This document shows, piece by piece, positions 1-64,000 of a stretch of DNA of 64,000 nucleotides (position 1 is the first letter of the stretch; the number at the start of each line of letters is the position of its first letter). Location of the stretch: NCBI GenBank assembly GCA_030446715.1, contig JAUJMU010000001.1, positions 969,297 to 1,033,296 of the forward strand. The letters are read 5' to 3'. This stretch comes from Cytophagales bacterium (lineage in GTDB: Bacteria > Bacteroidota > Bacteroidia > Cytophagales > 172606-1). The notes beneath the pieces are model-generated. The model did not search any database and was not told the DNA's origin. It saw nothing but the letters and a program-made list of their open reading frames with translations. A program made the position numbers and the translations under genes.

Positions 1-452
1 ATGTATTCTGCCACGTGCTGAATCTTTTCACCAGCTTTGGCTATTTCCGTACGGAAGGCGAGAATGTTAATGTGATCTGTTCGGCCACACGGGCCCTGCG
101 GAAAGGCGGTAAACTGGTTATTGACTTCATGAATACCGACAAGATTATCAGCGGTTTGCAGCCCTACCAGGTAAAGGAGGTAGAAGGCATCCGTTTCCGG
201 ATTTCCAAAACGGTGCAGGCCCGGGTTATTGTCAAGGATATTCACTTTGCTGACAAAGGCGGGACGTACCACTTTCAGGAGCGGGTAAAGGCCATTACTT
301 ACGAAGATTTTTTGAGTTATTTTGACATGGCTGATCTGGAGGTGCTGCACACGTTCGGCGACTACCACCTCAACCCCTACCACCCCGACACCTCCGACCG
401 GATGATATTCGTGACCCGCAAGCCGGATGGGGAGACTTTCGGGAAGTTGTAA
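1..452 (+). CDS. Class I SAM-dependent methyltransferase, C-terminal part
   Basis: The reading frame is open from base 3 and has no start codon inside the window, so the N-terminal half lies upstream. The visible part starts in the conserved stretch LNLFTSFGYF, followed by a helix and the strand GGKLVIDFMN, which fits motifs IV-V of small class I (Rossmann-fold) methyltransferases. The C-terminal part (LEVLHTFGDYHLNPYHPD) resembles the end of this family. The substrate cannot be told. The Rpn-type gene follows 38 bases downstream on the same strand. Confidence 0.7.
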   Translation, partial: VFCHVLNLFTSFGYFRTEGENVNVICSATRALRKGGKLVIDFMNTDKIISGLQPYQVKEVEGIRFRISKTVQARVIVKDIHFADKGGTYHFQERVKAITYEDFLSYFDMADLEVLHTFGDYHLNPYHPDTSDRMIFVTRKPDGETFGKL

Positions 453-490
453 CTATTGATACCAACAGGAACAATAGTTATTTTTACAGG

Positions 491-1237
491 ATGAGCAACT
501 TGGGGAAATACATCAATCCATTCACTGATTTTGGTTTCAAGAAGCTCTTTGGCACTGAGTTCAATAAGGAACTGCTGGTTGATTTTCTCAATCAGGTGCT
601 GGGCGAGAGGGAGCAGGTCAGGGACCTGACGTACCTGAACACGGAGAAAGGAGGAAGGACCGAACGGGACCGGAAGGCAGTCTTTGACCTTTACTGCGAA
701 AATGAGCAGGGGGAGAAGTTCATCATTGAACTGCAGAATGTGTACCAGCAGTTCTTCAAAGACCGCAGTATCTACTACGCCACCTTTCCCCTCCAGGAGC
801 AGGCTTCCAAAGGCAGAGAGTGGGACTATTGCCTTAAGGCTGTTTACACCTACCTGGAGATGCCTAAATTCAGGAAGCAGGAGGAGGATCTTGTTACCCA
901 CTTTGATAAGTGGATGTATGTGCTCCGCAATCTGCCACGCCTGCAGGACCGGCCGCGGAAGCTACAGGAAAAGATATTTGAGAAACTTTTTGCCGAAGCT
1001 GAATTAGCCAGACTAACCCCAGAAGATATGAGCACTTACCAGAAAAGCCTCAAAGTGTACCGCGACAACAAGAATACGATGGATTACGCTATAAAAACTG
1101 CAGTAGATGCAGCAGTAGATGCAGCTACAAGGCAAAGGAACATTGAAATTGCTCTAGAGCTGAAGAAACTCAACCTGCCCGTTGAGCAGATTGTCCAGGT
1201 AACTAAGTTGACCAAGGAGGAAATTGAGAAGCTTTAA
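491..1237 (+). CDS. Rpn-family PD-(D/E)XK nuclease / putative transposase, shortened in the middle
   Basis: The protein has 248 residues and begins in the way typical of the Rpn (PDDEXK_2) family: KYINPFTDFGFKKLFGTE. The nuclease residues look present: Asp in VFDLYC and the Glu-x-Gln of FIIELQ. Family members promote RecA-independent recombination or act as horizontally spread nucleases. The segment that normally lies between the AVYT strand and YLEMPKF seems to be missing: the two motifs are fused as KAVYTYLEMPKF, which suggests an in-frame internal loss of a few dozen residues. The C-terminus is a coiled, Ala/Glu-rich tail ending KEEIEKL. A tail remnant of a second copy follows directly. 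Confidence 0.8.
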   Translation: MSNLGKYINPFTDFGFKKLFGTEFNKELLVDFLNQVLGEREQVRDLTYLNTEKGGRTERDRKAVFDLYCENEQGEKFIIELQNVYQQFFKDRSIYYATFPLQEQASKGREWDYCLKAVYTYLEMPKFRKQEEDLVTHFDKWMYVLRNLPRLQDRPRKLQEKIFEKLFAEAELARLTPEDMSTYQKSLKVYRDNKNTMDYAIKTAVDAAVDAATRQRNIEIALELKKLNLPVEQIVQVTKLTKEEIEKL

Positions 1238-1273
1238 CATTCTGTAAAGTTTGCCATGCTGACAGAATATTAA

Positions 1274-1501
1274 CTTTATCAGTTAAGCCTGAAAACGTAT
1301 CGCGATAACAAAAACGCAATGGATTACGCGATCAGCGTCGCTGCTGAAGAAGCCAGACAGAAGGCCCTGCAAGAGGGAGTGCAGCAAGGCTTACAACAGG
1401 CAATGCTCAAAGTCGCATCCGAAATGAAAAGGGAAGGAGATTCTGCCGAAAAGATTGCCCGGGTTGCCGGCCTTACAAAAGAGCAGATTGAGAAGCTGTA
1501 G
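1274..1501 (+). pseudogene. C-terminal remnant of a second Rpn-family gene
   Basis: An open stretch of about 75 codons after a TAA at 1271 encodes SLKTYRDNKNAMDYAI and ends KEQIEKL. These match SLKVYRDNKNTMDYAI and KEEIEKL at the end of the intact neighbour. Everything upstream of this tail is absent, so it is a leftover of a tandem copy or of a recombination event. An internal ATG at 1319 could allow a 60-residue peptide, but I see no reason to think it is made. Confidence 0.65.
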
Positions 1502-1572
1502 CCATTCCCGGGCTTGCCCGGCACAGTACAGTACGACTGCCGGCATCACTTTACCTTTTCATCATTCAGCTA

Positions 1573-1605
1573 TAAAAAAGCCCGGCTGCTGTAGCAGGCC
1601 GGGCT
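1573..1605 (-). terminator. Rho-independent terminator of the RNase E/G gene
   Basis: The arms AGCCCGGC (1579-1586) and GCCGGGCT (1598-1605) pair perfectly, with additional inner pairs. On the minus strand the hairpin is followed by six T, the right place and orientation to end transcription of the gene whose stop codon is at 1628. Confidence 0.8.
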
Positions 1606-1627
1606 GTCAATTTCTTGCGGAGGAGAT

Positions 1628-3187
1628 TTAACCCTGAATGAGTTCGATATCCTCCCCCAGCTGATTCCGGAATTTGTACTCCGTGATTCCCAGTGATGTA
1701 TCCTGCACGAGCTTGATCCAGGTCTTGTACTTCATAAACCACTTCATCCGCCGGGAGAACATGCCGTTGGTGAAGTAGGCGTGCAGGTAAGGATGCAGCG
1801 CAAGACTCACATTCCGCTCATTCTGCTTGGACACGATGAAATCAAGGTGATTTTCGATGATATCCGCTACCAGAATGCTCGCGGTGATTTTGCCGGTACC
1901 GCCGCACATGGGGCAGTTTTCGCCAGTGGTAATGTTCAGCTCCGGCCGTACCCGCTGCCGGGTAATCTGCATGAGGCCAAACTTGGAGAGGGGCAGAATC
2001 GTGAATTTCGACCGGTCAGTAGCCATCTCCTGCTTCATCCGTTCGTACACCATCCGCTTGTGCTCGGCCCGCTTCATGTCAATGAAGTCGATTACGATGA
2101 TGCCGCCCATGTCACGCACCCGCAGTTGCCGGCCGATTTCCTTGGCTGCTTCCAGGTTTACGTTCAGGGCCGTGGCTTCCTGGTCGGCTTCGGAGTTGGA
2201 TTTGTTGCCGCTGTTTACGTCAATCACGTGCAGGGCCTCCGTGTGCTCAATGATCACGTAGCCGCCACCCGGCAAGCTTACTGAACGGCCAAATATGGAC
2301 TTCAGCTGCTTCTCGATGCCGAAATTTTCGAATATCTTGGTTTTGCCGTTGTAAAACTTCAGGATCTTCTCCTTGTCCGGGGCAATCGTGCGGATGTATT
2401 CGCGGATCTCCTCATAAATATCCTTGTCGTCGATGGTAATGCTGTCGAATGTCTCGTTCAGCATATCGCGCAGCATGGAGGAGGCCCGGCTCATTTCGCC
2501 GATGATCTTATCACGCGGCTTTGCCTCGCGCAAAGTTTTGATGCCGGTTTCCCACTTATCGACCAGATTCTGCAGATCGCGGTCCAGCTCAGCTACTTCC
2601 TTACCTTCGGCAACCGTACGGACGATGATGCCGAAATTCTGCGGTTTGATGGATGACATCAGCCGCATTAACCGCTGTCTCTCGTCTTTTTCGGTGATCT
2701 TCTTGGAGATATTGACCGAGTTGGAGAACGGTACCAGCACGATGTAACGGCCGGCAATGGAAAGTTCACAGGACAGACGTGGTCCTTTTGTGGAAATTGG
2801 CTCCTTTACTACCTGTACCAGGATGGGTGAATTCTTGGTCAGGACCTGATTTACCTTGCCCATCTTGTCAATCTCAGGTTCCAGGGCAAAGCCGTTCAGT
2901 TTATTGGCGTTGTAGCGTTTGGCTACAACCTCCTTCGTAAACTTGTTGAGGGAACTGAAGTTAGGGCCCAGATCAAGGTAGTGCAGAAAAGCATCCTTTT
3001 CGTAACCAATGTCCACAAAAGCAGCATTCAGTCCGGGAACCAGCTTTCTTACAGTACCTAAGTAGATATCGCCTACGGTGAAGTTGCCTTCTTTTTCGTC
3101 AAGGTGATATTCTACTAAGCGTTTTTCATGTAAAAGGGCTATCCTTCCACCCTTTTGGGTGGAATTGATGACTAGTTCGCTGCTCAA
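1628..3187 (-). CDS. rng: Rne/Rng family ribonuclease (RNase E/G)
   Basis: This is a single-strand-specific endoribonuclease for rRNA and mRNA processing. An S1-like RNA-binding region lies near the N-terminus (VGDIYLGTVRKLVPGLNAAF). The catalytic part carries HVIDVNSGN with the metal-binding Asp, and the Zn-link CPMCGGTG follows. I place the start at TTG 3187 (protein begins SSELVINSTQKGGRIA), because that gives about 519 residues, the normal length; the frame is open 32 codons further upstream but that extension does not look like the family. It lies downstream of the HU, TPR and small COX24-type genes on the same strand. Confidence 0.93.
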   Translation of the reverse strand: MSSELVINSTQKGGRIALLHEKRLVEYHLDEKEGNFTVGDIYLGTVRKLVPGLNAAFVDIGYEKDAFLHYLDLGPNFSSLNKFTKEVVAKRYNANKLNGFALEPEIDKMGKVNQVLTKNSPILVQVVKEPISTKGPRLSCELSIAGRYIVLVPFSNSVNISKKITEKDERQRLMRLMSSIKPQNFGIIVRTVAEGKEVAELDRDLQNLVDKWETGIKTLREAKPRDKIIGEMSRASSMLRDMLNETFDSITIDDKDIYEEIREYIRTIAPDKEKILKFYNGKTKIFENFGIEKQLKSIFGRSVSLPGGGYVIIEHTEALHVIDVNSGNKSNSEADQEATALNVNLEAAKEIGRQLRVRDMGGIIVIDFIDMKRAEHKRMVYERMKQEMATDRSKFTILPLSKFGLMQITRQRVRPELNITTGENCPMCGGTGKITASILVADIIENHLDFIVSKQNERNVSLALHPYLHAYFTNGMFSRRMKWFMKYKTWIKLVQDTSLGITEYKFRNQLGEDIELIQG

Positions 3188-3305
3188 GGCTTTTGGGTGA
3201 TTTGATGGGAACAGACATACGCATAGTAGGTTAAACCCGTATAACGGGAAATCCTCAGAATAACGGGAAAAAAGAATTTCCAACTATTCAGTTGGAAACC
3301 CGCAG

Positions 3306-3395
3306 TTATTTCTTCTTGTGTCTGTTCTTTCTCAACCGCTTCTTTCTCTTGTGCGTAGCAATTTTATGTCTTTTTCTCTTTTTTCCACAAGGCAT
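3306..3395 (-). CDS. 29-residue AURKAIP1/COX24-domain basic protein
   Basis: ATG at 3395 opens a 29-codon frame: MPCGKKRKRHKIATHKRKKR, then LRKNRHKKK. More than half of the residues are Lys, Arg or His. The KRHKIATHKRKKRLRKNR core is the COX24 C-terminal domain. In eukaryotes the homologous domain is mitoribosomal protein mS38 (AURKAIP1). In Bacteroidota very short versions are widespread and are usually missed because of their size. A ribosome-associated role is inferred from the family and the composition. It sits between the TPR gene and the RNase E/G gene, on the same strand as both. Confidence 0.88.
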   Translation of the reverse strand: MPCGKKRKRHKIATHKRKKRLRKNRHKKK

Positions 3396-3424
3396 AATTG
3401 TAATGTTTTCGGGTTAATACTGAA

Positions 3425-4246
3425 TTATTTTAAATTTTTAAGGTATTCTTCTGCCGTAGACCGCATCACGGGGTCAGTGGTATTCTCTTTTATCCCTTGC
3501 AAGACCGGTTTTGCTTTTTCAGGCTGCCCCATCTCGGCGTAGCTTATCCCCAGGTAAAACCGGGCTGGCTCATGGGCCGGATCTTTCTGCAGTATCTGCT
3601 CAAAGCGTTCTATCGCCTTGTCGTACTGGCCCGAGCGGATCGAGAGCAGGCCGAGGTTGAGCAGGGCGGTCTGGTTGTCCGGGCTCTGCTGCAGGATTTC
3701 GCGGAGCATTGAAATGCCCTGCATGGGATTGTCCGTAGTTACGTACGTCATTGCCATGCGGGCTTTGGCATCCAGCTGGTCAGGCTGCCGCGCCAGCACC
3801 TTCTGGTAGTAATCACGGGCTTTTTCCCCCATCTGACCCGCTTGTCCGGCGTCGGAGGAGAAATTAAAGGCATCGTAATAAGCATCGCCGGCTTTCAGCA
3901 GGTTGTCCGGAGACGGATTGGCCAGTGCCACTACTCCGGTATAGTAGGCGGCGCTGTCGAATTGCGAAAATTGCCGGAAAGTACTGGCCAGCGAGTCCGC
4001 AAACTTAACCTTTTTTCCGGTATCACTGCTTTGGGCAAAGCCCAGCCTGAGCCGGCTCAGATCCGCGGCTCCTTCGGCGGGAATATTTGCCAGATGAGCC
4101 TCCCCGGCAGCCGCCCCAGCCGCTTCGCTTGTCCGTGCGCCGGTAAGCACTTTGTCCTTGTCAGACACCAACACTTTCGGAAAACTATACAGGAGGCCGC
4201 AAAGCGCAACCGATCCTGCCAGTACGATGATCTGTGACTTTTGCAT
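3425..4246 (-). CDS. Tetratricopeptide repeat protein, membrane-anchored
   Basis: The 273-residue protein has an N-terminal hydrophobic segment (IIVLAGSVALCGLLYSFP) with a short positive start, which anchors it or acts as a signal. The C-terminal 150 residues contain successive TPR helices, for example QTALLNLGLLSIRSGQYDKA and PARFYLGISYAEMGQPEKAK. TPRs bind partner proteins and the partner here is unknown. It sits 60 bases downstream of the HU gene and upstream of the COX24-type and RNase E/G genes, all on the minus strand, so it is probably co-transcribed with at least HU. Confidence 0.85.
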   Translation of the reverse strand: MQKSQIIVLAGSVALCGLLYSFPKVLVSDKDKVLTGARTSEAAGAAAGEAHLANIPAEGAADLSRLRLGFAQSSDTGKKVKFADSLASTFRQFSQFDSAAYYTGVVALANPSPDNLLKAGDAYYDAFNFSSDAGQAGQMGEKARDYYQKVLARQPDQLDAKARMAMTYVTTDNPMQGISMLREILQQSPDNQTALLNLGLLSIRSGQYDKAIERFEQILQKDPAHEPARFYLGISYAEMGQPEKAKPVLQGIKENTTDPVMRSTAEEYLKNLK

Positions 4247-4306
4247 AGTATAAATAGGAAACGTTCCTGCCCGGCAAATGGTGCCACTGGCGGGAACGTT
4301 TCATTG

Positions 4307-4609
4307 CTAGGCGGCAGGCTGCTTGAGCTTCTCGCTGCTCTTAATCTTCTCAACAAAAACTTTGGCAGGCTTAAAGCTGGGAACGTAATGCTCGTCAATA
4401 ATGATAGCCGTGTTCTTGGAGATGTTACGGGCGATTTTACGGGCACGCTTTTTATTAACGAAGCTGCCAAATCCTCTCACATAAATGTTTTCCCCTTCGG
4501 CCATTGCTTGTTTTACCACATTGAAAAAGGCTTCAACAGTATGGGCTACATCAGCCTTATCAATGCCGGTTTTCTGCGCAATCTCGGTGATTACTTCTGC
4601 TTTTGTCAC
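4307..4609 (-). CDS. HU/IHF-family DNA-binding protein
   Basis: This 100-residue histone-like protein bends DNA in the nucleoid. The family core is clear: the helical dimer part (TKAEVITEIAQKTGIDKADV), then the beta arm with GFGSFVNKKRARKIARN and KNTAIIIDEHYVPSFKPAK. The C-terminus has a short extra tail (SSEKLKQPAA). The start codon is GTG at 4609. A good promoter box lies about 65 bases upstream. Confidence 0.93.
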   Translation of the reverse strand: MTKAEVITEIAQKTGIDKADVAHTVEAFFNVVKQAMAEGENIYVRGFGSFVNKKRARKIARNISKNTAIIIDEHYVPSFKPAKVFVEKIKSSEKLKQPAA

Positions 4610-4674
4610 TGTACTGAAATTTTAAAAGTTTGTATTATTTAACTGAATTACTCTCAGGGCCCATTTCAGGACTG

Positions 4675-4705
4675 CAAAATTAGGCCCTCGTGCCTGAATT
4701 AAAAA
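4675..4705 (-). promoter_or_regulatory. Bacteroidota-type promoter of the HU gene
   Basis: On the minus strand TAATTTTG (4682-4675) matches the -7 consensus TAnnTTTG exactly. A T-rich TTTTT (4705-4701) lies 18 bases upstream, near the usual -33 TTTG distance. The leader to the GTG start would be about 60 bases. Confidence 0.5.
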
Positions 4706-4887
4706 GTAAATCCTTAAAATATAATAGGGTTATTTTAAACCGAATCCTATTTTAATCAGTTACTTACAGGAACAAATGTCTCTGGCTTCCCATTATTCTG
4801 CCGGATCCCGGCCATTTCCGGCACCCGAACGATTCGCAGCCCAAATGCTGTGGTAATAATAGAAAAAATTTACTTATCAGTTAATTT

Positions 4888-5964
4888 TTGTTCTTGACCG
4901 ACTCCAATACCTTTGCCAGCCAACTGTTGGGCTGGTACACGCGCCACAAGCGTGACCTCCCCTGGCGCCATACCCGTGATCCTTACCTGATCTGGCTTTC
5001 GGAAGTGATTCTGCAGCAGACCCGCGTGAAACAGGGCTTGCCTTACTATCAGGCGTTTGCGGAGCGTTTTCCGACCGTGGCTGACCTTGCCCGCGCCGAT
5101 GAGCAGGAAGTGCTCCGCCTCTGGCAGGGACTTGGCTATTATTCCCGGGCCCGCAACATGCAGCATACCGCCCGGGTAGTGGTGGATCAGTACGGGAGCC
5201 GTTTTCCGGATAATTACGCGGGCCTGCTCCGGCTGAAAGGCGTCGGGCCGTATACGGCAGCCGCTATTGCCTCTTTTGCCTACCAGGAACCGGTAGCCGT
5301 GCTGGATGGCAATGTTTACCGGGTGCTTTCGCGGCTTTTCGGCATGGAAACCGATATTGCAAGGCCCGAAGCCCGGAAAGTATTTGCGCCGGTGGCCAAT
5401 GAACTGATATCGCGGGAGGCTCCCGACCTGTACAACCAGGCCATTATGGAGTTTGGCGCTTTGCATTGCACACCGGTTTCCCCGCAATGCATGTTTTGCC
5501 CTTTTAATTCATGGTGCAAGGCATTTTTAACGAGCCAGCAAGCCAGCCTGCCAGTGAAATCAAAGAAGGCACCGGTGCGCAACCGCTATTTTCACTACGT
5601 GGTTTTCCGGTATGGTGACAGGGCCGGCATGAAAAGGCGGCCGGAGAAGGATATCTGGACCGGACTTTATGATTTTTACCTGACAGAGGCAAGTGAGCCA
5701 CTTTCGGCGGAAGATCTGCTGCAGCAGGAAGCGCTGAGGCCGTTTGCCGGTTATCTGACGGGGCTGGGCTCGCCGGTAACGGCCACGCACCTGCTCACGC
5801 ACCAGAAGGTTTTCGCGGCGTTCTGGCAGGTGGAAGTAAGTAACACCGTCAACCCGGAGATTTTTGCCGCAGCCTCAGGAATTGAGTTCTATGAACATAC
5901 GCAGATACACCATTTGCCCAAGCCGGTAATGATCGATAATTATTTGAAAACCCACCTTTTTTGA
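4888..5964 (+). CDS. mutY: A/G-specific adenine DNA glycosylase MutY
   Basis: MutY removes adenine mispaired with 8-oxoguanine. The 358-residue protein shows the catalytic-Glu helix in SEVILQQTRV, the helix-hairpin-helix LKGVGPYTAAAIASFA, and the catalytic Asp in AVLDGNVYRV. The 4Fe-4S cluster has the spacing C-x6-C-x2-C-x5-C (from HCTPVSPQC to SWC). The C-terminal third is the NUDIX-like 8-oxoG recognition domain. There is no ATG: an in-frame stop at 4882 leaves TTG 4888 or TTG 4894 as starts. ssb follows 42 bases downstream. Confidence 0.95.
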   Translation: MFLTDSNTFASQLLGWYTRHKRDLPWRHTRDPYLIWLSEVILQQTRVKQGLPYYQAFAERFPTVADLARADEQEVLRLWQGLGYYSRARNMQHTARVVVDQYGSRFPDNYAGLLRLKGVGPYTAAAIASFAYQEPVAVLDGNVYRVLSRLFGMETDIARPEARKVFAPVANELISREAPDLYNQAIMEFGALHCTPVSPQCMFCPFNSWCKAFLTSQQASLPVKSKKAPVRNRYFHYVVFRYGDRAGMKRRPEKDIWTGLYDFYLTEASEPLSAEDLLQQEALRPFAGYLTGLGSPVTATHLLTHQKVFAAFWQVEVSNTVNPEIFAAASGIEFYEHTQIHHLPKPVMIDNYLKTHLF

Positions 5965-6006
5965 TTATCTTTATTACTACATTTTAGCAACATTTCCCCC
6001 ATTCTT

Positions 6007-6489
6007 ATGGCAAGCTACAACAAAATTACCCTGATTGGTAACGTAGGCAAGGACCCCGAAATCCGCAGCATCAGTGCTGATAAAAAAGTAGCGGATATCT
6101 CCATTGCAGTCAATGATTCCTACCGGGATGCCAAGGGCCAGCAGCAGGAAAAGACCGAATGGTTCCGGATTTCTTTCTGGAATCAGAAGGCTGAAGTAAT
6201 TGAAAAATACGTCCGCAAGGGGCAGCAGATTTATGTGGAAGGCCGCCTGAGGGTACGTACCTATACGGACAAGGAAGGCAAGGAGCGTTACTCGCTGGAG
6301 GTGGTCGCGCAGGATTTTACGCTGCTGGGCAGTCGCCAGGCAGAAGGCGAAATGAGCGGCGCGGGCAACTCCGGCTACGGCAATACCAATTCAAATGCCG
6401 GTGCAAACGCCTACTCCAACCGGCAGGCTCCGCGTGAAATGACGCCTTCGCTCCCGGCTGGTGACGAAACGGACGATCTGCCGTTCTGA
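6007..6489 (+). CDS. ssb: Single-stranded DNA-binding protein
   Basis: The 160-residue protein has the OB-fold in its first 110 residues (NKITLIGNVGKDPEIR, TEWFRISFW, GQQIYVEGRLRVRTY). A Gly/Asn/Ser-rich linker follows and the acidic tip DDLPF that docks replication and repair partners. It coats single-stranded DNA in replication, recombination and repair. It sits between mutY and gldE. Confidence 0.96.
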   Translation: MASYNKITLIGNVGKDPEIRSISADKKVADISIAVNDSYRDAKGQQQEKTEWFRISFWNQKAEVIEKYVRKGQQIYVEGRLRVRTYTDKEGKERYSLEVVAQDFTLLGSRQAEGEMSGAGNSGYGNTNSNAGANAYSNRQAPREMTPSLPAGDETDDLPF

Positions 6490-6515
6490 TCAGTGTTTCA
6501 CCTAAACCTGCCCCT

Positions 6516-7898
6516 TTGAGTAGTACCAGCGATCCCGGCGATCCTCTTCTGTACTGGGTGCTTGCGGCCATTCCCGCAGGCACCTCTTTCTTTTATACCC
6601 TGCTGTCAATCCTGCTGGTGGGCCTGCTGGTTCTGTCGGCACTGTTTTCCGGTGCCGAGGCCGTCTTCTTCTCGCTGTCTCCCGATGATGTCAGCCGCCT
6701 CCGTGCGGGCCGGTCCTCCGCCGGCCGCCTGTCGGCCCGTCTGCTGGAGCGTCCCCGCAACCTGCTCGCAACCATCCTGATCACCAACAGCCTGGTGAAT
6801 ATCAGCATTATCGTGGTAAGTGCCTATCTGACCTGGAGCCTGCTGCAATCAGTAGGACTGGGTGGCTGGCTGCTCCTGTTTGTTACGCTGCTGGTGTCGT
6901 TCAGCATCGTATTTTTCGGAGAAGTGCTGCCCAAAGTGTACGCCAGCGAACGAAAATATCCCTTTCTTCGTACTACGGCGCACCTTTTGTCCGGTGCCAC
7001 GGTGGTTTTCCGGCCGCTGTCGTGGTTACTGGTCAGCACCACGCAGTACGTGGAAGCCTACATTCACAAAAAGGGCTACAAAATTACGGTGGATGAACTC
7101 AATCAGGCCCTTGAGCTGTCCACGGGTGCCAATACGACCTCCGGCGAACAGGAAATCCTGCGCGGAATTGTCAATTTCGGTACCATTTCGGCCCGCCAGA
7201 TCATGCAGCCGCGGGTGGATATCAGTTCGGTATCAGCCGGACTTACCTTTCACGAACTGATGGACCGGATCAATAAATCGGGGTATTCACGCATTCCGGT
7301 TTACGAAGAATCAGTTGACCAGATCAAAGGAATTCTTTACATCAAGGACCTGCTGCCGTACCTGGATGAAGAGGAGGAATTTGTATGGCAAAACCTGATC
7401 CGGCCCCCGTATTTTATTCCGGAGAACAAACGGATCGACGGACTGCTGCGCGATTTTCAGTCACGGCGCGTACACATGGCCATTGTGGTCGATGAATACG
7501 GCGGTACTTCGGGGCTGGTCACCCTGGAAGATATCATCGAAGAGATTGTCGGCGAGATCCATGACGAGTTTGATGAAGAAAGTAAATCCATCATGCAACT
7601 GGATGAGTATACTTACGTGTTTGAGGGAAAAGTCTCGCTGAACGACTTTTGCCGCGCCCTTGATGTAGACCCGGAATGGTTTGAAGAGGTACGCGGCGAC
7701 AGCGAATCGCTGGGTGGCCTGCTGCTCGAAATGTTTTCCGGACTTCCGGCGGTAGGGGAGCGGACGACGTTTGAGCAGTTTACCTTTACCATCATGTCCG
7801 TCGATTCTAAGAAGATCCGGCGGGTAAGGGTTGTATTACAGCCCCCGGTAATCAATGAGAGACCGGCAGGCATTGACAGGAAGAAAAACGATTTGTAG
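6516..7898 (+). CDS. gldE: Gliding-motility-associated protein GldE (CNNM/CBS-pair membrane protein)
   Basis: The 460-residue protein has an N-terminal DUF21/CNNM membrane domain with three to four hydrophobic segments (from about residue 20 to 160). A CBS pair follows (about 205-330; QPRVDISSV, IPVYEESVDQIKGILYIKDL, VVDEYGGTSGLVTLEDIIEE) and then a CorC/HlyC-type C-terminal domain. Members are linked to ion transport; the ssb-gldE order is the Bacteroidota context for the gldE branch. The start is TTG at 6516. It could be a generic hemolysin-C-like protein without a role in gliding, because gldD is not next to it here. Confidence 0.85.
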   Translation: MSSTSDPGDPLLYWVLAAIPAGTSFFYTLLSILLVGLLVLSALFSGAEAVFFSLSPDDVSRLRAGRSSAGRLSARLLERPRNLLATILITNSLVNISIIVVSAYLTWSLLQSVGLGGWLLLFVTLLVSFSIVFFGEVLPKVYASERKYPFLRTTAHLLSGATVVFRPLSWLLVSTTQYVEAYIHKKGYKITVDELNQALELSTGANTTSGEQEILRGIVNFGTISARQIMQPRVDISSVSAGLTFHELMDRINKSGYSRIPVYEESVDQIKGILYIKDLLPYLDEEEEFVWQNLIRPPYFIPENKRIDGLLRDFQSRRVHMAIVVDEYGGTSGLVTLEDIIEEIVGEIHDEFDEESKSIMQLDEYTYVFEGKVSLNDFCRALDVDPEWFEEVRGDSESLGGLLLEMFSGLPAVGERTTFEQFTFTIMSVDSKKIRRVRVVLQPPVINERPAGIDRKKNDL

Positions 7899-7916
7899 CC
7901 TATAAAATATTTTGGT

Positions 7917-9155
7917 ATGATTCATTATCAGCAGTTTATACTGGACAATGGCCTGAAGGTGTACGTGCATGAAGACCACACTACGCCCATCGCCGCGGTC
8001 AATCTTCTCTACAATGTAGGCTCCCGCGACGAGGAGGGGCACAAAACCGGCTTTGCCCATTTGTTTGAGCACCTGATGTTCGGCGGCTCAAAGCACATAC
8101 CCGTTTACGATGAGCCGCTGCAGCGGGTAGGAGGGGAGAACAACGCCTTTACCTCGCCCGATATCACCAACTACTACATCACGTTGCCGGCAGTGAACCT
8201 CGAAACGGCTTTCTGGCTGGAATCTGACCGGATGCTGGGGCTGTCATTCGATCCGCGGGTGCTGGAAGTACAGCAGAAGGTGGTCGTGGAAGAATTCAAG
8301 CAGCGTTACCTGAATCAGCCTTACGGCGACGTGTGGCTCCGGCTACGGCCGCTTGCCTACAAGGTACACCCGTACCGCTGGGCCACCATAGGCAAGGAGA
8401 TCAGCCACATTGAGGAGGCGACTATGGACGATGTCCGGGCCTTTTTCTACAAATTTTACATTCCCAACAACGCCGTTCTGGTGGTGGCCGGCCCGGTGAA
8501 GCCCGAAGAAGTGAAGCGGCTGGCCGAAAAGTGGTTTGGCCCCATCCCGGCCGGAAAACCCTACTACCGGCAGCTTCCGCAGGAGCCACCGCAAAAAGAA
8601 TTCCGCACCGGCGAGGTGGAGGCAAGTGTACCGCTGGATGCGATTTACAAGACTTTTCACGTGGCGGGTAAGCCTTCGGATGCTTATTTTGCGGCCGATC
8701 TGCTCAGCGATTTGCTGGGAAGAGGCAAATCATCGAGGTTATACGAACGGCTGGTGAAGGATCAGCAGCTGTTTAACAATATCAGTGCCTACGCGACCGG
8801 CTCCATTGACCCGGGCCTGCTCGTGATTCAGGGTCAGCTGAATGGTGGCGTAACCATCGAAAGGGGAGAAGCGGGAATCAATGCCATACTGGAAGAAATC
8901 ATGCAGGATGGCGTGCCGGAGCCGGAGCTGAACAAGGTTAAGAACCAGGCAGAGTCCACGCTGGTATTTTCGGAGGTGGAACTGCTGAACCGCGCCATGA
9001 CGCTTGCCTTTTATGCCAACACCGGCCACCCTGAAGGCGTAAATCAGGAAGGCGAAAAGCTGCAGGCCGTCACGCCGGACCAGATAAAGGCTACGGCCCG
9101 GCAGGTATTGAGCCGGGACAATACCTCTACACTGTACTACCGGGCCACAAAATAG
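7917..9155 (+). CDS. M16-family zinc metallopeptidase, catalytic subunit
   Basis: The 412-residue protein has the inverted zinc motif HxxEH in AHLFEHLMF, with the downstream Glu region, so it should be the active chain of a pitrilysin/MPP-like peptidase. The C-terminal M16 domain contains the family stretch LLGRGKSSRLYERLVKDQQL. A second M16 gene at 42723-44012 lacks the zinc motif and is a plausible partner, 33 kb away. There is no signal peptide. A strong terminator follows. Confidence 0.92.
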   Translation: MIHYQQFILDNGLKVYVHEDHTTPIAAVNLLYNVGSRDEEGHKTGFAHLFEHLMFGGSKHIPVYDEPLQRVGGENNAFTSPDITNYYITLPAVNLETAFWLESDRMLGLSFDPRVLEVQQKVVVEEFKQRYLNQPYGDVWLRLRPLAYKVHPYRWATIGKEISHIEEATMDDVRAFFYKFYIPNNAVLVVAGPVKPEEVKRLAEKWFGPIPAGKPYYRQLPQEPPQKEFRTGEVEASVPLDAIYKTFHVAGKPSDAYFAADLLSDLLGRGKSSRLYERLVKDQQLFNNISAYATGSIDPGLLVIQGQLNGGVTIERGEAGINAILEEIMQDGVPEPELNKVKNQAESTLVFSEVELLNRAMTLAFYANTGHPEGVNQEGEKLQAVTPDQIKATARQVLSRDNTSTLYYRATK

Positions 9156-9187
9156 AACGCGGTTATTTACCGGCTGCTTTCCTGAAG

Positions 9188-9218
9188 CTTCCCGGAGTGA
9201 AACCTCCGGGAAGTTTTT
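9188..9218 (+). terminator. Rho-independent terminator after the M16 gene
   Basis: CTTCCCGGA (9188-9196) pairs with TCCGGGAAG (9205-9213) over nine bases, with an eight-base loop and a TTTTT tail. It lies 33 bases after the M16 stop codon. Confidence 0.85.
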
Positions 9219-9382
9219 AATTTTTGAGCATATCTTGCAGAAAAGTGGACCATCTGGCTGCAGTTATAGCGCCTCACCGGCAAAGTCACGAGGTGGTCCA
9301 GGCGAGGACGCCTGAACCAGGTACTGAAATATTCCAGCAGCTGAATTAACCGCTAACAGGCTAATTACTAACCGCTACTACT

Positions 9383-9883
9383 ATGAAAATCAGGATTGGT
9401 CAGGGGTATGATGTGCATACTTTGCAGGAAGGACGACCCTTTGTACTGGGCGGCATTCATATTGAGCACACCCACGGACCCTCCGGCCACTCAGACGGCG
9501 ATGCGCTGATCCACGCCATCTGCGACGCTTTGCTGGGTGCCGCTAATTTAAGAGACATCGGCTACCACTTCTCCGACAAGGACCCGCAGTACAGGAACAT
9601 GGACAGCAAAATATTTCTGAAAGGAGTAATCGGAATGGTACGCGACTGCGGCTACGAAATCGGTAACATTGATGCTACGGTTGTGCTGGAAATGCCGAAG
9701 GTAAACCCGCACGTGCCGCAGATGCAGCAGGTAATGGCCGAAGTGCTGGCCATCCGGCCGGAAGATATTTCCATCAAAGCCACCACTTCGGAAAAAATGG
9801 GCTTTGTGGGTCGTGCCGAAGGAATAGCGGTATATGCGGTAGCACTGGTTTATAAAATTCTCGACGGCAGTGCCCGGATCTGA
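9383..9883 (+). CDS. ispF: 2-C-methyl-D-erythritol 2,4-cyclodiphosphate synthase
   Basis: This is the fifth step of the non-mevalonate isoprenoid pathway: it cyclises CDP-methylerythritol 2-phosphate to MEcPP. The 166-residue protein has the zinc ligands in GYDVHT and the motif GHSDGDALIHAICDALLGAA, plus the C-terminal signature KATTSEKMGFVGRAEGIA. It stands alone between a terminator and a gene-free region. Confidence 0.96.
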   Translation: MKIRIGQGYDVHTLQEGRPFVLGGIHIEHTHGPSGHSDGDALIHAICDALLGAANLRDIGYHFSDKDPQYRNMDSKIFLKGVIGMVRDCGYEIGNIDATVVLEMPKVNPHVPQMQQVMAEVLAIRPEDISIKATTSEKMGFVGRAEGIAVYAVALVYKILDGSARI

Positions 9884-9977
9884 TCTGGTTCAGGCCGTGA
9901 GCTAAGACAGAGTTGATGAGTTCTAAACGTTATTTATAAGACTTGTTTGTATTTGATAGTCAATGGGTTGTTTAATA

Positions 9978-10020
9978 ACCACCCCTGTCCCCTCCTTCAA
10001 AAGGAGGGGACAGGGGTGGT
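9978..10020. repeat. Perfect 20-bp palindrome with a three-base loop
   Basis: ACCACCCCTGTCCCCTCCTT (9978-9997) is followed by CAA and by its exact reverse complement (10001-10020). The arms are strand-biased (C-rich then G-rich). There is no T-run on either side, so it is not a simple terminator. It resembles the short REP-like or MITE-like palindromes scattered in Bacteroidota genomes; that reading is inferred from form, and no second copy is seen in the window. Confidence 0.75.
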
Positions 10021-10258
10021 CTTCTCTTGCCAAGTATAACTTGCTCATGATCAAAGGCAAACAAGTCTATAGTTTGGAACATTGAATGATCTTAGAGAAT
10101 GAAGTTATTCTGATGAATTCTTCGAAGGCTGCGGCTTTGGCTTCCAGTTGTAGATATAAGTCCCTCTAACCCTCACAGTAAAGCGGTGAAATGCCAATGG
10201 TAATCCTTTTCCGCGTAACATCAGTTACGTGGAAAATCTGACAAACAGGGAATAATGA

Positions 10259-10299
10259 TAATTTGGCAATACAAACCTGAAATTTGTATTGCCAAATTA
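10259..10299. repeat. AT-rich 17-bp perfect inverted repeat upstream of the outer-membrane unit
   Basis: TAATTTGGCAATACAAA (10259-10275) and its exact reverse complement (10283-10299) are separated by seven bases. A smaller imperfect dyad (CGTAAC-ATCA-GTTACG) lies just before it near 10214-10229. The repeat is 200 bases upstream of the beta-barrel/TonB receptor genes, so it could be an operator or an RNA hairpin. It has no U-tail. Confidence 0.6.
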
Positions 10300-10499
10300 T
10301 GTGTAAAGGGGCATTCAAGATAGTTGATTTAATTTTTATAGATAATTTGCAAGTAGCATTCATAATTAATATTTTAAGTACCCGAGCAGAAGTAATCAGG
10401 TATTTTAAAATTTAAAACCATGACGTCAACTTATTCAAAGTCAGAAGATTACCCGATAATTCAAAATTTAAAATTGCGCAGCTACTTAATTTGTTATTT

Positions 10500-11096
10500 A
10501 TGAGAAGTGTATTATTTATTATACTCACTCTAGCGTCCTGCCTCCTTCAAGCACAGACTATGAAGGGCTCTTGGCTACTTGGTGGCAATGCGCACATAAG
10601 ATATGAACTGGATGCTGGTCCAAAGGGGTGGAATGCCAATTTGAACCCCAATGTAGGGTATTTTATAAGTAACAATATTGTACTGGGATTAGGTATACCT
10701 CTGAGATTTTTATCCTCAAAAAGCACGGGTAGTTCGAGGATAATTGGTTTTGTAGACGGGCAGCAGGTTGAAATCAGCAGGACAGTGCAGTCGGAACTAG
10801 GGATAGCTCCTCTTGTACGGGGATATATTGGTGGGGGTAAGCTGCGACCTTTCTTGCAGACTCAGGTCGCCCTTCTGAGGCAGATGGATAAGGTGTTGTA
10901 TCAAAGTATTCCAGAAAGTCGCTCTGTGCGAATAGGCGCAGCTATTTCTGGTGGCCCGGGCCTTGCATATTTTATCAGTGAAAATACCAGTGTCGAAGCT
11001 TCGCTCAATGCTGTGTATAACGACGACATAGAACGGCTATTTCCGCCTACAAGCATTGGATTGTATTTTGGCTTACAATTTTATCTGCCCAAATAA
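10500..11096 (+). CDS. Secreted outer-membrane beta-barrel protein
   Basis: From ATG 10500 the product is about 198 residues with a clear signal peptide (SVLFIILTLASCLLQA, cleavage after AQ likely). The mature part alternates polar and hydrophobic strands (GSWLLGGNAHIRYEL, ISNNIVLGLGIPLRFL) and ends with an aromatic-rich strand GLYFGLQFYLPK, as in eight-stranded OmpX/OmpA-like barrels. The function is not known. Its TAA overlaps the ATG of the TonB-dependent receptor by one base, so translation is probably coupled. An in-frame TTG nine bases upstream is an alternative start. Confidence 0.75.
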   Translation: MRSVLFIILTLASCLLQAQTMKGSWLLGGNAHIRYELDAGPKGWNANLNPNVGYFISNNIVLGLGIPLRFLSSKSTGSSRIIGFVDGQQVEISRTVQSELGIAPLVRGYIGGGKLRPFLQTQVALLRQMDKVLYQSIPESRSVRIGAAISGGPGLAYFISENTSVEASLNAVYNDDIERLFPPTSIGLYFGLQFYLPK

Positions 11097-13462
11097 TGAG
11101 GTTCATAAGGTTTATAAGCTTTTTTATACCGCTGTGTTTTTTAAAAACAGCGGCCCTCATAGCTCAAACCATTAGTGGTTTTGTGACAGACAGTACTTCC
11201 GGCGAAGCCTTGATAGGGGCAAGCCTCTACGAGACACGTTCACAACGCGGATCCGTAACCAATAAGTACGGCTTTTACAGCATTCCGCTGGTGAAGGGGG
11301 ACGGGCAACTAAAGGTAAGTTACTTAGGGTATAAAACAGTTGTGTTCAATTTAACCAATGCCAGGGATACTGTTTTAAATGTAAAACTCAGCCAGGTAGC
11401 GCAAACCCTGGCAGAGGTAAATGTTACCGATAAGATCAGCCAGCAGGAAGCTCCGCTCGGGCTGCTGAACCTGCCTGTTGAACGGTTGAAAAGCATCCCG
11501 GTACTCTTTGGGGAGCCAGACCTGATTAAGGCATTGGCCCTCACCCCAGGTGTAAGCACTGGCCTGGAAGGGACTTCCGGGTTGCTTGTGCGTGGTGGCA
11601 CCCAGGATCAGAATCTGATCTTGCTCGACGAAGCAACCGTCTATAACATGTCGCATCTGTTCGGTCTGGTCTCATCCGTTAACCCCGATGCTATCAAGAA
11701 TGTGGACCTATACAAAGCCGGCTTTCCAGCCCGGTACGGCGGTCGGCTCTCCTCAGTACTCGATATTACAATGAAGGAGGGTAACAATCAGTCCCGTAAG
11801 GGTGAGTGGAGCATCGGTTTGCTCAGTTCGCGGTTCTTGCGCGAAGGTCCTGTAAGCAAAAGACTCAGGAACAGGACCTCATACCTTTTTACGGCCCGGG
11901 CGTTTTATCTGGGGTTGTTTACACTACCCAGTTACATTGCCTACAAAATTGGGCGTGAAAACCGTTTTGTCACCTATTGGATGTACGACGCAAACCTTAA
12001 GATTAACCACAAGTTTCGGGACGGCAGCCAGTTCTTTCTAAGTTTCTACCGTGGAAATGATTTTTACCAGGCTGGGGAAGGAGATTCAAAGCAACGTTCT
12101 GAGTTTGGCCTTGACTGGGGTAATACTACTGCAACGGCGCGCTACGTAAAGCCGCTTACCTCCAAACTCTTCTTCCGGTCTGTACTGACACGTTCAGGCT
12201 ACCAATATGGAATAGACATTCAAGGGTATACCCGACAAGAAGATAAGATGGTACGGGACAATTTTTTCTCCTCCAGACCAAGCATCCGCGATTGGACACT
12301 AAAGACTGGATTTGATTACTACCCGGTAAGTAATCATCAGGTCAGGGTGGGTTGGGAAGGTAGTATTCACCGGTATCAACCTGCCAATATTCGTACAAGT
12401 TACGAAGTGAATCAGCAAACCCTGATTTTGATTAATGCACCCATTGTAGCAAAAGAGGGGAGTGTTTTTATTGAGGATGAAGCAAGTATAACCCCTTGGA
12501 TTAAAACCAATATTGGTTTAAGAAGCACCCTTTTCAATGTAGAAGGAAAGCACTACACTTCGCTGGAGCCCAGAGTAACGGCTAACATATTATTGCCTCA
12601 CTACTTTACAGTGAAAGGTGCGTACAGCCAGAGTCGTCAGTTCATTCACTTGCTGTTGAATAACGGAGTAGGTTTACCCAATGATATCTGGGTACCGGCT
12701 ACCCGCCAGGTTCCCCCGCAATACGCTCGGCAGATCGCATTCGGACTCACCAAAATGTTGCCTGAAATATATTTAGAGGTAAGCCTGGAAGGCTATCATA
12801 AGGATATGTCCGGGCTGATTGACTATAAGGATGGTGTTAATTACTTAACCAATTTCAACGAGACTTGGCAAGAAACAATTGTTAAAGACGGCAAAGGAGA
12901 GGCATATGGCCTGGAGTTGTTTATAAATAAAACCAAAGGCAGGTTGAACGGATGGCTGGCTTACACATTGGCCTGGAATAACCGGAGATTCAGTTCCATT
13001 AACGCTGGTAACTGGTACCCAGCCTCGTTCGATCGGCGTCACAATATTGCTATTACCGGCCTCTATGAAATAACCCCTAACGTAAATCTAGCCGTCAACT
13101 GGGTTTACCAGTCAGGGTCGCCTGTAACCGTTCCGGTGGCCGTCAGAGAGGACTTTGAACTAGGTTTTCCGGTATTTATATACCGGGAGCGGAATAATTT
13201 CCGCATGCCAGCTTACCATCGGATGGATTTAACGTTTAACTTCACTCATACCACTCGCCGAAACAGAGTCGCAACCTGGTCAGCGGGAGTTTATAATGTA
13301 TATAATAAGGCTAATCCCTTTTATGTAGATGTACGCAGAAGTATGATCAGGGAGAACAGCCAGGTAGCTGGCTCTCCGACAACTGGAGTAAATAATACTC
13401 TAAGGGTGGGTTCTTTTCTGCCTATACTTCCTTTTGTTAGCTATTCAAAGAAAATCAAGTAG
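11096..13462 (+). CDS. TonB-dependent receptor with carboxypeptidase-like N-terminal domain
   Basis: The 788-residue protein has a signal peptide (to about residue 24), then a CarboxypepD_reg-like domain (about 25-105; SGFVTDSTSGEALIGASLYE). The plug follows (about 125-225; LIKALALTPGVSTGLEGTSG, LLVRGGTQDQNLILLDEATV), then a long 22-strand-type barrel ending FLPILPFVSYSKKIK. It imports an unknown ligand with TonB energy. It is not paired with SusD but with a DUF4249 lipoprotein three bases downstream, a recurrent Bacteroidota arrangement. Confidence 0.9.
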   Translation: MRFIRFISFFIPLCFLKTAALIAQTISGFVTDSTSGEALIGASLYETRSQRGSVTNKYGFYSIPLVKGDGQLKVSYLGYKTVVFNLTNARDTVLNVKLSQVAQTLAEVNVTDKISQQEAPLGLLNLPVERLKSIPVLFGEPDLIKALALTPGVSTGLEGTSGLLVRGGTQDQNLILLDEATVYNMSHLFGLVSSVNPDAIKNVDLYKAGFPARYGGRLSSVLDITMKEGNNQSRKGEWSIGLLSSRFLREGPVSKRLRNRTSYLFTARAFYLGLFTLPSYIAYKIGRENRFVTYWMYDANLKINHKFRDGSQFFLSFYRGNDFYQAGEGDSKQRSEFGLDWGNTTATARYVKPLTSKLFFRSVLTRSGYQYGIDIQGYTRQEDKMVRDNFFSSRPSIRDWTLKTGFDYYPVSNHQVRVGWEGSIHRYQPANIRTSYEVNQQTLILINAPIVAKEGSVFIEDEASITPWIKTNIGLRSTLFNVEGKHYTSLEPRVTANILLPHYFTVKGAYSQSRQFIHLLLNNGVGLPNDIWVPATRQVPPQYARQIAFGLTKMLPEIYLEVSLEGYHKDMSGLIDYKDGVNYLTNFNETWQETIVKDGKGEAYGLELFINKTKGRLNGWLAYTLAWNNRRFSSINAGNWYPASFDRRHNIAITGLYEITPNVNLAVNWVYQSGSPVTVPVAVREDFELGFPVFIYRERNNFRMPAYHRMDLTFNFTHTTRRNRVATWSAGVYNVYNKANPFYVDVRRSMIRENSQVAGSPTTGVNNTLRVGSFLPILPFVSYSKKIK

Positions 13463-13464
13463 GT

Positions 13465-14382
13465 ATGGATAAGGTTAGAACTGTATTGGCAGGATTATTA
13501 ATAATCGTATGCCAAGGGTGCCAGAGAGATTTAGGTGTTGAACTGCCTTATGAAGGAAACCGCCTGGTTGTTTTTGGATTGATCTCGGCTGACAGTGTAG
13601 TGTCGGTCAGAATTGACAAGACAGCTCCTCCCACGGGTGTTTTTCTGTACAGCGATAGTGTATCTGATGCAACAGCAACACTTTTTGAGGATGGCGTTTT
13701 CGTGGAGAACCTTAATTACATTGGTAAAGAAACTTACCGCTCACCTAGTGGATTCAAACCCAAGGCAGGAAAAGCATATTTCCTGAAGGTAACTGTAGAT
13801 GGCTTTCCGCCGGTTGAAACCGAACCTGAAGTAGTACCTTCCGAAGTAAAAATTGAGGGGTACGTTTTTGGTGATACCATTGATAATATCTTTACCGGAG
13901 AGGCGCGGCGACTAACGTTCACCTTTAGCGATGAGCAGAAAGAAGGAGATTTTTACAATGCACATATTGTCGGGCAGTACAAGGGAAATTTAGTGACACT
14001 TAATACTTTCGTGGCCGGTCGGCCTCTTGAAGCTTCTGAAGACCTTTGCGGTTTTCGCAGTGAGAACAACCGATACGTTCTACAGGACATTTGCTTCAAC
14101 GGACAGCTTTTTTCTTACAATTTAGGAGTGGCTACAGGAGGCTCACTGCAAGAGTTTAAAGGCCCCGGTGAACGTCCTCGGGGACAAGTCAAATGCGACA
14201 AAATTCTGCTGCGACTAATGAAGATTTCCAAAGCTTACCGGGATTATCTATTTGTAGCAGACCGGGAGCAGGAGGGATTTTTTAGTGCTTTTACTATCCC
14301 CATCCGTGAATTTACCAATATAAAAGGCGGATACGGACTATGGGCTGCTTACAGCGAGGACGTAGTGGATGTATTGAAATAG
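13465..14382 (+). CDS. DUF4249 domain-containing lipoprotein
   Basis: The 305-residue protein has a lipoprotein signal (TVLAGLLIIVCQGC, lipobox Cys near residue 19). The DUF4249 start is recognisable (RLVVFGLISADSVVSVRIDKT). The family is found next to TonB-dependent receptors of the type encoded just upstream, so it probably sits on the outer membrane as an accessory of that receptor. Its ligand is unknown. It begins two bases after the receptor stop codon and closes the three-gene unit. Confidence 0.85.
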   Translation: MDKVRTVLAGLLIIVCQGCQRDLGVELPYEGNRLVVFGLISADSVVSVRIDKTAPPTGVFLYSDSVSDATATLFEDGVFVENLNYIGKETYRSPSGFKPKAGKAYFLKVTVDGFPPVETEPEVVPSEVKIEGYVFGDTIDNIFTGEARRLTFTFSDEQKEGDFYNAHIVGQYKGNLVTLNTFVAGRPLEASEDLCGFRSENNRYVLQDICFNGQLFSYNLGVATGGSLQEFKGPGERPRGQVKCDKILLRLMKISKAYRDYLFVADREQEGFFSAFTIPIREFTNIKGGYGLWAAYSEDVVDVLK

Positions 14383-14450
14383 GCGGTACAGGCAAAGTTA
14401 AGTAGGCGAGCAAAAGTTTTTGGGTATTTTCGGGGAAAAAGGATTTCAGG

Positions 14451-14873
14451 ATGCGGTTTGTAAAACTAACTCAGGAGCAGCAGGAACAATTGGAGAGACT
14501 CTACCGGGAGAGTGACAATCACCGGGAACGGCAACGGGCTCAGGCCCTGCTGTTAAGTAACCGGGGCTATAGAATGGAGCAGTTAGCCGATTTGTTCTCC
14601 GCAGACAGGGACACGGTCAGCAACTGGTTTGGCAGTTGGGAGAAACAGCAGGAAAAACAGGAGATCAGTTTGCTGGACCAGCACGCAACCTACGGGAGAG
14701 CCACTTTTACGGGGGAATACCAGCTCTCTTCCAGCTTACTGTCGAGTTGCATAAGAAGTCTGTTGGAGTCTTTTGTTAAGCCTTTTATCGGGCAGAACCG
14801 CATAGGAGGCTGTTTTTGTTATCTCTTCGTGGGTGTACATGCCCTTCATACTCACTTTTATATTTGTGGGTAA
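14451..14873 (+). pseudogene. IS630-type transposase N-terminal remnant
   Basis: The first about 85 residues form the helix-turn-helix part of an IS630-family transposase (HRERQRAQALLLSNRGYRME and QLADLFSADRDTVSNWFGSW). After about residue 88 the sequence no longer looks like the family and runs into a short unrelated tail. The DDE catalytic domain is absent. The remnant cannot transpose by itself. A fragment of a different transposase overlaps its tail on the other strand. Confidence 0.65.
14736..14849 (-). pseudogene. Possible IS4/Tn5-type transposase N-terminal fragment
   Basis: A 37-codon frame reads MKGMYTHEEITKTASYAVLP followed by DKRLNKRLQQ. The pattern A-x-L-x-DKRLNKRL resembles the N-terminal DNA-binding part of IS4/Tn5-like transposases. 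Nothing of the catalytic domain follows. The call rests on this short motif alone. The palindrome AGAGTTTAAACTCT lies upstream at 14879-14892. Confidence 0.35.
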
Positions 14874-14950
14874 TCAATAGAGTTTAAACTCTCTCCTATG
14901 GAGATGAAGGGACTATTCTAACCCTTACCGGGTATTGTACCGGATGGGCA

Positions 14951-15109
14951 CTACCCAATGCACGGCAATAGGTCAGCGCTTTTATTCCCCCCTTTGAATA
15001 TGGGTTTCTTTTCTAACTTCTCACAAAGGGTAAGGCTGGTCCGCTGGGCCAGCACAGGGTCTGTGCAAAGGATCAGGCATCCAATCACGATAATCCAAAA
15101 TATTCTCAT
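14951..15109 (-). CDS. Small secreted peptide ORF, unknown
   Basis: ATG 15109 opens 52 codons with a clear signal peptide (MRIFWIIVIGCLILC, cleavage near VLAQ). A short mature part follows containing KKPIFKGGNKSADLLPCIG and two Cys. The FKGGN stretch recalls the start of TonB C-terminal domains in Bacteroidota, so it may be a truncated gene of that kind. It lies just downstream of cysN on the same strand, beside transposase remnants. Confidence 0.35.
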   Translation of the reverse strand: MRIFWIIVIGCLILCTDPVLAQRTSLTLCEKLEKKPIFKGGNKSADLLPCIG

Positions 15110-15123
15110 GCTTCTGAATCCCC

Positions 15124-16392
15124 TCAGATAATCATTCCGGCGGCTACAGTTTCGTTGGTAAACTCATCCACCAGAATCAGGCTGCCGGTACTGCGGTTGC
15201 GGCTGTAGGAGTCGTAAAACAGCGGCTGCGTCGTGCGGATCAGCACCCGGCCGATTTCGTTCATCCCGATGGTACGGTCCTCTTCTACGCGGTGCAGGGT
15301 ATTGATATTCACCTTGTAACGCACATCCTTTACAATGCAGCGGGCATCCCGGGTGGAGTGTTTGAGGCCGTACTTGCCGTCGGGTTGCAGCTTCTTGTCG
15401 TTCAGCCAGCAGATCATAATCTCAATATCCTGCCCCATCTGCGGCTGGTTGTTGGGTTTTACGATCATATCGCCCCGGCTGATGTCAAGCTCATCTTTCA
15501 GCGTCATCACCACCGACATTGGCGGAAATGCTTCGGTTACCTGGCCACCCATGGATTCAATGCTCTTGATGGTGGTCGTAAAGCCGGAAGGCAGGGCCAT
15601 CACCTCGTCACCCGGCTTAAATACACCGCCTTCTACCCGGCCGGCATACCCCCGGAAGTCGTGGTAGTCATCGGACTGGGGGCGGATTACCCACTGCACT
15701 GGAAAGCGGCTGTCTACCATGTTGTGGTCGCTGCCGATGTGGACGTTTTCCAGCGTATACAGCAGCGTGGAGCCCTCGTACCAGGGCATTTTCACAGACC
15801 GGTCCACTACATTGTCGCCGTGCAGGGCACTGATCGGGATGTAGTGAATGTCAGGCACGGATAGTTTGGAAGCAAACGTCTGAAATTCGATCTTGATCTG
15901 CTCAAACCGCTCCTGACTGTATTCCATCAGGTCCATTTTGTTGACGCACAGCACCAGGTGCTTGATCTGCAGCAGGGAAGCAATAAAAGCGTGGCGGCGG
16001 GTTTGCTCCACTACACCGTGCCGGGCATCTACCAGCACAATGGCAAGGTTGGCGGTAGAGGCGCCGGTGACCATGTTGCGGGTGTACTGAATGTGTCCCG
16101 GGGTGTCGGCAATAATGAACTTCCGCCTTGGCGTGGCAAAATACCGGTAGGCTACGTCAATGGTGATGCCCTGCTCCCGCTCCGCCCGCAGTCCGTCGGT
16201 GAGCAGCGCCAGATTCACGTACCCGTCGCCGCGCTGGAGACTGGTCCGTTCGATGGCCTCCAGCTGATCTTCAAATATGGATTTTGAATCGTACAGGAGC
16301 CGGCCGATCAGGGTGCTTTTGCCGTCGTCTACGCTGCCGGCGGTGGTGAAGCGGAGCAGGTCCATCTGGTTGTACTGGGATACAGCTGTCAT
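15124..16392 (-). CDS. cysN: Sulfate adenylyltransferase subunit 1 (GTPase)
   Basis: CysN is the EF-Tu-like GTPase that drives ATP sulfurylase. From ATG 16392 the product has about 422 residues and starts with MDLLRFTTAGSVDDGKSTLI, which holds the P-loop. The other G motifs are clear: DTPGH and NKMD. EF-Tu-like beta-barrel domains II and III follow (about 235-422). The frame extends 33 codons further upstream, but that part does not look like the family. With cysD and cysC upstream it forms the sulfate activation unit. Confidence 0.95.
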   Translation of the reverse strand: MTAVSQYNQMDLLRFTTAGSVDDGKSTLIGRLLYDSKSIFEDQLEAIERTSLQRGDGYVNLALLTDGLRAEREQGITIDVAYRYFATPRRKFIIADTPGHIQYTRNMVTGASTANLAIVLVDARHGVVEQTRRHAFIASLLQIKHLVLCVNKMDLMEYSQERFEQIKIEFQTFASKLSVPDIHYIPISALHGDNVVDRSVKMPWYEGSTLLYTLENVHIGSDHNMVDSRFPVQWVIRPQSDDYHDFRGYAGRVEGGVFKPGDEVMALPSGFTTTIKSIESMGGQVTEAFPPMSVVMTLKDELDISRGDMIVKPNNQPQMGQDIEIMICWLNDKKLQPDGKYGLKHSTRDARCIVKDVRYKVNINTLHRVEEDRTIGMNEIGRVLIRTTQPLFYDSYSRNRSTGSLILVDEFTNETVAAGMII

Positions 16393-16509
16393 GGCTATTG
16401 GTGGTAAATGCTGAATGCTAAAGGTTAAATGAAAAGAACCCGAACGGCTTGGTTTGAATGATCCGCTCTGAAACCATTGAGCATTTACCATTCAAAATTT
16501 AACATTCCC

Positions 16510-17415
16510 CTAGAAGTACCCCTGTTTCTTGCGGTCTTCCATGGCGGCCTCCGAACGTTTGTCATCTGTGCGGGTGCCACGTTCGGTCTGGCGGGCGGAG
16601 GCTACTTCGGCAATGATTTCTTCCAGATCGGCAGCTGATGAATCCACTGCACCGGTGCAGGTCATGTCGCCGACCGTACGGAAGCGTACCTGCCGTTCTT
16701 CGTATGCTTCCCCACCCAGCAGGGTAATATAGGGCGACCGGGCCAGTAGGGTACCGTTGCGGTTGACCACGGCCCGGCGGTGCGTGAAATAAATGCTGGG
16801 AATTTCCAGCCCTTCCTGGGCAATGTACTGCCACACGTCCATTTCAGTCCAGTTGCTCAAGGGGAATATGCGGAAGTGCTCTCCGCTATGTTTGCGGCCA
16901 TTGAACAGGTTCCACAATTCGGGACGCTGGTTTTTGGGGTCCCACTGCCCGAACTCGTCGCGGTGCGAGAAGAAACGTTCCTTGGCCCGGGCTTTCTCTT
17001 CGTCGCGGCGGGCTCCGCCAAAGGCAGCGTCGAACCGGAATTCCTCAACGGCATCGAGCAGCGTAATGGTTTGAAGGCCATTCCGGCTGGGATTTGGTCC
17101 TTTTTCCTCTACCGCCCGGCCCTTGTCAATGGATTCCTGCACGTGTCGTACCAGCAGACGGGCACCCGTCTGCTCCACCAGCTTGTCGCGGAAGGTGATG
17201 GTTTCTTCGAAGTTGTGCCCGGTGTCAACGTGAAGCAGCGGAAAAGGAAATTTTGCGGGCCAGAAGGCCTTCTGCGCCAGGCGAACCATTACAATGGAGT
17301 CCTTACCGCCGGAGAACAGCAGCACGGGACGCTCAAACTGGGCCGCCACTTCGCGCATGATGTAGATGGCCTCAGATTCAAGTTGCTTCAGGTGGGATAA
17401 GCTGTAGGATACCAT
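16510..17415 (-). CDS. cysD: Sulfate adenylyltransferase subunit 2
   Basis: CysD forms adenosine 5'-phosphosulfate from sulfate and ATP. From ATG 17415 the product has 301 residues. It has the PP-loop SGGKDSIVMVRLAQKAF, then LLHVDTGHNFEET and the RRDEEKARAKER stretch typical of CysD. The C-terminus is the usual GYF. About 115 bases separate it from cysN, filled with short imperfect repeats. Confidence 0.96.
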   Translation of the reverse strand: MVSYSLSHLKQLESEAIYIMREVAAQFERPVLLFSGGKDSIVMVRLAQKAFWPAKFPFPLLHVDTGHNFEETITFRDKLVEQTGARLLVRHVQESIDKGRAVEEKGPNPSRNGLQTITLLDAVEEFRFDAAFGGARRDEEKARAKERFFSHRDEFGQWDPKNQRPELWNLFNGRKHSGEHFRIFPLSNWTEMDVWQYIAQEGLEIPSIYFTHRRAVVNRNGTLLARSPYITLLGGEAYEERQVRFRTVGDMTCTGAVDSSAADLEEIIAEVASARQTERGTRTDDKRSEAAMEDRKKQGYF

Positions 17416-17540
17416 TATCGGATGAAGATGTACGGGCAAACAAATTTAAAGGCTGATTGCTGGATAGCTGGCAACAAAAAGCACCGGGAGCCAGCTTTGA
17501 TTACGCCTGTGTGTCTGTAAACCAAAAGGTAATCAGGCGT

Positions 17541-18140
17541 TTAACGGTTCTGGCTTACAATCGGCAGCAGCGCATTCAGGATGCGCTTTTTACAGCTTTC
17601 CACATCCTGCTGATCGGTTCTCACCTCCAGAAAGGGATTTTCCGGTGCCTCAAAAGGAGAACTGACGCCGGTAAAGTTAAGGATCTCGCCCTGCCGGGCT
17701 TTGGCGTACAATCCCTTTACATCCCGCTCCTCGCAGGTTTCGAGAGGCGCATTCACGTAAATCTCATAAAAATCGTGCTTGCCGATAATCACGCGGGCCA
17801 TATTCCGGATGCTGGCCGTGGGACTGATAAAAGAGCAGATCGTGATCAGACCGCCTTCCAGCATGAGTCTGGCGGCTTCGGCCGCCCGGCGGATGTTTTC
17901 GAGGCGGTCTTCCTCGCTGAAGCCCAGGTTCTTGTTGAGGCCCGACCGCAGGTTGTCGCCGTCCAGCAGATAGGTGAGAAAGCCCCGTTCGTGCAGTGCC
18001 TGCTCCAGTGCCCTTGCCAGCGTACTTTTTCCCGAACCCGACAGGCCCACCAGCCAAAGTACCATTGCCTTCTGCCTCAGCAGCTTTTCCTTGTCGTGCC
18101 GCGACAGCACCGAATCAAAAATAGGATGTATGTTCTCCAA
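17541..18140 (-). CDS. cysC: Adenylylsulfate kinase
   Basis: CysC phosphorylates APS to PAPS. The 199-residue protein has the P-loop GLSGSGKSTLARALE, then LLDGDNLRSGLNKNLGFSEE and FISPTASIRNMAR. The start is TTG 18140, because a TAA stands directly upstream in frame. It is the first gene of the minus-strand cysC-cysD-cysN series and is divergent from the cysQ-like gene. Confidence 0.95.
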   Translation of the reverse strand: MENIHPIFDSVLSRHDKEKLLRQKAMVLWLVGLSGSGKSTLARALEQALHERGFLTYLLDGDNLRSGLNKNLGFSEEDRLENIRRAAEAARLMLEGGLITICSFISPTASIRNMARVIIGKHDFYEIYVNAPLETCEERDVKGLYAKARQGEILNFTGVSSPFEAPENPFLEVRTDQQDVESCKKRILNALLPIVSQNR

Positions 18141-18300
18141 TTACGTAAATGGCTAAATGAATATGGACCCGCGGTATCTGATCCGCCCGGGAAGGCGTCC
18201 GGAGGATGATCTCCGCAAAAATAGGATTATTTCACTTACTCAATAGTCCCGATAGAATTAAGTAGTTTTACAAGCCTGATTTAATAGTTTTTTAAACATT

Positions 18301-19029
18301 TTGATCCATCTGCCAACTATCAGAGACTTAGCCGTGCGGGCCGGAGAGAAAATTATGGAAGTTTATCAACTCCATGACTTTTCGGCAGTTACGGAAGTCA
18401 AAGCTGATCATTCTCCCCTCACCATAGCCGATAAAGCCGCGCACCAGATCATTTCCGAAGGACTGGTCAGTCATTATCCGGAGATTCCGGTCTGGTCGGA
18501 AGCAGGGCGCAGCATTCCGTACGAAGAGCGGCGGGCGTGGACGCAGTTCTGGCTGGTGGGCCCGCTGGACGGCAGCTGTGAAGTTTTAAACCGCTACGGC
18601 GAATTTACCGTAAATATCGCTTTATTAGAAGGCCGGAAGCCTGTAATGGGAGTGATTTACGTACCGGCAACGGGGATGTTGTACTACGGCCACGCCGGAG
18701 AAGGCGCATTCCGGCAGGCATCCGGTGAGCCACCCGTTGCCATCCGGGTAAGCGGCGACACGGAAAAACGCACCGGAGTAGGCAGCCGTTCGCACAGTAG
18801 TCCCGAAGAGGCAGCTATTTTTAGGAACAACCGGGTTGAAGATTTTATTGCCGTTGGCAGTTCGCTGAAGTTTTGCCTGATTGCCGAAGGGAAAGCCAAT
18901 TTCTATTACCGGTCCGGCCCTACCATGGAATGGGATACCGCCGCCGGACAGGCTATTGTGGAGGCAGCCGGGGGCCGCGTGACCGACAGTAAGGGTAATT
19001 ATCTTACGTACACAAACCTTCACCCCTGA
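18301..19029 (+). CDS. CysQ-like 3'(2'),5'-bisphosphate nucleotidase with lost metal ligands
   Basis: The 242-residue protein belongs to the inositol monophosphatase superfamily and is closest to CysQ, which degrades PAP from sulfate assimilation; its place beside cysC fits this. The usual SEE motif reads SEA (residues 66-68), and the usual DPLDGT reads GPLDGS (87-92). So two carboxylates that bind the first metal are Ala68 and Gly87. Asp90 and the C-terminal Asp212 (EWDTAAG) remain. I infer weak or altered catalysis, or a regulatory role. The start is TTG 18301. Confidence 0.85.
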   Translation: MIHLPTIRDLAVRAGEKIMEVYQLHDFSAVTEVKADHSPLTIADKAAHQIISEGLVSHYPEIPVWSEAGRSIPYEERRAWTQFWLVGPLDGSCEVLNRYGEFTVNIALLEGRKPVMGVIYVPATGMLYYGHAGEGAFRQASGEPPVAIRVSGDTEKRTGVGSRSHSSPEEAAIFRNNRVEDFIAVGSSLKFCLIAEGKANFYYRSGPTMEWDTAAGQAIVEAAGGRVTDSKGNYLTYTNLHP

Positions 19030-19070
19030 ATACCAGTTTTATTTGCACGGGATTTTAGAGACGTAGCGGA

Positions 19071-19751
19071 ATGAACATAGAAATACGAACAACTCAGGAC
19101 GGATCACATACCTTATATAATTTCGACCTGAACGAAAATTACCATTCTATTTTCGGCGCGCTGGACGAATCGGCTCATGTATTCATTGAAGCCGGTCTGA
19201 AGCCGGTTCTGGGCGCGAAAAACGGTATTTTTGTTCTGGAAATAGGATTTGGCACCGGACTGAATGCCTGGCTGAGCCTCTGCGAAGTTGAAAATACCGA
19301 TAAGCTGATTACTTACATCGCGGTGGAGCCGTATCCGGTGCCCGGACACGTAGCCCAGCAGCTGAACTACCCGGAACTGGCCGGTAAGGATGATTCGCCC
19401 CTGCACCAGCTTTATCAGCGCATCCACGACACCCAGTGGGGCACCACCCACATCATCGCACCGCAGTTTCACCTGCGGAAACTGCCGCATCCGGTTGAGC
19501 ATTTCAAGCCTTACTGGTTATTTGACCTGATTTATTTTGATGCCTTTGCCCCGACCAAGCAGCCCGAAATGTGGGACCGGGCCATTCTGGAAAAAATTTA
19601 CGACATCACCGTACCCGGCGGCGTGCTGGTGACCTACTGCGCCAAGGGGCAGTTTAAGCGTGACCTGAAGGAAATAGGCTGGCAGGTAGAAACCCTGCCA
19701 GGCCCTACCGGTAAACGCGAAATGACCAGAGCCTACAAACCGGTGCATTAA
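19071..19751 (+). CDS. mnmD: tRNA (mnm5s2U34)-methyltransferase MnmD
   Basis: The 226-residue protein begins with the typical N-terminal beta part (RTTQDGSHTLYNFDLNENYH) and has the SAM-binding motif LEIGFGTGLNAWLS. The FDLIYFDAFAPTKQPEMW motif is diagnostic of Methyltransf_30. It makes the last methylation of the wobble uridine modification. It is the stand-alone version, without the MnmC oxidase domain. It follows the cysQ-like gene by 41 bases. Confidence 0.9.
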   Translation: MNIEIRTTQDGSHTLYNFDLNENYHSIFGALDESAHVFIEAGLKPVLGAKNGIFVLEIGFGTGLNAWLSLCEVENTDKLITYIAVEPYPVPGHVAQQLNYPELAGKDDSPLHQLYQRIHDTQWGTTHIIAPQFHLRKLPHPVEHFKPYWLFDLIYFDAFAPTKQPEMWDRAILEKIYDITVPGGVLVTYCAKGQFKRDLKEIGWQVETLPGPTGKREMTRAYKPVH

Positions 19752-19875
19752 TCGGCAAATGCTCCTTTTGCAGGTATGTTTTTTCAGAAAGAAGCAAATT
19801 ATTTGCATAATATTGTGAAAAAATCCTTTTTTGGCTGGGCTTTTATCTATTCATTTAATAAACCACACCCCCAAT

Positions 19876-20784
19876 ATGTTTCTTGATAAATCCGCACGCA
19901 TAGTCTGCCTGATTGCCGTATGGGCGTTTGCCGCCTGCTCTACCGGAGAGAATTCGGGAGATACAGCTCAGGATACTGCCACTACTGCTGCTATGGACAC
20001 CGCCACCGTATCGGCCACCACTACCAGCACCACCGATAGCAAAGTGCTGGGTGGCTTGCCGCCCACTTCGGAGGTACCCGCCATGCTGCAACTGTCGGGC
20101 GCTGATTTTAATCCTTCGCTGGTAAACTCCGCCGGCAAAGCCACCGGCTACACCACTACAACGGACAAAGCTGCACTGAACCTTGGCGTATACGCCACTG
20201 ATATCGGTTACCTGAGCGTATATGACAAGACGCAGGACGTAATCACCTACCTGAAGTCAGCCGAAAAGCTGGCCAATCACCTTGGGCTCAACAATACCTT
20301 CGGTACCGAAATGCAGCAGCGGTTCCAGCGGAATCTCAACAACAAAGACTCTCTGGTGAAGATTGTGGATGAAAGCATGAACTACGTAAACTCCTTACTG
20401 AAAGAAGGCAACCGCGACGCTACTGCCGCACTGATCGTAACCGGCAGCTTCATAGAAGGCCTGCACGTTTCAACCGGACTAGTGGAAAAATACCCTAAAA
20501 ATGTCCCGTCCGATGTGCGTAACCAGACGCTGACCCAGCTGATCGTGAGCATTACCAGGCAGGAACAATCACTGGACGACCTGATCAATATCCTGCAGGA
20601 AGTGAAGTCAGATCCGCAGGCGGCCGCATATCTGACCCAGATGCAGGACCTGAAGAAGCAGTTTGAAGCCCTGAACCTCGACGAACAGATCCGCAATAAC
20701 CGCGGTGACCTGATGATCAACGACAAGACGCTGACCGGCATCTCGGCCAAAGTGAAGCAGATCCGTAGCCGGATCGTAGGGTAA
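19876..20784 (+). CDS. Conserved lipoprotein, function unknown
   Basis: From ATG 19876 the product has 302 residues with a lipoprotein signal ending FAAC. A low-complexity Thr/Ser/Ala linker follows (about residues 22-60). The rest is helical and contains KAALNLGVYATDIGYLSVYD and repeated amphipathic helices near the C-terminus (QSLDDLINILQEVKSD). I do not recognise a named domain. A stem-loop terminator follows 67 bases after the stop. Confidence 0.75.
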   Translation: MFLDKSARIVCLIAVWAFAACSTGENSGDTAQDTATTAAMDTATVSATTTSTTDSKVLGGLPPTSEVPAMLQLSGADFNPSLVNSAGKATGYTTTTDKAALNLGVYATDIGYLSVYDKTQDVITYLKSAEKLANHLGLNNTFGTEMQQRFQRNLNNKDSLVKIVDESMNYVNSLLKEGNRDATAALIVTGSFIEGLHVSTGLVEKYPKNVPSDVRNQTLTQLIVSITRQEQSLDDLINILQEVKSDPQAAAYLTQMQDLKKQFEALNLDEQIRNNRGDLMINDKTLTGISAKVKQIRSRIVG

Positions 20785-20851
20785 CGGGTTACCGGACCGG
20801 CTGAATTTGACCCGGGGTCACTAGCCTGATTCTTTTCTTATTTGTATTTTT

Positions 20852-20892
20852 AAGGTTGGAGGAAATAAAAAATTCCTTCAACCTTTTTTTTT
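20852..20892 (+). terminator. Rho-independent terminator
   Basis: AAGGTTGGAGGAA (20852-20864) pairs with TTCCTTCAACCTT (20873-20885) with one G-T pair, followed by a long T-run. It ends the lipoprotein transcript before the TerB/ABC gene. Confidence 0.85.
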
Positions 20893-20983
20893 AAATTTTG
20901 CCCAAAGCCTTTACCTGTACGGGTCTCCGGAAAGGCGGAGCCGCTCAGGTACCTGACAAGTTTTATCCTAACGCATATTTAAC

Positions 20984-23900
20984 GTGAACGAACAGGTACT
21001 CCGGGCCATTATTCACCTGCTTGCCATCAGTGTTACCATTGACGGCGTTGCCCAGGAAGAACGCGACACCATACGTAAGTTTCTGTACGAGAATGTAGAC
21101 GATGATTCGGTAGCCAAATACCTGCGGCTGTTTGACGAGTATGTACGCAACTCCACCGCCCACCCCGACGACCCGCGGGAGATTGAATACATCTGCGCCC
21201 AGATCAATACGGAGCTGGAAATGCAGCAGAAAGTAATCATCCTGCTACGCCTGATTGAACTGGGGCTGGCCGATAACAATTTTTCTTCCGCCGAAGAAAC
21301 CTTCCTTTGGCAGGTGTGCGAAGAACTGCACATCGGCAAGTCCACCTACGCTTCCATCCGTCATTTTGTGGAAACGCGCGACATCTACAGCGTTCCTTCG
21401 GACAATATTCTGATCATTGATTCGCACGAGCCCACGGAAGGGTTTACCAGAAACTACATTCAGAAGCCCAAGATCCGGAGTACCCTGGGCGTGCTGCGGC
21501 TGCCGGAGGTAGATATGTATCTGGTGGGGGCCGCCTATCCGGCAATTGATGTGTACCTGAACGGCCACCGCCTCAAATCACATTACGTAGCTCCGCTCAC
21601 AAGCGGCAGCGTGATCCGCGCTTCGGGCGAAACCGTTTTTTACAGCGACATCATCGGTCACTTCCTGAAGTCAGAGCGTAAACAGCGCATCACCTTTGAA
21701 GCCCGCAACATCAATTACTTCTTTCCGAATGGAAAGCAGGCCCTGCACAACATCAATATTGCTGAAGAAGCCGGTACGCTGGTGGCGATTATGGGTTCCA
21801 GCGGCTCAGGGAAGTCAACGCTGCTCAACGTGCTGAACGGCAACCTGGAGCCCCAGACTGGTAAGGTGCTGGTAAACGGCCTCGATATTTACCACCAGCG
21901 GGATCAGGTGAGCGGCGTAATCGGCTACATTCCGCAGGCTAACTTCCTGATCGAGGAACTAACCGTCTACGAAAATTTCTACTACACGGCCAAACTCTGC
22001 TTCGCCAACCTGTCGGATTTTGGCGTGGACCGGCTGGTGGTGCAAACCCTGCGCAGCCTCGGCCTGTACGAAGTAAAGGATCTGAAAGTAGGCACTCCGC
22101 TGGAGAAAACCATCAGCGGGGGCCAGCGGAAGCGGGTAAATATTGGTCTGGAACTGCTCCGGCAACCTTCGGTGATGTTTGTGGATGAACCCACATCGGG
22201 CCTTTCGTCGCGCGACTCGGAGAACATCATGGACCTGCTGCGCGAACTGACCATGATGGGCAAGCTGATTTTTGTAGTCATTCACCAGCCCTCCTCCGAC
22301 CTGTTCAAGATGTTCGACAAGCTGCTCGTGCTGGACACGGGCGGCTACCCCGTGTACTACGGCAACCCGGTGGAGGCAGTGGTGTATTTCAAGACGCTGG
22401 TCAATCAGGTAGACCGGGACATGAGTGCCTGCATTGAGTGCGGCAATATCAACCCGGAGCAGGTTTTCAATATCATCGAAAGCCACGTAGTGGATGAATA
22501 CGGTCGCGTGACGGGTGAGCGGCGGGTGTCGCCCCAGCGGTGGTACGCTTTTTTCAGGGAGCACATCAAAATACCGAAGCTGGACCCGGCCCGCGAGAAG
22601 CCGGTACACACGCTGGACATCCCCTCGCGGTTCAGCCAGTTTATGCTGTTTTCGTCGAGAGACTTCCTGGCCAAACTCAGCAACCGCCCCTACATGGTGA
22701 TCAACCTGGTGCAGGCTCCGCTGCTGGCGTTTATTCTGGCGTACATCGTGCGGTTTTACCATGTAGACGAACTGACGGGCCGCAGCGAATACATCTTTGC
22801 CGAAAACGTAAACATTCCGGCGTTTATCTTCATGAGCATCATCGTGTCGCTGTTCATGGGCCTGACCATCAGTGCCGAAGAAATCATCAAAGACGCCAAG
22901 ACGCTTAAGCGGGAAGCCTTCCTGAACCTGAGCCGGACCAGCTACCTGTTTTCTAAAATGCTGATTCTGTTTTGTTTTTCGGCTTTCCAGTCGTTTCTGT
23001 ACGTGCTGATCGGCAACTGGATCGTGGGCATACAGGGCCTGAACCTTACCTACTGGCTGGTGCTGTTTACCTGTTCCTGCTTTGCCAATATGCTGGGGCT
23101 GAATATTTCGGCTACCTTCAATTCGGTGATTACCATTTACATCCTGATTCCGGTACTGCTGATTCCGCAGCTGATCCTTGGTGGCGTGGTGATCAAGTTC
23201 GACGAAATGAACCCGATGATGAGCCGGCAGGGCGAGGTACCCATTCTCGGCGATATAATGGCTTCCCGCTGGGGGTTTGAGGCGCTGCTGGTAAGTCAGT
23301 TTAAGGATAATGCCTTTGAAAAACAGTTTTATAATCTGGATAAGCAGGTTGCCAATGCCGATTACAAGAAAACGTATTACCTGCCCACGCTGAGTTCCAA
23401 GCTGGAGTATTGCAGTGATGTGGAAGCCGCGGCGGATCAGAAGGCCTACCCGAAATACGCCGAAAACTTGTTGCTTCTCCGCAACGAACTGACCAAGGAG
23501 ATGAAATCTAATCCGGCATTGGGCAAAGTGCCGCTCGGGAATCTGAATATAGAAAGGTTTGACCGCAGCACTGCCCGCAGGGTCAAGGAATACCTTGACA
23601 GCGCCCGGGCCTGGTACGTCCGCCAGTATAACCTTGCCTACGAAGCAAAGGACCAGATAACGGCCAGTCTGGTGAGTACTGAGGCCGGAAAGCAGGATTT
23701 TCTGGCCCGCCGGGCCAATTTTCACAACGACGCCGTGGAGCGGCTGGCCACCAACAGTACCGCTGAGCACCGCATCATTGAATACCGTAACCACCTGATG
23801 CAGAAAATCTATCCGGTTTACAACGATGCGCCCAATCTTGGCGGGGTGGCCGAGTTCCGCACCCACTTCTACTCGCCCGGTAAACCTTTTCTGGGGATGC

Positions 23901-24022
23901 GGGTGTCTACGCTGGCTTTCAACGTAATCGTGATCTGGCTGATGTCGGCCGTACTGTACGCCACGTTATACTATGAGGTATTCAAGAATACGGTCAGCGG
24001 CAATTTTCTGCGCCGGAAGTAG
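20984..24022 (+). CDS. ABC transporter, ABCG-like, with N-terminal TerB-like and FHA-like domains
   Basis: The 1012-residue protein combines several parts in one chain. Residues 1-130 form a helical TerB-like region (LLAISVTIDGVAQEERDTIR). About 140-230 is an FHA-like beta domain. About 236-480 is an ABC ATPase with GSSGSGKST, ISGGQRKRV and VDEPTSGL. The rest is an ABC2-type membrane domain with about six hydrophobic segments and a long soluble loop at about 790-930. This is the half-transporter order of ABCG exporters. The start is GTG 20984. The substrate is unknown. Confidence 0.87.
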   Translation: MNEQVLRAIIHLLAISVTIDGVAQEERDTIRKFLYENVDDDSVAKYLRLFDEYVRNSTAHPDDPREIEYICAQINTELEMQQKVIILLRLIELGLADNNFSSAEETFLWQVCEELHIGKSTYASIRHFVETRDIYSVPSDNILIIDSHEPTEGFTRNYIQKPKIRSTLGVLRLPEVDMYLVGAAYPAIDVYLNGHRLKSHYVAPLTSGSVIRASGETVFYSDIIGHFLKSERKQRITFEARNINYFFPNGKQALHNINIAEEAGTLVAIMGSSGSGKSTLLNVLNGNLEPQTGKVLVNGLDIYHQRDQVSGVIGYIPQANFLIEELTVYENFYYTAKLCFANLSDFGVDRLVVQTLRSLGLYEVKDLKVGTPLEKTISGGQRKRVNIGLELLRQPSVMFVDEPTSGLSSRDSENIMDLLRELTMMGKLIFVVIHQPSSDLFKMFDKLLVLDTGGYPVYYGNPVEAVVYFKTLVNQVDRDMSACIECGNINPEQVFNIIESHVVDEYGRVTGERRVSPQRWYAFFREHIKIPKLDPAREKPVHTLDIPSRFSQFMLFSSRDFLAKLSNRPYMVINLVQAPLLAFILAYIVRFYHVDELTGRSEYIFAENVNIPAFIFMSIIVSLFMGLTISAEEIIKDAKTLKREAFLNLSRTSYLFSKMLILFCFSAFQSFLYVLIGNWIVGIQGLNLTYWLVLFTCSCFANMLGLNISATFNSVITIYILIPVLLIPQLILGGVVIKFDEMNPMMSRQGEVPILGDIMASRWGFEALLVSQFKDNAFEKQFYNLDKQVANADYKKTYYLPTLSSKLEYCSDVEAAADQKAYPKYAENLLLLRNELTKEMKSNPALGKVPLGNLNIERFDRSTARRVKEYLDSARAWYVRQYNLAYEAKDQITASLVSTEAGKQDFLARRANFHNDAVERLATNSTAEHRIIEYRNHLMQKIYPVYNDAPNLGGVAEFRTHFYSPGKPFLGMRVSTLAFNVIVIWLMSAVLYATLYYEVFKNTVSGNFLRRK

Positions 24023-24273
24023 GCGGGGAGGAAAATGCCAGCCTTACCGGCAACGCATCCTGCCCTGTACCGCTCAACGCGCTATTTTCCCCGATTCGTA
24101 ATGACGCTTCCCGTTTTTTTACTGTTCTTGTTTCGGTAATGGTAATTTTAAATGATGAAGGCTCAATGGATTTAACACAAAGTATTGATATTTAGCCTTT
24201 TATTTCGTTATCCTTTATCCTTTAAAATTTACCATTACCCTTGTTTCCAGTGTATCCTTAAACCCCTTCACCT

Positions 24274-25164
24274 ATGGCTTATAACCAACCCATGTTGAGA
24301 GATGAGGCCCTGCGGGGCAAAACGTATATTGTAACCGGTGGCGGCACCGGCTTGGGAAAATCCATGACCCGTTATTTTCTGCAACTGGGGGCCAATATGG
24401 TAATCACCAGCCGGAAGCTGGATGTGCTGGAAGGCACGGCCCGGGAACTGGAAGCCGAAACCGGCGGCAAGGTGCTGCCCATTGCCTGCGACGTCCGCAA
24501 TTACGGAGAGGTGGAAAACATGCTGGCCGAATCAGTGAAGAGATTCGGGCAGGTGAACGGACTGCTGAACAACGCAGCCGGTAATTTTATCAGCCCCACC
24601 GAAAGGCTCTCGCACAAAGCTTTTGACGTGATTGTGGACATCGTGCTGCGCGGCACGTACAACTGCACCCTTGCGGTGGGCAAAGACTGGATCAGCAAAA
24701 AACAGCCGGGCACCATCCTGAACATTGTAACCACCTACGCCTGGACGGGCTCCGGGTACGTGGTACCTTCAGCCTGCGCCAAGGCTGGCGTGCTGGCGCT
24801 TACGCGTTCCCTTGCCGTGGAATGGGCCAAATACGGTATCCGTTCCAATGCCATTGCTCCCGGGCCGTTCCCCACGGAAGGGGCCTGGCAACGGTTGTTT
24901 CCGAAAGAAGCGCTGCCTCCGGCAATTGCCGATAAAATTGACCCGGCCAGCCGCGTTCCGCTCAAAAGAGTAGGCGAGCACCAGGAGCTGGCTAACCTTG
25001 CAGCCTATCTGATGTCGGAGTTTTCAGCTTTCGTAAACGGCGAAGTGGTCACGATTGACGGCGGCGAATGGCTTGCCGGAGCCGGTGAGTTCTCCGGACT
25101 TGAAGCTGTGCCGGGCGAAATGTGGGATCAGATCGAAAAAACCGTGCGGGGGAAGAAAGGGTGA
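24274..25164 (+). CDS. SDR-family 2,4-dienoyl-CoA reductase-like oxidoreductase
   Basis: The 296-residue protein has the cofactor motif TGGGTGLGKSM and the NNAAGNF motif. It departs from the common YxxxK: the Tyr lies 15 residues before the Lys (YAWTGSGYVVPSACAK), as in the mitochondrial DECR1 type, and APGPFPTEGAWQRL also matches that type. It should reduce 2,4-dienoyl-CoA with NADPH so that unsaturated fatty acids can enter beta-oxidation. The gene stands alone. Confidence 0.88.
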   Translation: MAYNQPMLRDEALRGKTYIVTGGGTGLGKSMTRYFLQLGANMVITSRKLDVLEGTARELEAETGGKVLPIACDVRNYGEVENMLAESVKRFGQVNGLLNNAAGNFISPTERLSHKAFDVIVDIVLRGTYNCTLAVGKDWISKKQPGTILNIVTTYAWTGSGYVVPSACAKAGVLALTRSLAVEWAKYGIRSNAIAPGPFPTEGAWQRLFPKEALPPAIADKIDPASRVPLKRVGEHQELANLAAYLMSEFSAFVNGEVVTIDGGEWLAGAGEFSGLEAVPGEMWDQIEKTVRGKKG

Positions 25165-25351
25165 GATTAATTGAAAATTGACAATTGATAATGGATGGGG
25201 TACGTAACCTGGCGGGGTTGACCGGGCTATAGGGAGTGTCTGGCAATAGCCCACACGGGTTCAACCCTGGGTGAAAACATCCGTTATGCCGAAACCTTTT
25301 AAGCGGTTTTACTGCCTGCCCCGCTTTCCCAACGGATAAAACCTCGGGCTA

Positions 25352-25413
25352 ATGTATTCACCCGGCCACCCATTCAAGCGTCTACGCTTGGATCAGTTGC
25401 CGGGTGAATACAT
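25352..25413. repeat. 62-base two-tier palindrome
   Basis: Outer arms ATGTATTCACCCGGC (25352-25366) and their exact reverse complement (25399-25413) enclose a second hairpin, CAAGCG-TCTA-CGCTTG (25375-25390). It lies between the ends of two convergent genes, four bases from the RluA-type stop codon. No T-run follows on either strand, so it is either a strong folded 3' end or a REP-like mobile palindrome. Confidence 0.7.
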
Positions 25414-25417
25414 TTTC

Positions 25418-26296
25418 TCACTTCTCCATTCTGGTAAAGGCATTGGGCGTTTTGGCATTCAGCCGGATACGTTCTCCCGTAACCGGGTGCGTAAAGGCCA
25501 GGGTGGAGGCGTGGAGCCCGAGCCGCCCGATAGGGTTACTCGTTGCTCCGTATTTCTTATCGCCGGCAATGGGGCAATTGATCTCGGCCATGTGAATGCG
25601 GATCTGGTGCTTGCGTCCGGTTTCGATCTGGACTTCGAGCAGACTTTTGGTTGCGAAAGTTTTCAAAACCTTGTAGTGCGTAACCGCAAGCTTTGCTCCG
25701 GACGTATGCTCCGAAGCCACAAAGACCTGCAACGCGGAATTTTCCTTCAGCCAGGTGCGGACCGTGCCGCTCTCTTTCTCCGGATGTCCCTCTACCAGAG
25801 CCAGATAAATCTTTTCGGTGTCCGCCCAGTTGTCCTGCAGGGCCTGCTTCACGTCTTCACTCTTGGCAAACAGCATTACCCCCGACACTTCGCGGTCCAG
25901 CCGGTGAACAATGAAGATTTTCTCCCGGTCCTCCGAAGCCTCCTTTACATACTCGGAAACCATCTTGTAGAAGGTTTTGGTTTTTTCGGTGTCGGTCCCG
26001 ATGGAAAGCAAGCCTGAGGGCTTTTCCATAGCAATCAGATGCGGATCTTCAAACAAAAGCGGGAAAGGTGCATCGGGACGGCGGGCAGAAGCCTTTTTTG
26101 CCTCGATGGTTTCCTTGCGGGCAATCTCTACCGTCTGGCCGGTTTTCAGGGCTGTATCGCCCCGTTTCTGAACGGCACCATCCACCACCACGCTGCCGTG
26201 CTGAAGCAGGTTCCGGATTTTGGTTTTGGTGGAGCTTCCGGTTGCTTTCAACAGGAAATCAAGCAGCGGGGCCGGTTCTTTGACAGTAAATTTCAT
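25418..26296 (-). CDS. RluA-family pseudouridine synthase
   Basis: The 292-residue protein has an N-terminal S4 RNA-binding domain (TKTKIRNLLQHGSVVVDGAV). The catalytic domain carries FIVHRLDREVSGVMLFAK with the nucleophilic Asp, and near the end GRKHQIRIHMAEINCPIAGD. It isomerises uridines in rRNA or tRNA; the exact target cannot be read from the sequence. Confidence 0.92.
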   Translation of the reverse strand: MKFTVKEPAPLLDFLLKATGSSTKTKIRNLLQHGSVVVDGAVQKRGDTALKTGQTVEIARKETIEAKKASARRPDAPFPLLFEDPHLIAMEKPSGLLSIGTDTEKTKTFYKMVSEYVKEASEDREKIFIVHRLDREVSGVMLFAKSEDVKQALQDNWADTEKIYLALVEGHPEKESGTVRTWLKENSALQVFVASEHTSGAKLAVTHYKVLKTFATKSLLEVQIETGRKHQIRIHMAEINCPIAGDKKYGATSNPIGRLGLHASTLAFTHPVTGERIRLNAKTPNAFTRMEK

Positions 26297-26382
26297 GCAG
26301 AAATATCAGAAGTACAGGTAGTATTGCGGTTGTATACGGGAAACGGAAGCTCGGAGCCACTACCAACAGCAACCAACAACTT

Positions 26383-27420
26383 CTACGCCGGCTCCTGCTG
26401 GCTCAGACAGTGGAAACTGCCCAGGCCCCAGATCAGGTCCGAAGAGTCCAGCCCGATCACCTTGCGGTCGGGGAAACAACCCGTCAGAATGTCCAGCGCC
26501 TTGTCATCGTTGGGGTCGCGGAAAGTCGGAACCACCACCGCCGCGTTGCCGATGTAGAAATTGGCGTATGAAGCCGGCAGGCGCTGCCCTTCGTATTCTA
26601 CCGAGGCTGGCATGGGCAATTCGATCACGTTCATCTGCTTGCCGGTTTCGAGGCGCAACTGGTGCAGGAGTTCCAGATTTTCCTGTAGCGGCGCGTAGTT
26701 GTCGTCGTTCTTGTCGTGCTCCACTACGGTCACTACGGTATCCTCGTTTACAAACCGGGTGAGGTCGTCGATGTGCCCGTCGGTGTCGTCGCCCAGAATG
26801 CCGTCACCGAGCCACAGGATGTTGCTCACGCCGTAGTAATCCCGGAGTTTCTGCTCGATCTGCGCCTGGTTGAAGTGCGGATTGCGGTTGGGGTTCAGCA
26901 GGCAGGCTTTGGTGGTCAGCAAGGTACCTTTTCCATTAAATTCCACTGAGCCGCCTTCCATGACGATACCCGGCTCAAATACCGGCAGGCTCCGTACTTT
27001 GGCGATGTGGAAAGGCACTTCGTTGTCGAGGTCATGCGGCGGATACTTTTCGCCCCATGCGTTGTATAGCCACTTGACAACCGCCTTCCGCTGATTGCCC
27101 TTCGGCGAAACCACGAAAGCCGGTCCGTGGTCGCGGCACCAGGCGTCGTTGGTGGGGTGGAAGAAGAATTTGATCTGACTCAGATCGGCTCCGGCTCTCT
27201 CCAGGTGCTGCAGGGCGAACTCCCGCATGGATTCGTCGTTCACGTTGATGCAAACCTCTTCGCCTTCGGCCAGTTCTTTTATAAACTGGCTGTATACGCC
27301 GAAAACGGTTTCAATTTTGCCGGGCCAGGATGCCTCTTTGTGGGGCCAGCTCAGCCAGGTCGCCGCGTGTGGCACCCATTCAGCGGGAAAATAATAGCCT
27401 AGTTGTGCAGGGGTTTGCAT
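26383..27420 (-). CDS. Agmatine deiminase family protein
   Basis: From ATG 27420 the product has about 345 residues. It has AEWVPHAATWLSWPHKEASW at the start, WCRDHGPAFV, GDDTDGHIDDLTRF and the C-terminal LGSFHCLSQQEPA with the catalytic Cys. These are the guanidino-modifying enzyme residues of agmatine iminohydrolase, which makes N-carbamoylputrescine. No carbamoylputrescine amidase gene is adjacent, so substrate identity is inferred from the family. The frame extends 25 codons upstream without family similarity. Confidence 0.9.
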   Translation of the reverse strand: MQTPAQLGYYFPAEWVPHAATWLSWPHKEASWPGKIETVFGVYSQFIKELAEGEEVCINVNDESMREFALQHLERAGADLSQIKFFFHPTNDAWCRDHGPAFVVSPKGNQRKAVVKWLYNAWGEKYPPHDLDNEVPFHIAKVRSLPVFEPGIVMEGGSVEFNGKGTLLTTKACLLNPNRNPHFNQAQIEQKLRDYYGVSNILWLGDGILGDDTDGHIDDLTRFVNEDTVVTVVEHDKNDDNYAPLQENLELLHQLRLETGKQMNVIELPMPASVEYEGQRLPASYANFYIGNAAVVVPTFRDPNDDKALDILTGCFPDRKVIGLDSSDLIWGLGSFHCLSQQEPA

Positions 27421-27491
27421 GGTAAATTGAAAAATTGACAATGGATAATTGAAAATTGGTTGCCGCTTACCGGCAGGTTTGTGGGTTCTCT

Positions 27492-28076
27492 TCACTCCCC
27501 GCGTCTCACTCCTGACTCCTGATTAAACTGGTTCATTGTGATCTGGACACCGGCCGTGCAGAAGGAAAGAATGGCCTCGCAGGCCCGGTTGATGTGCGCA
27601 GGCAGATCGTTGAACTCTTCGGAAGAGAAGCGGCCCAGTACGTATTCCTTCTGATTTCCTTTCGGGAAGTCGCCACCGACGCCAAAGCGCAGCCGCGGAT
27701 AGTCGGCCGTGCCCAGGGTTTCTTCAATATTCCCCAGCCCGTTGTGCCCGCCGTGCGAACCTTTGGTCCGGAGGCGCAGCTTGCCGTAAGGCAGCGCAAT
27801 GTCATCGGTCACGACCAGCAGGTTTTCCCGCGGAATCTTCAGATCCTGCAGCCAGTAGTTTACGGCCCGGCCGCTCAGGTTCATGTACGTAGACGGCTTG
27901 ATCAGGCAGATATGTTTCCCCTTGTATTTGAAATCGGCCGTGGCCGCCAGCCGGTTCGTGGCGAAGTCCGTTCCGTGCTTGTCGGCCAGCTGATCGAGAG
28001 TAAGGAAACCGATGTTGTGGCGGGTCAGCTCATATTCCGGCCCGATGTTTCCCAGTCCCGCAATCAGATACTTCAT
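27492..28076 (-). CDS. pth: Peptidyl-tRNA hydrolase
   Basis: Pth recycles peptidyl-tRNA. From ATG 28076 the product has 194 residues: MKYLIAGLGNIGPEYELTRH, the catalytic His region, KPSTYMNLSG, VVTDDIALPYGKLRLR and KGSHGGHNGLGNI. An upstream extension of the frame is not family-like. It is divergent from the GHMP kinase gene with 126 bases between. Confidence 0.95.
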   Translation of the reverse strand: MKYLIAGLGNIGPEYELTRHNIGFLTLDQLADKHGTDFATNRLAATADFKYKGKHICLIKPSTYMNLSGRAVNYWLQDLKIPRENLLVVTDDIALPYGKLRLRTKGSHGGHNGLGNIEETLGTADYPRLRFGVGGDFPKGNQKEYVLGRFSSEEFNDLPAHINRACEAILSFCTAGVQITMNQFNQESGVRRGE

Positions 28077-28202
28077 AGGGAGGTGATTTAGCTTTTGCGG
28101 CGCAAAGGTACTTATAGTAATTTTAAATGTTGAATTCTCAGTTCTGAATGAATATGGACGTTTCTGCCTAATTTTCGCCCGAACACACACACATACTGCT
28201 AC

Positions 28203-29198
28203 ATGATCATTGAATCCAGAGCCTACGCCCGGGCTGGTTTGCTGGGCAATCCTTCCGATGGATATTTTGGACAAACTATTTCCATCATCGTCAAAAACTT
28301 TGGTGCACACATTTCCCTTTACCAGTCACCGGAACTGCACATTGAGCCGGAAGCGCAGGACAGCAACACGTTCCGCAATATCTACCACCTGAAAGAATCG
28401 GTCAGCCTGACGGGCTACAACGGCGGTATTCCGATCATCAAGGCAGCCATTAAGAAATTCTGCGACCATTGCGAAACCAACAATATCCGCCTCAACAACA
28501 AAAACTTCACGATCCGCTACAGTTCTTCCATTCCCCGGCAGGTGGGGCTGGCCGGCTCCAGTGCCATCATAATTGCTACGCTGCGGGCCCTTATCCAGTT
28601 TTACGGAGTCAAAATTCCCCTCGAAATCCTGCCCAACATTGCCCTTGCCGCCGAAACCGAAGAGATGGGCATCAATGCCGGCCTGCAGGACCGCGTGGCG
28701 CAGACCTACGAAGGCTGCGTGTACATGAACTTCGACCGCAGCATTATGGAAAAGAAAAAGCACGGCGACTACGAACGGATCGACCCCATGCTGCTGCCCA
28801 ATCTGTTCATTGCCTACAAGACTGCCCTCGGTAAAGTATCAGGCAAGGTGCTCAGCGACATCCGCACCCGCTACGACAACGGCGATGAGTTTGTGATCAA
28901 TACACTGAGTGAAATTGCCAGTCTGGCGGAGAAGGGCCGTGAATCCATCCGGAGCCGCGATTACGGCACACTGCACGAACTGATGAATCACAACTTTGAC
29001 CTGCGGGCCAAAATCATGCGCATCAGCGACAGCAATATGGAAATGATCCAGACGGCCCGTAGCTGCGGCGCATCGGCAACCTTTACCGGCTCCGGGGGCT
29101 CCATTATCGGCATGTACTACGGTGACGAGATGCTCAACAAGCTGGTGGTGAAGCTGAAAACCATTCAGGCAAGGGTGGTCAAGCCTTATATTGTGTAG
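28203..29198 (+). CDS. GHMP-family kinase, glucuronokinase-like
   Basis: The 331-residue protein has the GHMP fold: an N-terminal RAYARAGLLGNPSDGYFGQT, the phosphate-binding loop RQVGLAGSSAIIIATLRAL, and the C-terminal SGGSIIGMYYG region. The start is very close in form to plant glucuronokinase, which phosphorylates glucuronate at C1. Other sugar-1-kinases of the superfamily are possible. No sugar nucleotidyltransferase gene is nearby to support the pathway. Confidence 0.75.
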   Translation: MIIESRAYARAGLLGNPSDGYFGQTISIIVKNFGAHISLYQSPELHIEPEAQDSNTFRNIYHLKESVSLTGYNGGIPIIKAAIKKFCDHCETNNIRLNNKNFTIRYSSSIPRQVGLAGSSAIIIATLRALIQFYGVKIPLEILPNIALAAETEEMGINAGLQDRVAQTYEGCVYMNFDRSIMEKKKHGDYERIDPMLLPNLFIAYKTALGKVSGKVLSDIRTRYDNGDEFVINTLSEIASLAEKGRESIRSRDYGTLHELMNHNFDLRAKIMRISDSNMEMIQTARSCGASATFTGSGGSIIGMYYGDEMLNKLVVKLKTIQARVVKPYIV

Positions 29199-29277
29199 AC
29201 AGGAGATATCAGACATGAGACAGGAGAAGCTTGTAGTTCATCTCTCGTGTCTAAAGTCTCATATCTCCCGTCTGACT
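29197..29277. repeat. Imperfect inverted repeat between convergent genes
   Basis: The left part (GACAGGAGATATCAGACATG) is an imperfect inverse of the right part (TCTCATATCTCCCGTCTGAC). It spans the gap between the GHMP kinase and the oxygenase-like gene and provides the last codons of the latter. It may act as a bidirectional terminator. Confidence 0.4.
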
Positions 29278-30372
29278 TCTAAGCTTCGCCGGTACGCTGA
29301 AGCCGGTCCGGCCGCCGGTGCCGTCTAGTTCACCCAGCAGCATATCCGTAATCTGATCAGCCGGCGAACGGTTGAACTGATTGAACAGGCCGCTGATCGA
29401 ATTGCCCACCCGGATAGGCCCCAAAGCAATGGATGCCGCCTTTCCCGCCGGCACGGCCAGCAGATCGGCCACTTTATCACCCAGCAGAAAACGCATGTAG
29501 GAAGGCAGGAAATCAGCCGCCATGGCCGAGGGGACCGTCTCAGTCATGCAGTCGAGCAGGGCTTTGGTGAGCCCGGCCCCGGCTTCCGACGGCCGGAAGT
29601 GCCGCTCGCGGATGCGCCGGTCGAGCCAATAGGCCGCTTTCAGGTTCTGCGGCAGCATATCTTCATGCATGCCCAGCATCCGGCCGATTACATTCCACAG
29701 GTGCAGGTAGGCTTCGGCATCTTCCTGCGAGTAGTAAAAGCCCAGTTTGGTCAGTCCGTCCAGCACGATGTACGTAAATGAAAGGTGCGTGCCGGCCATG
29801 TCTTCCTGATTCACCGGTGCTCCCCATGTCTCCTGCCACTGGCCGCTCTGGTTTACGTGATAGCGTACCGCTGCGTGAATCAGTCGTACCTTCTGGATAC
29901 TGCGGATGCCTTTGCCAGCGGAGGCAAAGGCGTTTTTGTCCATCACTTCCAGCAGAAACTGAGCCGTTTCGGCCAGCCGCCGCCGGGCATCGTTGCGGAT
30001 GCGCTGCGAAAGCCACAGCACTTGTGCCCCGTCGGCGGCGGCGTAGCAGTAAGGCAGCGAGTAACAACCCAGAATGGAGAGAATGGGCCGGGAATGGCGG
30101 GCAAAGAACGCGGCCCCCTGCTGCATTTTGCGGCGGCTGGCCCACTCCGGTAATGCAGAGGTGTCGGCAAAATACCGGCTCAGCGAAGAAGCAAATTCGT
30201 CTGGTACCGGCTGATCATTTCGGACCAAAGCGGCAATCCATTCGTTGAGTTGTCTGAAATTGTGCTCCGCGAAAAGCCCTTCAACTGCCGCATCGGCCAC
30301 AGGATCGGTTTGCAGGCGGGCCTTCTGCAATCGGGCGGCCGGGAAAAATTCAGTCGGGGAATGGGTTCTCAT
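29251..30372 (-). CDS. Oxygenase MpaB / rubber-oxygenase family protein
   Basis: The 373-residue helical protein contains the region RLIHAAVRYHV and a second conserved block EDMAGTHLSFTYIVLDGLTK, both typical of the MpaB/Lcp (DUF2236) family, in which His residues near these blocks bind heme b. Members cleave C=C bonds of isoprenoids or have unknown substrates. No signal peptide is evident. The last residues (SQTGDMRL) come from the flanking inverted repeat, so the end may have been shifted by it. Confidence 0.8.
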   Translation of the reverse strand: MRTHSPTEFFPAARLQKARLQTDPVADAAVEGLFAEHNFRQLNEWIAALVRNDQPVPDEFASSLSRYFADTSALPEWASRRKMQQGAAFFARHSRPILSILGCYSLPYCYAAADGAQVLWLSQRIRNDARRRLAETAQFLLEVMDKNAFASAGKGIRSIQKVRLIHAAVRYHVNQSGQWQETWGAPVNQEDMAGTHLSFTYIVLDGLTKLGFYYSQEDAEAYLHLWNVIGRMLGMHEDMLPQNLKAAYWLDRRIRERHFRPSEAGAGLTKALLDCMTETVPSAMAADFLPSYMRFLLGDKVADLLAVPAGKAASIALGPIRVGNSISGLFNQFNRSPADQITDMLLGELDGTGGRTGFSVPAKLRSQTGDMRL

Positions 30373-30426
30373 AGCACTGCGGGTCTAACCCTGATATAAG
30401 CCATCCTGCCTCAAAAATGTTCACCA

Positions 30427-30458
30427 AAAAAGAACCCGGCTGTTGATTCAGCCGGGTT
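30427..30458 (-). terminator. Rho-independent terminator upstream of the oxygenase-like gene
   Basis: AACCCGGCT (30433-30441) pairs exactly with AGCCGGGTT (30450-30458). On the minus strand it is followed by CTTTTTTGG. Since lon has its own terminator, this one implies another minus-strand transcript or acts as a backup. Confidence 0.7.
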
Positions 30459-30652
30459 GCCGCAATGGGAAGGCAGACGTAGAGGGTCTTTCTGCCGTCA
30501 GGTAAGGTCCGCTACTTCCCGGGTCAGGGCCTGCTGGTGCAAGATCGCCTTCAGAGTCAGGTTGGCGAACTGCTGCTCACGCCCGGAAAGGTGAATTCCG
30601 GCAAGATTGCACACCCTCAGCGCGGCTGAAACGCCAGGGCCGGAGCAGATAT

Positions 30653-30686
30653 AAAAAAACCGGACCTGATATTCTTCAGGCCCGGT
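30653..30686 (-). terminator. Rho-independent terminator of lon
   Basis: ACCGG-A-CCTGA (30659-30669) pairs with TCAGG-C-CCGGT (30676-30686), followed on the minus strand by seven T. It lies about 20 bases after the lon stop codon. Confidence 0.85.
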
Positions 30687-30705
30687 CTGTATGAAGGTTT
30701 TTGAA

Positions 30706-33219
30706 TTAATTACTCACTGCCCGTACCTGCTCCGGGAAAAGCACTTCACTTTTGCCGTCCGGGATGGTGAGGTTAAATGGTCTTTTTACCTTTTCCGGCA
30801 GCAGTGCAACGGCCAGTACATCGTCCACGTGGTTCACGAAGTGAAACTTCATGTCCCTGATATAGGCTGAGTTGATCTCGTCGATATCCTTGCGGTTTTT
30901 GGCCGAAAGAATCACCTCCTGAATGCCGGCCCGGCGGGCTGCCAGAATCTTTTCCTTGATACCCCCAACCGGCAGTACCACGCCCCGCAGGGTAATCTCG
31001 CCGGTCATGGCGATGCGTTCTTTCAGCCTGCGCTGCGTGTAAACGGAAGCCATGGAGGTAAACATGGTAATGCCCGCGGAGGGGCCGTCTTTGGGAACGG
31101 CGCCGGCAGGTACGTGGATGTGCAGATCAAAGTAGTCAAACACCCGGTAATCAATACCCAGTGAATCGTAATTGGCCCGCAGGTAGGAGAGAGCGGCCAC
31201 GGCAGATTCTTTCATCACCTCACCCAGCTGCCCCGAAAGGGTAAGTTTGCCTTTGCCGCGGCTCAGGCTGGATTCAATGAACATGATCTCGCCGCCGACT
31301 GAAGTCCAGGCCAGCCCCGTGACTACCCCCGCAATGTCATTGGCCTGGTAGAGTTCTTTGTCAAACAACTCCGGTCCCAGCATTCCGGGGATATCGGCCG
31401 AGGTAATCTTTTTGCTGTGTTCCTCTTCCATCGCCACTGATTTGGCTACGCGCCGGACCACGGCGCCGATTTTCTGCTCCAGGTTACGCACGCCCGATTC
31501 GCGGGTGTAATCGTCAATCAGCTTGACCACGGCCTTGTCGTCAAAGACAGCATCTTTGGTGCCCAGGCCATGCTCTTTGCGCTGTTTCGGAATCAGGTGC
31601 TTTTTGGCAATCTGAACTTTCTCTTCAAGGGTATAGCCGCTTACCTCAATGATTTCCATGCGGTCGCGGAGGGCCGGATGAATGGTATCCAGTGAGTTGG
31701 CCGTGGCGATAAACAGCACCTTCGACAGGTCGAATTCTACTTCGAGGTAGTTATCCATGAAGGCGAAGTTCTGCTCCGGGTCCAGCACCTCCAGCAGGGC
31801 CGAGGCCGGGTCGCCACGGAAGTCAGACGATACTTTGTCGATTTCATCCAGAATAAACACCGGATTGGAAGACTTCGCCTTCTTCAGGTTCTGAATGATT
31901 TTGCCGGGCATGGCACCTACGTACGTCTTGCGGTGGCCCCGCACCTCGGCTTCATCGTGTACGCCGCCCAGCGACATCCGGATGTATTTGCGGCCCAGCG
32001 CCTTGGCCACTGACCTTCCCAGCGAGGTTTTGCCTACACCGGGGGGGCCATACAGGCACAGGATCGGTCCCTTCATGTTGTTCTTCAGCTTCAGCACGGC
32101 CAGGTACTCCAGAATCCGCTCTTTTACCTTTTCGAGGCCAAAGTGATCGGCATCGAGTATCTTTTTAGCTTTGACCAGATCAAAATTGTCTTTGGTAAAC
32201 TCCCCCCAGGGCAGATCGGACAGCAGCTCAGCGTAGTTCATGGCCACCGGATACTCGGCTGCGGCCGGATTCATCCGGTGGATTTTATCCAACTCTTTGA
32301 AAAAGTGCTTCGCCACGGCTTCGGGCCATTGCTTTTTGGCACCTTTGGCTCTCAGATCCTCGATTTCCTTTTCCGTGCCTTCATAGCCCAGTTCGTCCTG
32401 CAGCACCTTGATCTGCTGGCGCAGAAAATAATCCCGCTGCTGCTGGTCAATGTCGGAGTGTACTTTGCTCTGGATTTCGTTTTTCAGTTCCAGCAACTGA
32501 ATGTCCTTGAGCATGTACTGCAGCAGGATAGTGGCCCGCTGAACGCCGTCACCCGTTTCCAGTATCTTTTGCTTGTCAGATACATCAGCTTCAATATTGG
32601 AAGAGAGGAAGTGCGTGAGAAAACTCGGACTTTCGATGTTGTCGAGGGCAATCTGGGCCTCCTGGGGAATCTCGGGCTTAAGGCGCAGGATTTTGGAAGC
32701 GGCTTCCTTGAGTGAACGGACCAGTGCCTTCATCTCCCGCCTTGTTGCATCCGGAAAATTCTCGGGAAGGAGGCTGGCTTTGGCAATCAGGTAAGGGTCT
32801 TCCTGTACGACCGAATCCATCCGGAACCGGCGCTTGCCCTGTATGATAATAGTGGTGTTGCCGTCAGGCAATACCAGGGTCTTGAGAATATGGGCTACAG
32901 TGCCCACTTTGTACAGGTCATCGAAAGCAGGGTCTTCCTTAAGCGGATTAGCCTGCGCCACTACACCGATTACGCGGTTGCCTTTGTAGGCTTTCTTCAC
33001 CAGCCGGATGGATTTTTGCCGGCTTACGGTAATGGGAATGACCACTCCGGGATACAACACCGTGTTCTTGACCGGAAGAATGGGCAGTTCGTCAGGGATT
33101 TTGTATTTATCAATTTCTTCTTCCTCTTCGGGCGAAAGCAAAGGAATCATTTCTACCGTATCATCCTCGATCATATCGGCAACCATGATATTCCTGAACG
33201 GATTCTCTCTGTGTTTCAT
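30706..33219 (-). CDS. lon: ATP-dependent protease Lon
   Basis: The 837-residue product degrades damaged and regulatory proteins. From the N-terminus: the substrate-binding LAN domain ([20 protein letters not shown]), a coiled middle, the AAA+ module with [19 protein letters not shown] and FILDEIDKV, and the Ser-Lys protease with [11 protein letters not shown] (catalytic Ser) and the downstream Lys in [15 protein letters not shown] chose ATG 33219; an in-frame TTG six bases upstream is also possible. Confidence 0.96.
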
Positions 33220-33484
33220 CAGCAATATTTAAGTAACATATTCAAAACCAAGCGGCCCCTGTATAAGTTTAAACAGAGTTGCTACCGGAAAAATTGGATG
33301 TATCTGTCAATTTGTCGTTTGAAATAGCGGCTAATATACGCCAGTAAATAAGGATATTACATAGTCAAGAGCCGTGCCAGTTACCCGCCGGTCCCGATCC
33401 CACCCGGGATATTGAGTTTCCTACAAAATACGCATATTTTGGTGTAATCTGTTTCCGCATTCTACGTAATCAGACTTTTACCTT

Positions 33485-35476
33485 ATGAACATAAATAGAT
33501 GCTCTGTGTGGCTGGTGACTACGGCGCTACTGCTGGTAAGTGCTGCCGGGCTGTGTCAGCCGGTTACCAGAGCTAAGTTCAGAACTGCAATTGTCCGCAA
33601 ATCTGCCAAAGACAGCCTGCGCCGGGTGGCCCTGCAGTATTACGATTTCAGGAATATCAACCGGGTGGCTTATTACCAGAACAGCAAGCTGCTGGAGCAG
33701 ATCGAACGGTTTCAGCGGAGGGGAGAACACGAAAAGGCTTACCCGCTGCTGACAGAATATGTCCGCAGCTTCGGCATCCAGAATTTCTACCGGGATACGC
33801 AGCTGCTCTGGAGCCTTGCCAGACTCGTGGAGAAGTACGACGACATCGAGAAGGCTAAGTTTCTGTACCGGCTGGTCCTCAAGCACCACCGCGGCGACCT
33901 GAGTAAAACGATCCATCACTACGACTCTCTGTCCAACTTTGATAAGGACTACTTCGTGCCGCTGGAATATTATTATGAACTGGTGGAGTACCGTAAATCC
34001 ATTGATACGCTTCGTCCGCCGGTAGGCGTGCTGCTCACGATGGGGTCTGAAGTAAACTCTCCGCTGGCCGATTACGGCCCCACGCTGGGCGGTGATAATC
34101 AGACGATGTTATTCACTTCCAAGCGGAATGTCCGCAAAAGCGGGGTAAGCGGGGTGACACACAATGAAGATATTTATTATTCACGTAAGATTGATGCCGA
34201 TTACTGGGATGATGCCCAGCCACTCAAAGCCATCAACACGGTGTACAATGAAGGATCGGCCAAACTCAGCCGCGACGGAAAGACGTTGTACTTTGCCCGG
34301 TGCGAAAGTCCCGACAGCTACGGCAACTGTGATATTTTCGTGGCTCAGCTGCAACCCGACAGCACCTGGGGCAACATACGTAACCTGGGGCCGCAGGTGA
34401 ACGGCCCCTCCTGGGATTCGCAGCCGGCACTGTCACACACGGAAGACACGCTGTATTTTGCTTCCGACCGGATCGGCGGATTCGGGCTTTCCGATCTGTG
34501 GTTTACGTATGTGCAGAAAGACGGTACCTGGGCGCCTGCCCGGAACATGGGTCCGGTGATCAATACCCGGCAGAGCGAGGTGAGCCCTTTCTACCACCCG
34601 AAATATAATGTACTCTACTTCAGTTCCAACGGTCAACTGCTCAGCTTCGGTGATTTTGACATTTACAAGTGCTACAACCTGGAGGGCCGGTGGCAGGAAC
34701 CCCGCAGCATCGGGCCGCTGGTAAACGGCAAGGGCAGTGAATATTATTTTACGATCGACTCCGAATCCAGGGATTTGTTTTATGCCCGGTCGGAGGAGAG
34801 TAATCTGAAAAATCTGGATTTGTTCTCCTTCCCGCTGCCGATGGAGGCGCAGCCCCTTTCGTTTATCAAACTGGAAGGCTCAGTGCGCGATTCAATTACG
34901 GGGAATCCGTTTACAGGTATCGTGTCGGTGATAGATCTGACTTCCGGCATTGAGGTGGCTCCTAAATTTCTGCGTCCCGATGGCAGCTACGATTTTGATC
35001 TGATCCAGGACAAGAACTACCTTGTAATCATCAGCGGAGAAGATTTTTTCCGGATCGAGCGGACCTTCAAGCTGGTTGGCGATACGGCCATTCACATCCA
35101 AACGCCGGCTCTCAGCCTCAAAAAGTGGGAGTTTGCCTCGCTGGAGTTTGAACCTGGCAACGCCAGGATTCTGCCTGCCATGTACAGTGATTTAAACAAG
35201 GTGGTGGCCTTCCTGGTGGATCACCCCAGCTTTTACCTGAGAATATCAGGGCATACCGACTCCAACGGGGATGCTGCCTCCAACATGAAACTGTCCCAGC
35301 GCCGGGCCGAAGCCATCAAGAAGTATGTGGTGGATAAAGGAAAAATTCCCGACAAACGCATTGAGGCAAAAGGCTACGGCAGTACCATGCCCATTGTGGA
35401 GGAGAAAACGCAGGCCGACCGGGCCATCAACCGCCGGGTAGAGTTTGAAATATTCAAACCCTCAGCTTCCAGGTAG
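33485..35476 (+). CDS. OmpA-family protein with PD40 beta-propeller repeats
   Basis: The 663-residue protein has a signal peptide (WLVTTALLLVSAAGLCQ), then a helical TPR-like part (about 50-160). Repeated PD40/WD40-like blades follow (about 180-430; DGKTLYFARCESPDSYGNCD and TEDTLYFASDRIGGFGLSDL), then a Cna/CarboxypepD-like beta domain (about 455-540). The C-terminal OmpA peptidoglycan-binding domain contains ISGHTDSNGDAASN and SQRRAEAIKKYV. This order is common in Bacteroidota, where some members work with type IX secretion. The gene stands alone. Confidence 0.88.
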   Translation: MNINRCSVWLVTTALLLVSAAGLCQPVTRAKFRTAIVRKSAKDSLRRVALQYYDFRNINRVAYYQNSKLLEQIERFQRRGEHEKAYPLLTEYVRSFGIQNFYRDTQLLWSLARLVEKYDDIEKAKFLYRLVLKHHRGDLSKTIHHYDSLSNFDKDYFVPLEYYYELVEYRKSIDTLRPPVGVLLTMGSEVNSPLADYGPTLGGDNQTMLFTSKRNVRKSGVSGVTHNEDIYYSRKIDADYWDDAQPLKAINTVYNEGSAKLSRDGKTLYFARCESPDSYGNCDIFVAQLQPDSTWGNIRNLGPQVNGPSWDSQPALSHTEDTLYFASDRIGGFGLSDLWFTYVQKDGTWAPARNMGPVINTRQSEVSPFYHPKYNVLYFSSNGQLLSFGDFDIYKCYNLEGRWQEPRSIGPLVNGKGSEYYFTIDSESRDLFYARSEESNLKNLDLFSFPLPMEAQPLSFIKLEGSVRDSITGNPFTGIVSVIDLTSGIEVAPKFLRPDGSYDFDLIQDKNYLVIISGEDFFRIERTFKLVGDTAIHIQTPALSLKKWEFASLEFEPGNARILPAMYSDLNKVVAFLVDHPSFYLRISGHTDSNGDAASNMKLSQRRAEAIKKYVVDKGKIPDKRIEAKGYGSTMPIVEEKTQADRAINRRVEFEIFKPSASR

Positions 35477-35574
35477 GGAGAGTAGAGAGTTGGGAGGTTG
35501 AGGAGTTACAGAAGGCAGGAACGGAGGAACTGCTCATTCAAAACCTCCGATTTGTCATCCGGAACCTGTTCCCG

Positions 35575-36057
35575 TCACAGGTTTTGAACGCTTTCGCCGG
35601 GCTTGAACAGAAAGGACCGTTTGCCCGAAGGAGTGACCAGATTCACCATGTTGATCTGGTCGTCAAAAACCTCAGTCAGTACGGCGTTCTGCAGGCGTTT
35701 GCCGGCGAGGCTTTCCACATCCCTTATTTCAAAATAAAGCCAGGTAACGTCTACGGTGATTTCCTTGCCCAGCAGATTGACCGGCCGGCGGCGGTTGCCC
35801 GCGTCAATAACCGAAAAGTTTTTGGCGAGGTAGTTTTGAATGAACGGATCGGCAGTGCCGGCATCTGTCACGCGGATTGCTTTCCCGCCGTTCTCCCGCG
35901 AAAGGGCATTCTCCAGATCATCCGTAAAAACCCGCAGACTTACTTCCAGCACCCGCTCCGGGGCATTGTAGTGCACCTCCGCGAGGCTGGTGTGAAAATC
36001 GTGAAGCCGCGCCGGTACAAAAAGGGAAAACAGGAGAACAATCAGTGAAACGTGCAT
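35575..36057 (-). CDS. DUF6702-like secreted protein
   Basis: From ATG 36057 the product has 160 residues: a signal segment (SLIVLLFSLFVPARL), then DFHTSLAEVHYNAPERVLEV and VTWLYFEIRDVESLAGKRLQ. The pattern matches the DUF6702 proteins of Bacteroidota, whose function is unknown. A TTG 36 bases upstream is an alternative start. The 3' end overlaps a small inverted repeat (AACCTG...CAGGTT). Confidence 0.65.
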   Translation of the reverse strand: MHVSLIVLLFSLFVPARLHDFHTSLAEVHYNAPERVLEVSLRVFTDDLENALSRENGGKAIRVTDAGTADPFIQNYLAKNFSVIDAGNRRRPVNLLGKEITVDVTWLYFEIRDVESLAGKRLQNAVLTEVFDDQINMVNLVTPSGKRSFLFKPGESVQNL

Positions 36058-36126
36058 AGCGGTTTTAAAGAAACGTAGCTGTTGTGATGCCAAAACTTTG
36101 CCAACCGGCTACAGCGTAACAAAATT

Positions 36127-37371
36127 TTACACAAAATATTTCCGCAGCATGTCATCGTAAGTGATGTTGATGCACCTGATGTTGTTTTCCCGCAGCCGCT
36201 GCATGAGTCCGTCCAGATCGTCGCGGTTGGTGAGTTCAATGCCCACCAGCGCCGGGCCGAATTCTTTGTTCGTCTTTTTCAGGTATTCAAACCGGACAAT
36301 GTCATCATTGGGGCCGAGGGCATGCTGCAGAAAACGGAGCAGTTCGCCGGGCTTCTGGGCAAATTCCACAATAAAATAGTGCTTCAGTCCTTCGTAGATC
36401 AGGCTGCGGTCAATGACCTCCGGGTAGCGGGAAATGTCATTGTTGCCGCCGCTGATGATGCAGACCACCTTTTTCCCGCGGATATCACCGGTGAGCTGGT
36501 CTAAGGCGGCTACAGTAAGCGCACCGGCGGGCTCTGTGATCAGCCCTTCGTTCTGGTAGAGCTCAATCATGGTGGTGCAGACCTTGCCCTCCGGCGTGGC
36601 GATCAGCTTGTCCACGTGCTGGCGGACCAGCTCAAAGGTGAGGTCACCGGCCTTTTTCACGGCCACGCCGTCAATGAAACTGTCAATATTGTCCAATATT
36701 TTAGGATAACCCGCTTTGATGGCTTCTACCATTTTAGGGGCTCCCTGCGGATCAATCCCGATGATGCTGATGTCCGGCCGGACGTGCTTCAGGTAGCTGC
36801 TGATGCCCGAAATGAGGCCACCGCCACCTACCGGCGCTACCACCACTTCGGCATCGGGCAGGTCCTGAAGGATCTCCACGCCTACAGTGCCCTGCCCCGA
36901 AATGGTCTGGAGGTTATCGAAGGGGTGTACGTAAGACATCCCGTTGTCGGAGCAGAACTTGGAGGCCACGTGGGCGGCCTCGTCGTAGGTGGTGCCTACG
37001 AGTTCAATCGTGATCCGGTCGCCGCCGAAATGCCGGACCCGTTCGATCTTCTGGCGGGGCGTTACCTGGGGCATGAAAATATAGCCTTTGATCTGCATCA
37101 GGCTGCAGCTGTAGGCAAAGCCCTGGGCATGGTTGCCGGCACTGGCACACACTACGCCCTTCTGGCGCTGCCCGGGCTGGAGGGAAAAAATATTATAGTA
37201 CGCCCCCCGGATTTTATAGGAGCGGACGGTCTGCTGATCTTCGCGCTTGAGATAAATATCGGCTCTGTATTTAGCTGAAAGGCGTGAGTTGTACTGCAGC
37301 GGCGTGTGGATGACAATTTCCTTCAGAACTTCGTAGGCATTTTCTACTTCCTTGTAGAGCGGGTCTTGCAT
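36127..37371 (-). CDS. ilvA: Threonine ammonia-lyase
   Basis: IlvA converts threonine to 2-oxobutanoate for isoleucine synthesis. From ATG 37371 the product has 414 residues. The PLP Lys is in VRSYKIRGAYY, the phosphate loop is VVAPVGGGGLISG, and SAGNHAQG is present. The C-terminal about 80 residues form a single ACT-like domain (KHYFIVEFAQKPGELLRFLQ). The protein is therefore the short, ACT-like type. No other ilv genes are adjacent. Confidence 0.93.
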   Translation of the reverse strand: MQDPLYKEVENAYEVLKEIVIHTPLQYNSRLSAKYRADIYLKREDQQTVRSYKIRGAYYNIFSLQPGQRQKGVVCASAGNHAQGFAYSCSLMQIKGYIFMPQVTPRQKIERVRHFGGDRITIELVGTTYDEAAHVASKFCSDNGMSYVHPFDNLQTISGQGTVGVEILQDLPDAEVVVAPVGGGGLISGISSYLKHVRPDISIIGIDPQGAPKMVEAIKAGYPKILDNIDSFIDGVAVKKAGDLTFELVRQHVDKLIATPEGKVCTTMIELYQNEGLITEPAGALTVAALDQLTGDIRGKKVVCIISGGNNDISRYPEVIDRSLIYEGLKHYFIVEFAQKPGELLRFLQHALGPNDDIVRFEYLKKTNKEFGPALVGIELTNRDDLDGLMQRLRENNIRCINITYDDMLRKYFV

Positions 37372-37568
37372 AGTATATACTGCGGTAAAGAATATTGGCA
37401 AATGTGCAGGTAGTTCATATTTGCCTGATCAAGCAATCTATAAGTTTTTTAAAACAATAAAGCCGCCCCCTACGCCGAAAGAGCCCGATAAATTGGAAAT
37501 GTGGATCAGACGCAGATTTATCCGATTTTAGTAGTTTTGGGGCCTGACCAACAAATCCCGCTACACCG

Positions 37569-37823
37569 ATGAAATTCCTCGCCCAAATTGACGTTATGCC
37601 ATTGAAAGAAATTCTGGATCCGCAGGGAAAAGCCGTCCGGCTTGGCTTAAAGAATCTGGGTATTCATGAAGTGGGAGATGTGCGGATCGGCCGCCATATC
37701 GCAATGGAAGTGGAAGCAGCCGACCAGGCCGCCGCCGGGCAGATCGTGCAGACGGCCTGCAAGAAACTGCTTGCCAACCTGATCATGGAAGATTTCTCCT
37801 ATACCCTTCAGCCACTGGCTTAA
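37569..37823 (+). CDS. purS: Phosphoribosylformylglycinamidine synthase subunit PurS
   Basis: The 84-residue protein matches PurS throughout: KEILDPQGKAVRLGLKNLG, DVRIGRHIAMEVEA and the C-terminal CKKLLANLIMEDFSY. PurS bridges PurL and PurQ in purine synthesis. The other two subunits are not in the window. Confidence 0.93.
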   Translation: MKFLAQIDVMPLKEILDPQGKAVRLGLKNLGIHEVGDVRIGRHIAMEVEAADQAAAGQIVQTACKKLLANLIMEDFSYTLQPLA

Positions 37824-37870
37824 AACGCCGGTGACCATACCCGTCCGGGAGCCGGTCCGGAACCCACACA

Positions 37871-40800
37871 ATGCCCATGCGATTGGTTATTTCCATACTG
37901 GCTTTCGTATTTCTGACTCCGGTAATGGTGCGGCCACAGAGCGGGCAGTCGGTGCTGGCAAACGGCGACTGGTACAAGATCGGAGTGACCAGATCCGGCA
38001 TGCACCAACTTGATGCCGCTTTTCTCCGCCGCGCAGGCATCAATCCGGCAGGTATAAATCCTGAAAACATCCGTCTTTTCGGCAATGGTGGTGGCATGCT
38101 GCCGCAGGCCAACAGCGCCTCCCGGCACGACGACCTGACCGAAAACGCCATCCTGGTAGCGGGAGAAGAGGATGGCCGCTTTGACAGCAATGATTACATT
38201 CTGTTTTACGCCCAGAGTCCCCACCAGACGGAATACAACGCCGGCACCGGCCAATTTACCCACCGCACCAACTTATACAGCGACACTACTTTCTACTTTC
38301 TGACCTTTGGCGATACCCCGGGTCTGCGGCCGGCCGCGCAGGCAGATTTCTCCGGAGCAGCCGAAACGGTGGCCTCCTTTGATGATTACTTCTTTCACGA
38401 AAAAGATCTCCAGAACATAATCCGGTCGGGCCGGGAGTGGTACGGCGAGAAGTTTGATCTCACCACTGAGCACCACGTTGATTTTACCATTCCCGGTCTG
38501 ATGGCGGGCCAGCCGCTGAAAATAGCGGCTGCCGTGATGGCGCAGAGCCCGGCTTCCGGCACCTTCAGCGTAAAGCTGAACGGACAGGCTTTGGGCAACA
38601 TTACCGTTCCCGCAGTCGGCCAGGGCACTTACGACGTAAAAGGAGCCAATGCCGCCGGGAGTTTTGAAGGAAGTGCTACCGGACCAAATGTGCGGGTATC
38701 GGTCAGCTTCGCCAGGACCGGCAGCGCAGTAGGGTATCTCAACCGGGTAGGCGTGCAGGTAAAACGTGAACTGAGGCTTTACGGCAATCAGACGGAGTTT
38801 CAGGTGCGGGAAGGCACCACTGCCCCGGCCCTCCGGTACCAGGTTTCCGGTGGGGCTGCCGATATGCAGATCTGGGACATTACCAATCCGCTGCTTCCCG
38901 CAAAACAAAACTTTTCCATCAGTGGCACTACTGCCCTGTTCGGGGCGGAAGGAGGCACCGGACGGCAGTACATTATGTTCAGGGGCAATTCCTTTGACAA
39001 CCCGGCCAGCATCCGCAGAGCCCCCAATCAGAACCTGCACGGCCTGCCGTCTCCTGACTTGCTGATTATTACGCATGCCGGCCTGCTGGGTCAGGCAGAA
39101 CGGCTGGCAACTTTCCGGCGGGAAAATGATGGCTTGCGGGCCGAGGTGGTTACTACGGAGCAGGTCTACAATGAGTTTTCGTCCGGCCGGCAGGATATAA
39201 CCGCCCTCCGCGACTTCATCCGCTACCTGTACCGCAAGGGGAATTCGCTCCGGTACGTATTGCTCTTCGGCGATGCCTCCTACGATTACAAAAGCCGGGT
39301 AGCGAATAACACGAATCTGGTGCCGACCTACGAATCCTATCAGTCACTGCACCCGATTTTCAGCTTTTCTTCGGATGATTATTTCGGTTTTATGAATGAC
39401 CAGGAAGGAGACTGGCCCGAGAACAGCGCCGGCGACCACACCATGGACGTATCAGTGGGCAGGTTACCCGTAAGAACGGTGCGGGAAGCGGAGGCCGTGG
39501 TATCGAAACTCATACGATACGCCCAGAGCCCCGACGGGCCCGGCCCGTGGCGCAACCAGCTGTGCTTCGTGGCCGACGACGGTGACGGAAATATTCATCA
39601 GATGGACGCTGACCGGCTCACAGAGCAGGTTGGCAACCGGTACGGCAATTTCAATATTGACAAAATCTTCATGGATGCCTTTCCGCAGCAGTCTACGCCC
39701 GCCGGACAAAAAGCGCCGGCCGTTTCCGGGGCAATAGACAAAGCCGTAGAACAGGGCGTACTGATCATGAATTACACGGGCCACGGCGGGGAAGCCGGCT
39801 GGGCTCAGGAGCAGGTGCTGACCTTGCCGCAGATTGCCGGCTGGCGCAACCGCGACCGGCTGCCGCTCTTTGTGACGGCTACCTGCGCGTTTGGCCGCTA
39901 TGATGACCCCAGCCTCGTGTCGGGCGCGGAGTCTGCCCTGCTCAATGTCCGCGGAGGTGCCATTGGCCTGATTACCACCACCCGTCCGGTTTTTTCCAAT
40001 ACGAACTACGCGCTGAACGTTGCTTTTTACAACGCCATTTTTGAGCCGGTAAACGGCAGCATGCCGCGGCTGGGCGATGCCATGCGCGAAACCAAGAACA
40101 ACAGCCTCAGCGGCAGCATCAACCGCAATTTTTCCCTGCTGGGTGATCCGTCCATGCGGCTGGCGTATCCGCAGGAAAACATTGTACTGACCACCATCAA
40201 CGGCAAACTACTTTCTGAGGGGGCCGATACCCTCAGGGCGTTGAGCCGGGTGGTGCTGGAAGGCGGGATTCAACACGCCGATGGCTCCCTTGCCAATGAT
40301 TTCAGCGGCAGACTGAACCTTGTATTGTTCGACAAAGCCCGCACGGTTACTACGCTGGGTGATGAAAATACCCGGATGAATTTTCAGCTCCGGGATAACC
40401 GCATTTTTGAGGGGCAGGCCACGGTCCGCAACGGACATTTCCGCCTGGAGGTGGTTGTCCCCAAAGACATTGACTACCGCCCCGGCAACGGCCGCATCAG
40501 CATGTACGCCCGGAGTACCGACGGTCTTGCCGATGCCGGCGGCTATGACAAAACCATTCCGGTCGGGGGTACGGCCCCTGCCGTTGCCGCTGACCAGACG
40601 CCGCCCCGGATTACCCTCTTCCTCAACGACACTACCTTTGTGAATGGCGGCGTGACCGGGCCGGACGCCCTGCTGATTGCGCGGCTGAGCGACGAAAGCG
40701 GAATCAATATTTCGCGCGGCGGCATCGGGCACGAGATTACCGCCCGGCTGGACGGCAGGGATGAAATTCTGATTCTGAATGACTTTTACAGCCCCTTTCC

Positions 40801-41248
40801 GGACGATTACCGGCGGGGCGACGTACGGTTCCCGCTGCAGAACCTGACACCGGGCCGCCACCGGCTTAGCCTAACCGCCTGGGATACCCATAACAACCCG
40901 GCTACGGTCAGCATTGAATTTGTGGTGGCAAACGCCGTTTCCCTGAGCGAAGTGGCAAACAGCCCAAATCCCTTTTCCGGCAAAACCACCTTCCGCTACC
41001 GGCATGACCGCCCGGATGATGACCTGCAGGTTGAAATCAGCATCTACACGGCTACCGGCTTGCTGGTAACCGTGCTGAAAGGTGGGGAAGGGGAACAGAT
41101 GGGAGAATACGGAGAAATCCGCTGGGATGGTAGGGGTACGGGCGGAAAGAAATTACCGGCCGGTGTATACGTTTACCGGTTATCCGTGCGTTCTAAGGCA
41201 GACAACGCCGAAGCAGTACACAGCAGCCGTCTGGTGCTCTTCAGGTAA
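37871..41248 (+). CDS. porU: Type IX secretion system sortase PorU
   Basis: The 1125-residue protein is a C25 gingipain-like peptidase that removes the C-terminal signal from type IX cargo and attaches the cargo to the surface. It has a signal peptide, a long beta-rich N-terminal part, and the catalytic domain at about 395-760 with the His in NYTGHGGEAGWAQE and the Cys in FVTATCAFGRYDDPS. The C-terminal region has an Ig-like part and a PNPFSGKTTFRY segment with the KLPAGVYVYRL end typical of type IX sorting domains. porV follows. Confidence 0.95.
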   Translation: MPMRLVISILAFVFLTPVMVRPQSGQSVLANGDWYKIGVTRSGMHQLDAAFLRRAGINPAGINPENIRLFGNGGGMLPQANSASRHDDLTENAILVAGEEDGRFDSNDYILFYAQSPHQTEYNAGTGQFTHRTNLYSDTTFYFLTFGDTPGLRPAAQADFSGAAETVASFDDYFFHEKDLQNIIRSGREWYGEKFDLTTEHHVDFTIPGLMAGQPLKIAAAVMAQSPASGTFSVKLNGQALGNITVPAVGQGTYDVKGANAAGSFEGSATGPNVRVSVSFARTGSAVGYLNRVGVQVKRELRLYGNQTEFQVREGTTAPALRYQVSGGAADMQIWDITNPLLPAKQNFSISGTTALFGAEGGTGRQYIMFRGNSFDNPASIRRAPNQNLHGLPSPDLLIITHAGLLGQAERLATFRRENDGLRAEVVTTEQVYNEFSSGRQDITALRDFIRYLYRKGNSLRYVLLFGDASYDYKSRVANNTNLVPTYESYQSLHPIFSFSSDDYFGFMNDQEGDWPENSAGDHTMDVSVGRLPVRTVREAEAVVSKLIRYAQSPDGPGPWRNQLCFVADDGDGNIHQMDADRLTEQVGNRYGNFNIDKIFMDAFPQQSTPAGQKAPAVSGAIDKAVEQGVLIMNYTGHGGEAGWAQEQVLTLPQIAGWRNRDRLPLFVTATCAFGRYDDPSLVSGAESALLNVRGGAIGLITTTRPVFSNTNYALNVAFYNAIFEPVNGSMPRLGDAMRETKNNSLSGSINRNFSLLGDPSMRLAYPQENIVLTTINGKLLSEGADTLRALSRVVLEGGIQHADGSLANDFSGRLNLVLFDKARTVTTLGDENTRMNFQLRDNRIFEGQATVRNGHFRLEVVVPKDIDYRPGNGRISMYARSTDGLADAGGYDKTIPVGGTAPAVAADQTPPRITLFLNDTTFVNGGVTGPDALLIARLSDESGINISRGGIGHEITARLDGRDEILILNDFYSPFPDDYRRGDVRFPLQNLTPGRHRLSLTAWDTHNNPATVSIEFVVANAVSLSEVANSPNPFSGKTTFRYRHDRPDDDLQVEISIYTATGLLVTVLKGGEGEQMGEYGEIRWDGRGTGGKKLPAGVYVYRLSVRSKADNAEAVHSSRLVLFR

Positions 41249-41427
41249 CCGTGAATCGCCAGAACCATGAATGCCGGAAGAAACATAAGCCAGCTTTTTT
41301 GTTACCAGCCCTCCGGCTTTCTGACTTATTGCTCTCCTACCTTACAACCTTACTGCCGCGTGACTCCGGCTTCTGACTTAAGCAATTGATTTTCTTCCAT
41401 ATATTTACGCACCTATAACTGTTTGAT

Positions 41428-42642
41428 ATGTTCTCGAATTCTGCCAGACGTATTCTTGGAGCCAGCTTCGCATTCCTTTTGCTGACCGGTCAGGCCATTT
41501 CCCAACAAACCATCACAGGTCAGGAGGGTCGCCCGGTCACTTCGGCAGTTCCGTTTTTAACCATTACGCCTGATGCCCGCTCCGGGGCCATGGGCGATGC
41601 AGGCGTAGCTATCTCCCCGGATGCCAATGCCAACTACTGGAATCCGGCTAAGATTGTATTCAACAAGAGCCGGTTTGGCGGTGCTCTTTCCTACAATCCA
41701 TGGTTGCGTAATCTGGTAAACGATATGTCATTGTCATATCTGTCAGGATATAAAAAGATAAATGACCGTCAGGCTTTCGGAGTTGCTCTTTCTTATTTTA
41801 ACCTGGGGGATATAATGTTTACGGACGAAAACGGCAACGAAATCCGCAGCTTCAATCCGCGGGAGTTTGCTATTCAGCCTACTTTTTCCCAAAAGCTATC
41901 GGATTACCTGAGTCTGGGCGTTGGGATACGGTTTATCCACTCCAACCTTGCGGGTAATTTTGATTTTACCAACTTCAGCTCCAAGCCCGGTAACACGGTA
42001 TCCGGTGATGTGGTCATGTACTACACCCGCGACGTGAACTGGGGTGGCCGGGACATCAACCTTGCGTTTGGTGCCAACATTTCCAACCTGGGTCCCAAGA
42101 TTACCTACTCCGACCGCGAAAACCGGGAATTCATTCCTACCAACCTGCGGCTTGGAACAGCCTTTACTTATAATATAGATCCTTACAACAAGTTTACGCT
42201 GGCCGTTGATTTCAACAAGCTGATGGTGCCAACCCCCCCGATTCTGGAAACAGATTCCATTACCGGACGGATAGTGGTAGGTCCTGATGGCAAGCCACAA
42301 ATCGCGCTTGGCGGTGGTAAACCTTCTGACCGTTCTTTCCTGTCAGGCGTATTCGGCTCTTTTTCCGATGCACCGGATGGTTTCCGGGAGGAACTGCGCG
42401 AGGTCAGTGTATCTACCGGCGTAGAATACTGGTACAATGATCTGTTTGCAGCCCGGGCAGGCTACTTTTACGAGAACCAGCTGAAGGGCAACCGCCAGTA
42501 TTTTACGCTGGGTGCCGGTCTTCGTTACTCGAAGCTTGGGCTTGATTTTGCTTACCTGATCCCCCGCCAGCAGAACAATCCGCTGGCCGAAACGCTGCGG
42601 TTTACGCTGCACTTCCAGTTTGGGGAAGAAGAAGATAACTAA
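41428..42642 (+). CDS. porV: Type IX secretion system outer-membrane protein PorV
   Basis: The 404-residue protein has a signal peptide (to about residue 25), then TSAVPFLTITPDARSGAMGD and PDANANYWNPAKIVF, the known start of PorV/LptO barrels, and an aromatic-rich strand end. PorV shuttles cargo from the translocon to PorU, so the porU-porV order is functionally expected. A terminator follows. Confidence 0.95.
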   Translation: MFSNSARRILGASFAFLLLTGQAISQQTITGQEGRPVTSAVPFLTITPDARSGAMGDAGVAISPDANANYWNPAKIVFNKSRFGGALSYNPWLRNLVNDMSLSYLSGYKKINDRQAFGVALSYFNLGDIMFTDENGNEIRSFNPREFAIQPTFSQKLSDYLSLGVGIRFIHSNLAGNFDFTNFSSKPGNTVSGDVVMYYTRDVNWGGRDINLAFGANISNLGPKITYSDRENREFIPTNLRLGTAFTYNIDPYNKFTLAVDFNKLMVPTPPILETDSITGRIVVGPDGKPQIALGGGKPSDRSFLSGVFGSFSDAPDGFREELREVSVSTGVEYWYNDLFAARAGYFYENQLKGNRQYFTLGAGLRYSKLGLDFAYLIPRQQNNPLAETLRFTLHFQFGEEEDN

Positions 42643-42665
42643 TCGTCATTCTGATACGTAATTCC

Positions 42666-42694
42666 AAAGCAACCCGGAGACGGGTTGCTTTTTG
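42666..42694 (+). terminator. Rho-independent terminator of porV
   Basis: AAAGCAACCCG (42666-42676) and CGGGTTGCTTT (42681-42691) form a perfect 11-base stem with a GAGA loop and a T-tail. It lies 24 bases after the porV stop. Confidence 0.9.
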
Positions 42695-42722
42695 TATTTT
42701 TACCGGCGCAAAAGAAAAACCG

Positions 42723-44012
42723 ATGATCACCACGCAGATAGACCGCACCCAACCACCTTCTTTTCAGGACATCCGCCACATTGATCTTCCTCAGGCACAG
42801 AGCCAGACCCTGCCGAATGGAATTAAGCTGCACTGGATCAGTGCCGGCGAACAGCCCGTGATCCGGCTGGAGTTTATTTTCCGGGCGGGCAACTGGTACG
42901 AGCCGCAGAAGGGAGCTTCTTATTTTACGGCCCGGATGCTTAACGGGGGAACCTCCGGACGGTCCGCGGCTCAGATCAATGGCTACGTGGATCAGTTCGG
43001 CTCTTTTCTGGAGCTTAACCACGGCGTGGAACGGATCAATGTGACTTTGTATGCACTGAATAAGCACCTGCCGGCCCTGCTGCCCCTGATGGCCGACATT
43101 CTCAGTGATTCCGTTTTTCCGGAGGCCGAGCTGGAAAATCTGAAAAATATTACCCGGCAAAACATACAGGTTAACTTAGAGAAAACGGCTTTTCTTGCCC
43201 AGAACCGCTTCCGCGAACTCATTTTCGGTCCCACCCATCCCTACGGCCGCAATATTCATCCGGACGACATTCCGGGGATTCACGCTGGTGTGCTCCGGCC
43301 GCATTTTGAGCAGCGCATCAAGGGAAAACCTTTTGATCTGGTGCTGTCGGGAATGATTACTGATGAAGTGCTGCGGCAAGTGACAGCGGTATTTGGCGGC
43401 CTGCCGGTTACACCTTACCCTGAGGATCTGAAGGAAACGGCAACCTTGCCCGACGGGCCCCGGCAGGAGTTGATTGAGAAGGCAGGCAGCCTGCAGTCCT
43501 CGATCCGGGTGGGCAAGCGGCTGTTTACGCGGCGGCACCCTGATTATTACAAAATGCTGGTCCTGAACGAGGTGTTAGGCGGCTACTTCGGCTCGCGGCT
43601 CATGCGGAATATCCGCGAAGACAAGGGTTTTACGTACGGAATCCATTCCAGTCTGGCCACGCACCAGCGGGAAGGCTATCTGGTGATCGGCACCGATGTC
43701 AAGAGAGAGTTCACCAGCCAGACCCTCGACGAAATCCGCAAGGAGATAAAAATATTGCAAACCGAACCCGTGGGCGACGAGGAACTGCAGACGGTGCAGA
43801 GTTACATGATCGGCTCTTTTGCCGGTGCGGTTACTACTTCCTTCGCCCTTGCCGACCATTTCAAAACCATCTACTTTGATGGACTCGGCTACGAATTCTA
43901 CGACAAATACATTGACAGCATCAGATCCACCACTGCCCGGGACCTGATGGCCCTTGCCAGCCAGTACCTGAATCCGGATTCCCTCACCGAAGTGGTAGCG
44001 GGGGGGAGGTAA
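42723..44012 (+). CDS. M16-family peptidase-like protein, non-catalytic subunit
   Basis: The 429-residue protein has the two-domain M16 fold (PNGIKLHWISAGEQPVIRLE; GSRLMRNIREDKGFTYGIHS). At the place of HxxEH it reads ASYFTARMLNGG, so it cannot bind zinc there. It should act as the partner (beta) chain of a catalytic M16 protein; the candidate in this window is the gene at 7917-9155. In relatives the two genes are often adjacent. Confidence 0.9.
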   Translation: MITTQIDRTQPPSFQDIRHIDLPQAQSQTLPNGIKLHWISAGEQPVIRLEFIFRAGNWYEPQKGASYFTARMLNGGTSGRSAAQINGYVDQFGSFLELNHGVERINVTLYALNKHLPALLPLMADILSDSVFPEAELENLKNITRQNIQVNLEKTAFLAQNRFRELIFGPTHPYGRNIHPDDIPGIHAGVLRPHFEQRIKGKPFDLVLSGMITDEVLRQVTAVFGGLPVTPYPEDLKETATLPDGPRQELIEKAGSLQSSIRVGKRLFTRRHPDYYKMLVLNEVLGGYFGSRLMRNIREDKGFTYGIHSSLATHQREGYLVIGTDVKREFTSQTLDEIRKEIKILQTEPVGDEELQTVQSYMIGSFAGAVTTSFALADHFKTIYFDGLGYEFYDKYIDSIRSTTARDLMALASQYLNPDSLTEVVAGGR

Positions 44013-44109
44013 TGTTGAATTGCTGAATTGCTGAATTGTTATATGTTCGAATGGTTGTCTGACCGGAAGGATGCAATGCAGCAATTTAACCATATAACCA
44101 TCCAGCCAT
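44013..44109. repeat. Imperfect inverted repeat of short A+T-rich words
   Basis: The segment TTGAATTGCTGAATTGCTGA is followed by words such as GTTATATG and GAATGGTT. After a G+C-rich turn come their approximate inverses (ACCATATAACCATCCAGCC, ATTCAACCATAT). It fills the gap between two convergent genes. Confidence 0.4.
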
Positions 44110-45147
44110 TCAACCATATATCTCCGGGCTGCCGGACTCCATCATGACAGGCTGCTTCAGTGTCCGCTTCAGGTGGCGCTTGCGGATTTCGGCCAGATCG
44201 GCTTTCGGAATGGCTCCGATCAGCTGCCGGGTGTATGCCTTCTGTGGGTTTTCGTAAATGTCTTCCGCAAAGCCCGTTTCTTCAATGAGGCCCTTGTTCA
44301 TGACAATGATCCGGTCGGCCATGAATTTTACGACGGAAAGATCATGGGAAATGAAGAGGCACGTAAAGTTGAAGGTTTCTTTGAGGCGGTTGAGGAGATT
44401 GAGCACCTGCGCCTGCACGGATACGTCGAGGGCCGAGACGGATTCGTCGCAGATGATAAACTTCGGGTTCAGGGCCAGGGCACGGGCAATGCAGATCCGC
44501 TGACGCTGTCCGCCGGAAAACTCGTGCGGGTACCGGTAAAAATGCTCCGGCTTCAGGCTGACCATTTCGAGCAGTTCTGTGACATGGTTCTTTCGCCCGT
44601 TTTCACTGCCGCCCACGCCGTGAATGCGCATGGGTTCCATAATGGCTTCTCCTACCGTGAGGCGCGGATTAAGGGAGGAATAAGGGTCCTGAAAAATCAT
44701 CTGCACGTCTTTGCGGAGAGCTATCATTTCGCGGGCGGAGCAGGTCCGGAGGTTGCGGCCGCCGTAGATGATTTCTCCGGAAGCAGGTTCGATCAGCCGC
44801 AGAATGGTGCGTCCCAGCGTGGTTTTGCCGCAGCCCGATTCGCCGACCAGCCCAACCGTTTCGCCGGGATACACCTCGAAAGTGACGCCATCCACGGCTT
44901 TCACGTATTCGATTGTTTTTCCGAAGAAATTCTTCCTCAGCGGGAACCACGTTTTCAGATTTTTTACCTGAAGCAGGGGCGTTTGCCCCATCAGCGCCTG
45001 ATGGCGTTCGCGTACTTCGTCTTCGTCAATGAAATTCATCAGCAGGGCTTCGCCGACGGAGCCGTACTTCCGGGCTACTTCAGTGGTGTTGCCGGCTTCG
45101 TCAGTTGCCATAAAGTCAGCCACTACCGGCAATACCTTCATCTTCAT
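44110..45147 (-). CDS. Oligopeptide/dipeptide ABC transporter ATPase, second half
   Basis: The 345-residue frame begins with a linker of about 60 residues ([20 protein letters not shown]). A full OppF/DppF-type ATPase follows: [20 protein letters not shown] (Walker A), [15 protein letters not shown] and [14 protein letters not shown]. The linker is the direct continuation of the ATPase encoded upstream if one G is added near 45177, so this was probably the second half of one double-ATPase gene (GsiA-like). As read, its ATG overlaps the upstream stop as ATGA. No permease genes are adjacent. Confidence 0.85.
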
Positions 45148-45971
45148 GTCCAGGCGCGGCCGGCAGGCCAGCAGACCCTGGTGTAGGGATGCTGCGGGTT
45201 GGAAAAAACGTCAAACACCGTTCCCTGCTCCACTACTTTTCCCCGGTACATGACCATCACCCGGTCAGCGAGTCCGGCAATTACGCCGAGGTCGTGGGTG
45301 ATGAAAATAATACTCGTGCCGTGCTCGTCGCGGAGGTTGCGGAGCAGGTCCAGAATGGTGGCCTGCACGGTAACATCGAGAGCTGTGGTAGGTTCATCGG
45401 CAATGAGCACAGCCGGCCGGCAGGAGAGGGCCATGGCAATCATGACCCGTTGTTTCTGGCCACCCGACAATTCGTGGGGATAGCTGTTGAAGATGTGTTC
45501 GGGCCGCGGCAACTGTACTTTCCGGAACCATCCGATGGTTTTCTCCCGGGCGACGCGGCGGCTTACGTTCTGGTGCAGCATAATGGCTTCCATTACCTGA
45601 TTGCCGCAGGTATAGACCGGGTTCAGCGAACTCATCGGCTCCTGAAAGACCATGGCAATCTCACTGCCCCGGATCAGGCGCATTTCCTTTTCAGACAGCT
45701 TTGCCAGGTCTACTGGTCCGAACCGGGGGGAATGAAAAATCATTTTGCCTCCTTCAATCCGGCCGGGAGGGCTCCCGATCAGCCGCATGATGGAAGCCGC
45801 AGTGACCGACTTGCCCGAACCTGATTCACCCACAATGCCAATTGTTTCCCCTTTCCTCAGGTTGAAACTTACATCATCCACGGCTTTTACCAGTCCCGGT
45901 CCGGTCCCGAACCAGGTGCTCAGGTTCCTCACCTGAAGGGTAAACTCACTTTCCCGTTGCTCTTTCCACAT
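45144..45971 (-). CDS. Oligopeptide/dipeptide ABC transporter ATPase, first half, frameshifted end
   Basis: The 275-residue frame is an OppD/DppD-type ATPase with [19 protein letters not shown] (Walker A), [17 protein letters not shown] and [14 protein letters not shown]. It runs normally to NPQHPYTR, then ends in the unrelated [10 protein letters not shown]. Reading one base over gives [16 protein letters not shown], which is the expected family end and leads into the next frame. The lesion is one base in the short G run of AGGGTC (plus strand 45176-45178). It is either a real break or a sequencing slip. Confidence 0.85.
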
Positions 45972-46363
45972 GCTGATCCGTATTTTACAGGAATAATCAT
46001 GTATGCCTGTAACCTGATCAAGTTAACCGGGCCGGGTATGTAAAACCTAATCAGAAGGCAGGCAAAGGCCGTCGAATAAGCCATAAAAGGCACTTTTATC
46101 AGGATTAGGGAGAATTTATACGCACAGGCGCTGCCGGTGGCCTGGCAGCCGTGACGATGCGGGTAAGCCTTGCCAGCGGCTCAGAATATCCGCAATTATC
46201 TCTTTTTTTATACCTGATTTTCTGAGAGCAGCGGGGCAGAGCGTTTTTTCTTATCTCACTTTTTTATTAAATTACTCTAATGTCTGACCTGCTCCGTTCG
46301 TTCTGTAATCAGCAACCCTTCAACCGGCCCCGATAAAGTTTTACCATTTTACCTTTTCTGCTT
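45972..46363. other. Intergenic region, nothing firm
   Basis: About 390 bases between the divergent ABC ATPase and HEXXH protein genes. It contains a small hairpin (GCTGCC...GGCAGC near 46130) and A+T-rich stretches near 46200 and 46260 that could hold promoters. I see no exact TAnnTTTG box and no coding stretch. Confidence 0.4.
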
Positions 46364-47359
46364 ATGAAAAGTCTGCTTTGCCTGTTGCTGACGGGTCTGT
46401 TTCCGCTTTTCTCCTTTGCCCCCACTCCCGGCCCCGGCATACTGACTCCCAAGGAGAAAAGACAGTATGCGCTGGCGCTTTTGCAGGAGTACAACCCGGA
46501 AGGGCAGTACATCATCAGAATGGTGGACACACTGGCTTTCAACAATGCCTTTGACCGCTACGCAGAAGGACATACCGAGCACGCCGTACGCGACGCGCTG
46601 GGTACCATGGTACACGAGTCACACCACGGCTACAGCGCCCTGATGGCATGGCGGCTCCGGCCGAAGGAGATGGATAAATTTGCCTGTCCGTACCTTGGTG
46701 ATGGCGAACACGTGTTAATGCCTTTTACCAATGTTTTTCCTACCGAAGAGATGGGAAAGACCATCCCCGCAAGGCTGCGGACCCAGCGGTTTAAAACGTA
46801 CGTGTATAACCCCGGCGGGAAAATCCAGCTCTCTTCCAATCTGCTCGGTATCTATGGCTTGCTGGACGAATGGATTGCCTACTACCACGGTACGGTTACC
46901 GACGTGAATATGTACCGGTGGTACCAGGATCATACGGAAGGCACCACCAATGACTGGTACCGCTATTTTTCTACGGTTGGCAGCGTGATCAATGCCCACG
47001 TCGAATTCAAATTTTTCTGCCTGTCGTATCTGTTGTACGCGCAGAAAAACAAACCGGCCGTTTACCGGGAAATCATGGCAAATGAAGCGTTTGTCCGGAC
47101 ATTTCTTTACGTGAACCGCCAGTACAGTAATCTGATCAGGAGCTACGGCGGCATCAAGAAGAATATTCTGAGCAACCTGCGCAGCAAAGGCATGACTGTG
47201 TCGGAAGATGATGAGTGGATTTATCTGAGCCGGCAGGCAGTCGGAAACTTTGCGAGTGAGTACAAGGTGCTGGAAAGTGAACTGAAAAAACCCGCTTATC
47301 AGACCTTACTCGGGGAGATTCAGGCCTCAGCCAAACCGGCTGGTTCGGCCGGTAAATAG
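46364..47359 (+). CDS. Secreted protein with an HEXXH motif, possible metallopeptidase
   Basis: The 331-residue protein has a signal peptide (SLLCLLLTGLFPLFSFA). I do not recognise the family. Residues 84-88 read HESHH inside DALGTMVHESHHGYSAL, a helix of the HEXXH zinc type. A candidate third ligand is the Glu of LLDEWIAYYHG about 85 residues further on, in the spacing range of gluzincins. The rest is helical with many Tyr and Trp. A role as a secreted or periplasmic zinc hydrolase is inferred from this motif only. Confidence 0.65.
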   Translation: MKSLLCLLLTGLFPLFSFAPTPGPGILTPKEKRQYALALLQEYNPEGQYIIRMVDTLAFNNAFDRYAEGHTEHAVRDALGTMVHESHHGYSALMAWRLRPKEMDKFACPYLGDGEHVLMPFTNVFPTEEMGKTIPARLRTQRFKTYVYNPGGKIQLSSNLLGIYGLLDEWIAYYHGTVTDVNMYRWYQDHTEGTTNDWYRYFSTVGSVINAHVEFKFFCLSYLLYAQKNKPAVYREIMANEAFVRTFLYVNRQYSNLIRSYGGIKKNILSNLRSKGMTVSEDDEWIYLSRQAVGNFASEYKVLESELKKPAYQTLLGEIQASAKPAGSAGK

Positions 47360-47460
47360 GGCTGGAGACCTGCCGGACACCAGCGTTGTAATTCGTGCGC
47401 AACTTTAGCTTTTTGCCTCCATTAGGGTTATCTTTGTCGCATTGTTTTCGTTTATTAGTG

Positions 47461-48279
47461 ATGATGAGCAACCAGGCGGCACGATTAAAGGCATTACGTC
47501 AGAAAGCAGGTTTAAACCAGCAACAGGTAGCTGACAAAATCGGAAAGTCGCGGCCCCGCATTGCTATATACGAAACCCAGCCTCAGGTCCGGATTCCGTC
47601 CGATGTACTCGGGAAACTGGCCAAACTGTACCGCACCACTTCTGATTACATTGAAAACGGAACGGTTCCGGCTCCGCCGCCCACGCAAAGCTCTACCCAT
47701 CCGCAGATTTCCGCACCAGTGCCGGTGGTCAACCCGGTAGATTATACCAGCGGCCGGTACGTAAGGCCCGTTACGGTGGCCGTAGACCGCTTTGGCCGCG
47801 AAAGGGCCGTGCTGGTGCCCGTAAAGGCGCAGGCCGGATACCTGTCCGGATACGGTGATCCAGAATTTATCCAGGGACTCAATACCTACTCCATTCCCGG
47901 TTGTGATGATGGCACTTACCGCATTTTTGAAGTAGCCGGCGACAGCATGCTGGATACACTGATGCCCGGTGATCTGGTAGTAGCCCGGTACGTGGAAGAC
48001 TGGCGCAGTATGCGGAGTGAGGAGATTTACGTAATCGTGTCTTCGGAAGGCGTAGTGGTAAAGCGGGTGCGCAACATGCTGGACAAAGCCCGTGGCATCA
48101 TGATTATTTCCGATAACCCGGTGTTTGATCCGGACTTTGTGCCCGTGGCTGACCTGCTCGAAATCTGGGAAGTAAAAGCCTACATTTCGCGCAACCTGAC
48201 CCGCAAGACCGGCGACGTACTGCAGGAACTGAATGCCATCAAATCTACAATCGAAAAATTGCGCAGCAACGGACATTGA
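47461..48279 (+). CDS. XRE-family regulator with S24 (LexA/CI-like) peptidase domain
   Basis: From ATG 47461 (or 47464) the product has about 271 residues. An N-terminal helix-turn-helix (RLKALRQKAGLNQQQVADKI) is followed by a Pro-rich linker and a C-terminal S24 fold with the Ser in FEVAGDSMLDTLMPGD and a candidate Lys in GVVVKRVRN. Such proteins repress genes until a stress signal; whether this one self-cleaves is uncertain. The frame is open 22 codons further upstream from a GTG. Confidence 0.85.
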   Translation: MMSNQAARLKALRQKAGLNQQQVADKIGKSRPRIAIYETQPQVRIPSDVLGKLAKLYRTTSDYIENGTVPAPPPTQSSTHPQISAPVPVVNPVDYTSGRYVRPVTVAVDRFGRERAVLVPVKAQAGYLSGYGDPEFIQGLNTYSIPGCDDGTYRIFEVAGDSMLDTLMPGDLVVARYVEDWRSMRSEEIYVIVSSEGVVVKRVRNMLDKARGIMIISDNPVFDPDFVPVADLLEIWEVKAYISRNLTRKTGDVLQELNAIKSTIEKLRSNGH

Positions 48280-48380
48280 GCAGGAACACTTTCGCCTTCA
48301 GACGCGGAATGATCGCTGATCAAGAGGTGCCGTCTGCATAACAGGCAAGGCCGGGGCGTCTGATCCCGGTAGTCATACTT

Positions 48381-49748
48381 TTGTCAATCCGTATATTCTC
48401 CTTGAAAAAACTGTTTTCGCGCTGGACCACCTGGCTGGTCATCTTTCTGCTTCTCTTCGGCGTCACATCCTGCCTCGTCAGCCGCGTAGACCGGACCCCT
48501 TATCAACAGACCGGATACTACCGTCAGTTCAAGGAAGAACTGGCCCGGCTGCCTTCCGGCACGGCCTCCGGCGGGCAGCCCGATACCCTGCAGGCGGGCT
48601 GGGCTAAAGTAAACATTACCCCCGGGAAGGCCATGCCTCTGGCTGGCTATGGCCTCCGAAAAGGACGTAAGTACGCCTCCGTACACGACTCGCTGTGGGC
48701 AAGGGCCTTTGTATTCAGCAATGGCGTACAGAAAACGGCCCTCGTGACGGTAGACCTCCTGATTGTGCCGCCGGCACTCACCGAAGCCATCACCCGCAAA
48801 CTGCCGCAGATCGGCTTTACTATCGACCAGGTATACCTCACTGCCACACATTCGCACCACAGCGCCGGCGGCTGGGCGCACCGGCTTTCCGGCTGGGCCA
48901 TTGCGGGTTCTTACCAGCAGTCATGGGTAGATGACCTTGCCGGCCGGATGGTAGAAGCCATCCGGCGGGCAGACGGGCACAAGCGGAAAGCCAGCATGGG
49001 CGTAGCCGCCTTTCCCGCAGGAGAGTTGGTGTACAACCGGCTGGCCCGCGACCGGCCGACTGATTCGCTGGTGCGGGTACTCAAAATCCGGCAGGTGCAG
49101 GGGCCTACCGCCGTCATTGTCACATTTTCGGCGCATGCCACCACGCTGCATTCAGGCGAAAGTATCCTTTCCCGCGACTATCCGGGCATGCTGGTAGACA
49201 CGCTGGAGGACAGTTCACAGATTGATTTTGCGGCTTTTTGTGCCGGTGCCGTCGGCAGCCACGCTCCCGAGGCACCCGGGGAACATCTGGAGAAGGCGGG
49301 CAACATGGCTTATTTCGTGGCGCAGAAAATCCGCATTGACTTTGACCGGATTCCCCTGGCCTTTGGCAACGAACTGGAAATGGTTACCTTGCCTCTGCCC
49401 CTGCGACGGCCCCAGTTGCGCATTGCTGAAAATCTACGTCTGCGGCCGTGGGTGTTTTACGCTTTTTTTGGCCGCTATCCGGTGAATCTGAAAGCCATGC
49501 GGGTGGGCAATACCGTGTGGGTAGGCACGCCGGCCGACTTCTCTGGCGAACTGGTGCCGCCTCTTCAGCAGGCCGCAGCGCCGGCTGATTTGTTTGTGAC
49601 CAGCTTCAACGGCGGCTACATGGGCTACATTACCAAGGATGCCTGCTACGACCGTCACCACTACGAAACCCGCGACATGAACTGGTACGGCCCGCAGAAC
49701 GGCGCGTACCTTTCAGAGGCCATCACGGAGCTGCTGAAAAGGCTTTAA
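48381..49748 (+). CDS. Neutral/alkaline ceramidase N-terminal-domain lipoprotein
   Basis: The 455-residue protein has a lipoprotein signal ending GVTSC. The neutral ceramidase N-terminal domain follows: GWAKVNITPGKAMPLAGYG, ALVTVDLLIVPPALTEAI and ATHSHHSAGGWAHRL, which includes the zinc-site His. The C-terminal beta domain of full-length ceramidases is absent. It may hydrolyse ceramide-like lipids, in line with sphingolipids in Bacteroidota. The start is TTG 48381 or TTG 48402. Confidence 0.8.
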   Translation: MSIRIFSLKKLFSRWTTWLVIFLLLFGVTSCLVSRVDRTPYQQTGYYRQFKEELARLPSGTASGGQPDTLQAGWAKVNITPGKAMPLAGYGLRKGRKYASVHDSLWARAFVFSNGVQKTALVTVDLLIVPPALTEAITRKLPQIGFTIDQVYLTATHSHHSAGGWAHRLSGWAIAGSYQQSWVDDLAGRMVEAIRRADGHKRKASMGVAAFPAGELVYNRLARDRPTDSLVRVLKIRQVQGPTAVIVTFSAHATTLHSGESILSRDYPGMLVDTLEDSSQIDFAAFCAGAVGSHAPEAPGEHLEKAGNMAYFVAQKIRIDFDRIPLAFGNELEMVTLPLPLRRPQLRIAENLRLRPWVFYAFFGRYPVNLKAMRVGNTVWVGTPADFSGELVPPLQQAAAPADLFVTSFNGGYMGYITKDACYDRHHYETRDMNWYGPQNGAYLSEAITELLKRL

Positions 49749-49763
49749 ATATCGGAATAGTTG

Positions 49764-49795
49764 TTTGGGGAATTACATTTTTAAATTTATTTTTG
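49764..49795 (+). promoter_or_regulatory. Promoter of the tRNA-Gln gene
   Basis: TTTG (49764-49767) and TATTTTTG (49788-49795) match the Bacteroidota -33 and -7 boxes with a 20-base spacer. The tRNA begins 52 bases after the -7 box. Confidence 0.55.
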
Positions 49796-49846
49796 CCGCC
49801 AGTTAAAGCTGACCTGCTATAAAACGCGGTGCGACCTTAACGAGAT

Positions 49847-49919
49847 TGTCCGATGGTGTAACTGGCAACACGTCTCACTTTGGCTGAGAAGAGTCTAGGT
49901 TCGAGCCCTAGTCGGACAA
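49847..49919 (+). tRNA. tRNA-Gln (anticodon TTG)
   Basis: The acceptor stem TGTCCGA/TCGGACA is perfect over seven pairs. The D arm is GTGTAACTGGCAACAC, the anticodon stem TCTCA/TGAGA has the loop CTTTGGC (anticodon TTG), and the T arm is CTAGG-TTCGAGC-CCTAG. The discriminator is A and CCA is not encoded. Its 3' end is the likely integration site of the element that follows. Confidence 0.95.
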
Positions 49920-49944
49920 CGAAGTAGTACTAACATTCAGGTAT

Positions 49945-49988
49945 AAAGCCCTCAGAATCACTGAAAAAGTGTTTTCTGAGGGCTTTTT
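49945..49988 (+). terminator. Rho-independent terminator after tRNA-Gln
   Basis: AAAGCCCTCAGA (49945-49956) and TCTGAGGGCTTT (49975-49986) form a perfect 12-base stem with an inner TCACT/AGTG extension and a T-run. Confidence 0.9.
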
Positions 49989-50104
49989 CGTTTCTATCCC
50001 CCTCCTGATTCACCCGGATTTACTAACGGAATCACTGCCCCAATCACCGCCCCAATTTTTTCACAAACCGCCCCAAAATCAAAACCACCATAAATCCTGT
50101 AACC

Positions 50105-51385
50105 ATGAAAACGCAATTCAAACAAATTACCGAGAAAACTGACCGTTCTGGTAAAGCGCCTGTTTTTCTGTACGCTTACTATAAATCCTACCGGTTCAAA
50201 TACTTTACGGGTGAAAAGTGTGAGCCTAAGCACTGGGATGCTGACAAAGGTAAATTTCGCCGGTCATTGCCGGGCTATCAGGAAGCCCAGACATTTCTGG
50301 AAACACTCGCCGAAAAAACGGTGAAGACGTACCGGGAGTACATGCAGAAGGGAATAGTACCTACGCCGGCAATGCTGAAATCGGAACTGCTGCCCGAATC
50401 ACCGCAGACCACTGCCCCAGGAAGAACTTCTTGGAACTGCTTGAGGAGTTTGTGGTGCTGCTTAAGCAGCGGGGTTACAAGCCCAATACGCTCAAAAAAT
50501 ACAACAGTACCCTGAATCACTTCCGGGAGTACCATAAGGAGCGGGAGCCGGTGGACATAGAGGCCTACACGCTGCAGGTCCACAATACCTTCCTGATGTT
50601 CTTGTCGGAGGGTTACGACTTCCATCCCAATACCATCGCCAGCATGGTCAAGAACCTCAAGGTCTTTTTCAAATTCTGCCGGGAAGAAAAAGGGATCACC
50701 CTTCATCCTGACTACCTGAAACTGAGGGCTGCGTACATCGAGCCGGAGAAGATATTTCTGACGGCCCAAGAGTTGCAGAATATCGCAGGGCTGGAATTGT
50801 ACTATAAACTATCCAAAGTGCGGGATGCTTTCCTGTTTGCCTGTTATACCGGCCTCCGCTACTCTGACCTGTTCAATCTTTCGGCAAACAACATAGTGGA
50901 TAAAGGCTCTTACAAGGTGATCAACATTATGCCTCAGAAGACAATGAGCACGCAGAAAAAGCTGAATAAGCGAATCGAAATTGTCTTACTGCCGCAGGCG
51001 CTTGAAATCATAGAACGTTACCAGGGCCGGAGCATCAAATCTTTGCCGGTCATTACCAACCAGCGGATGAATGAATACCTTAAATGGATTGCCCGCTCCG
51101 GCGGGCCTGGAGTATCCGGTTCAGACGGTGGCTTACGAACAGGGAGTCCCAAAATCTGTTTTTGTTCCTAAATGGACCTGCGTCAGTACCCATACTGCCC
51201 GGCACACATTCGCTACCCAAAGCCTGATGCGGGGAATGGATCTGAAGGTGTTACAGGAGATTCTGGGCCACAGTGATATCAGAACAACGATGACCTATGC
51301 CAAAATAGTGGATGAATACAAGCACAAAGTGATGCTTGAGGTGTGGAGCCCGCCCGAAGGCGGGCTGATAGAACACATAAGGTAA
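50105..51385 (+). pseudogene. Tyrosine recombinase (integrase) with two frameshifts
   Basis: Read across two shifts, the product is a normal Bacteroidota phage/ICE integrase of about 425 residues. It has an arm-binding domain (KAPVFLYAYYKSYRFKYFTG), a SAM-like core-binding domain (LKQRGYKPNTLKKYNSTLNH) and the catalytic domain with Arg in CYTGLRYSDL, HTARHTF, LGHSDI and the Tyr in TMTYAKI. Shift one is near 50422 (one C missing from a CCCC run); shift two is near 51099 (one extra C). All catalytic residues survive. It lies just after tRNA-Gln. Confidence 0.85.
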
Positions 51386-51389
51386 TGCT

Positions 51390-51429
51390 ACGTAGCCAAA
51401 GCAGCTAATTCAACATGCTTTGGCTACGT
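51390..51429. repeat. 14-bp perfect inverted repeat between the two integrase copies
   Basis: ACGTAGCCAAAGCA (51390-51403) and its exact reverse complement (51416-51429) flank 12 bases. Another hairpin, AGCCCGCC-CGAA-GGCGGGCT (51347-51366), lies within the last codons of the first integrase. There is no T-run. It could be a transcription end or a recombination site. Confidence 0.6.
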
Positions 51430-51445
51430 TTCAACCGCAATTCCG

Positions 51446-52125
51446 CTTTTGGCATGGTAAAGCGGCTGAAAGTATTTTTCAAATTCTGCCGGGAGGTGGA
51501 AAAGCTCTCTGCATCCGGAGACAAGCGAACTCCGGGCCGTAAACCTAAAGGTGGAAAAGCTGGCTGCGGCCGAGCTGCCGGATCACCAGGCCAAAGTGCG
51601 GGACTGCTACCTGTTTGCCTGTTACACGGGGCTGCGTTACTCGGATATGAATAAGCTTACCCCAAACACATCTCGGAAATGATCGGGGTAAAGGTGATGA
51701 ACTTTGTGATGGTCAAGAGCGGCAAGAAGCCCAAGAAGGTTGCCGTTGCCTTGAACGACCTGGCGTTGGGTGTCCTCGAGAAATACCAAGGCCAATACAA
51801 GCGGGTACTGCCCATGATCAGCAACCAGAAGATGAACAAGGCCTTAAATCAAATTGGCCGCAGGGCAGGAATTACGGTGCCCGTGGAGCAGACTGTTTTC
51901 CGCCACGGGCGGCCCTCCTACCAAATGGCACGGAAGTACGAACTAATTACCGTCCATACAGCTCGTCACACCTTTGCTATCCAGAGTTTGATGAAAGGCA
52001 TGCCCTTACCGGTGCTTCAAAAAATTCTCGGCCATAAGCGGGTGCAGGAAACACAAATTTACGCCAAAATGGTGGAGGATTACCAGCATGAGGTAATGCT
52101 GGAGGTGTGGAACAAGCCGAGTTGA
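51446..52125 (+). pseudogene. Second tyrosine recombinase, 5'-truncated and frameshifted
   Basis: Homology to the first integrase begins at MVKRLKVFFKFCRE (51455) and runs to MLEVWNKPS at the end. The arm-binding domain is missing. Frame changes near 51508 and 51665 break the gene. The catalytic blocks are still readable: [29 protein letters not shown] and QIYAKM. It is a diverged tandem paralogue, not an exact duplication. Confidence 0.8.
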
Positions 52126-52153
52126 ACTGGGCAGAGCAAATAGAAATAATAGT

Positions 52154-52161
52154 TAATTTTG
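52154..52161 (+). promoter_or_regulatory. -7 box of the GTPase-associated operon
   Basis: TAATTTTG matches TAnnTTTG exactly and lies 28 bases before the ATG of the first cargo gene. The expected -33 TTTG is not clear. No other promoter of this form is obvious inside the operon. Confidence 0.45.
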
Positions 52162-52189
52162 ACAGATGTTAATCAAGTAAACCTCCCCT

Positions 52190-53476
52190 ATGGAACGCAA
52201 CGAAGTATTCTTCGATTACCTGCGCGCAAAACTTTTTGAAGTAGAAGACAATGATAACCGAGTGGAACAACTTACCAACTCAGTTAATGATTTAGCTGAA
52301 ATGCTGGTTGATAAGCTGCATGAGGTGCGTTGCTACACGTTAGCAGCACTCGATGCGGACATTCCGGTTAATAATCCTCTCATTGTAGCCACCAACGAGA
52401 TAGTTAAAAAGCATTGGAAAGGTTTGGAAGGAAAATACCCGGAGCCACCACGTGGTATATTACGCGGGGTAATGCTGAGTGCTCTTTATCAACTTGGAAC
52501 AACGGATGACGAGCTTTGTCGCATCATTTACTACACGGCTAGCGGGCATAGCCAGTTCGTGAGATTTGGAAACGAGGAGCCAGTTGTTGATCGTATTCTT
52601 AGCGAATTTGGGAAAAATGTAGAGGACGAAGCGGTAAAAGAGTGGTCGTTGACTTCTACACCTGCAACGTCAAAAATTGACACTTTTAAGCTTAAAGGTT
52701 TGAAATTGGGCGCTGTAGAAGTTGATTCTGATACTCTTAAAGACTCACTTAATAAAGCTGCAGGTATTGAGCCAAAAACAAATCACGGCCCCCAACATGG
52801 ACCTCAATATTGGGGACCCCATTTTGCTTCTACCGCAAGTGCTGGTATTACAAAAGCCATCGAAACGGCGGTTAAAAGCTTTGGTGAATCCATCTCAATG
52901 AAAGCTGTGGAGGACGAAATAAACAAATTCTTTTCCTCTGTTCGCACTTCACTCAATACGACTTTAAAAGATTCCTTCCAATCACTGTTAGCAGTAGAGC
53001 AGCGAAGCAAACTACTGTGGTGGAAAGAAACCTTATTTTCTACGACGCTACGAAAAGGGTACCGTGAAATCGATGTGGCTGTGCTACCAGTGGTTATGGC
53101 TATTGATTTAGCCAAGCTGCTGCCAAATGCAACACCCGTAAGTGTAGATTACCTGCTAACCGACACCTACCTTGCTATAGTTGGCACTAAACCACAGAAG
53201 CATACCTTGATAGAACTGTTAGAGCCTTTTGGGGAAGAGCAATGGCAGAAGATACTTGCCCCTCATCTTTCCATGATGACGGATTGCGGAGAGCGAACTA
53301 CCCTGACGGCTTTCCTAGCCCAGGTAGTCCACAACCAACGGCAGCCAAAAAAACTTGCTATCTATACGGGCCTGCGGGCTGAGAGCCAAGCTTCCCCGGA
53401 CCAACTGGCAGTAATTGTCCTACACGATCTGCTTACTGAACGCCTCATAAAAGAAGCCAATGCCCCTCAAGTGTAA
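52190..53476 (+). CDS. GTPase-associated system all-helical protein (GASH)
   Basis: The 428-residue protein is predicted all-helical. The C-terminal half has the features I associate with the GASH domain: LLWWKETLFSTTLRKGYREI, VAVLPVVMAIDLAKLLPNAT and SVDYLLTDTYL. A His/Gly/Pro-rich patch sits in the middle (NHGPQHGPQYWGPH). GASH proteins are the first genes of GTPase-centred conflict operons; their biochemistry is not known. The next gene starts 17 bases before its stop, so the two are coupled. Confidence 0.8.
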   Translation: MERNEVFFDYLRAKLFEVEDNDNRVEQLTNSVNDLAEMLVDKLHEVRCYTLAALDADIPVNNPLIVATNEIVKKHWKGLEGKYPEPPRGILRGVMLSALYQLGTTDDELCRIIYYTASGHSQFVRFGNEEPVVDRILSEFGKNVEDEAVKEWSLTSTPATSKIDTFKLKGLKLGAVEVDSDTLKDSLNKAAGIEPKTNHGPQHGPQYWGPHFASTASAGITKAIETAVKSFGESISMKAVEDEINKFFSSVRTSLNTTLKDSFQSLLAVEQRSKLLWWKETLFSTTLRKGYREIDVAVLPVVMAIDLAKLLPNATPVSVDYLLTDTYLAIVGTKPQKHTLIELLEPFGEEQWQKILAPHLSMMTDCGERTTLTAFLAQVVHNQRQPKKLAIYTGLRAESQASPDQLAVIVLHDLLTERLIKEANAPQV

Positions 53477-54446
53477 TACCTCTCATTGCCATCCTGAAGA
53501 TAATGAATGCCAAGCAGGCCATCATTCATTAAGCGTGTGTCCTCACCTGATCCGCAGTGAAGGTGCCACGGAAGCAGGTGGGCCTAACACAGTAGGGGCG
53601 GAACTAGACGGGAGGCGGGTAAGCTGGACCGGCAGCGCAATGGGCTTGACTGACTTGGAACCGCTGTCTGCTCGGTCAAGGATACTGCTTGTTGGATTGG
53701 TGGGTATGGAGAATGCCGGTAAAACTACTTTCTTGGCATTGCTGTTTTCGTTTCTGCGCAGGGGCCAGACTATACCAGGCTACCGGTTTGCGGGTTCCAA
53801 TACCCTACCGGGATGGGAGCTTATTGCGGGCTTTTTGACTTTCCGGGATGGCTCAAACCAAGTGAGCTTTCCCCCTCACACCAGCCGGAACGCCGGGCGG
53901 GTGCCGGGCTTGCTGCACTTAGCATTGAAAGATGTGTCCGGCCATTTAATCGATGTAGTTTTCACTGATGCGCCAGGCGAATGGTTTAATGAGTGGCGTA
54001 ACAATCAGAAGGCCGATGCGGCGGTCGGAGCCGAGTGGATACACCAGCACGGGGATGGCTTTCTGCTTTTTGCCGACTGTGAAGAACTGGCCGGACCTAA
54101 CCGTGGCACTGCACGGATGGAGATCCAAATGCTGGCCGACCGGTTGGGAACAAATCTGGGGAAGAGACCATTAGGACTGGTTTGGGCCAAATCCGATGTT
54201 GAGAACGTGCGTCCAGCTTTACGGGAGAAGATTCAAGGCTACATTCAGGCGATTGGCCCGCAGCGTTACAGGGAGTTCGCCATTAGTGTAAAACAAGACG
54301 AACAACAGCATTGGCATAAGCAGGTGCTTGAGACCGTATCATGGCTAATTGACACAATACGGCATGAGCCTGGCGAACCACTTCCACTAATCCCTTCAGC
54401 TAATACGGATGATTTATTTTTGCTGCGTCGCAGCGTTTCATCATGA
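53460..54446 (+). CDS. TRAFAC-class GTPase (DO-GTPase2) with an N-terminal Cys/His cluster
   Basis: The 328-residue protein has a GTPase core from about residue 72: G1 GMENAGKTT (82-90), G3 TDAPGEW and a G4-like WAKSD. Residues 5-29 hold four Cys and five His (KCNTSHCHPEDNECQAGHH, then CPH), which looks like a small zinc-binding module. By family and position it is the double-GTPase-2 component, working with the neighbouring DO-GTPase1. Its end overlaps the next start as ATGA. Confidence 0.8.
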   Translation: MPLKCNTSHCHPEDNECQAGHHSLSVCPHLIRSEGATEAGGPNTVGAELDGRRVSWTGSAMGLTDLEPLSARSRILLVGLVGMENAGKTTFLALLFSFLRRGQTIPGYRFAGSNTLPGWELIAGFLTFRDGSNQVSFPPHTSRNAGRVPGLLHLALKDVSGHLIDVVFTDAPGEWFNEWRNNQKADAAVGAEWIHQHGDGFLLFADCEELAGPNRGTARMEIQMLADRLGTNLGKRPLGLVWAKSDVENVRPALREKIQGYIQAIGPQRYREFAISVKQDEQQHWHKQVLETVSWLIDTIRHEPGEPLPLIPSANTDDLFLLRRSVSS

Positions 54447-55280
54447 CTAAGCCACACCAATTATTAATCATTGGCGCCCCAAATGTGGGCAAAACGCACT
54501 TTGTAGGGCAGTTGTACAATCGGTTGGATGCTAGGCGTAGTACCTACCGCATGGTGACAGCACCAACTGACTTGACGGTAATAAAAGCCGTGATCGACCG
54601 CTTGGCCCGTGGGCTGGCAGGAGAACATACACAAAGTGGCTTGAATGAAGAGGTAAACTTCGTTGTAGCCAATGACCAGGTGGAAATTGCCCTTACTTTT
54701 CCCGATTACGGAGGGGAACAAGTGAGAGATATAGTGCGTGACCGACTAGTTTCCAGTAGGTGGCAAGAACTGATTAAACAGTCAGATGAGTGGTTACTAT
54801 TGATTCGTCCGGACGAAATCTTTGCCGTTGGAAGACATTACTACGCGTGGCCTTGCTCACTTGGAGGATCTACGCAAACGTACCACTGAAGTTAGGGACG
54901 AAACTGATTTGACGGCTCCGAGCTTCTATATTGAGTTGCTACAAATGATGCTGCACATCAAGGGCAAGTCGGTTGTTACCCCTATTATTGAGCCACGGCT
55001 TACAGTAGCGCTTTCATGCTGGGATACGTTGGGCTTGCCGGAATCGGATACTACACCGTTAAAGGTACTACAGGAGCAGTTACCGTTCTTTGCAAATTTT
55101 TTAGAAACAGCATGGAAGCCAGGATACTGGCGGGTCTGTGGTCTCTCTTCGTTGGGAAGAACATTGGACGCGAAGGAGCCCAACGAAGATTTTGTTGACG
55201 ATGGGCCGGAGACAGCTGGGTACGTAGTATTGCCCTCGGGTGAACATGATGCCGATCTAACTCAACTTATTACTTTCTGA
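54443..55280 (+). pseudogene. DO-GTPase1, one frameshift
   Basis: Read across one shift, this is a GTPase of about 278 residues: G1 IIGAPNVGKTHF, G3 FPDYGGEQ, then IRPDEI, and after the shift LPLEDITTRGLAHLEDLRKR and a C-terminal half with WDTLGLPESDTTP. The break is a single extra T in a TTT run near 54821. Removing it restores one frame, so it may be a sequencing error or a fresh mutation. It begins inside the stop codon of DO-GTPase2 and ends two bases before the GAP1 start. Confidence 0.75.
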
Positions 55281-55282
55281 TC

Positions 55283-56074
55283 GTGTCAAGTACTTCTGTT
55301 CTGGAAATTCATCAGACTTACTTCTGGAGCGGTCAATGGTACTGCACGGCCAATTAGCCAGTAGTCTAGCGGATGGTGACCTGCGCGCTTTTTGTTGGCT
55401 TTTACTGACCGGCCTGGGGTGCTGCCGGTTGGTATTATGTTACGACCATATCTGTCCGCAACTGTACACAAGACTTACTATTTGGTGAGTTGTACCCTGG
55501 TCCGATCATGCAGTGGCACGGCCAGGTATGGTTTTTACACATGTGCTGATAATACCGCTTCAGTGTTTACAAGAGCTTCACGAACTTGGGGCAATTCTTG
55601 ACCTTCTAATAAGCGAACCACCGCCAGTAGCAGAACGCCCCAACTCTTTGGCTCCGCTGCCTTTTCCTCTGAATTTAATTGGTCTAATAAACGAGCAGGT
55701 GATGTACCGGAGAGTTGGCTGGCTTGCATAAGACGGTTATCAGAGCAAACCCAATCTGCACCCATTTTTGTATTGGGTGAGACTGCACGCTTTCGATCTT
55801 TGATAGAAGTACTTTGGCATGGCTCACCTGCTCCGTTACGCGGTCAGTTGAGTTGGGGAATCAGATTTACCCGCCAGGCGCTACTGATTCCGTACCGCTT
55901 TTAGTAAACGTTCCCGAAGAATTCGAAGGAAAGTGGCGTGGAAAAGAATTAATTCGGTTAGCATCTGACCAAATGAAGGTACCGAAACGCCGATTGAGCA
56001 CTTAATCCTCGGTAGAGAACAAGGAAATAATTTCCGTGGCTTTATTTCAGACCTAGAAATTAGTCCTGCTTCAT
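55283..56074 (+). pseudogene. GAP1 N-terminal region, broken by multiple frameshifts
   Basis: Starting at GTG 55283, the pieces fit the GAP1 N-terminal domain when frames are joined: EIHQTYF, HGQLASSLADGDL, FTDRPGVLPVGIMLRPYLSA, RPGMVFTHVLIIPL, RAGDVPESWLACIRRLSEQ, SWGIRFT and PPGATDSVPLLVNVPEEF. I count about seven frame changes (near 55345, 55395, 55518, 55685, 55870, 55985 and 56120). The rest of the gene downstream is intact. Such density in 800 bases is unlike anything else in the window. Confidence 0.7.
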
Positions 56075-57850
56075 TTGAGATTCTCAGGAAATGCCAGCGA
56101 GCATATTATCAATTTCAGAACTTGCTTACCTCAACTGCAATGCCAGGGGGAATTGTTGGCATTAGTTCGGGTACTGAGGCAACTGCAACCGGACCCCGAT
56201 AAGGCAACCACCCTCAAACAGCAGGCCATTGAATCTCTAGCTGAAGCAATGAAGCCTGATGCCGTAAACCAAGCATTTGGGTTACGAAACCTACCAATGG
56301 ACGCATTTCGTACTGGTGAAGTGCACTTAGGAGAAGCAGTTGCTCGAATTGTACGGGGTGTTGTTACAACCTCAAGTCCTGATAAAACTTTACACGGGAG
56401 TTTATTGGAGTCTCTAACTGATCTAGAAACCGATACAGTTGAGGCTTGGTGGCGTCAGGCAGCAGATAAAGCACTCAGGCAAACTTTGGATACCAGCACA
56501 ACAACAGTGGCAGAAGTTTTTTGGATAGGACTAGTTCACTCCGAAGCTACCCGAAATTATATACTTGAGATTATCCCAGACGTAGCAGGTTGGGAAAACT
56601 CCTTGAGCCAAACGGTGCCGGTACCACTTATCCCGGAAACAGCAGATGCAATGGCAACCTTTTGCATAGATCGAGGCTGGTGGGATTTGTTTGCGGCGGT
56701 AGTAGGAGCAGCTTACGAGCCGTCAGAAGCGTTACGGCGCCAGGTGAAAGCTGAAGAACGGATTGGGCTTAGAGAGTCGCCGCGTGTGGAAAGGCTGGCT
56801 ACCAAGGTAGATGATCTTAACTTAGTAGAGTTAGCTGTTGAGGTTTCCAACTGCCAACAATTACTTAAACTGGCCGGAACGCGGTGTAGTCGAGAGCCGA
56901 AGCTATTGTCCCAGATTGATATGCGCAAAAAAGCTTGGCGTAACGTATGGTCCATATCACTGGCACAAACCGGATCTTTAACCATGGGGCTGAGCAGGCC
57001 TAAGGAATTAATTAATGCATTTCTTTCAGAAGTAGCAGGTGGGCGGGCTGATGATAAGGTACCATTGGAATTAATTGCCGCATCACCTTTCGCCAATGTG
57101 CTTCAATTGGCTGAACGAGCAGCCTTATGGGATCAATTGCCAGCTAAACTTAAACCGAGGTTTATTACAGTTACTCTTGATGCACTCGTTGAAGAAATAA
57201 TTGCAGGCAGTTGGGCAGGTACTATTGAGCCTGCGCTATTGAAAGCTGCCCGAGAAAATGAGTTCAACCAGAGATTTCTTAGTCTACGACGAAGCGATTT
57301 AGCAGCCGTTTTAGCAGTGGAGGACGTGCTCCATAATTTAAGCGATGCTTATTTGAAAGATTACATCAAAAATCTTCCAGAGGTGAACGGAGTGGTAGCA
57401 GTTCAGCTAGGCAAACTGGTTGCATTAAAGCAGTGGAGTTTATCCGCTTACGCCATACTTGAACGAGCTAAAGCCGGTGTTCCTTTTCGGCCAGCTTTGA
57501 CAGAGTGCATTAATTTGTTCAAAAAATGGGAACGCCTTTGGCATTCAGGTCTGTTTGGCTATCGAGTCAGTAAAGATGATGCTTGGGATCTACTTCGTTC
57601 GACCATGATCGATCTTTATGAGGAGGGGCCAGAGCAAGAGAAAATATGGAAGCGAGCAGGTGGGGACCCTGCTAGGCTGACAAATGCTCATACTCGCAGA
57701 GAACAATGGGCATCGGCAATCGAGTTGATACGGCGCGGAGGAGGAGGAAAAATAACGGCTGATTCTCTGATTGACATTGCAATAGTAGATTACGAGAACA
57801 ACTCCCAACTGCAGACATTGCATACTTTACGGTATTTGTTCAAAGAATGA
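56075..57850 (+). CDS. GAP1 middle/C-terminal region with C-terminal EAD1
   Basis: This intact frame of 591 residues belongs to the same protein as the broken part upstream (total about 850 residues). It is mostly helical. The last about 92 residues form an effector-associated domain 1: AWDLLRSTMIDLYEEGPEQE, IWKRAGGDPARL, REQWASAIELIRRGGGGKIT and IAIVDYENN. The EAD1 of the next gene has the same layout, so the two proteins probably bind through it. The first codons (to about 56140) may be read out of the true frame. Its stop overlaps the effector ATG. Confidence 0.75.
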   Translation: MRFSGNASEHIINFRTCLPQLQCQGELLALVRVLRQLQPDPDKATTLKQQAIESLAEAMKPDAVNQAFGLRNLPMDAFRTGEVHLGEAVARIVRGVVTTSSPDKTLHGSLLESLTDLETDTVEAWWRQAADKALRQTLDTSTTTVAEVFWIGLVHSEATRNYILEIIPDVAGWENSLSQTVPVPLIPETADAMATFCIDRGWWDLFAAVVGAAYEPSEALRRQVKAEERIGLRESPRVERLATKVDDLNLVELAVEVSNCQQLLKLAGTRCSREPKLLSQIDMRKKAWRNVWSISLAQTGSLTMGLSRPKELINAFLSEVAGGRADDKVPLELIAASPFANVLQLAERAALWDQLPAKLKPRFITVTLDALVEEIIAGSWAGTIEPALLKAARENEFNQRFLSLRRSDLAAVLAVEDVLHNLSDAYLKDYIKNLPEVNGVVAVQLGKLVALKQWSLSAYAILERAKAGVPFRPALTECINLFKKWERLWHSGLFGYRVSKDDAWDLLRSTMIDLYEEGPEQEKIWKRAGGDPARLTNAHTRREQWASAIELIRRGGGGKITADSLIDIAIVDYENNSQLQTLHTLRYLFKE

Positions 57851-58959
57851 TGAAAACAGACATCTTGGTTATTACTGCGCTGGCCCTTGAATTTAAAGCA
57901 GTGGAACACCTCCTCGCACAATCTGAGTCGGTTAAACATCCGGCGACCGGGGCACGCTACAAGCGAGGCATTTTCGCCGGTGGAAAGCGCAACTTCGCAG
58001 TGGCCGTAGTAGAAGCGGGAGCCGGCAACGTGAATGCAGCGCAGGAAACAGAAAGAGCACTTACCTTCTTCCAACCTGACTACATCTTTTTTGTAGGCGT
58101 AGCGGGAGGAATTAAGGACGTCACTATTGGTGATGTAGTCGTCTCCACAGAAGTTATCCATTACGAGGGTGGTAAAGCGGGAGACGTTTATAAGCCCCGG
58201 CTTACTACTCATCCCGCGAGTTATGAATTGGTATCGCTAGCTAGGCTTATTGCACGAGATGAATCTTGGCAGCATAGAACTACCGGCGGCTCAGAAAACA
58301 ATAAAGCGGAAGTTAAGCCTATTGCAGCCGGGGAGAAGGTAGTTGCTTCGGAGTATTCCGCAGTATATGAGTTGCTGACCCAATCAGTTAGTCAGGCGTT
58401 AGCAGTCGAAATGGAGGGTTATGGTTTTTTAGCTCCTATATATTCACACCACGCTAAAGGTATAGTTATTAGGGGAGTTTCGGATCTATTGAAAAACAAA
58501 GAAGCCGCAGATGCCAGTGGGAGCCAACCAAAAGCGGCTCGCAACGCGGCAGCGTTCCTAGCAGCGATGTTAGAAGAACTTGCAGATGAAAAGAAGCAGG
58601 TTGAAAATGGGGTCCATGTAGCTAGCGTAAATCTAATTCCACAATCGGTTATTGAACCAATTCTCACTAATCCCCTCGATAATTTAGAGTGGCGTAATCA
58701 GTTGGCGAAAACTTTGGCCGAGTTGTACGAAGCGGGCCCAAATGAGAACGGTGGTGCTTGGAAACGCGCTGGCGGGAGAGTTACATTTCTAAATAATAGT
58801 AGTTCCACCCAAACGCAGTGGTTCGCAGCGATAGACCGTTTGGCAAAAGGAGGATCTGGCGACATTACGCTTGAATCACTTTTGAGCGCTGTGCAAGAGG
58901 ATTACAAAAACAATTCAGTAATCAACAACTTCATAAGAGATCTTAAGGGTAAGAAATAA
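57847..58959 (+). CDS. Nucleoside phosphorylase-fold effector with C-terminal EAD1
   Basis: The 370-residue protein has a PNP/MTAN-type domain (1-245): ITALALEFKAVEHLL, VGVAGGIKDVTIGDVVVSTE, the substrate-binding VEMEG (Glu188-Met-Glu190) and the catalytic Asp213 in IRGVSDLL. So it looks active as an N-ribosyl hydrolase or phosphorylase. Residues about 278-360 are an EAD1 (LAKTLAELYEAGPN, GAWKRAGGRVTFL, TQWFAAIDRLAKGGSGDIT). PNP-fold effectors of phage-defence systems are known to destroy ATP; the substrate here is inferred. Its ATGA overlap places it last in the operon. Confidence 0.87.
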   Translation: MMKTDILVITALALEFKAVEHLLAQSESVKHPATGARYKRGIFAGGKRNFAVAVVEAGAGNVNAAQETERALTFFQPDYIFFVGVAGGIKDVTIGDVVVSTEVIHYEGGKAGDVYKPRLTTHPASYELVSLARLIARDESWQHRTTGGSENNKAEVKPIAAGEKVVASEYSAVYELLTQSVSQALAVEMEGYGFLAPIYSHHAKGIVIRGVSDLLKNKEAADASGSQPKAARNAAAFLAAMLEELADEKKQVENGVHVASVNLIPQSVIEPILTNPLDNLEWRNQLAKTLAELYEAGPNENGGAWKRAGGRVTFLNNSSSTQTQWFAAIDRLAKGGSGDITLESLLSAVQEDYKNNSVINNFIRDLKGKK

Positions 58960-59001
58960 CTTCGAAGCTTGGCACAAGAAGATTTTAGTGCTGCTCACGA
59001 C

Positions 59002-59393
59002 TTACAAGATACTCATATCTAATCCTGAATCTGATGACAGTCTTTTCGCTTTAGAAGGCTGCTCCCGTTCTTCTTGCTGCAAAAGCTGCTGTAGATGTAA
59101 TACTTTCTGCTGGTTCTCCCCCGCGATCTGCCGCCCGTCGGATGGATGCAGAATTACGTGCTTCTTTGCGCTGCTTGAAGTATTGGAAGAAGCCAAAGCT
59201 ATTACAAGGGCGACTGACAAGAGCAAGGCTAGTAACACAAGAGAGAAATAACCCGGCATCATACTCTTTGCCGGCAGCAAAAGCAATCAGGTTCGCAAAT
59301 GGCGCCCAGAACGAAAACCCCTTAACGAATCCGTACCCAAATGGCAGCAGGTTTACCAGAGCCAAACCGGCATAAAGCAGCTTTCTATTCATA
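59002..59393 (-). pseudogene. Small membrane protein, one frameshift
   Basis: From ATG 59393 the frame reads MNRKLLYAGLALVNLLPFGY with KGFSFWAPFANLIAFAAGK. After a one-base shift near 59260 it continues MMPGYFSLVLLALLLSVALV and ends SSDSGLDMSIL at 59002. Joined, it is about 130 residues with an N-terminal and a middle membrane helix and a charged Gln/Glu-rich tail (VLHLQQLLQQEEREQ). I do not recognise the family. It is on the opposite strand to the cargo operon and the transfer genes, between them. Confidence 0.5.
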
Positions 59394-59799
59394 AACAAAG
59401 TAGGCAAGTCGTACGAAAGAAGCAGTAGCCATTCTGTACGAATCAACCCCTGCTTTGCAAGTCACAATTTGTTCATTCTCTCCCTGTTCTCGCACTTTTA
59501 CCGCCAGCGGCTGATGTAATAAAGCTGCACATGTAGAAAACCCACTGCTTTAAGATTCTTTAAGTCAAGTCGTTAGCTGAATAAGCAAATACGGTATGAT
59601 ACAATTATATTTTTAAGTAGCATCTATAAAAAGTACTACTTATACTTTTCAAACACCTACGGATTTACGTAAGCTATTACCCGAAGTACGCACAATGGAT
59701 ATGGCGTAAACAATCACAACATATTGATTTTTAGCGCGGAGAAGGGCGGGATATGTTTGCAGCATTCCCATTCACCAAACCCCTTACAACCCTTCTCTC
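59394..59799. other. Intergenic region before the transfer genes
   Basis: About 400 bases, A+T-rich in the first 250. I see no coding stretch. The last 50 bases hold the promoter candidate listed separately and the leader of the first transfer gene. Confidence 0.45.
59752..59759 (+). promoter_or_regulatory. -7 box of the transfer operon
   Basis: TATGTTTG matches TAnnTTTG exactly and lies 40 bases before the ATG at 59800. A weak TTGA (59724-59727) stands 24 bases upstream. All following genes run in the same direction. Confidence 0.45.
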
Positions 59800-60285
59800 A
59801 TGAAAAGTGTAAAACTGCCGGCGCTCCGCCTGTCGTCATTCCCTTTCCGGCTTTCCGCCCCCTATCCCAAAAGTCTCCGTGCTGACAATGGCAAACCGGC
59901 CCTCCCGGCAGGAGTGACCCGCGAACTCCGTTCCTTCTTCAGACGCCGCCTGTCCGCGCTGGCCGGATGCAGTAAAAGCATCCGCAAAGCAGGTTTGCTG
60001 CTACTGCTGCTGGGCGTATCGTCCCTCGCCCACGCCCAGCAGGTGGCCGGGGGGCTGCAGAACCTGGTGGACCAGATCAAGCTCATCGCCAACGTCATCT
60101 TTATCGGGGCCATCATCTGGTCGGCCGTGCGGACGGTGATTGCTTTCGCCGGGGGTAGTCCCACCGCCATGCGCAACGTGCTCTTCACGCTGATCATCGC
60201 CCTGTTCTGGTTCGGCTTCAACTACTTCGTGGATGACATTGCCAGCTCCCTCGGTGGTGCCGGCGCGGATACGTTCGGCGGATAA
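59800..60285 (+). CDS. Conjugative transfer pilin-like protein (TraE/VirB2-like)
   Basis: The 161-residue protein has a long basic N-terminal part (1-65) and then a signal-type helix (AGLLLLLLGVSSLAHAQ). Two more hydrophobic segments follow (LIANVIFIGAIIWSAVRTVI and MRNVLFTLIIALFWFGFNYF) with a Gly-rich end. This is the layout of VirB2/TraE-type pilin subunits, and it stands first in the TraE-F-G order. The primary similarity to DUF4134 is weak, so the name rests mainly on layout and context. A start nearer the signal helix cannot be excluded. Confidence 0.6.
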   Translation: MKSVKLPALRLSSFPFRLSAPYPKSLRADNGKPALPAGVTRELRSFFRRRLSALAGCSKSIRKAGLLLLLLGVSSLAHAQQVAGGLQNLVDQIKLIANVIFIGAIIWSAVRTVIAFAGGSPTAMRNVLFTLIIALFWFGFNYFVDDIASSLGGAGADTFGG

Positions 60286-60307
60286 GGAGACTTCAACGCT
60301 ACTCGCT

Positions 60308-60634
60308 ATGATCACCCGACGTTACATGGAGAAAGAGTCAACGGTACTCGGACTCCCCATGACGCACGTGGGCCTATTGGTAGGCATGATGGTCGGTATG
60401 ATTCTGCTGAGTACGGTAGCCAAACTGCTGGACGGTGCCCGCTGGTTCAATCACCTTACGGTGGTCCTTGTCACGGGCAGCTACCTGCTTCTGCGCTACG
60501 CTGCCTCCAGAAAGCATCCCACCTACTTGTCGTCCAACTTCAGCTACCGGCTCCTGCAACGCGGCAAGTGCTACGAACCGGTGGCCTCACCCACAATCCC
60601 GAACCGGCAAAAGGTCCGCAAATCTTCCTCCTGA
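60308..60634 (+). CDS. Conjugative transfer protein, TraF/VirB3-like
   Basis: The 108-residue protein starts at ATG 60308 and has two close membrane helices (THVGLLVGMMVGMILLSTV and HLTVVLVTGSYLLLRYAA) with short polar ends, as VirB3-type inner-membrane subunits have. It lies directly before the TraG/VirB4 ATPase, where that subunit belongs. The frame is open further upstream, overlapping the pilin-like gene. Confidence 0.6.
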   Translation: MITRRYMEKESTVLGLPMTHVGLLVGMMVGMILLSTVAKLLDGARWFNHLTVVLVTGSYLLLRYAASRKHPTYLSSNFSYRLLQRGKCYEPVASPTIPNRQKVRKSSS

Positions 60635-60696
60635 CGGAGTGGTCCGTATCCGCTTTCCGGTACGGACCATCTTCCCTCCCCTATATCTGACTTTTC

Positions 60697-63152
60697 ATGA
60701 GAAAAAGAACCATCAACGATCTCTTGCCCGTTTTCGCCATCGAAAACGGGCAGTTGCTGTTCAAAGACGGCCGGGTAGCGGTCGGCTACCAGGTGCAGCC
60801 GCTGGAAATGGAAAAGGCCCCGGCCGGAGCATACGGGCACCTGAACGAAGTGCTGACCGGTGCCACCAAAATCCTGCCCGTAGGAGCCACCGTGCAGAAG
60901 CTTGACTGCTACTACTTTGATCCCTTCCGGGTGGGCTACACCGATAAGTCCTTCATTGAGCGCAGCATGATCAACCACTTCTACAACCGGCTGGTGCTGC
61001 GTCACCGGAGCTTCCTGTTTATTTCGGTTGGCAACGAAAAACAGCCGGCACCCAACCCCGTCAATACGCTTTTTGCGTGGGGAAAGGCCTTTCTGGTGAG
61101 CAACCCCTTCACCGGCATTGAGGAAAGAATGCTGAAGCTTCGCCGCCTGGGCCGGGAGTTCACGTCCATGCTGGCCGCGGCCGGCATCGGGACTACTCCG
61201 CTGGACGAAAATGGTCTGTCTGACCTCTACCGGATGTACTTCAACCTTGATTTCAGCCGCCCGATTCGTTTCACCGTCCCTTTCACGCTGGGGGCAACTA
61301 CGCCGTGCTCGGGGAAAAGAAGCTGCACGTGCTGTCCATGCTCAACCAGGGCGGAATCATTGAGCCGGCCGTGCTGAACGAGACGGGAGTGGCCTCGCCG
61401 TTCATCTACCCGCTCACGCACTACCTGCAGATCCCGCACGTGCTTTCGGTTTCCTGCACGGTGCCCGATACTGAAAAGACGCTCAGGGACCTGGATGCCG
61501 AAAACAAGCGCAACCGGATGCTGGACTTTCTTTCTACCCAGGACAACCACAAGAAGGCCGAAGAGATCACCGAGTTCACCCACGAAGTGAGAACCTGGAA
61601 CAAGAATACGCTCAGGGTGAATGTATCAGTAATCGTCTGGGAGGAGCAGGAAGACGGGCAGCAGGGATACGCCGATCAGGTGCGCCGGGCCTTCTCGCAG
61701 ATGAACGCGACCATATGCACCGTCGAAACGCTGGATACGGCCAATCTTTTTGTGGCTAATGCCCCCGGCAACAGTTACCATAATTACCGCACGCTGCTCA
61801 TGACGGGTGACAACGCGTCCGTGTACCAGAACTACGTCACCAACTACCTCCAGGTAACCGGCGGGGATGAACTGCTCTGCGACCGGTTCCGAAATCCGCT
61901 GCGGGTTAAGCTTTTCAATACGGATCTCAACAACCAGAACTCGGTCACCATCGGACCTTCCGGCTCGGGAAAGAGCTTCACCATCGGCAACTTCGTGCTC
62001 CAGCGCTACGAGATGGGGCACACCCAGATCATCATCGACGTGGGCGGTACGTACCTGAGTCTGGTGACGGCGCTGGGTGGCCGCTACTTTGAGTACGACC
62101 CGGACCGGCCTTTGCACCTGAACCCCTTCCTGGTCGACAGAAATGAGGAGGGTTTGTACGTACTGGACGGGGACAAAATCAACTTCCTGACTTCCCTGCT
62201 CTCGATTATCTGGAAGGGTGCCAGGGGGGAGATCTCCCCGGTGGAACGGGCCGTGTTCACCAAGCTCCTGCCCCACTACTTCTCCCACTATAACAAACTG
62301 GTTCAGGAAGGGAAAGGGCAAATGCCGCCTCCCTCCCTTACGGGCTTTTACGAATGGCTGTCGCTGTTCGAGCAGCAGGAAAGCAAGGAGTACGAACGGC
62401 TGTCGCGGAATTTTGATTTCAATGAGTTTACCATCGTGCTTGAACCCTACGCGGTGGGCAAGTACCGGGACGTGCTGAACTCGGAGCACCACGAGGAGGT
62501 GAGCGCCGAAAAGCTGATCTGCTTTGACATGGCCAGGATCAAGAAGAACCCGATGCTCTACCCGGTCATCTCCCTGCTGATTTCGGAACTGGCCCTTGAC
62601 GTGATCCGCAGGCACCCCACCCGGCGGAAGTACTTCTACATGGATGAAGCCTGGAGCATGCTCTCGGACTCGATGGGCGAATTTGTGGAAGGCATGTACC
62701 GGACGGTGCGCAAGAACAACGGGGCCATGTGCATCATCACGCAGGGCATCCGGGAAGTAGTCGATTCGAGAATCGGCCCGGCCATCCTTGCCAACGCGGC
62801 TACGCAGATCATCCTCAACCACACGGACGTGACGGAAATTGCGAAGCTGGCCGGGCATCTGGGTTTCACCGATCACGAAGTACAGCTCATCCGCTCCATC
62901 CGGGTGCGGGACGCGGATGGTTACCGGGAGCTGTTCATCAAGCAGGGCGACTACGCCAAAGTATACCTGATGGAGGTTTCGCCGGTGATGGATGCGGTAC
63001 TCACATCCAAGCCCGAAGAACGCGATTACCTGCGGTCACTCCAGAAAAAGTACGGCAACATCTACGCTGCCGTGAACCAGTACGTCGAGACAAAAAAAGC
63101 CAGAAAATCCGCTCAGCAGCAAAGTCAGCAGACGGAAGGATCACCTGTCTGA
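60697..63152 (+). pseudogene. traG: TraG-family conjugation ATPase (VirB4-like), one frameshift
   Basis: Joined across one shift the product has about 818 residues: an N-terminal TraG domain (INDLLPVFAIENGQLLFKDG), then the ATPase with Walker A TIGPSGSGKSFTIGNF, Walker B KYFYMDEAWSML and ITQGIREVVDS. The break is at about 61291: the five-G run in CTGGGGGCAAC should have six, after which the frame reads GGNYAVLGEKKLHVLSML. Everything else is intact, so a sequencing slip is as likely as a real mutation. It energises type IV secretion. Confidence 0.9.
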
Positions 63153-63245
63153 AGGCCTCAGGCAGCGTGGATGAAACTTACTGCTGCTGATCCTTTCCTG
63201 CTTAACCAAACCAACTGCCAACCAGCCACAAGCTGACCGCTACAC

Positions 63246-64000
63246 ATGAACAACTGGGGCTACGTTACTGATTCATTTCTGCAGATGGTGCAGCTGCTCA
63301 CCAACGCCGTGCTGCACAACTGCCTTTTTCTGGTGCCGGCTTTTATGCTGGCCGGGCTAGCCGTGGCAATGGTCAGGGCGGTATTCACGGGCGGGGAAAT
63401 GGTGATGGATACGGGCTTTCTGCTGCGCGGCGTGGCCGTCTGGTTCGTTCTCTTCAACTACCTCGAACTCCTAGACATCGTGACGGGAGCGGTGGAAGGT
63501 TTTGCCCGGCTCATTCCCGAGCCGACCGGCATCATGGAGAGTCTCAATGAGTTTGCCCAGTCCACCATCACGCCCGGGCAGCCTGCGCCTGATCCGGATG
63601 CTTCACCCGCGGACAGGATCATGAACTACGTTCAGGGGGCAACCGGCTTTCAGACCGGCATTATCTACTGGCTGATGGACGCCGTGGAACGGGGATTTAC
63701 GATGGGCATGCGGCTGGTATACGAAAAGCTGCGGGCAATGCTCCTGGCCTTCCTGACGGTGGCGGGTCCCCTGTCGCTGACCCTGTCCGTATTTCCGGGA
63801 ATGGAAAAGATCGCCGGGCACTGGTTCCGGGGCTGGTTCATGATCCACATGTGGTCGGTGACGCTCCGGCTGCTTGATTCCATCATTCACAATTATAACG
63901 CCGCCGTCTTTGATACGGTGGGTGGCAGCCCCCTTTCCCTGATGGATGCGCTGGTGATCAACGTAGTGTGCATGCTGATGTATTTTATGGTGCCCAGCCT
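63246..64000 (+). CDS. traJ: TraJ/VirB6-like transfer membrane protein, N-terminal part
   Basis: ATG 63246 opens a frame that runs without a stop to the end of the window (251 codons). The chain has several long hydrophobic segments (CLFLVPAFMLAGLAVAMV, GVAVWFVLFNYLELLDI, LLAFLTVAGPLSLTLSV, ALVINVVCMLMYFMV) and the GHWFRGWFMIHMWSVTLRLL motif. This fits the polytopic TraJ (VirB6/TrbL-like) channel protein, expected shortly after TraG. The C-terminus is outside the window. Confidence 0.75.
   Translation, partial: MNNWGYVTDSFLQMVQLLTNAVLHNCLFLVPAFMLAGLAVAMVRAVFTGGEMVMDTGFLLRGVAVWFVLFNYLELLDIVTGAVEGFARLIPEPTGIMESLNEFAQSTITPGQPAPDPDASPADRIMNYVQGATGFQTGIIYWLMDAVERGFTMGMRLVYEKLRAMLLAFLTVAGPLSLTLSVFPGMEKIAGHWFRGWFMIHMWSVTLRLLDSIIHNYNAAVFDTVGGSPLSLMDALVINVVCMLMYFMVPS

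Follow-up and report, generated by a model that had tools for sequence, protein, structure and literature searches.

A rewritten metal-binding loop in the only CysQ found in a Cytophagales genome and the possible recent loss of a PAP phosphatase

Introduction

The locus described here raises the question of whether a gene that still resembles cysQ encodes a working PAP phosphatase, or is instead dead, repurposed or partly misread. It lies in a window of 64 kb (the whole stretch of DNA analysed, G000:C18:969297-1033296) of a genome termed G000, which is assembled to 6.43 Mb in 25 contigs and is 98.15% complete. Because the gene passes the equivalog cut-off for CysQ, automatic annotation would call it a working enzyme. 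Judged from the sequence, a dead gene, a repurposed protein and a partial sequencing error all appear compatible with it. If the changes described below are real, the locus would be either a rare pseudo-enzyme derived from CysQ or a recent natural loss of PAP phosphatase, in which case one must ask how the cell deals with PAP. If they are artefactual, it would caution against reading changes of a catalytic site from an assembly in which other genes are frameshifted.

Results

The cysQ-derived ORF scores 245.9 bits with the NCBIfam profile TIGR01331, the CysQ equivalog, against a curated cut-off of 228.8, and 157.1 bits against 27 with the Pfam profile PF00459 of the inositol monophosphatase (IMPase) family. 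It is divergent from a cysC-cysD-cysN cluster, in which cysC lies nearest and is followed by cysD and cysN. The same divergent adjacency to cysC is found in all five family genomes in which CysQ was found, and the first-pass annotation was right that the gene keeps its place. Downstream lies a gene that we take to be mnmD-like (Table 1). A search of G000 at E 10 or better for a second, complete CysQ, a check proposed with the first-pass annotation, surfaced only one other match, an IMPase paralogue that is 28% identical, has the usual motifs intact and by eye looks SuhB-like; no second CysQ was found.

Table 1. Coordinates of the cysQ-derived gene, its altered and retained sites and its neighbours, numbered within the window.
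Feature	Position	Strand	Remarks
cysN	15124..16491	-	0/82 conserved sites changed
cysD	16510..17439	-	0/92 conserved sites changed
cysC (adenylyl-sulfate kinase)	17541..18140	-	divergent neighbour; 0/28 conserved sites changed
cysQ-derived ORF	18301..19029	+	242 aa, TTG start; terminal TGA reached outside the relatives' frame
D44, conserved Asp of TxAD segment, kept	18430..18432	+	among the 47 conserved sites kept
E67, first Glu of EE pair, kept	18499..18501	+	IMPase Glu70 equivalent, Mg ligand
E68A, second Glu of EE pair	18502..18504	+	E in 109/109 relatives
D87G	18559..18561	+	IMPase Asp90 equivalent, Mg-I and Mg-II ligand; D in 109/109 relatives
D90, kept	18568..18570	+	IMPase Asp93 equivalent, Mg-II ligand
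Remainder of rewritten loop (T92S, K93C, F95V, K97N, N99Y)	18574..18597	+
D212 of WD motif (W211-D212), kept	18934..18936	+	IMPase Asp220 equivalent, Mg-II ligand
Altered tail YTNLHP-stop	19009..19029	+	one base fewer than relatives at 19012/19013
Relatives-like C-terminus KPSPLNTSFICTGF-stop	19014..19058	+	readable in the other frame
mnmD-like gene	19071..19751	+	comparison gene; 0/41 conserved sites changed

The translation reads SEA at residues 66-68 and GPLDGSCEVLNRYG at residues 87-100. The SEE motif has thus become SEA (E68A) and DPLDGTKEF has become GPLDGSCEV (D87G, T92S, K93C and F95V), with K97N and N99Y beyond it. The exchanges of SEE for SEA and of DPLDGT for GPLDGS had been called at first pass and are read directly here, as is the retention of Asp90 and Asp212, to which E67 can be added; K93C, F95V, K97N, N99Y and a frameshift at 19012/19013 had been overlooked. 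Compared with the copy in the same-genus genome G002, the loop differs by ten bases at seven codons, some of them at two or three bases, and all the differences are substitutions with no net insertion or deletion.

Residue equivalences to IMPase were taken from a SuhB alignment and motif order. The human enzyme coordinates Mg-I through Glu70, Asp90 and the carbonyl of Ile92, Mg-II through Asp90, Asp93 and Asp220, and Mg-III through Glu70 (PMC4954947), and in the GEE motif it is the first Glu that is named as the ligand (PMC5516325). The initial view that two metal-binding carboxylates are lost therefore stands for D87 only: E68 corresponds to the second Glu, and the ligand E67 is kept. Likewise, a ligand is indeed lost from the first metal site, but the damage is wider than was claimed, since the lost D87 bridges Mg-I and Mg-II and both main metals are affected. 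Of the two signature patterns as printed in PMC2834668 and compared by eye with the translation, PS00630 is matched by WDTAAGQAIVEAAGG, while PS00629, the N-terminal signature that needs Asp-Pro-[LIVM]-Asp and [FY] third after Ser/Thr, is broken by Gly in place of its first Asp and by Val where [FY] is required.

Four other genomes of the family have CysQ, two of the same genus (72% and 60% identical) and two of the same family (55% and 54%), and SEEG and DPLDGTKEF are present in all four. CysQ is absent at E 1e-30 from three of the eight family genomes, all three from another genus and one of them 72% complete. The alignment with CysQ of relatives that had been proposed was built from the window protein and 109 relatives: the best 80 named loci of a scan with the peptide patterns GPTMEWD and FWLV[DG]PLD, the four family sequences and 25 from an order search, with the copy of G000 itself and repeated family loci excluded. 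As peptide patterns and best-match searches chose these loci, the set leans to conserved sequences. All 109 relatives have E at position 68, D at 87, T at 92 and F at 95, so that both the changed Glu and the changed Asp are invariant; position 93 is K in 102 and R in seven, and position 99 is N in 103. At the 51 sites conserved in at least 97% of these relatives, the window protein keeps 47, D44, E67, D90, G91 and D212 included, and changes only the four invariant positions just named. One relative (L073) alters five such sites, scattered, and the remaining 108 alter between none and two.

The altered loop was found in none of the 109 aligned relatives. In exact pattern scans, WLVGPLDG occurs in one of 390 genomes of the order and one of 395 of the phylum, both times G000 itself, and WLVDPLDG is found in 78 of the 390 order genomes. 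Among plasmids, tblastn gave 530 matching records, every one of them less than 60% identical.

The changes are clustered. Polarised against the four family relatives, the window protein has 12 private changes at the 110 sites invariant in those four (E68A, D87G, T92S, K93C, F95V, K97N, N99Y, V123A, A159G, L174F, Y177N and I185V), compared with 4 at 102 sites in the sister G002 and 10/108, 7/105 and 10/108 on the longer branches of G001, G003 and G004. Residues 68-99, which hold 21 of the 110 sites, contain seven of the 12, and the other 89 sites contain five. In permutations, the best cluster of 13 residues has a P of 0.003, and at a span of 32 residues P is 0.03. At sites before residue 237 conserved in at least 90% of relatives, all six changes fall within residues 66-100 (18 of 69 sites; P 0.0002, for an interval picked after the data had been inspected). 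In cysN, cysD, cysC and the mnmD-like gene together, 0 of 243 conserved sites are changed, with conservation defined from 9, 35, 63 and 14 homologues, respectively, and a large ABC ORF left out for having too few; cysC carries three private changes in the window against seven in G002. With no conserved site changed in these neighbours and fewer private changes in cysC than in its sister copy, the excess is local to the metal loop. Uniform neutral decay is disfavoured by the clustering and by the normal level of change in the rest of the gene, as is a genome-wide or uniform base error by the neighbours' conserved sites. Better fits than either are a local event or selection at the active site. 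Neither local gene conversion nor a nearby inverted template found support: the window holds no second copy of the loop DNA at up to three mismatches, and there are no inverted repeats in 18100-19100.

Codon models are less telling, synonymous change being saturated. With two branch classes omega is 0.28 here against 0.11 on the other branches (likelihood ratio 4.3), and with three it is 0.17 here and 0.24 on the sister branch; the corresponding likelihood ratios in neighbouring genes are 4.0 for cysC, 2.6 for cysD and 0.0 for the mnmD-like gene. The models show no clear relaxation on the branch, a point against a recent loss of function to which the saturation gives little weight.

At the C-terminus, the window is one base short relative to G002 at 19012/19013, leaving the protein changed and truncated. 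Where YNK is expected the frame reads YTN, with YNK out of frame, possibly through a sequence error; N238 is present in 105 and K239 in 102 of the 109 relatives. Read in the other frame, the C-terminus ends at 19056-19058, the same place as in three of the four family relatives. Of the matches that the order search listed, that of G000 alone has an internal stop. The frameshift is suspect because other genes of G000 carry breaks that are read as probable indel errors.

These breaks are found at several places. A gene on contig C2 with a DHH match (L016, about 1310-2445, minus strand), which from its length and from recall we take to be nrnA-like, has several indels of one or two bases, most of them in short runs, and a recJ-like gene on contig C18 (L017, about 576-2283, minus strand) has two longer pieces 84% and 89% identical to the G002 copy. 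A D-lactate dehydrogenase-like gene (L140:3976-5051, minus strand) is split at profile position 244. Within the window, two peptide-type ABC ATPase ORFs at 44113-46022 (minus strand) align to positions 7-267 and 301-579 in a fused profile of GsiA type; their frames overlap at 45147-45210, and they are probably one split gene, the alternative being two genes. Three overlapping ORFs in different frames at 53451-55277 (plus strand), with no NCBIfam match at 1e-5, are perhaps another broken gene. In G001 too, a large ABC-type ORF is broken (L009, two matches in different frames) and the mnmD-like gene has a stop. ORFs in G000 are shorter and tile at 9.8 per 10 kb over 260 kb, compared with 7.1 over 140 kb of G004. 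Adjacent frame-shifted ORF pairs number 14 in the 140 kb of G004 and 54 in 324 kb of G000 that take in the window, ordinary gene overlaps being included in both counts. When 20 ORF fragments from such places were compared with NCBIfam, one pair was clearly a split gene and another probably so. The breaks are not everywhere, since the G000 ATPase-domain matches listed show no stop. Indel errors are the probable source of breaks in the other genes of G000, and real recent gene decay is a possible one.

An AlphaFold model built from a 34-row alignment gives a confident IMPase fold (pLDDT 86.4, pTM 0.88), with low confidence at residues 21-40 and 91-100, the latter block having a mean of 58. The best Foldseek match is 3b8b, the CysQ of Bacteroides thetaiotaomicron (E 4.7e-20, TM-score 0.84 by query length). 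The fold is predicted to persist without the last residues, the model itself being no test of stability.

Discussion

We tentatively favour a reading in which the only CysQ found in G000 has recently been inactivated, in this lineage alone, by localised changes of its metal loop. Loss of catalysis is a well-founded inference because the bridging ligand D87 is gone, and by analogy its loss would abolish hydrolysis. In one study, SuhB D93N and the "equivalent" human IMPase D90N suppress activity, although which Asp is meant is uncertain, since an oligonucleotide in the same paper changes the motif's second Asp (PMC2834668); a catalytic-dead BPNT2 is described with an upstream pocket Asp changed (PMC8551643). 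D87G would take away the carboxylate bridging Mg-I and Mg-II, accompanied by E68A, T92S, K93C, F95V, K97N and N99Y, leaving the fold in place and two-metal PAP hydrolysis lost. Inactivation may have come so recently that the remainder of the gene has had no time to decay, in keeping with the similarity between the level of change outside residues 68-99 (5/89) and the whole-gene level of the sister (4/102). A neutral loss must nevertheless assume a single local mutational event, since seven of the 12 private changes fall in 21 of the 110 sites.

The organism could probably tolerate such a loss, and enzymes of the NrnA type might clear what PAP remains. Of the sulfotransferases, the two families searched, PF13469 and PF00685, have no match in G000; PF13469 has one match in G001 and two in G002, one of the latter also matching PF00685, and neither family is matched in G003-G007. 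The CysH of G000 carries Cys-Cys and CEPC motifs, presumably the marks of an iron-sulfur enzyme able to reduce APS. With two sulfotransferase families unmatched and a CysH of the iron-sulfur type, the PAP load should be small, and PAP production in G000 may be low. PAPS is probably still made, as cysC is unchanged at its conserved sites. A low PAP load alone does not predict loss of the enzyme, since G003 and G004 lack both families and keep an intact CysQ. Enzymes of the DHH family, NrnA among them, are able to act on PAP (PMC8268124), but NrnA was a weak PAP phosphatase in one study (PMC9757072). NrnA-type PAP phosphatases belong to a different family from CysQ, the DHH family, and could cover PAP removal; G000 has a DHH gene of this length class, which is itself broken as assembled and so counts against such a backup.

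Somewhat unlikely, yet deserving of consideration, is that the protein is a pseudo-enzyme under selection, no longer catalytic but retaining its scaffold and some of its ligand pocket for another role. Such a role could be, for example, the binding of PAP, PAPS or another nucleotide beside cysC-cysD-cysN. The narrower proposal of a CysQ-derived protein that gave up catalysis to serve as a ligand sensor or regulator at the sulfate activation locus, its metal loop remodelled and its scaffold otherwise conserved, seems rather improbable. Selective retention is consistent with the confinement of all four changed sites among the 51 most conserved to residues 68-95, with private changes outside residues 68-99 no higher than the sister's level, with the divergent position beside cysC and with the confident model whose best match is a CysQ. 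There is also precedent in the superfamily: E. coli SuhB has phenotypes independent of its activity (PMC2834668). Set against this, the altered loop occurs in one genome only, which leaves its retention by selection conjectural. The conserved Asn-Lys tail is gone if the frameshift is real, and residues 91-100 are modelled with low confidence. No report of a CysQ pseudo-enzyme was found among the literature titles listed, nor any paper pairing "pseudoenzyme" with "inositol monophosphatase". The pseudo-enzyme put forward in the first-pass annotation thus gains from the probable loss of catalysis and from a fitting pattern of change, and loses by its restriction to one genome.

Less likely, but still a serious rival and one that the first-pass annotation had itself foreseen, is that consensus errors account for the C-terminal frameshift and perhaps for the loop changes as well, so that the living gene is an ordinary CysQ. 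Small indels in the nrnA-like gene leave and re-enter the frame while the flanking protein is well conserved, the recJ-like gene has two frame changes, the D-lactate dehydrogenase-like gene is split between frames and the ABC ATPase of the window is probably split. In cysQ itself, the internal stop and the C-terminus readable one frame over, with its family-typical end, point the same way. The loop changes, however, are substitutions without a net indel, unlike the other breaks, and nearby substitutions look accurate in view of the unchanged conserved sites of the four neighbours. The ATPase-domain matches listed, free of stops, speak against error as well.

Highly improbable is a phosphatase that still works, either with altered use of metals, as had also been suggested at first pass, or on another substrate, with E67, D90 and D212 acting together with the Ser, Cys and Tyr newly present: E67, D90, D212, D44 and G91 are kept and Ser at 92 retains a hydroxyl, but the Gly that replaces the bridging carboxylate offers no side-chain ligand and is found at position 87 in none of the 109 relatives, and single changes of pocket aspartates, not all of the same aspartate, are reported to inactivate members of this superfamily (PMC8551643, PMC2834668).

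Among known systems, the recently inactivated CysQ that we favour is closest to the B. thetaiotaomicron enzyme 3b8b, with which it shares fold, length and 41% identity in structural alignment. It resembles CysQ of TIGR01331 in equivalog score, adjacency to cysC and the ligands E67, D90 and D212, and departs from it in Gly for the bridging D87, Ala for the second Glu, DGSCEV for DGTKEF and a C-terminal Asn-Lys tail that is out of frame. With the wider IMPase superfamily of PF00459, including human IMPA1 and E. coli SuhB, it has the profile match, overall fold and WD motif in common. SuhB, the precedent for a catalysis-independent role, differs from the window protein in retaining both EE and DPLDGT.

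Elsewhere in the window, at 14451-14873 on the plus strand, a 140-residue ORF has a start that by eye resembles an IS630-type helix-turn-helix transposase and looks truncated.
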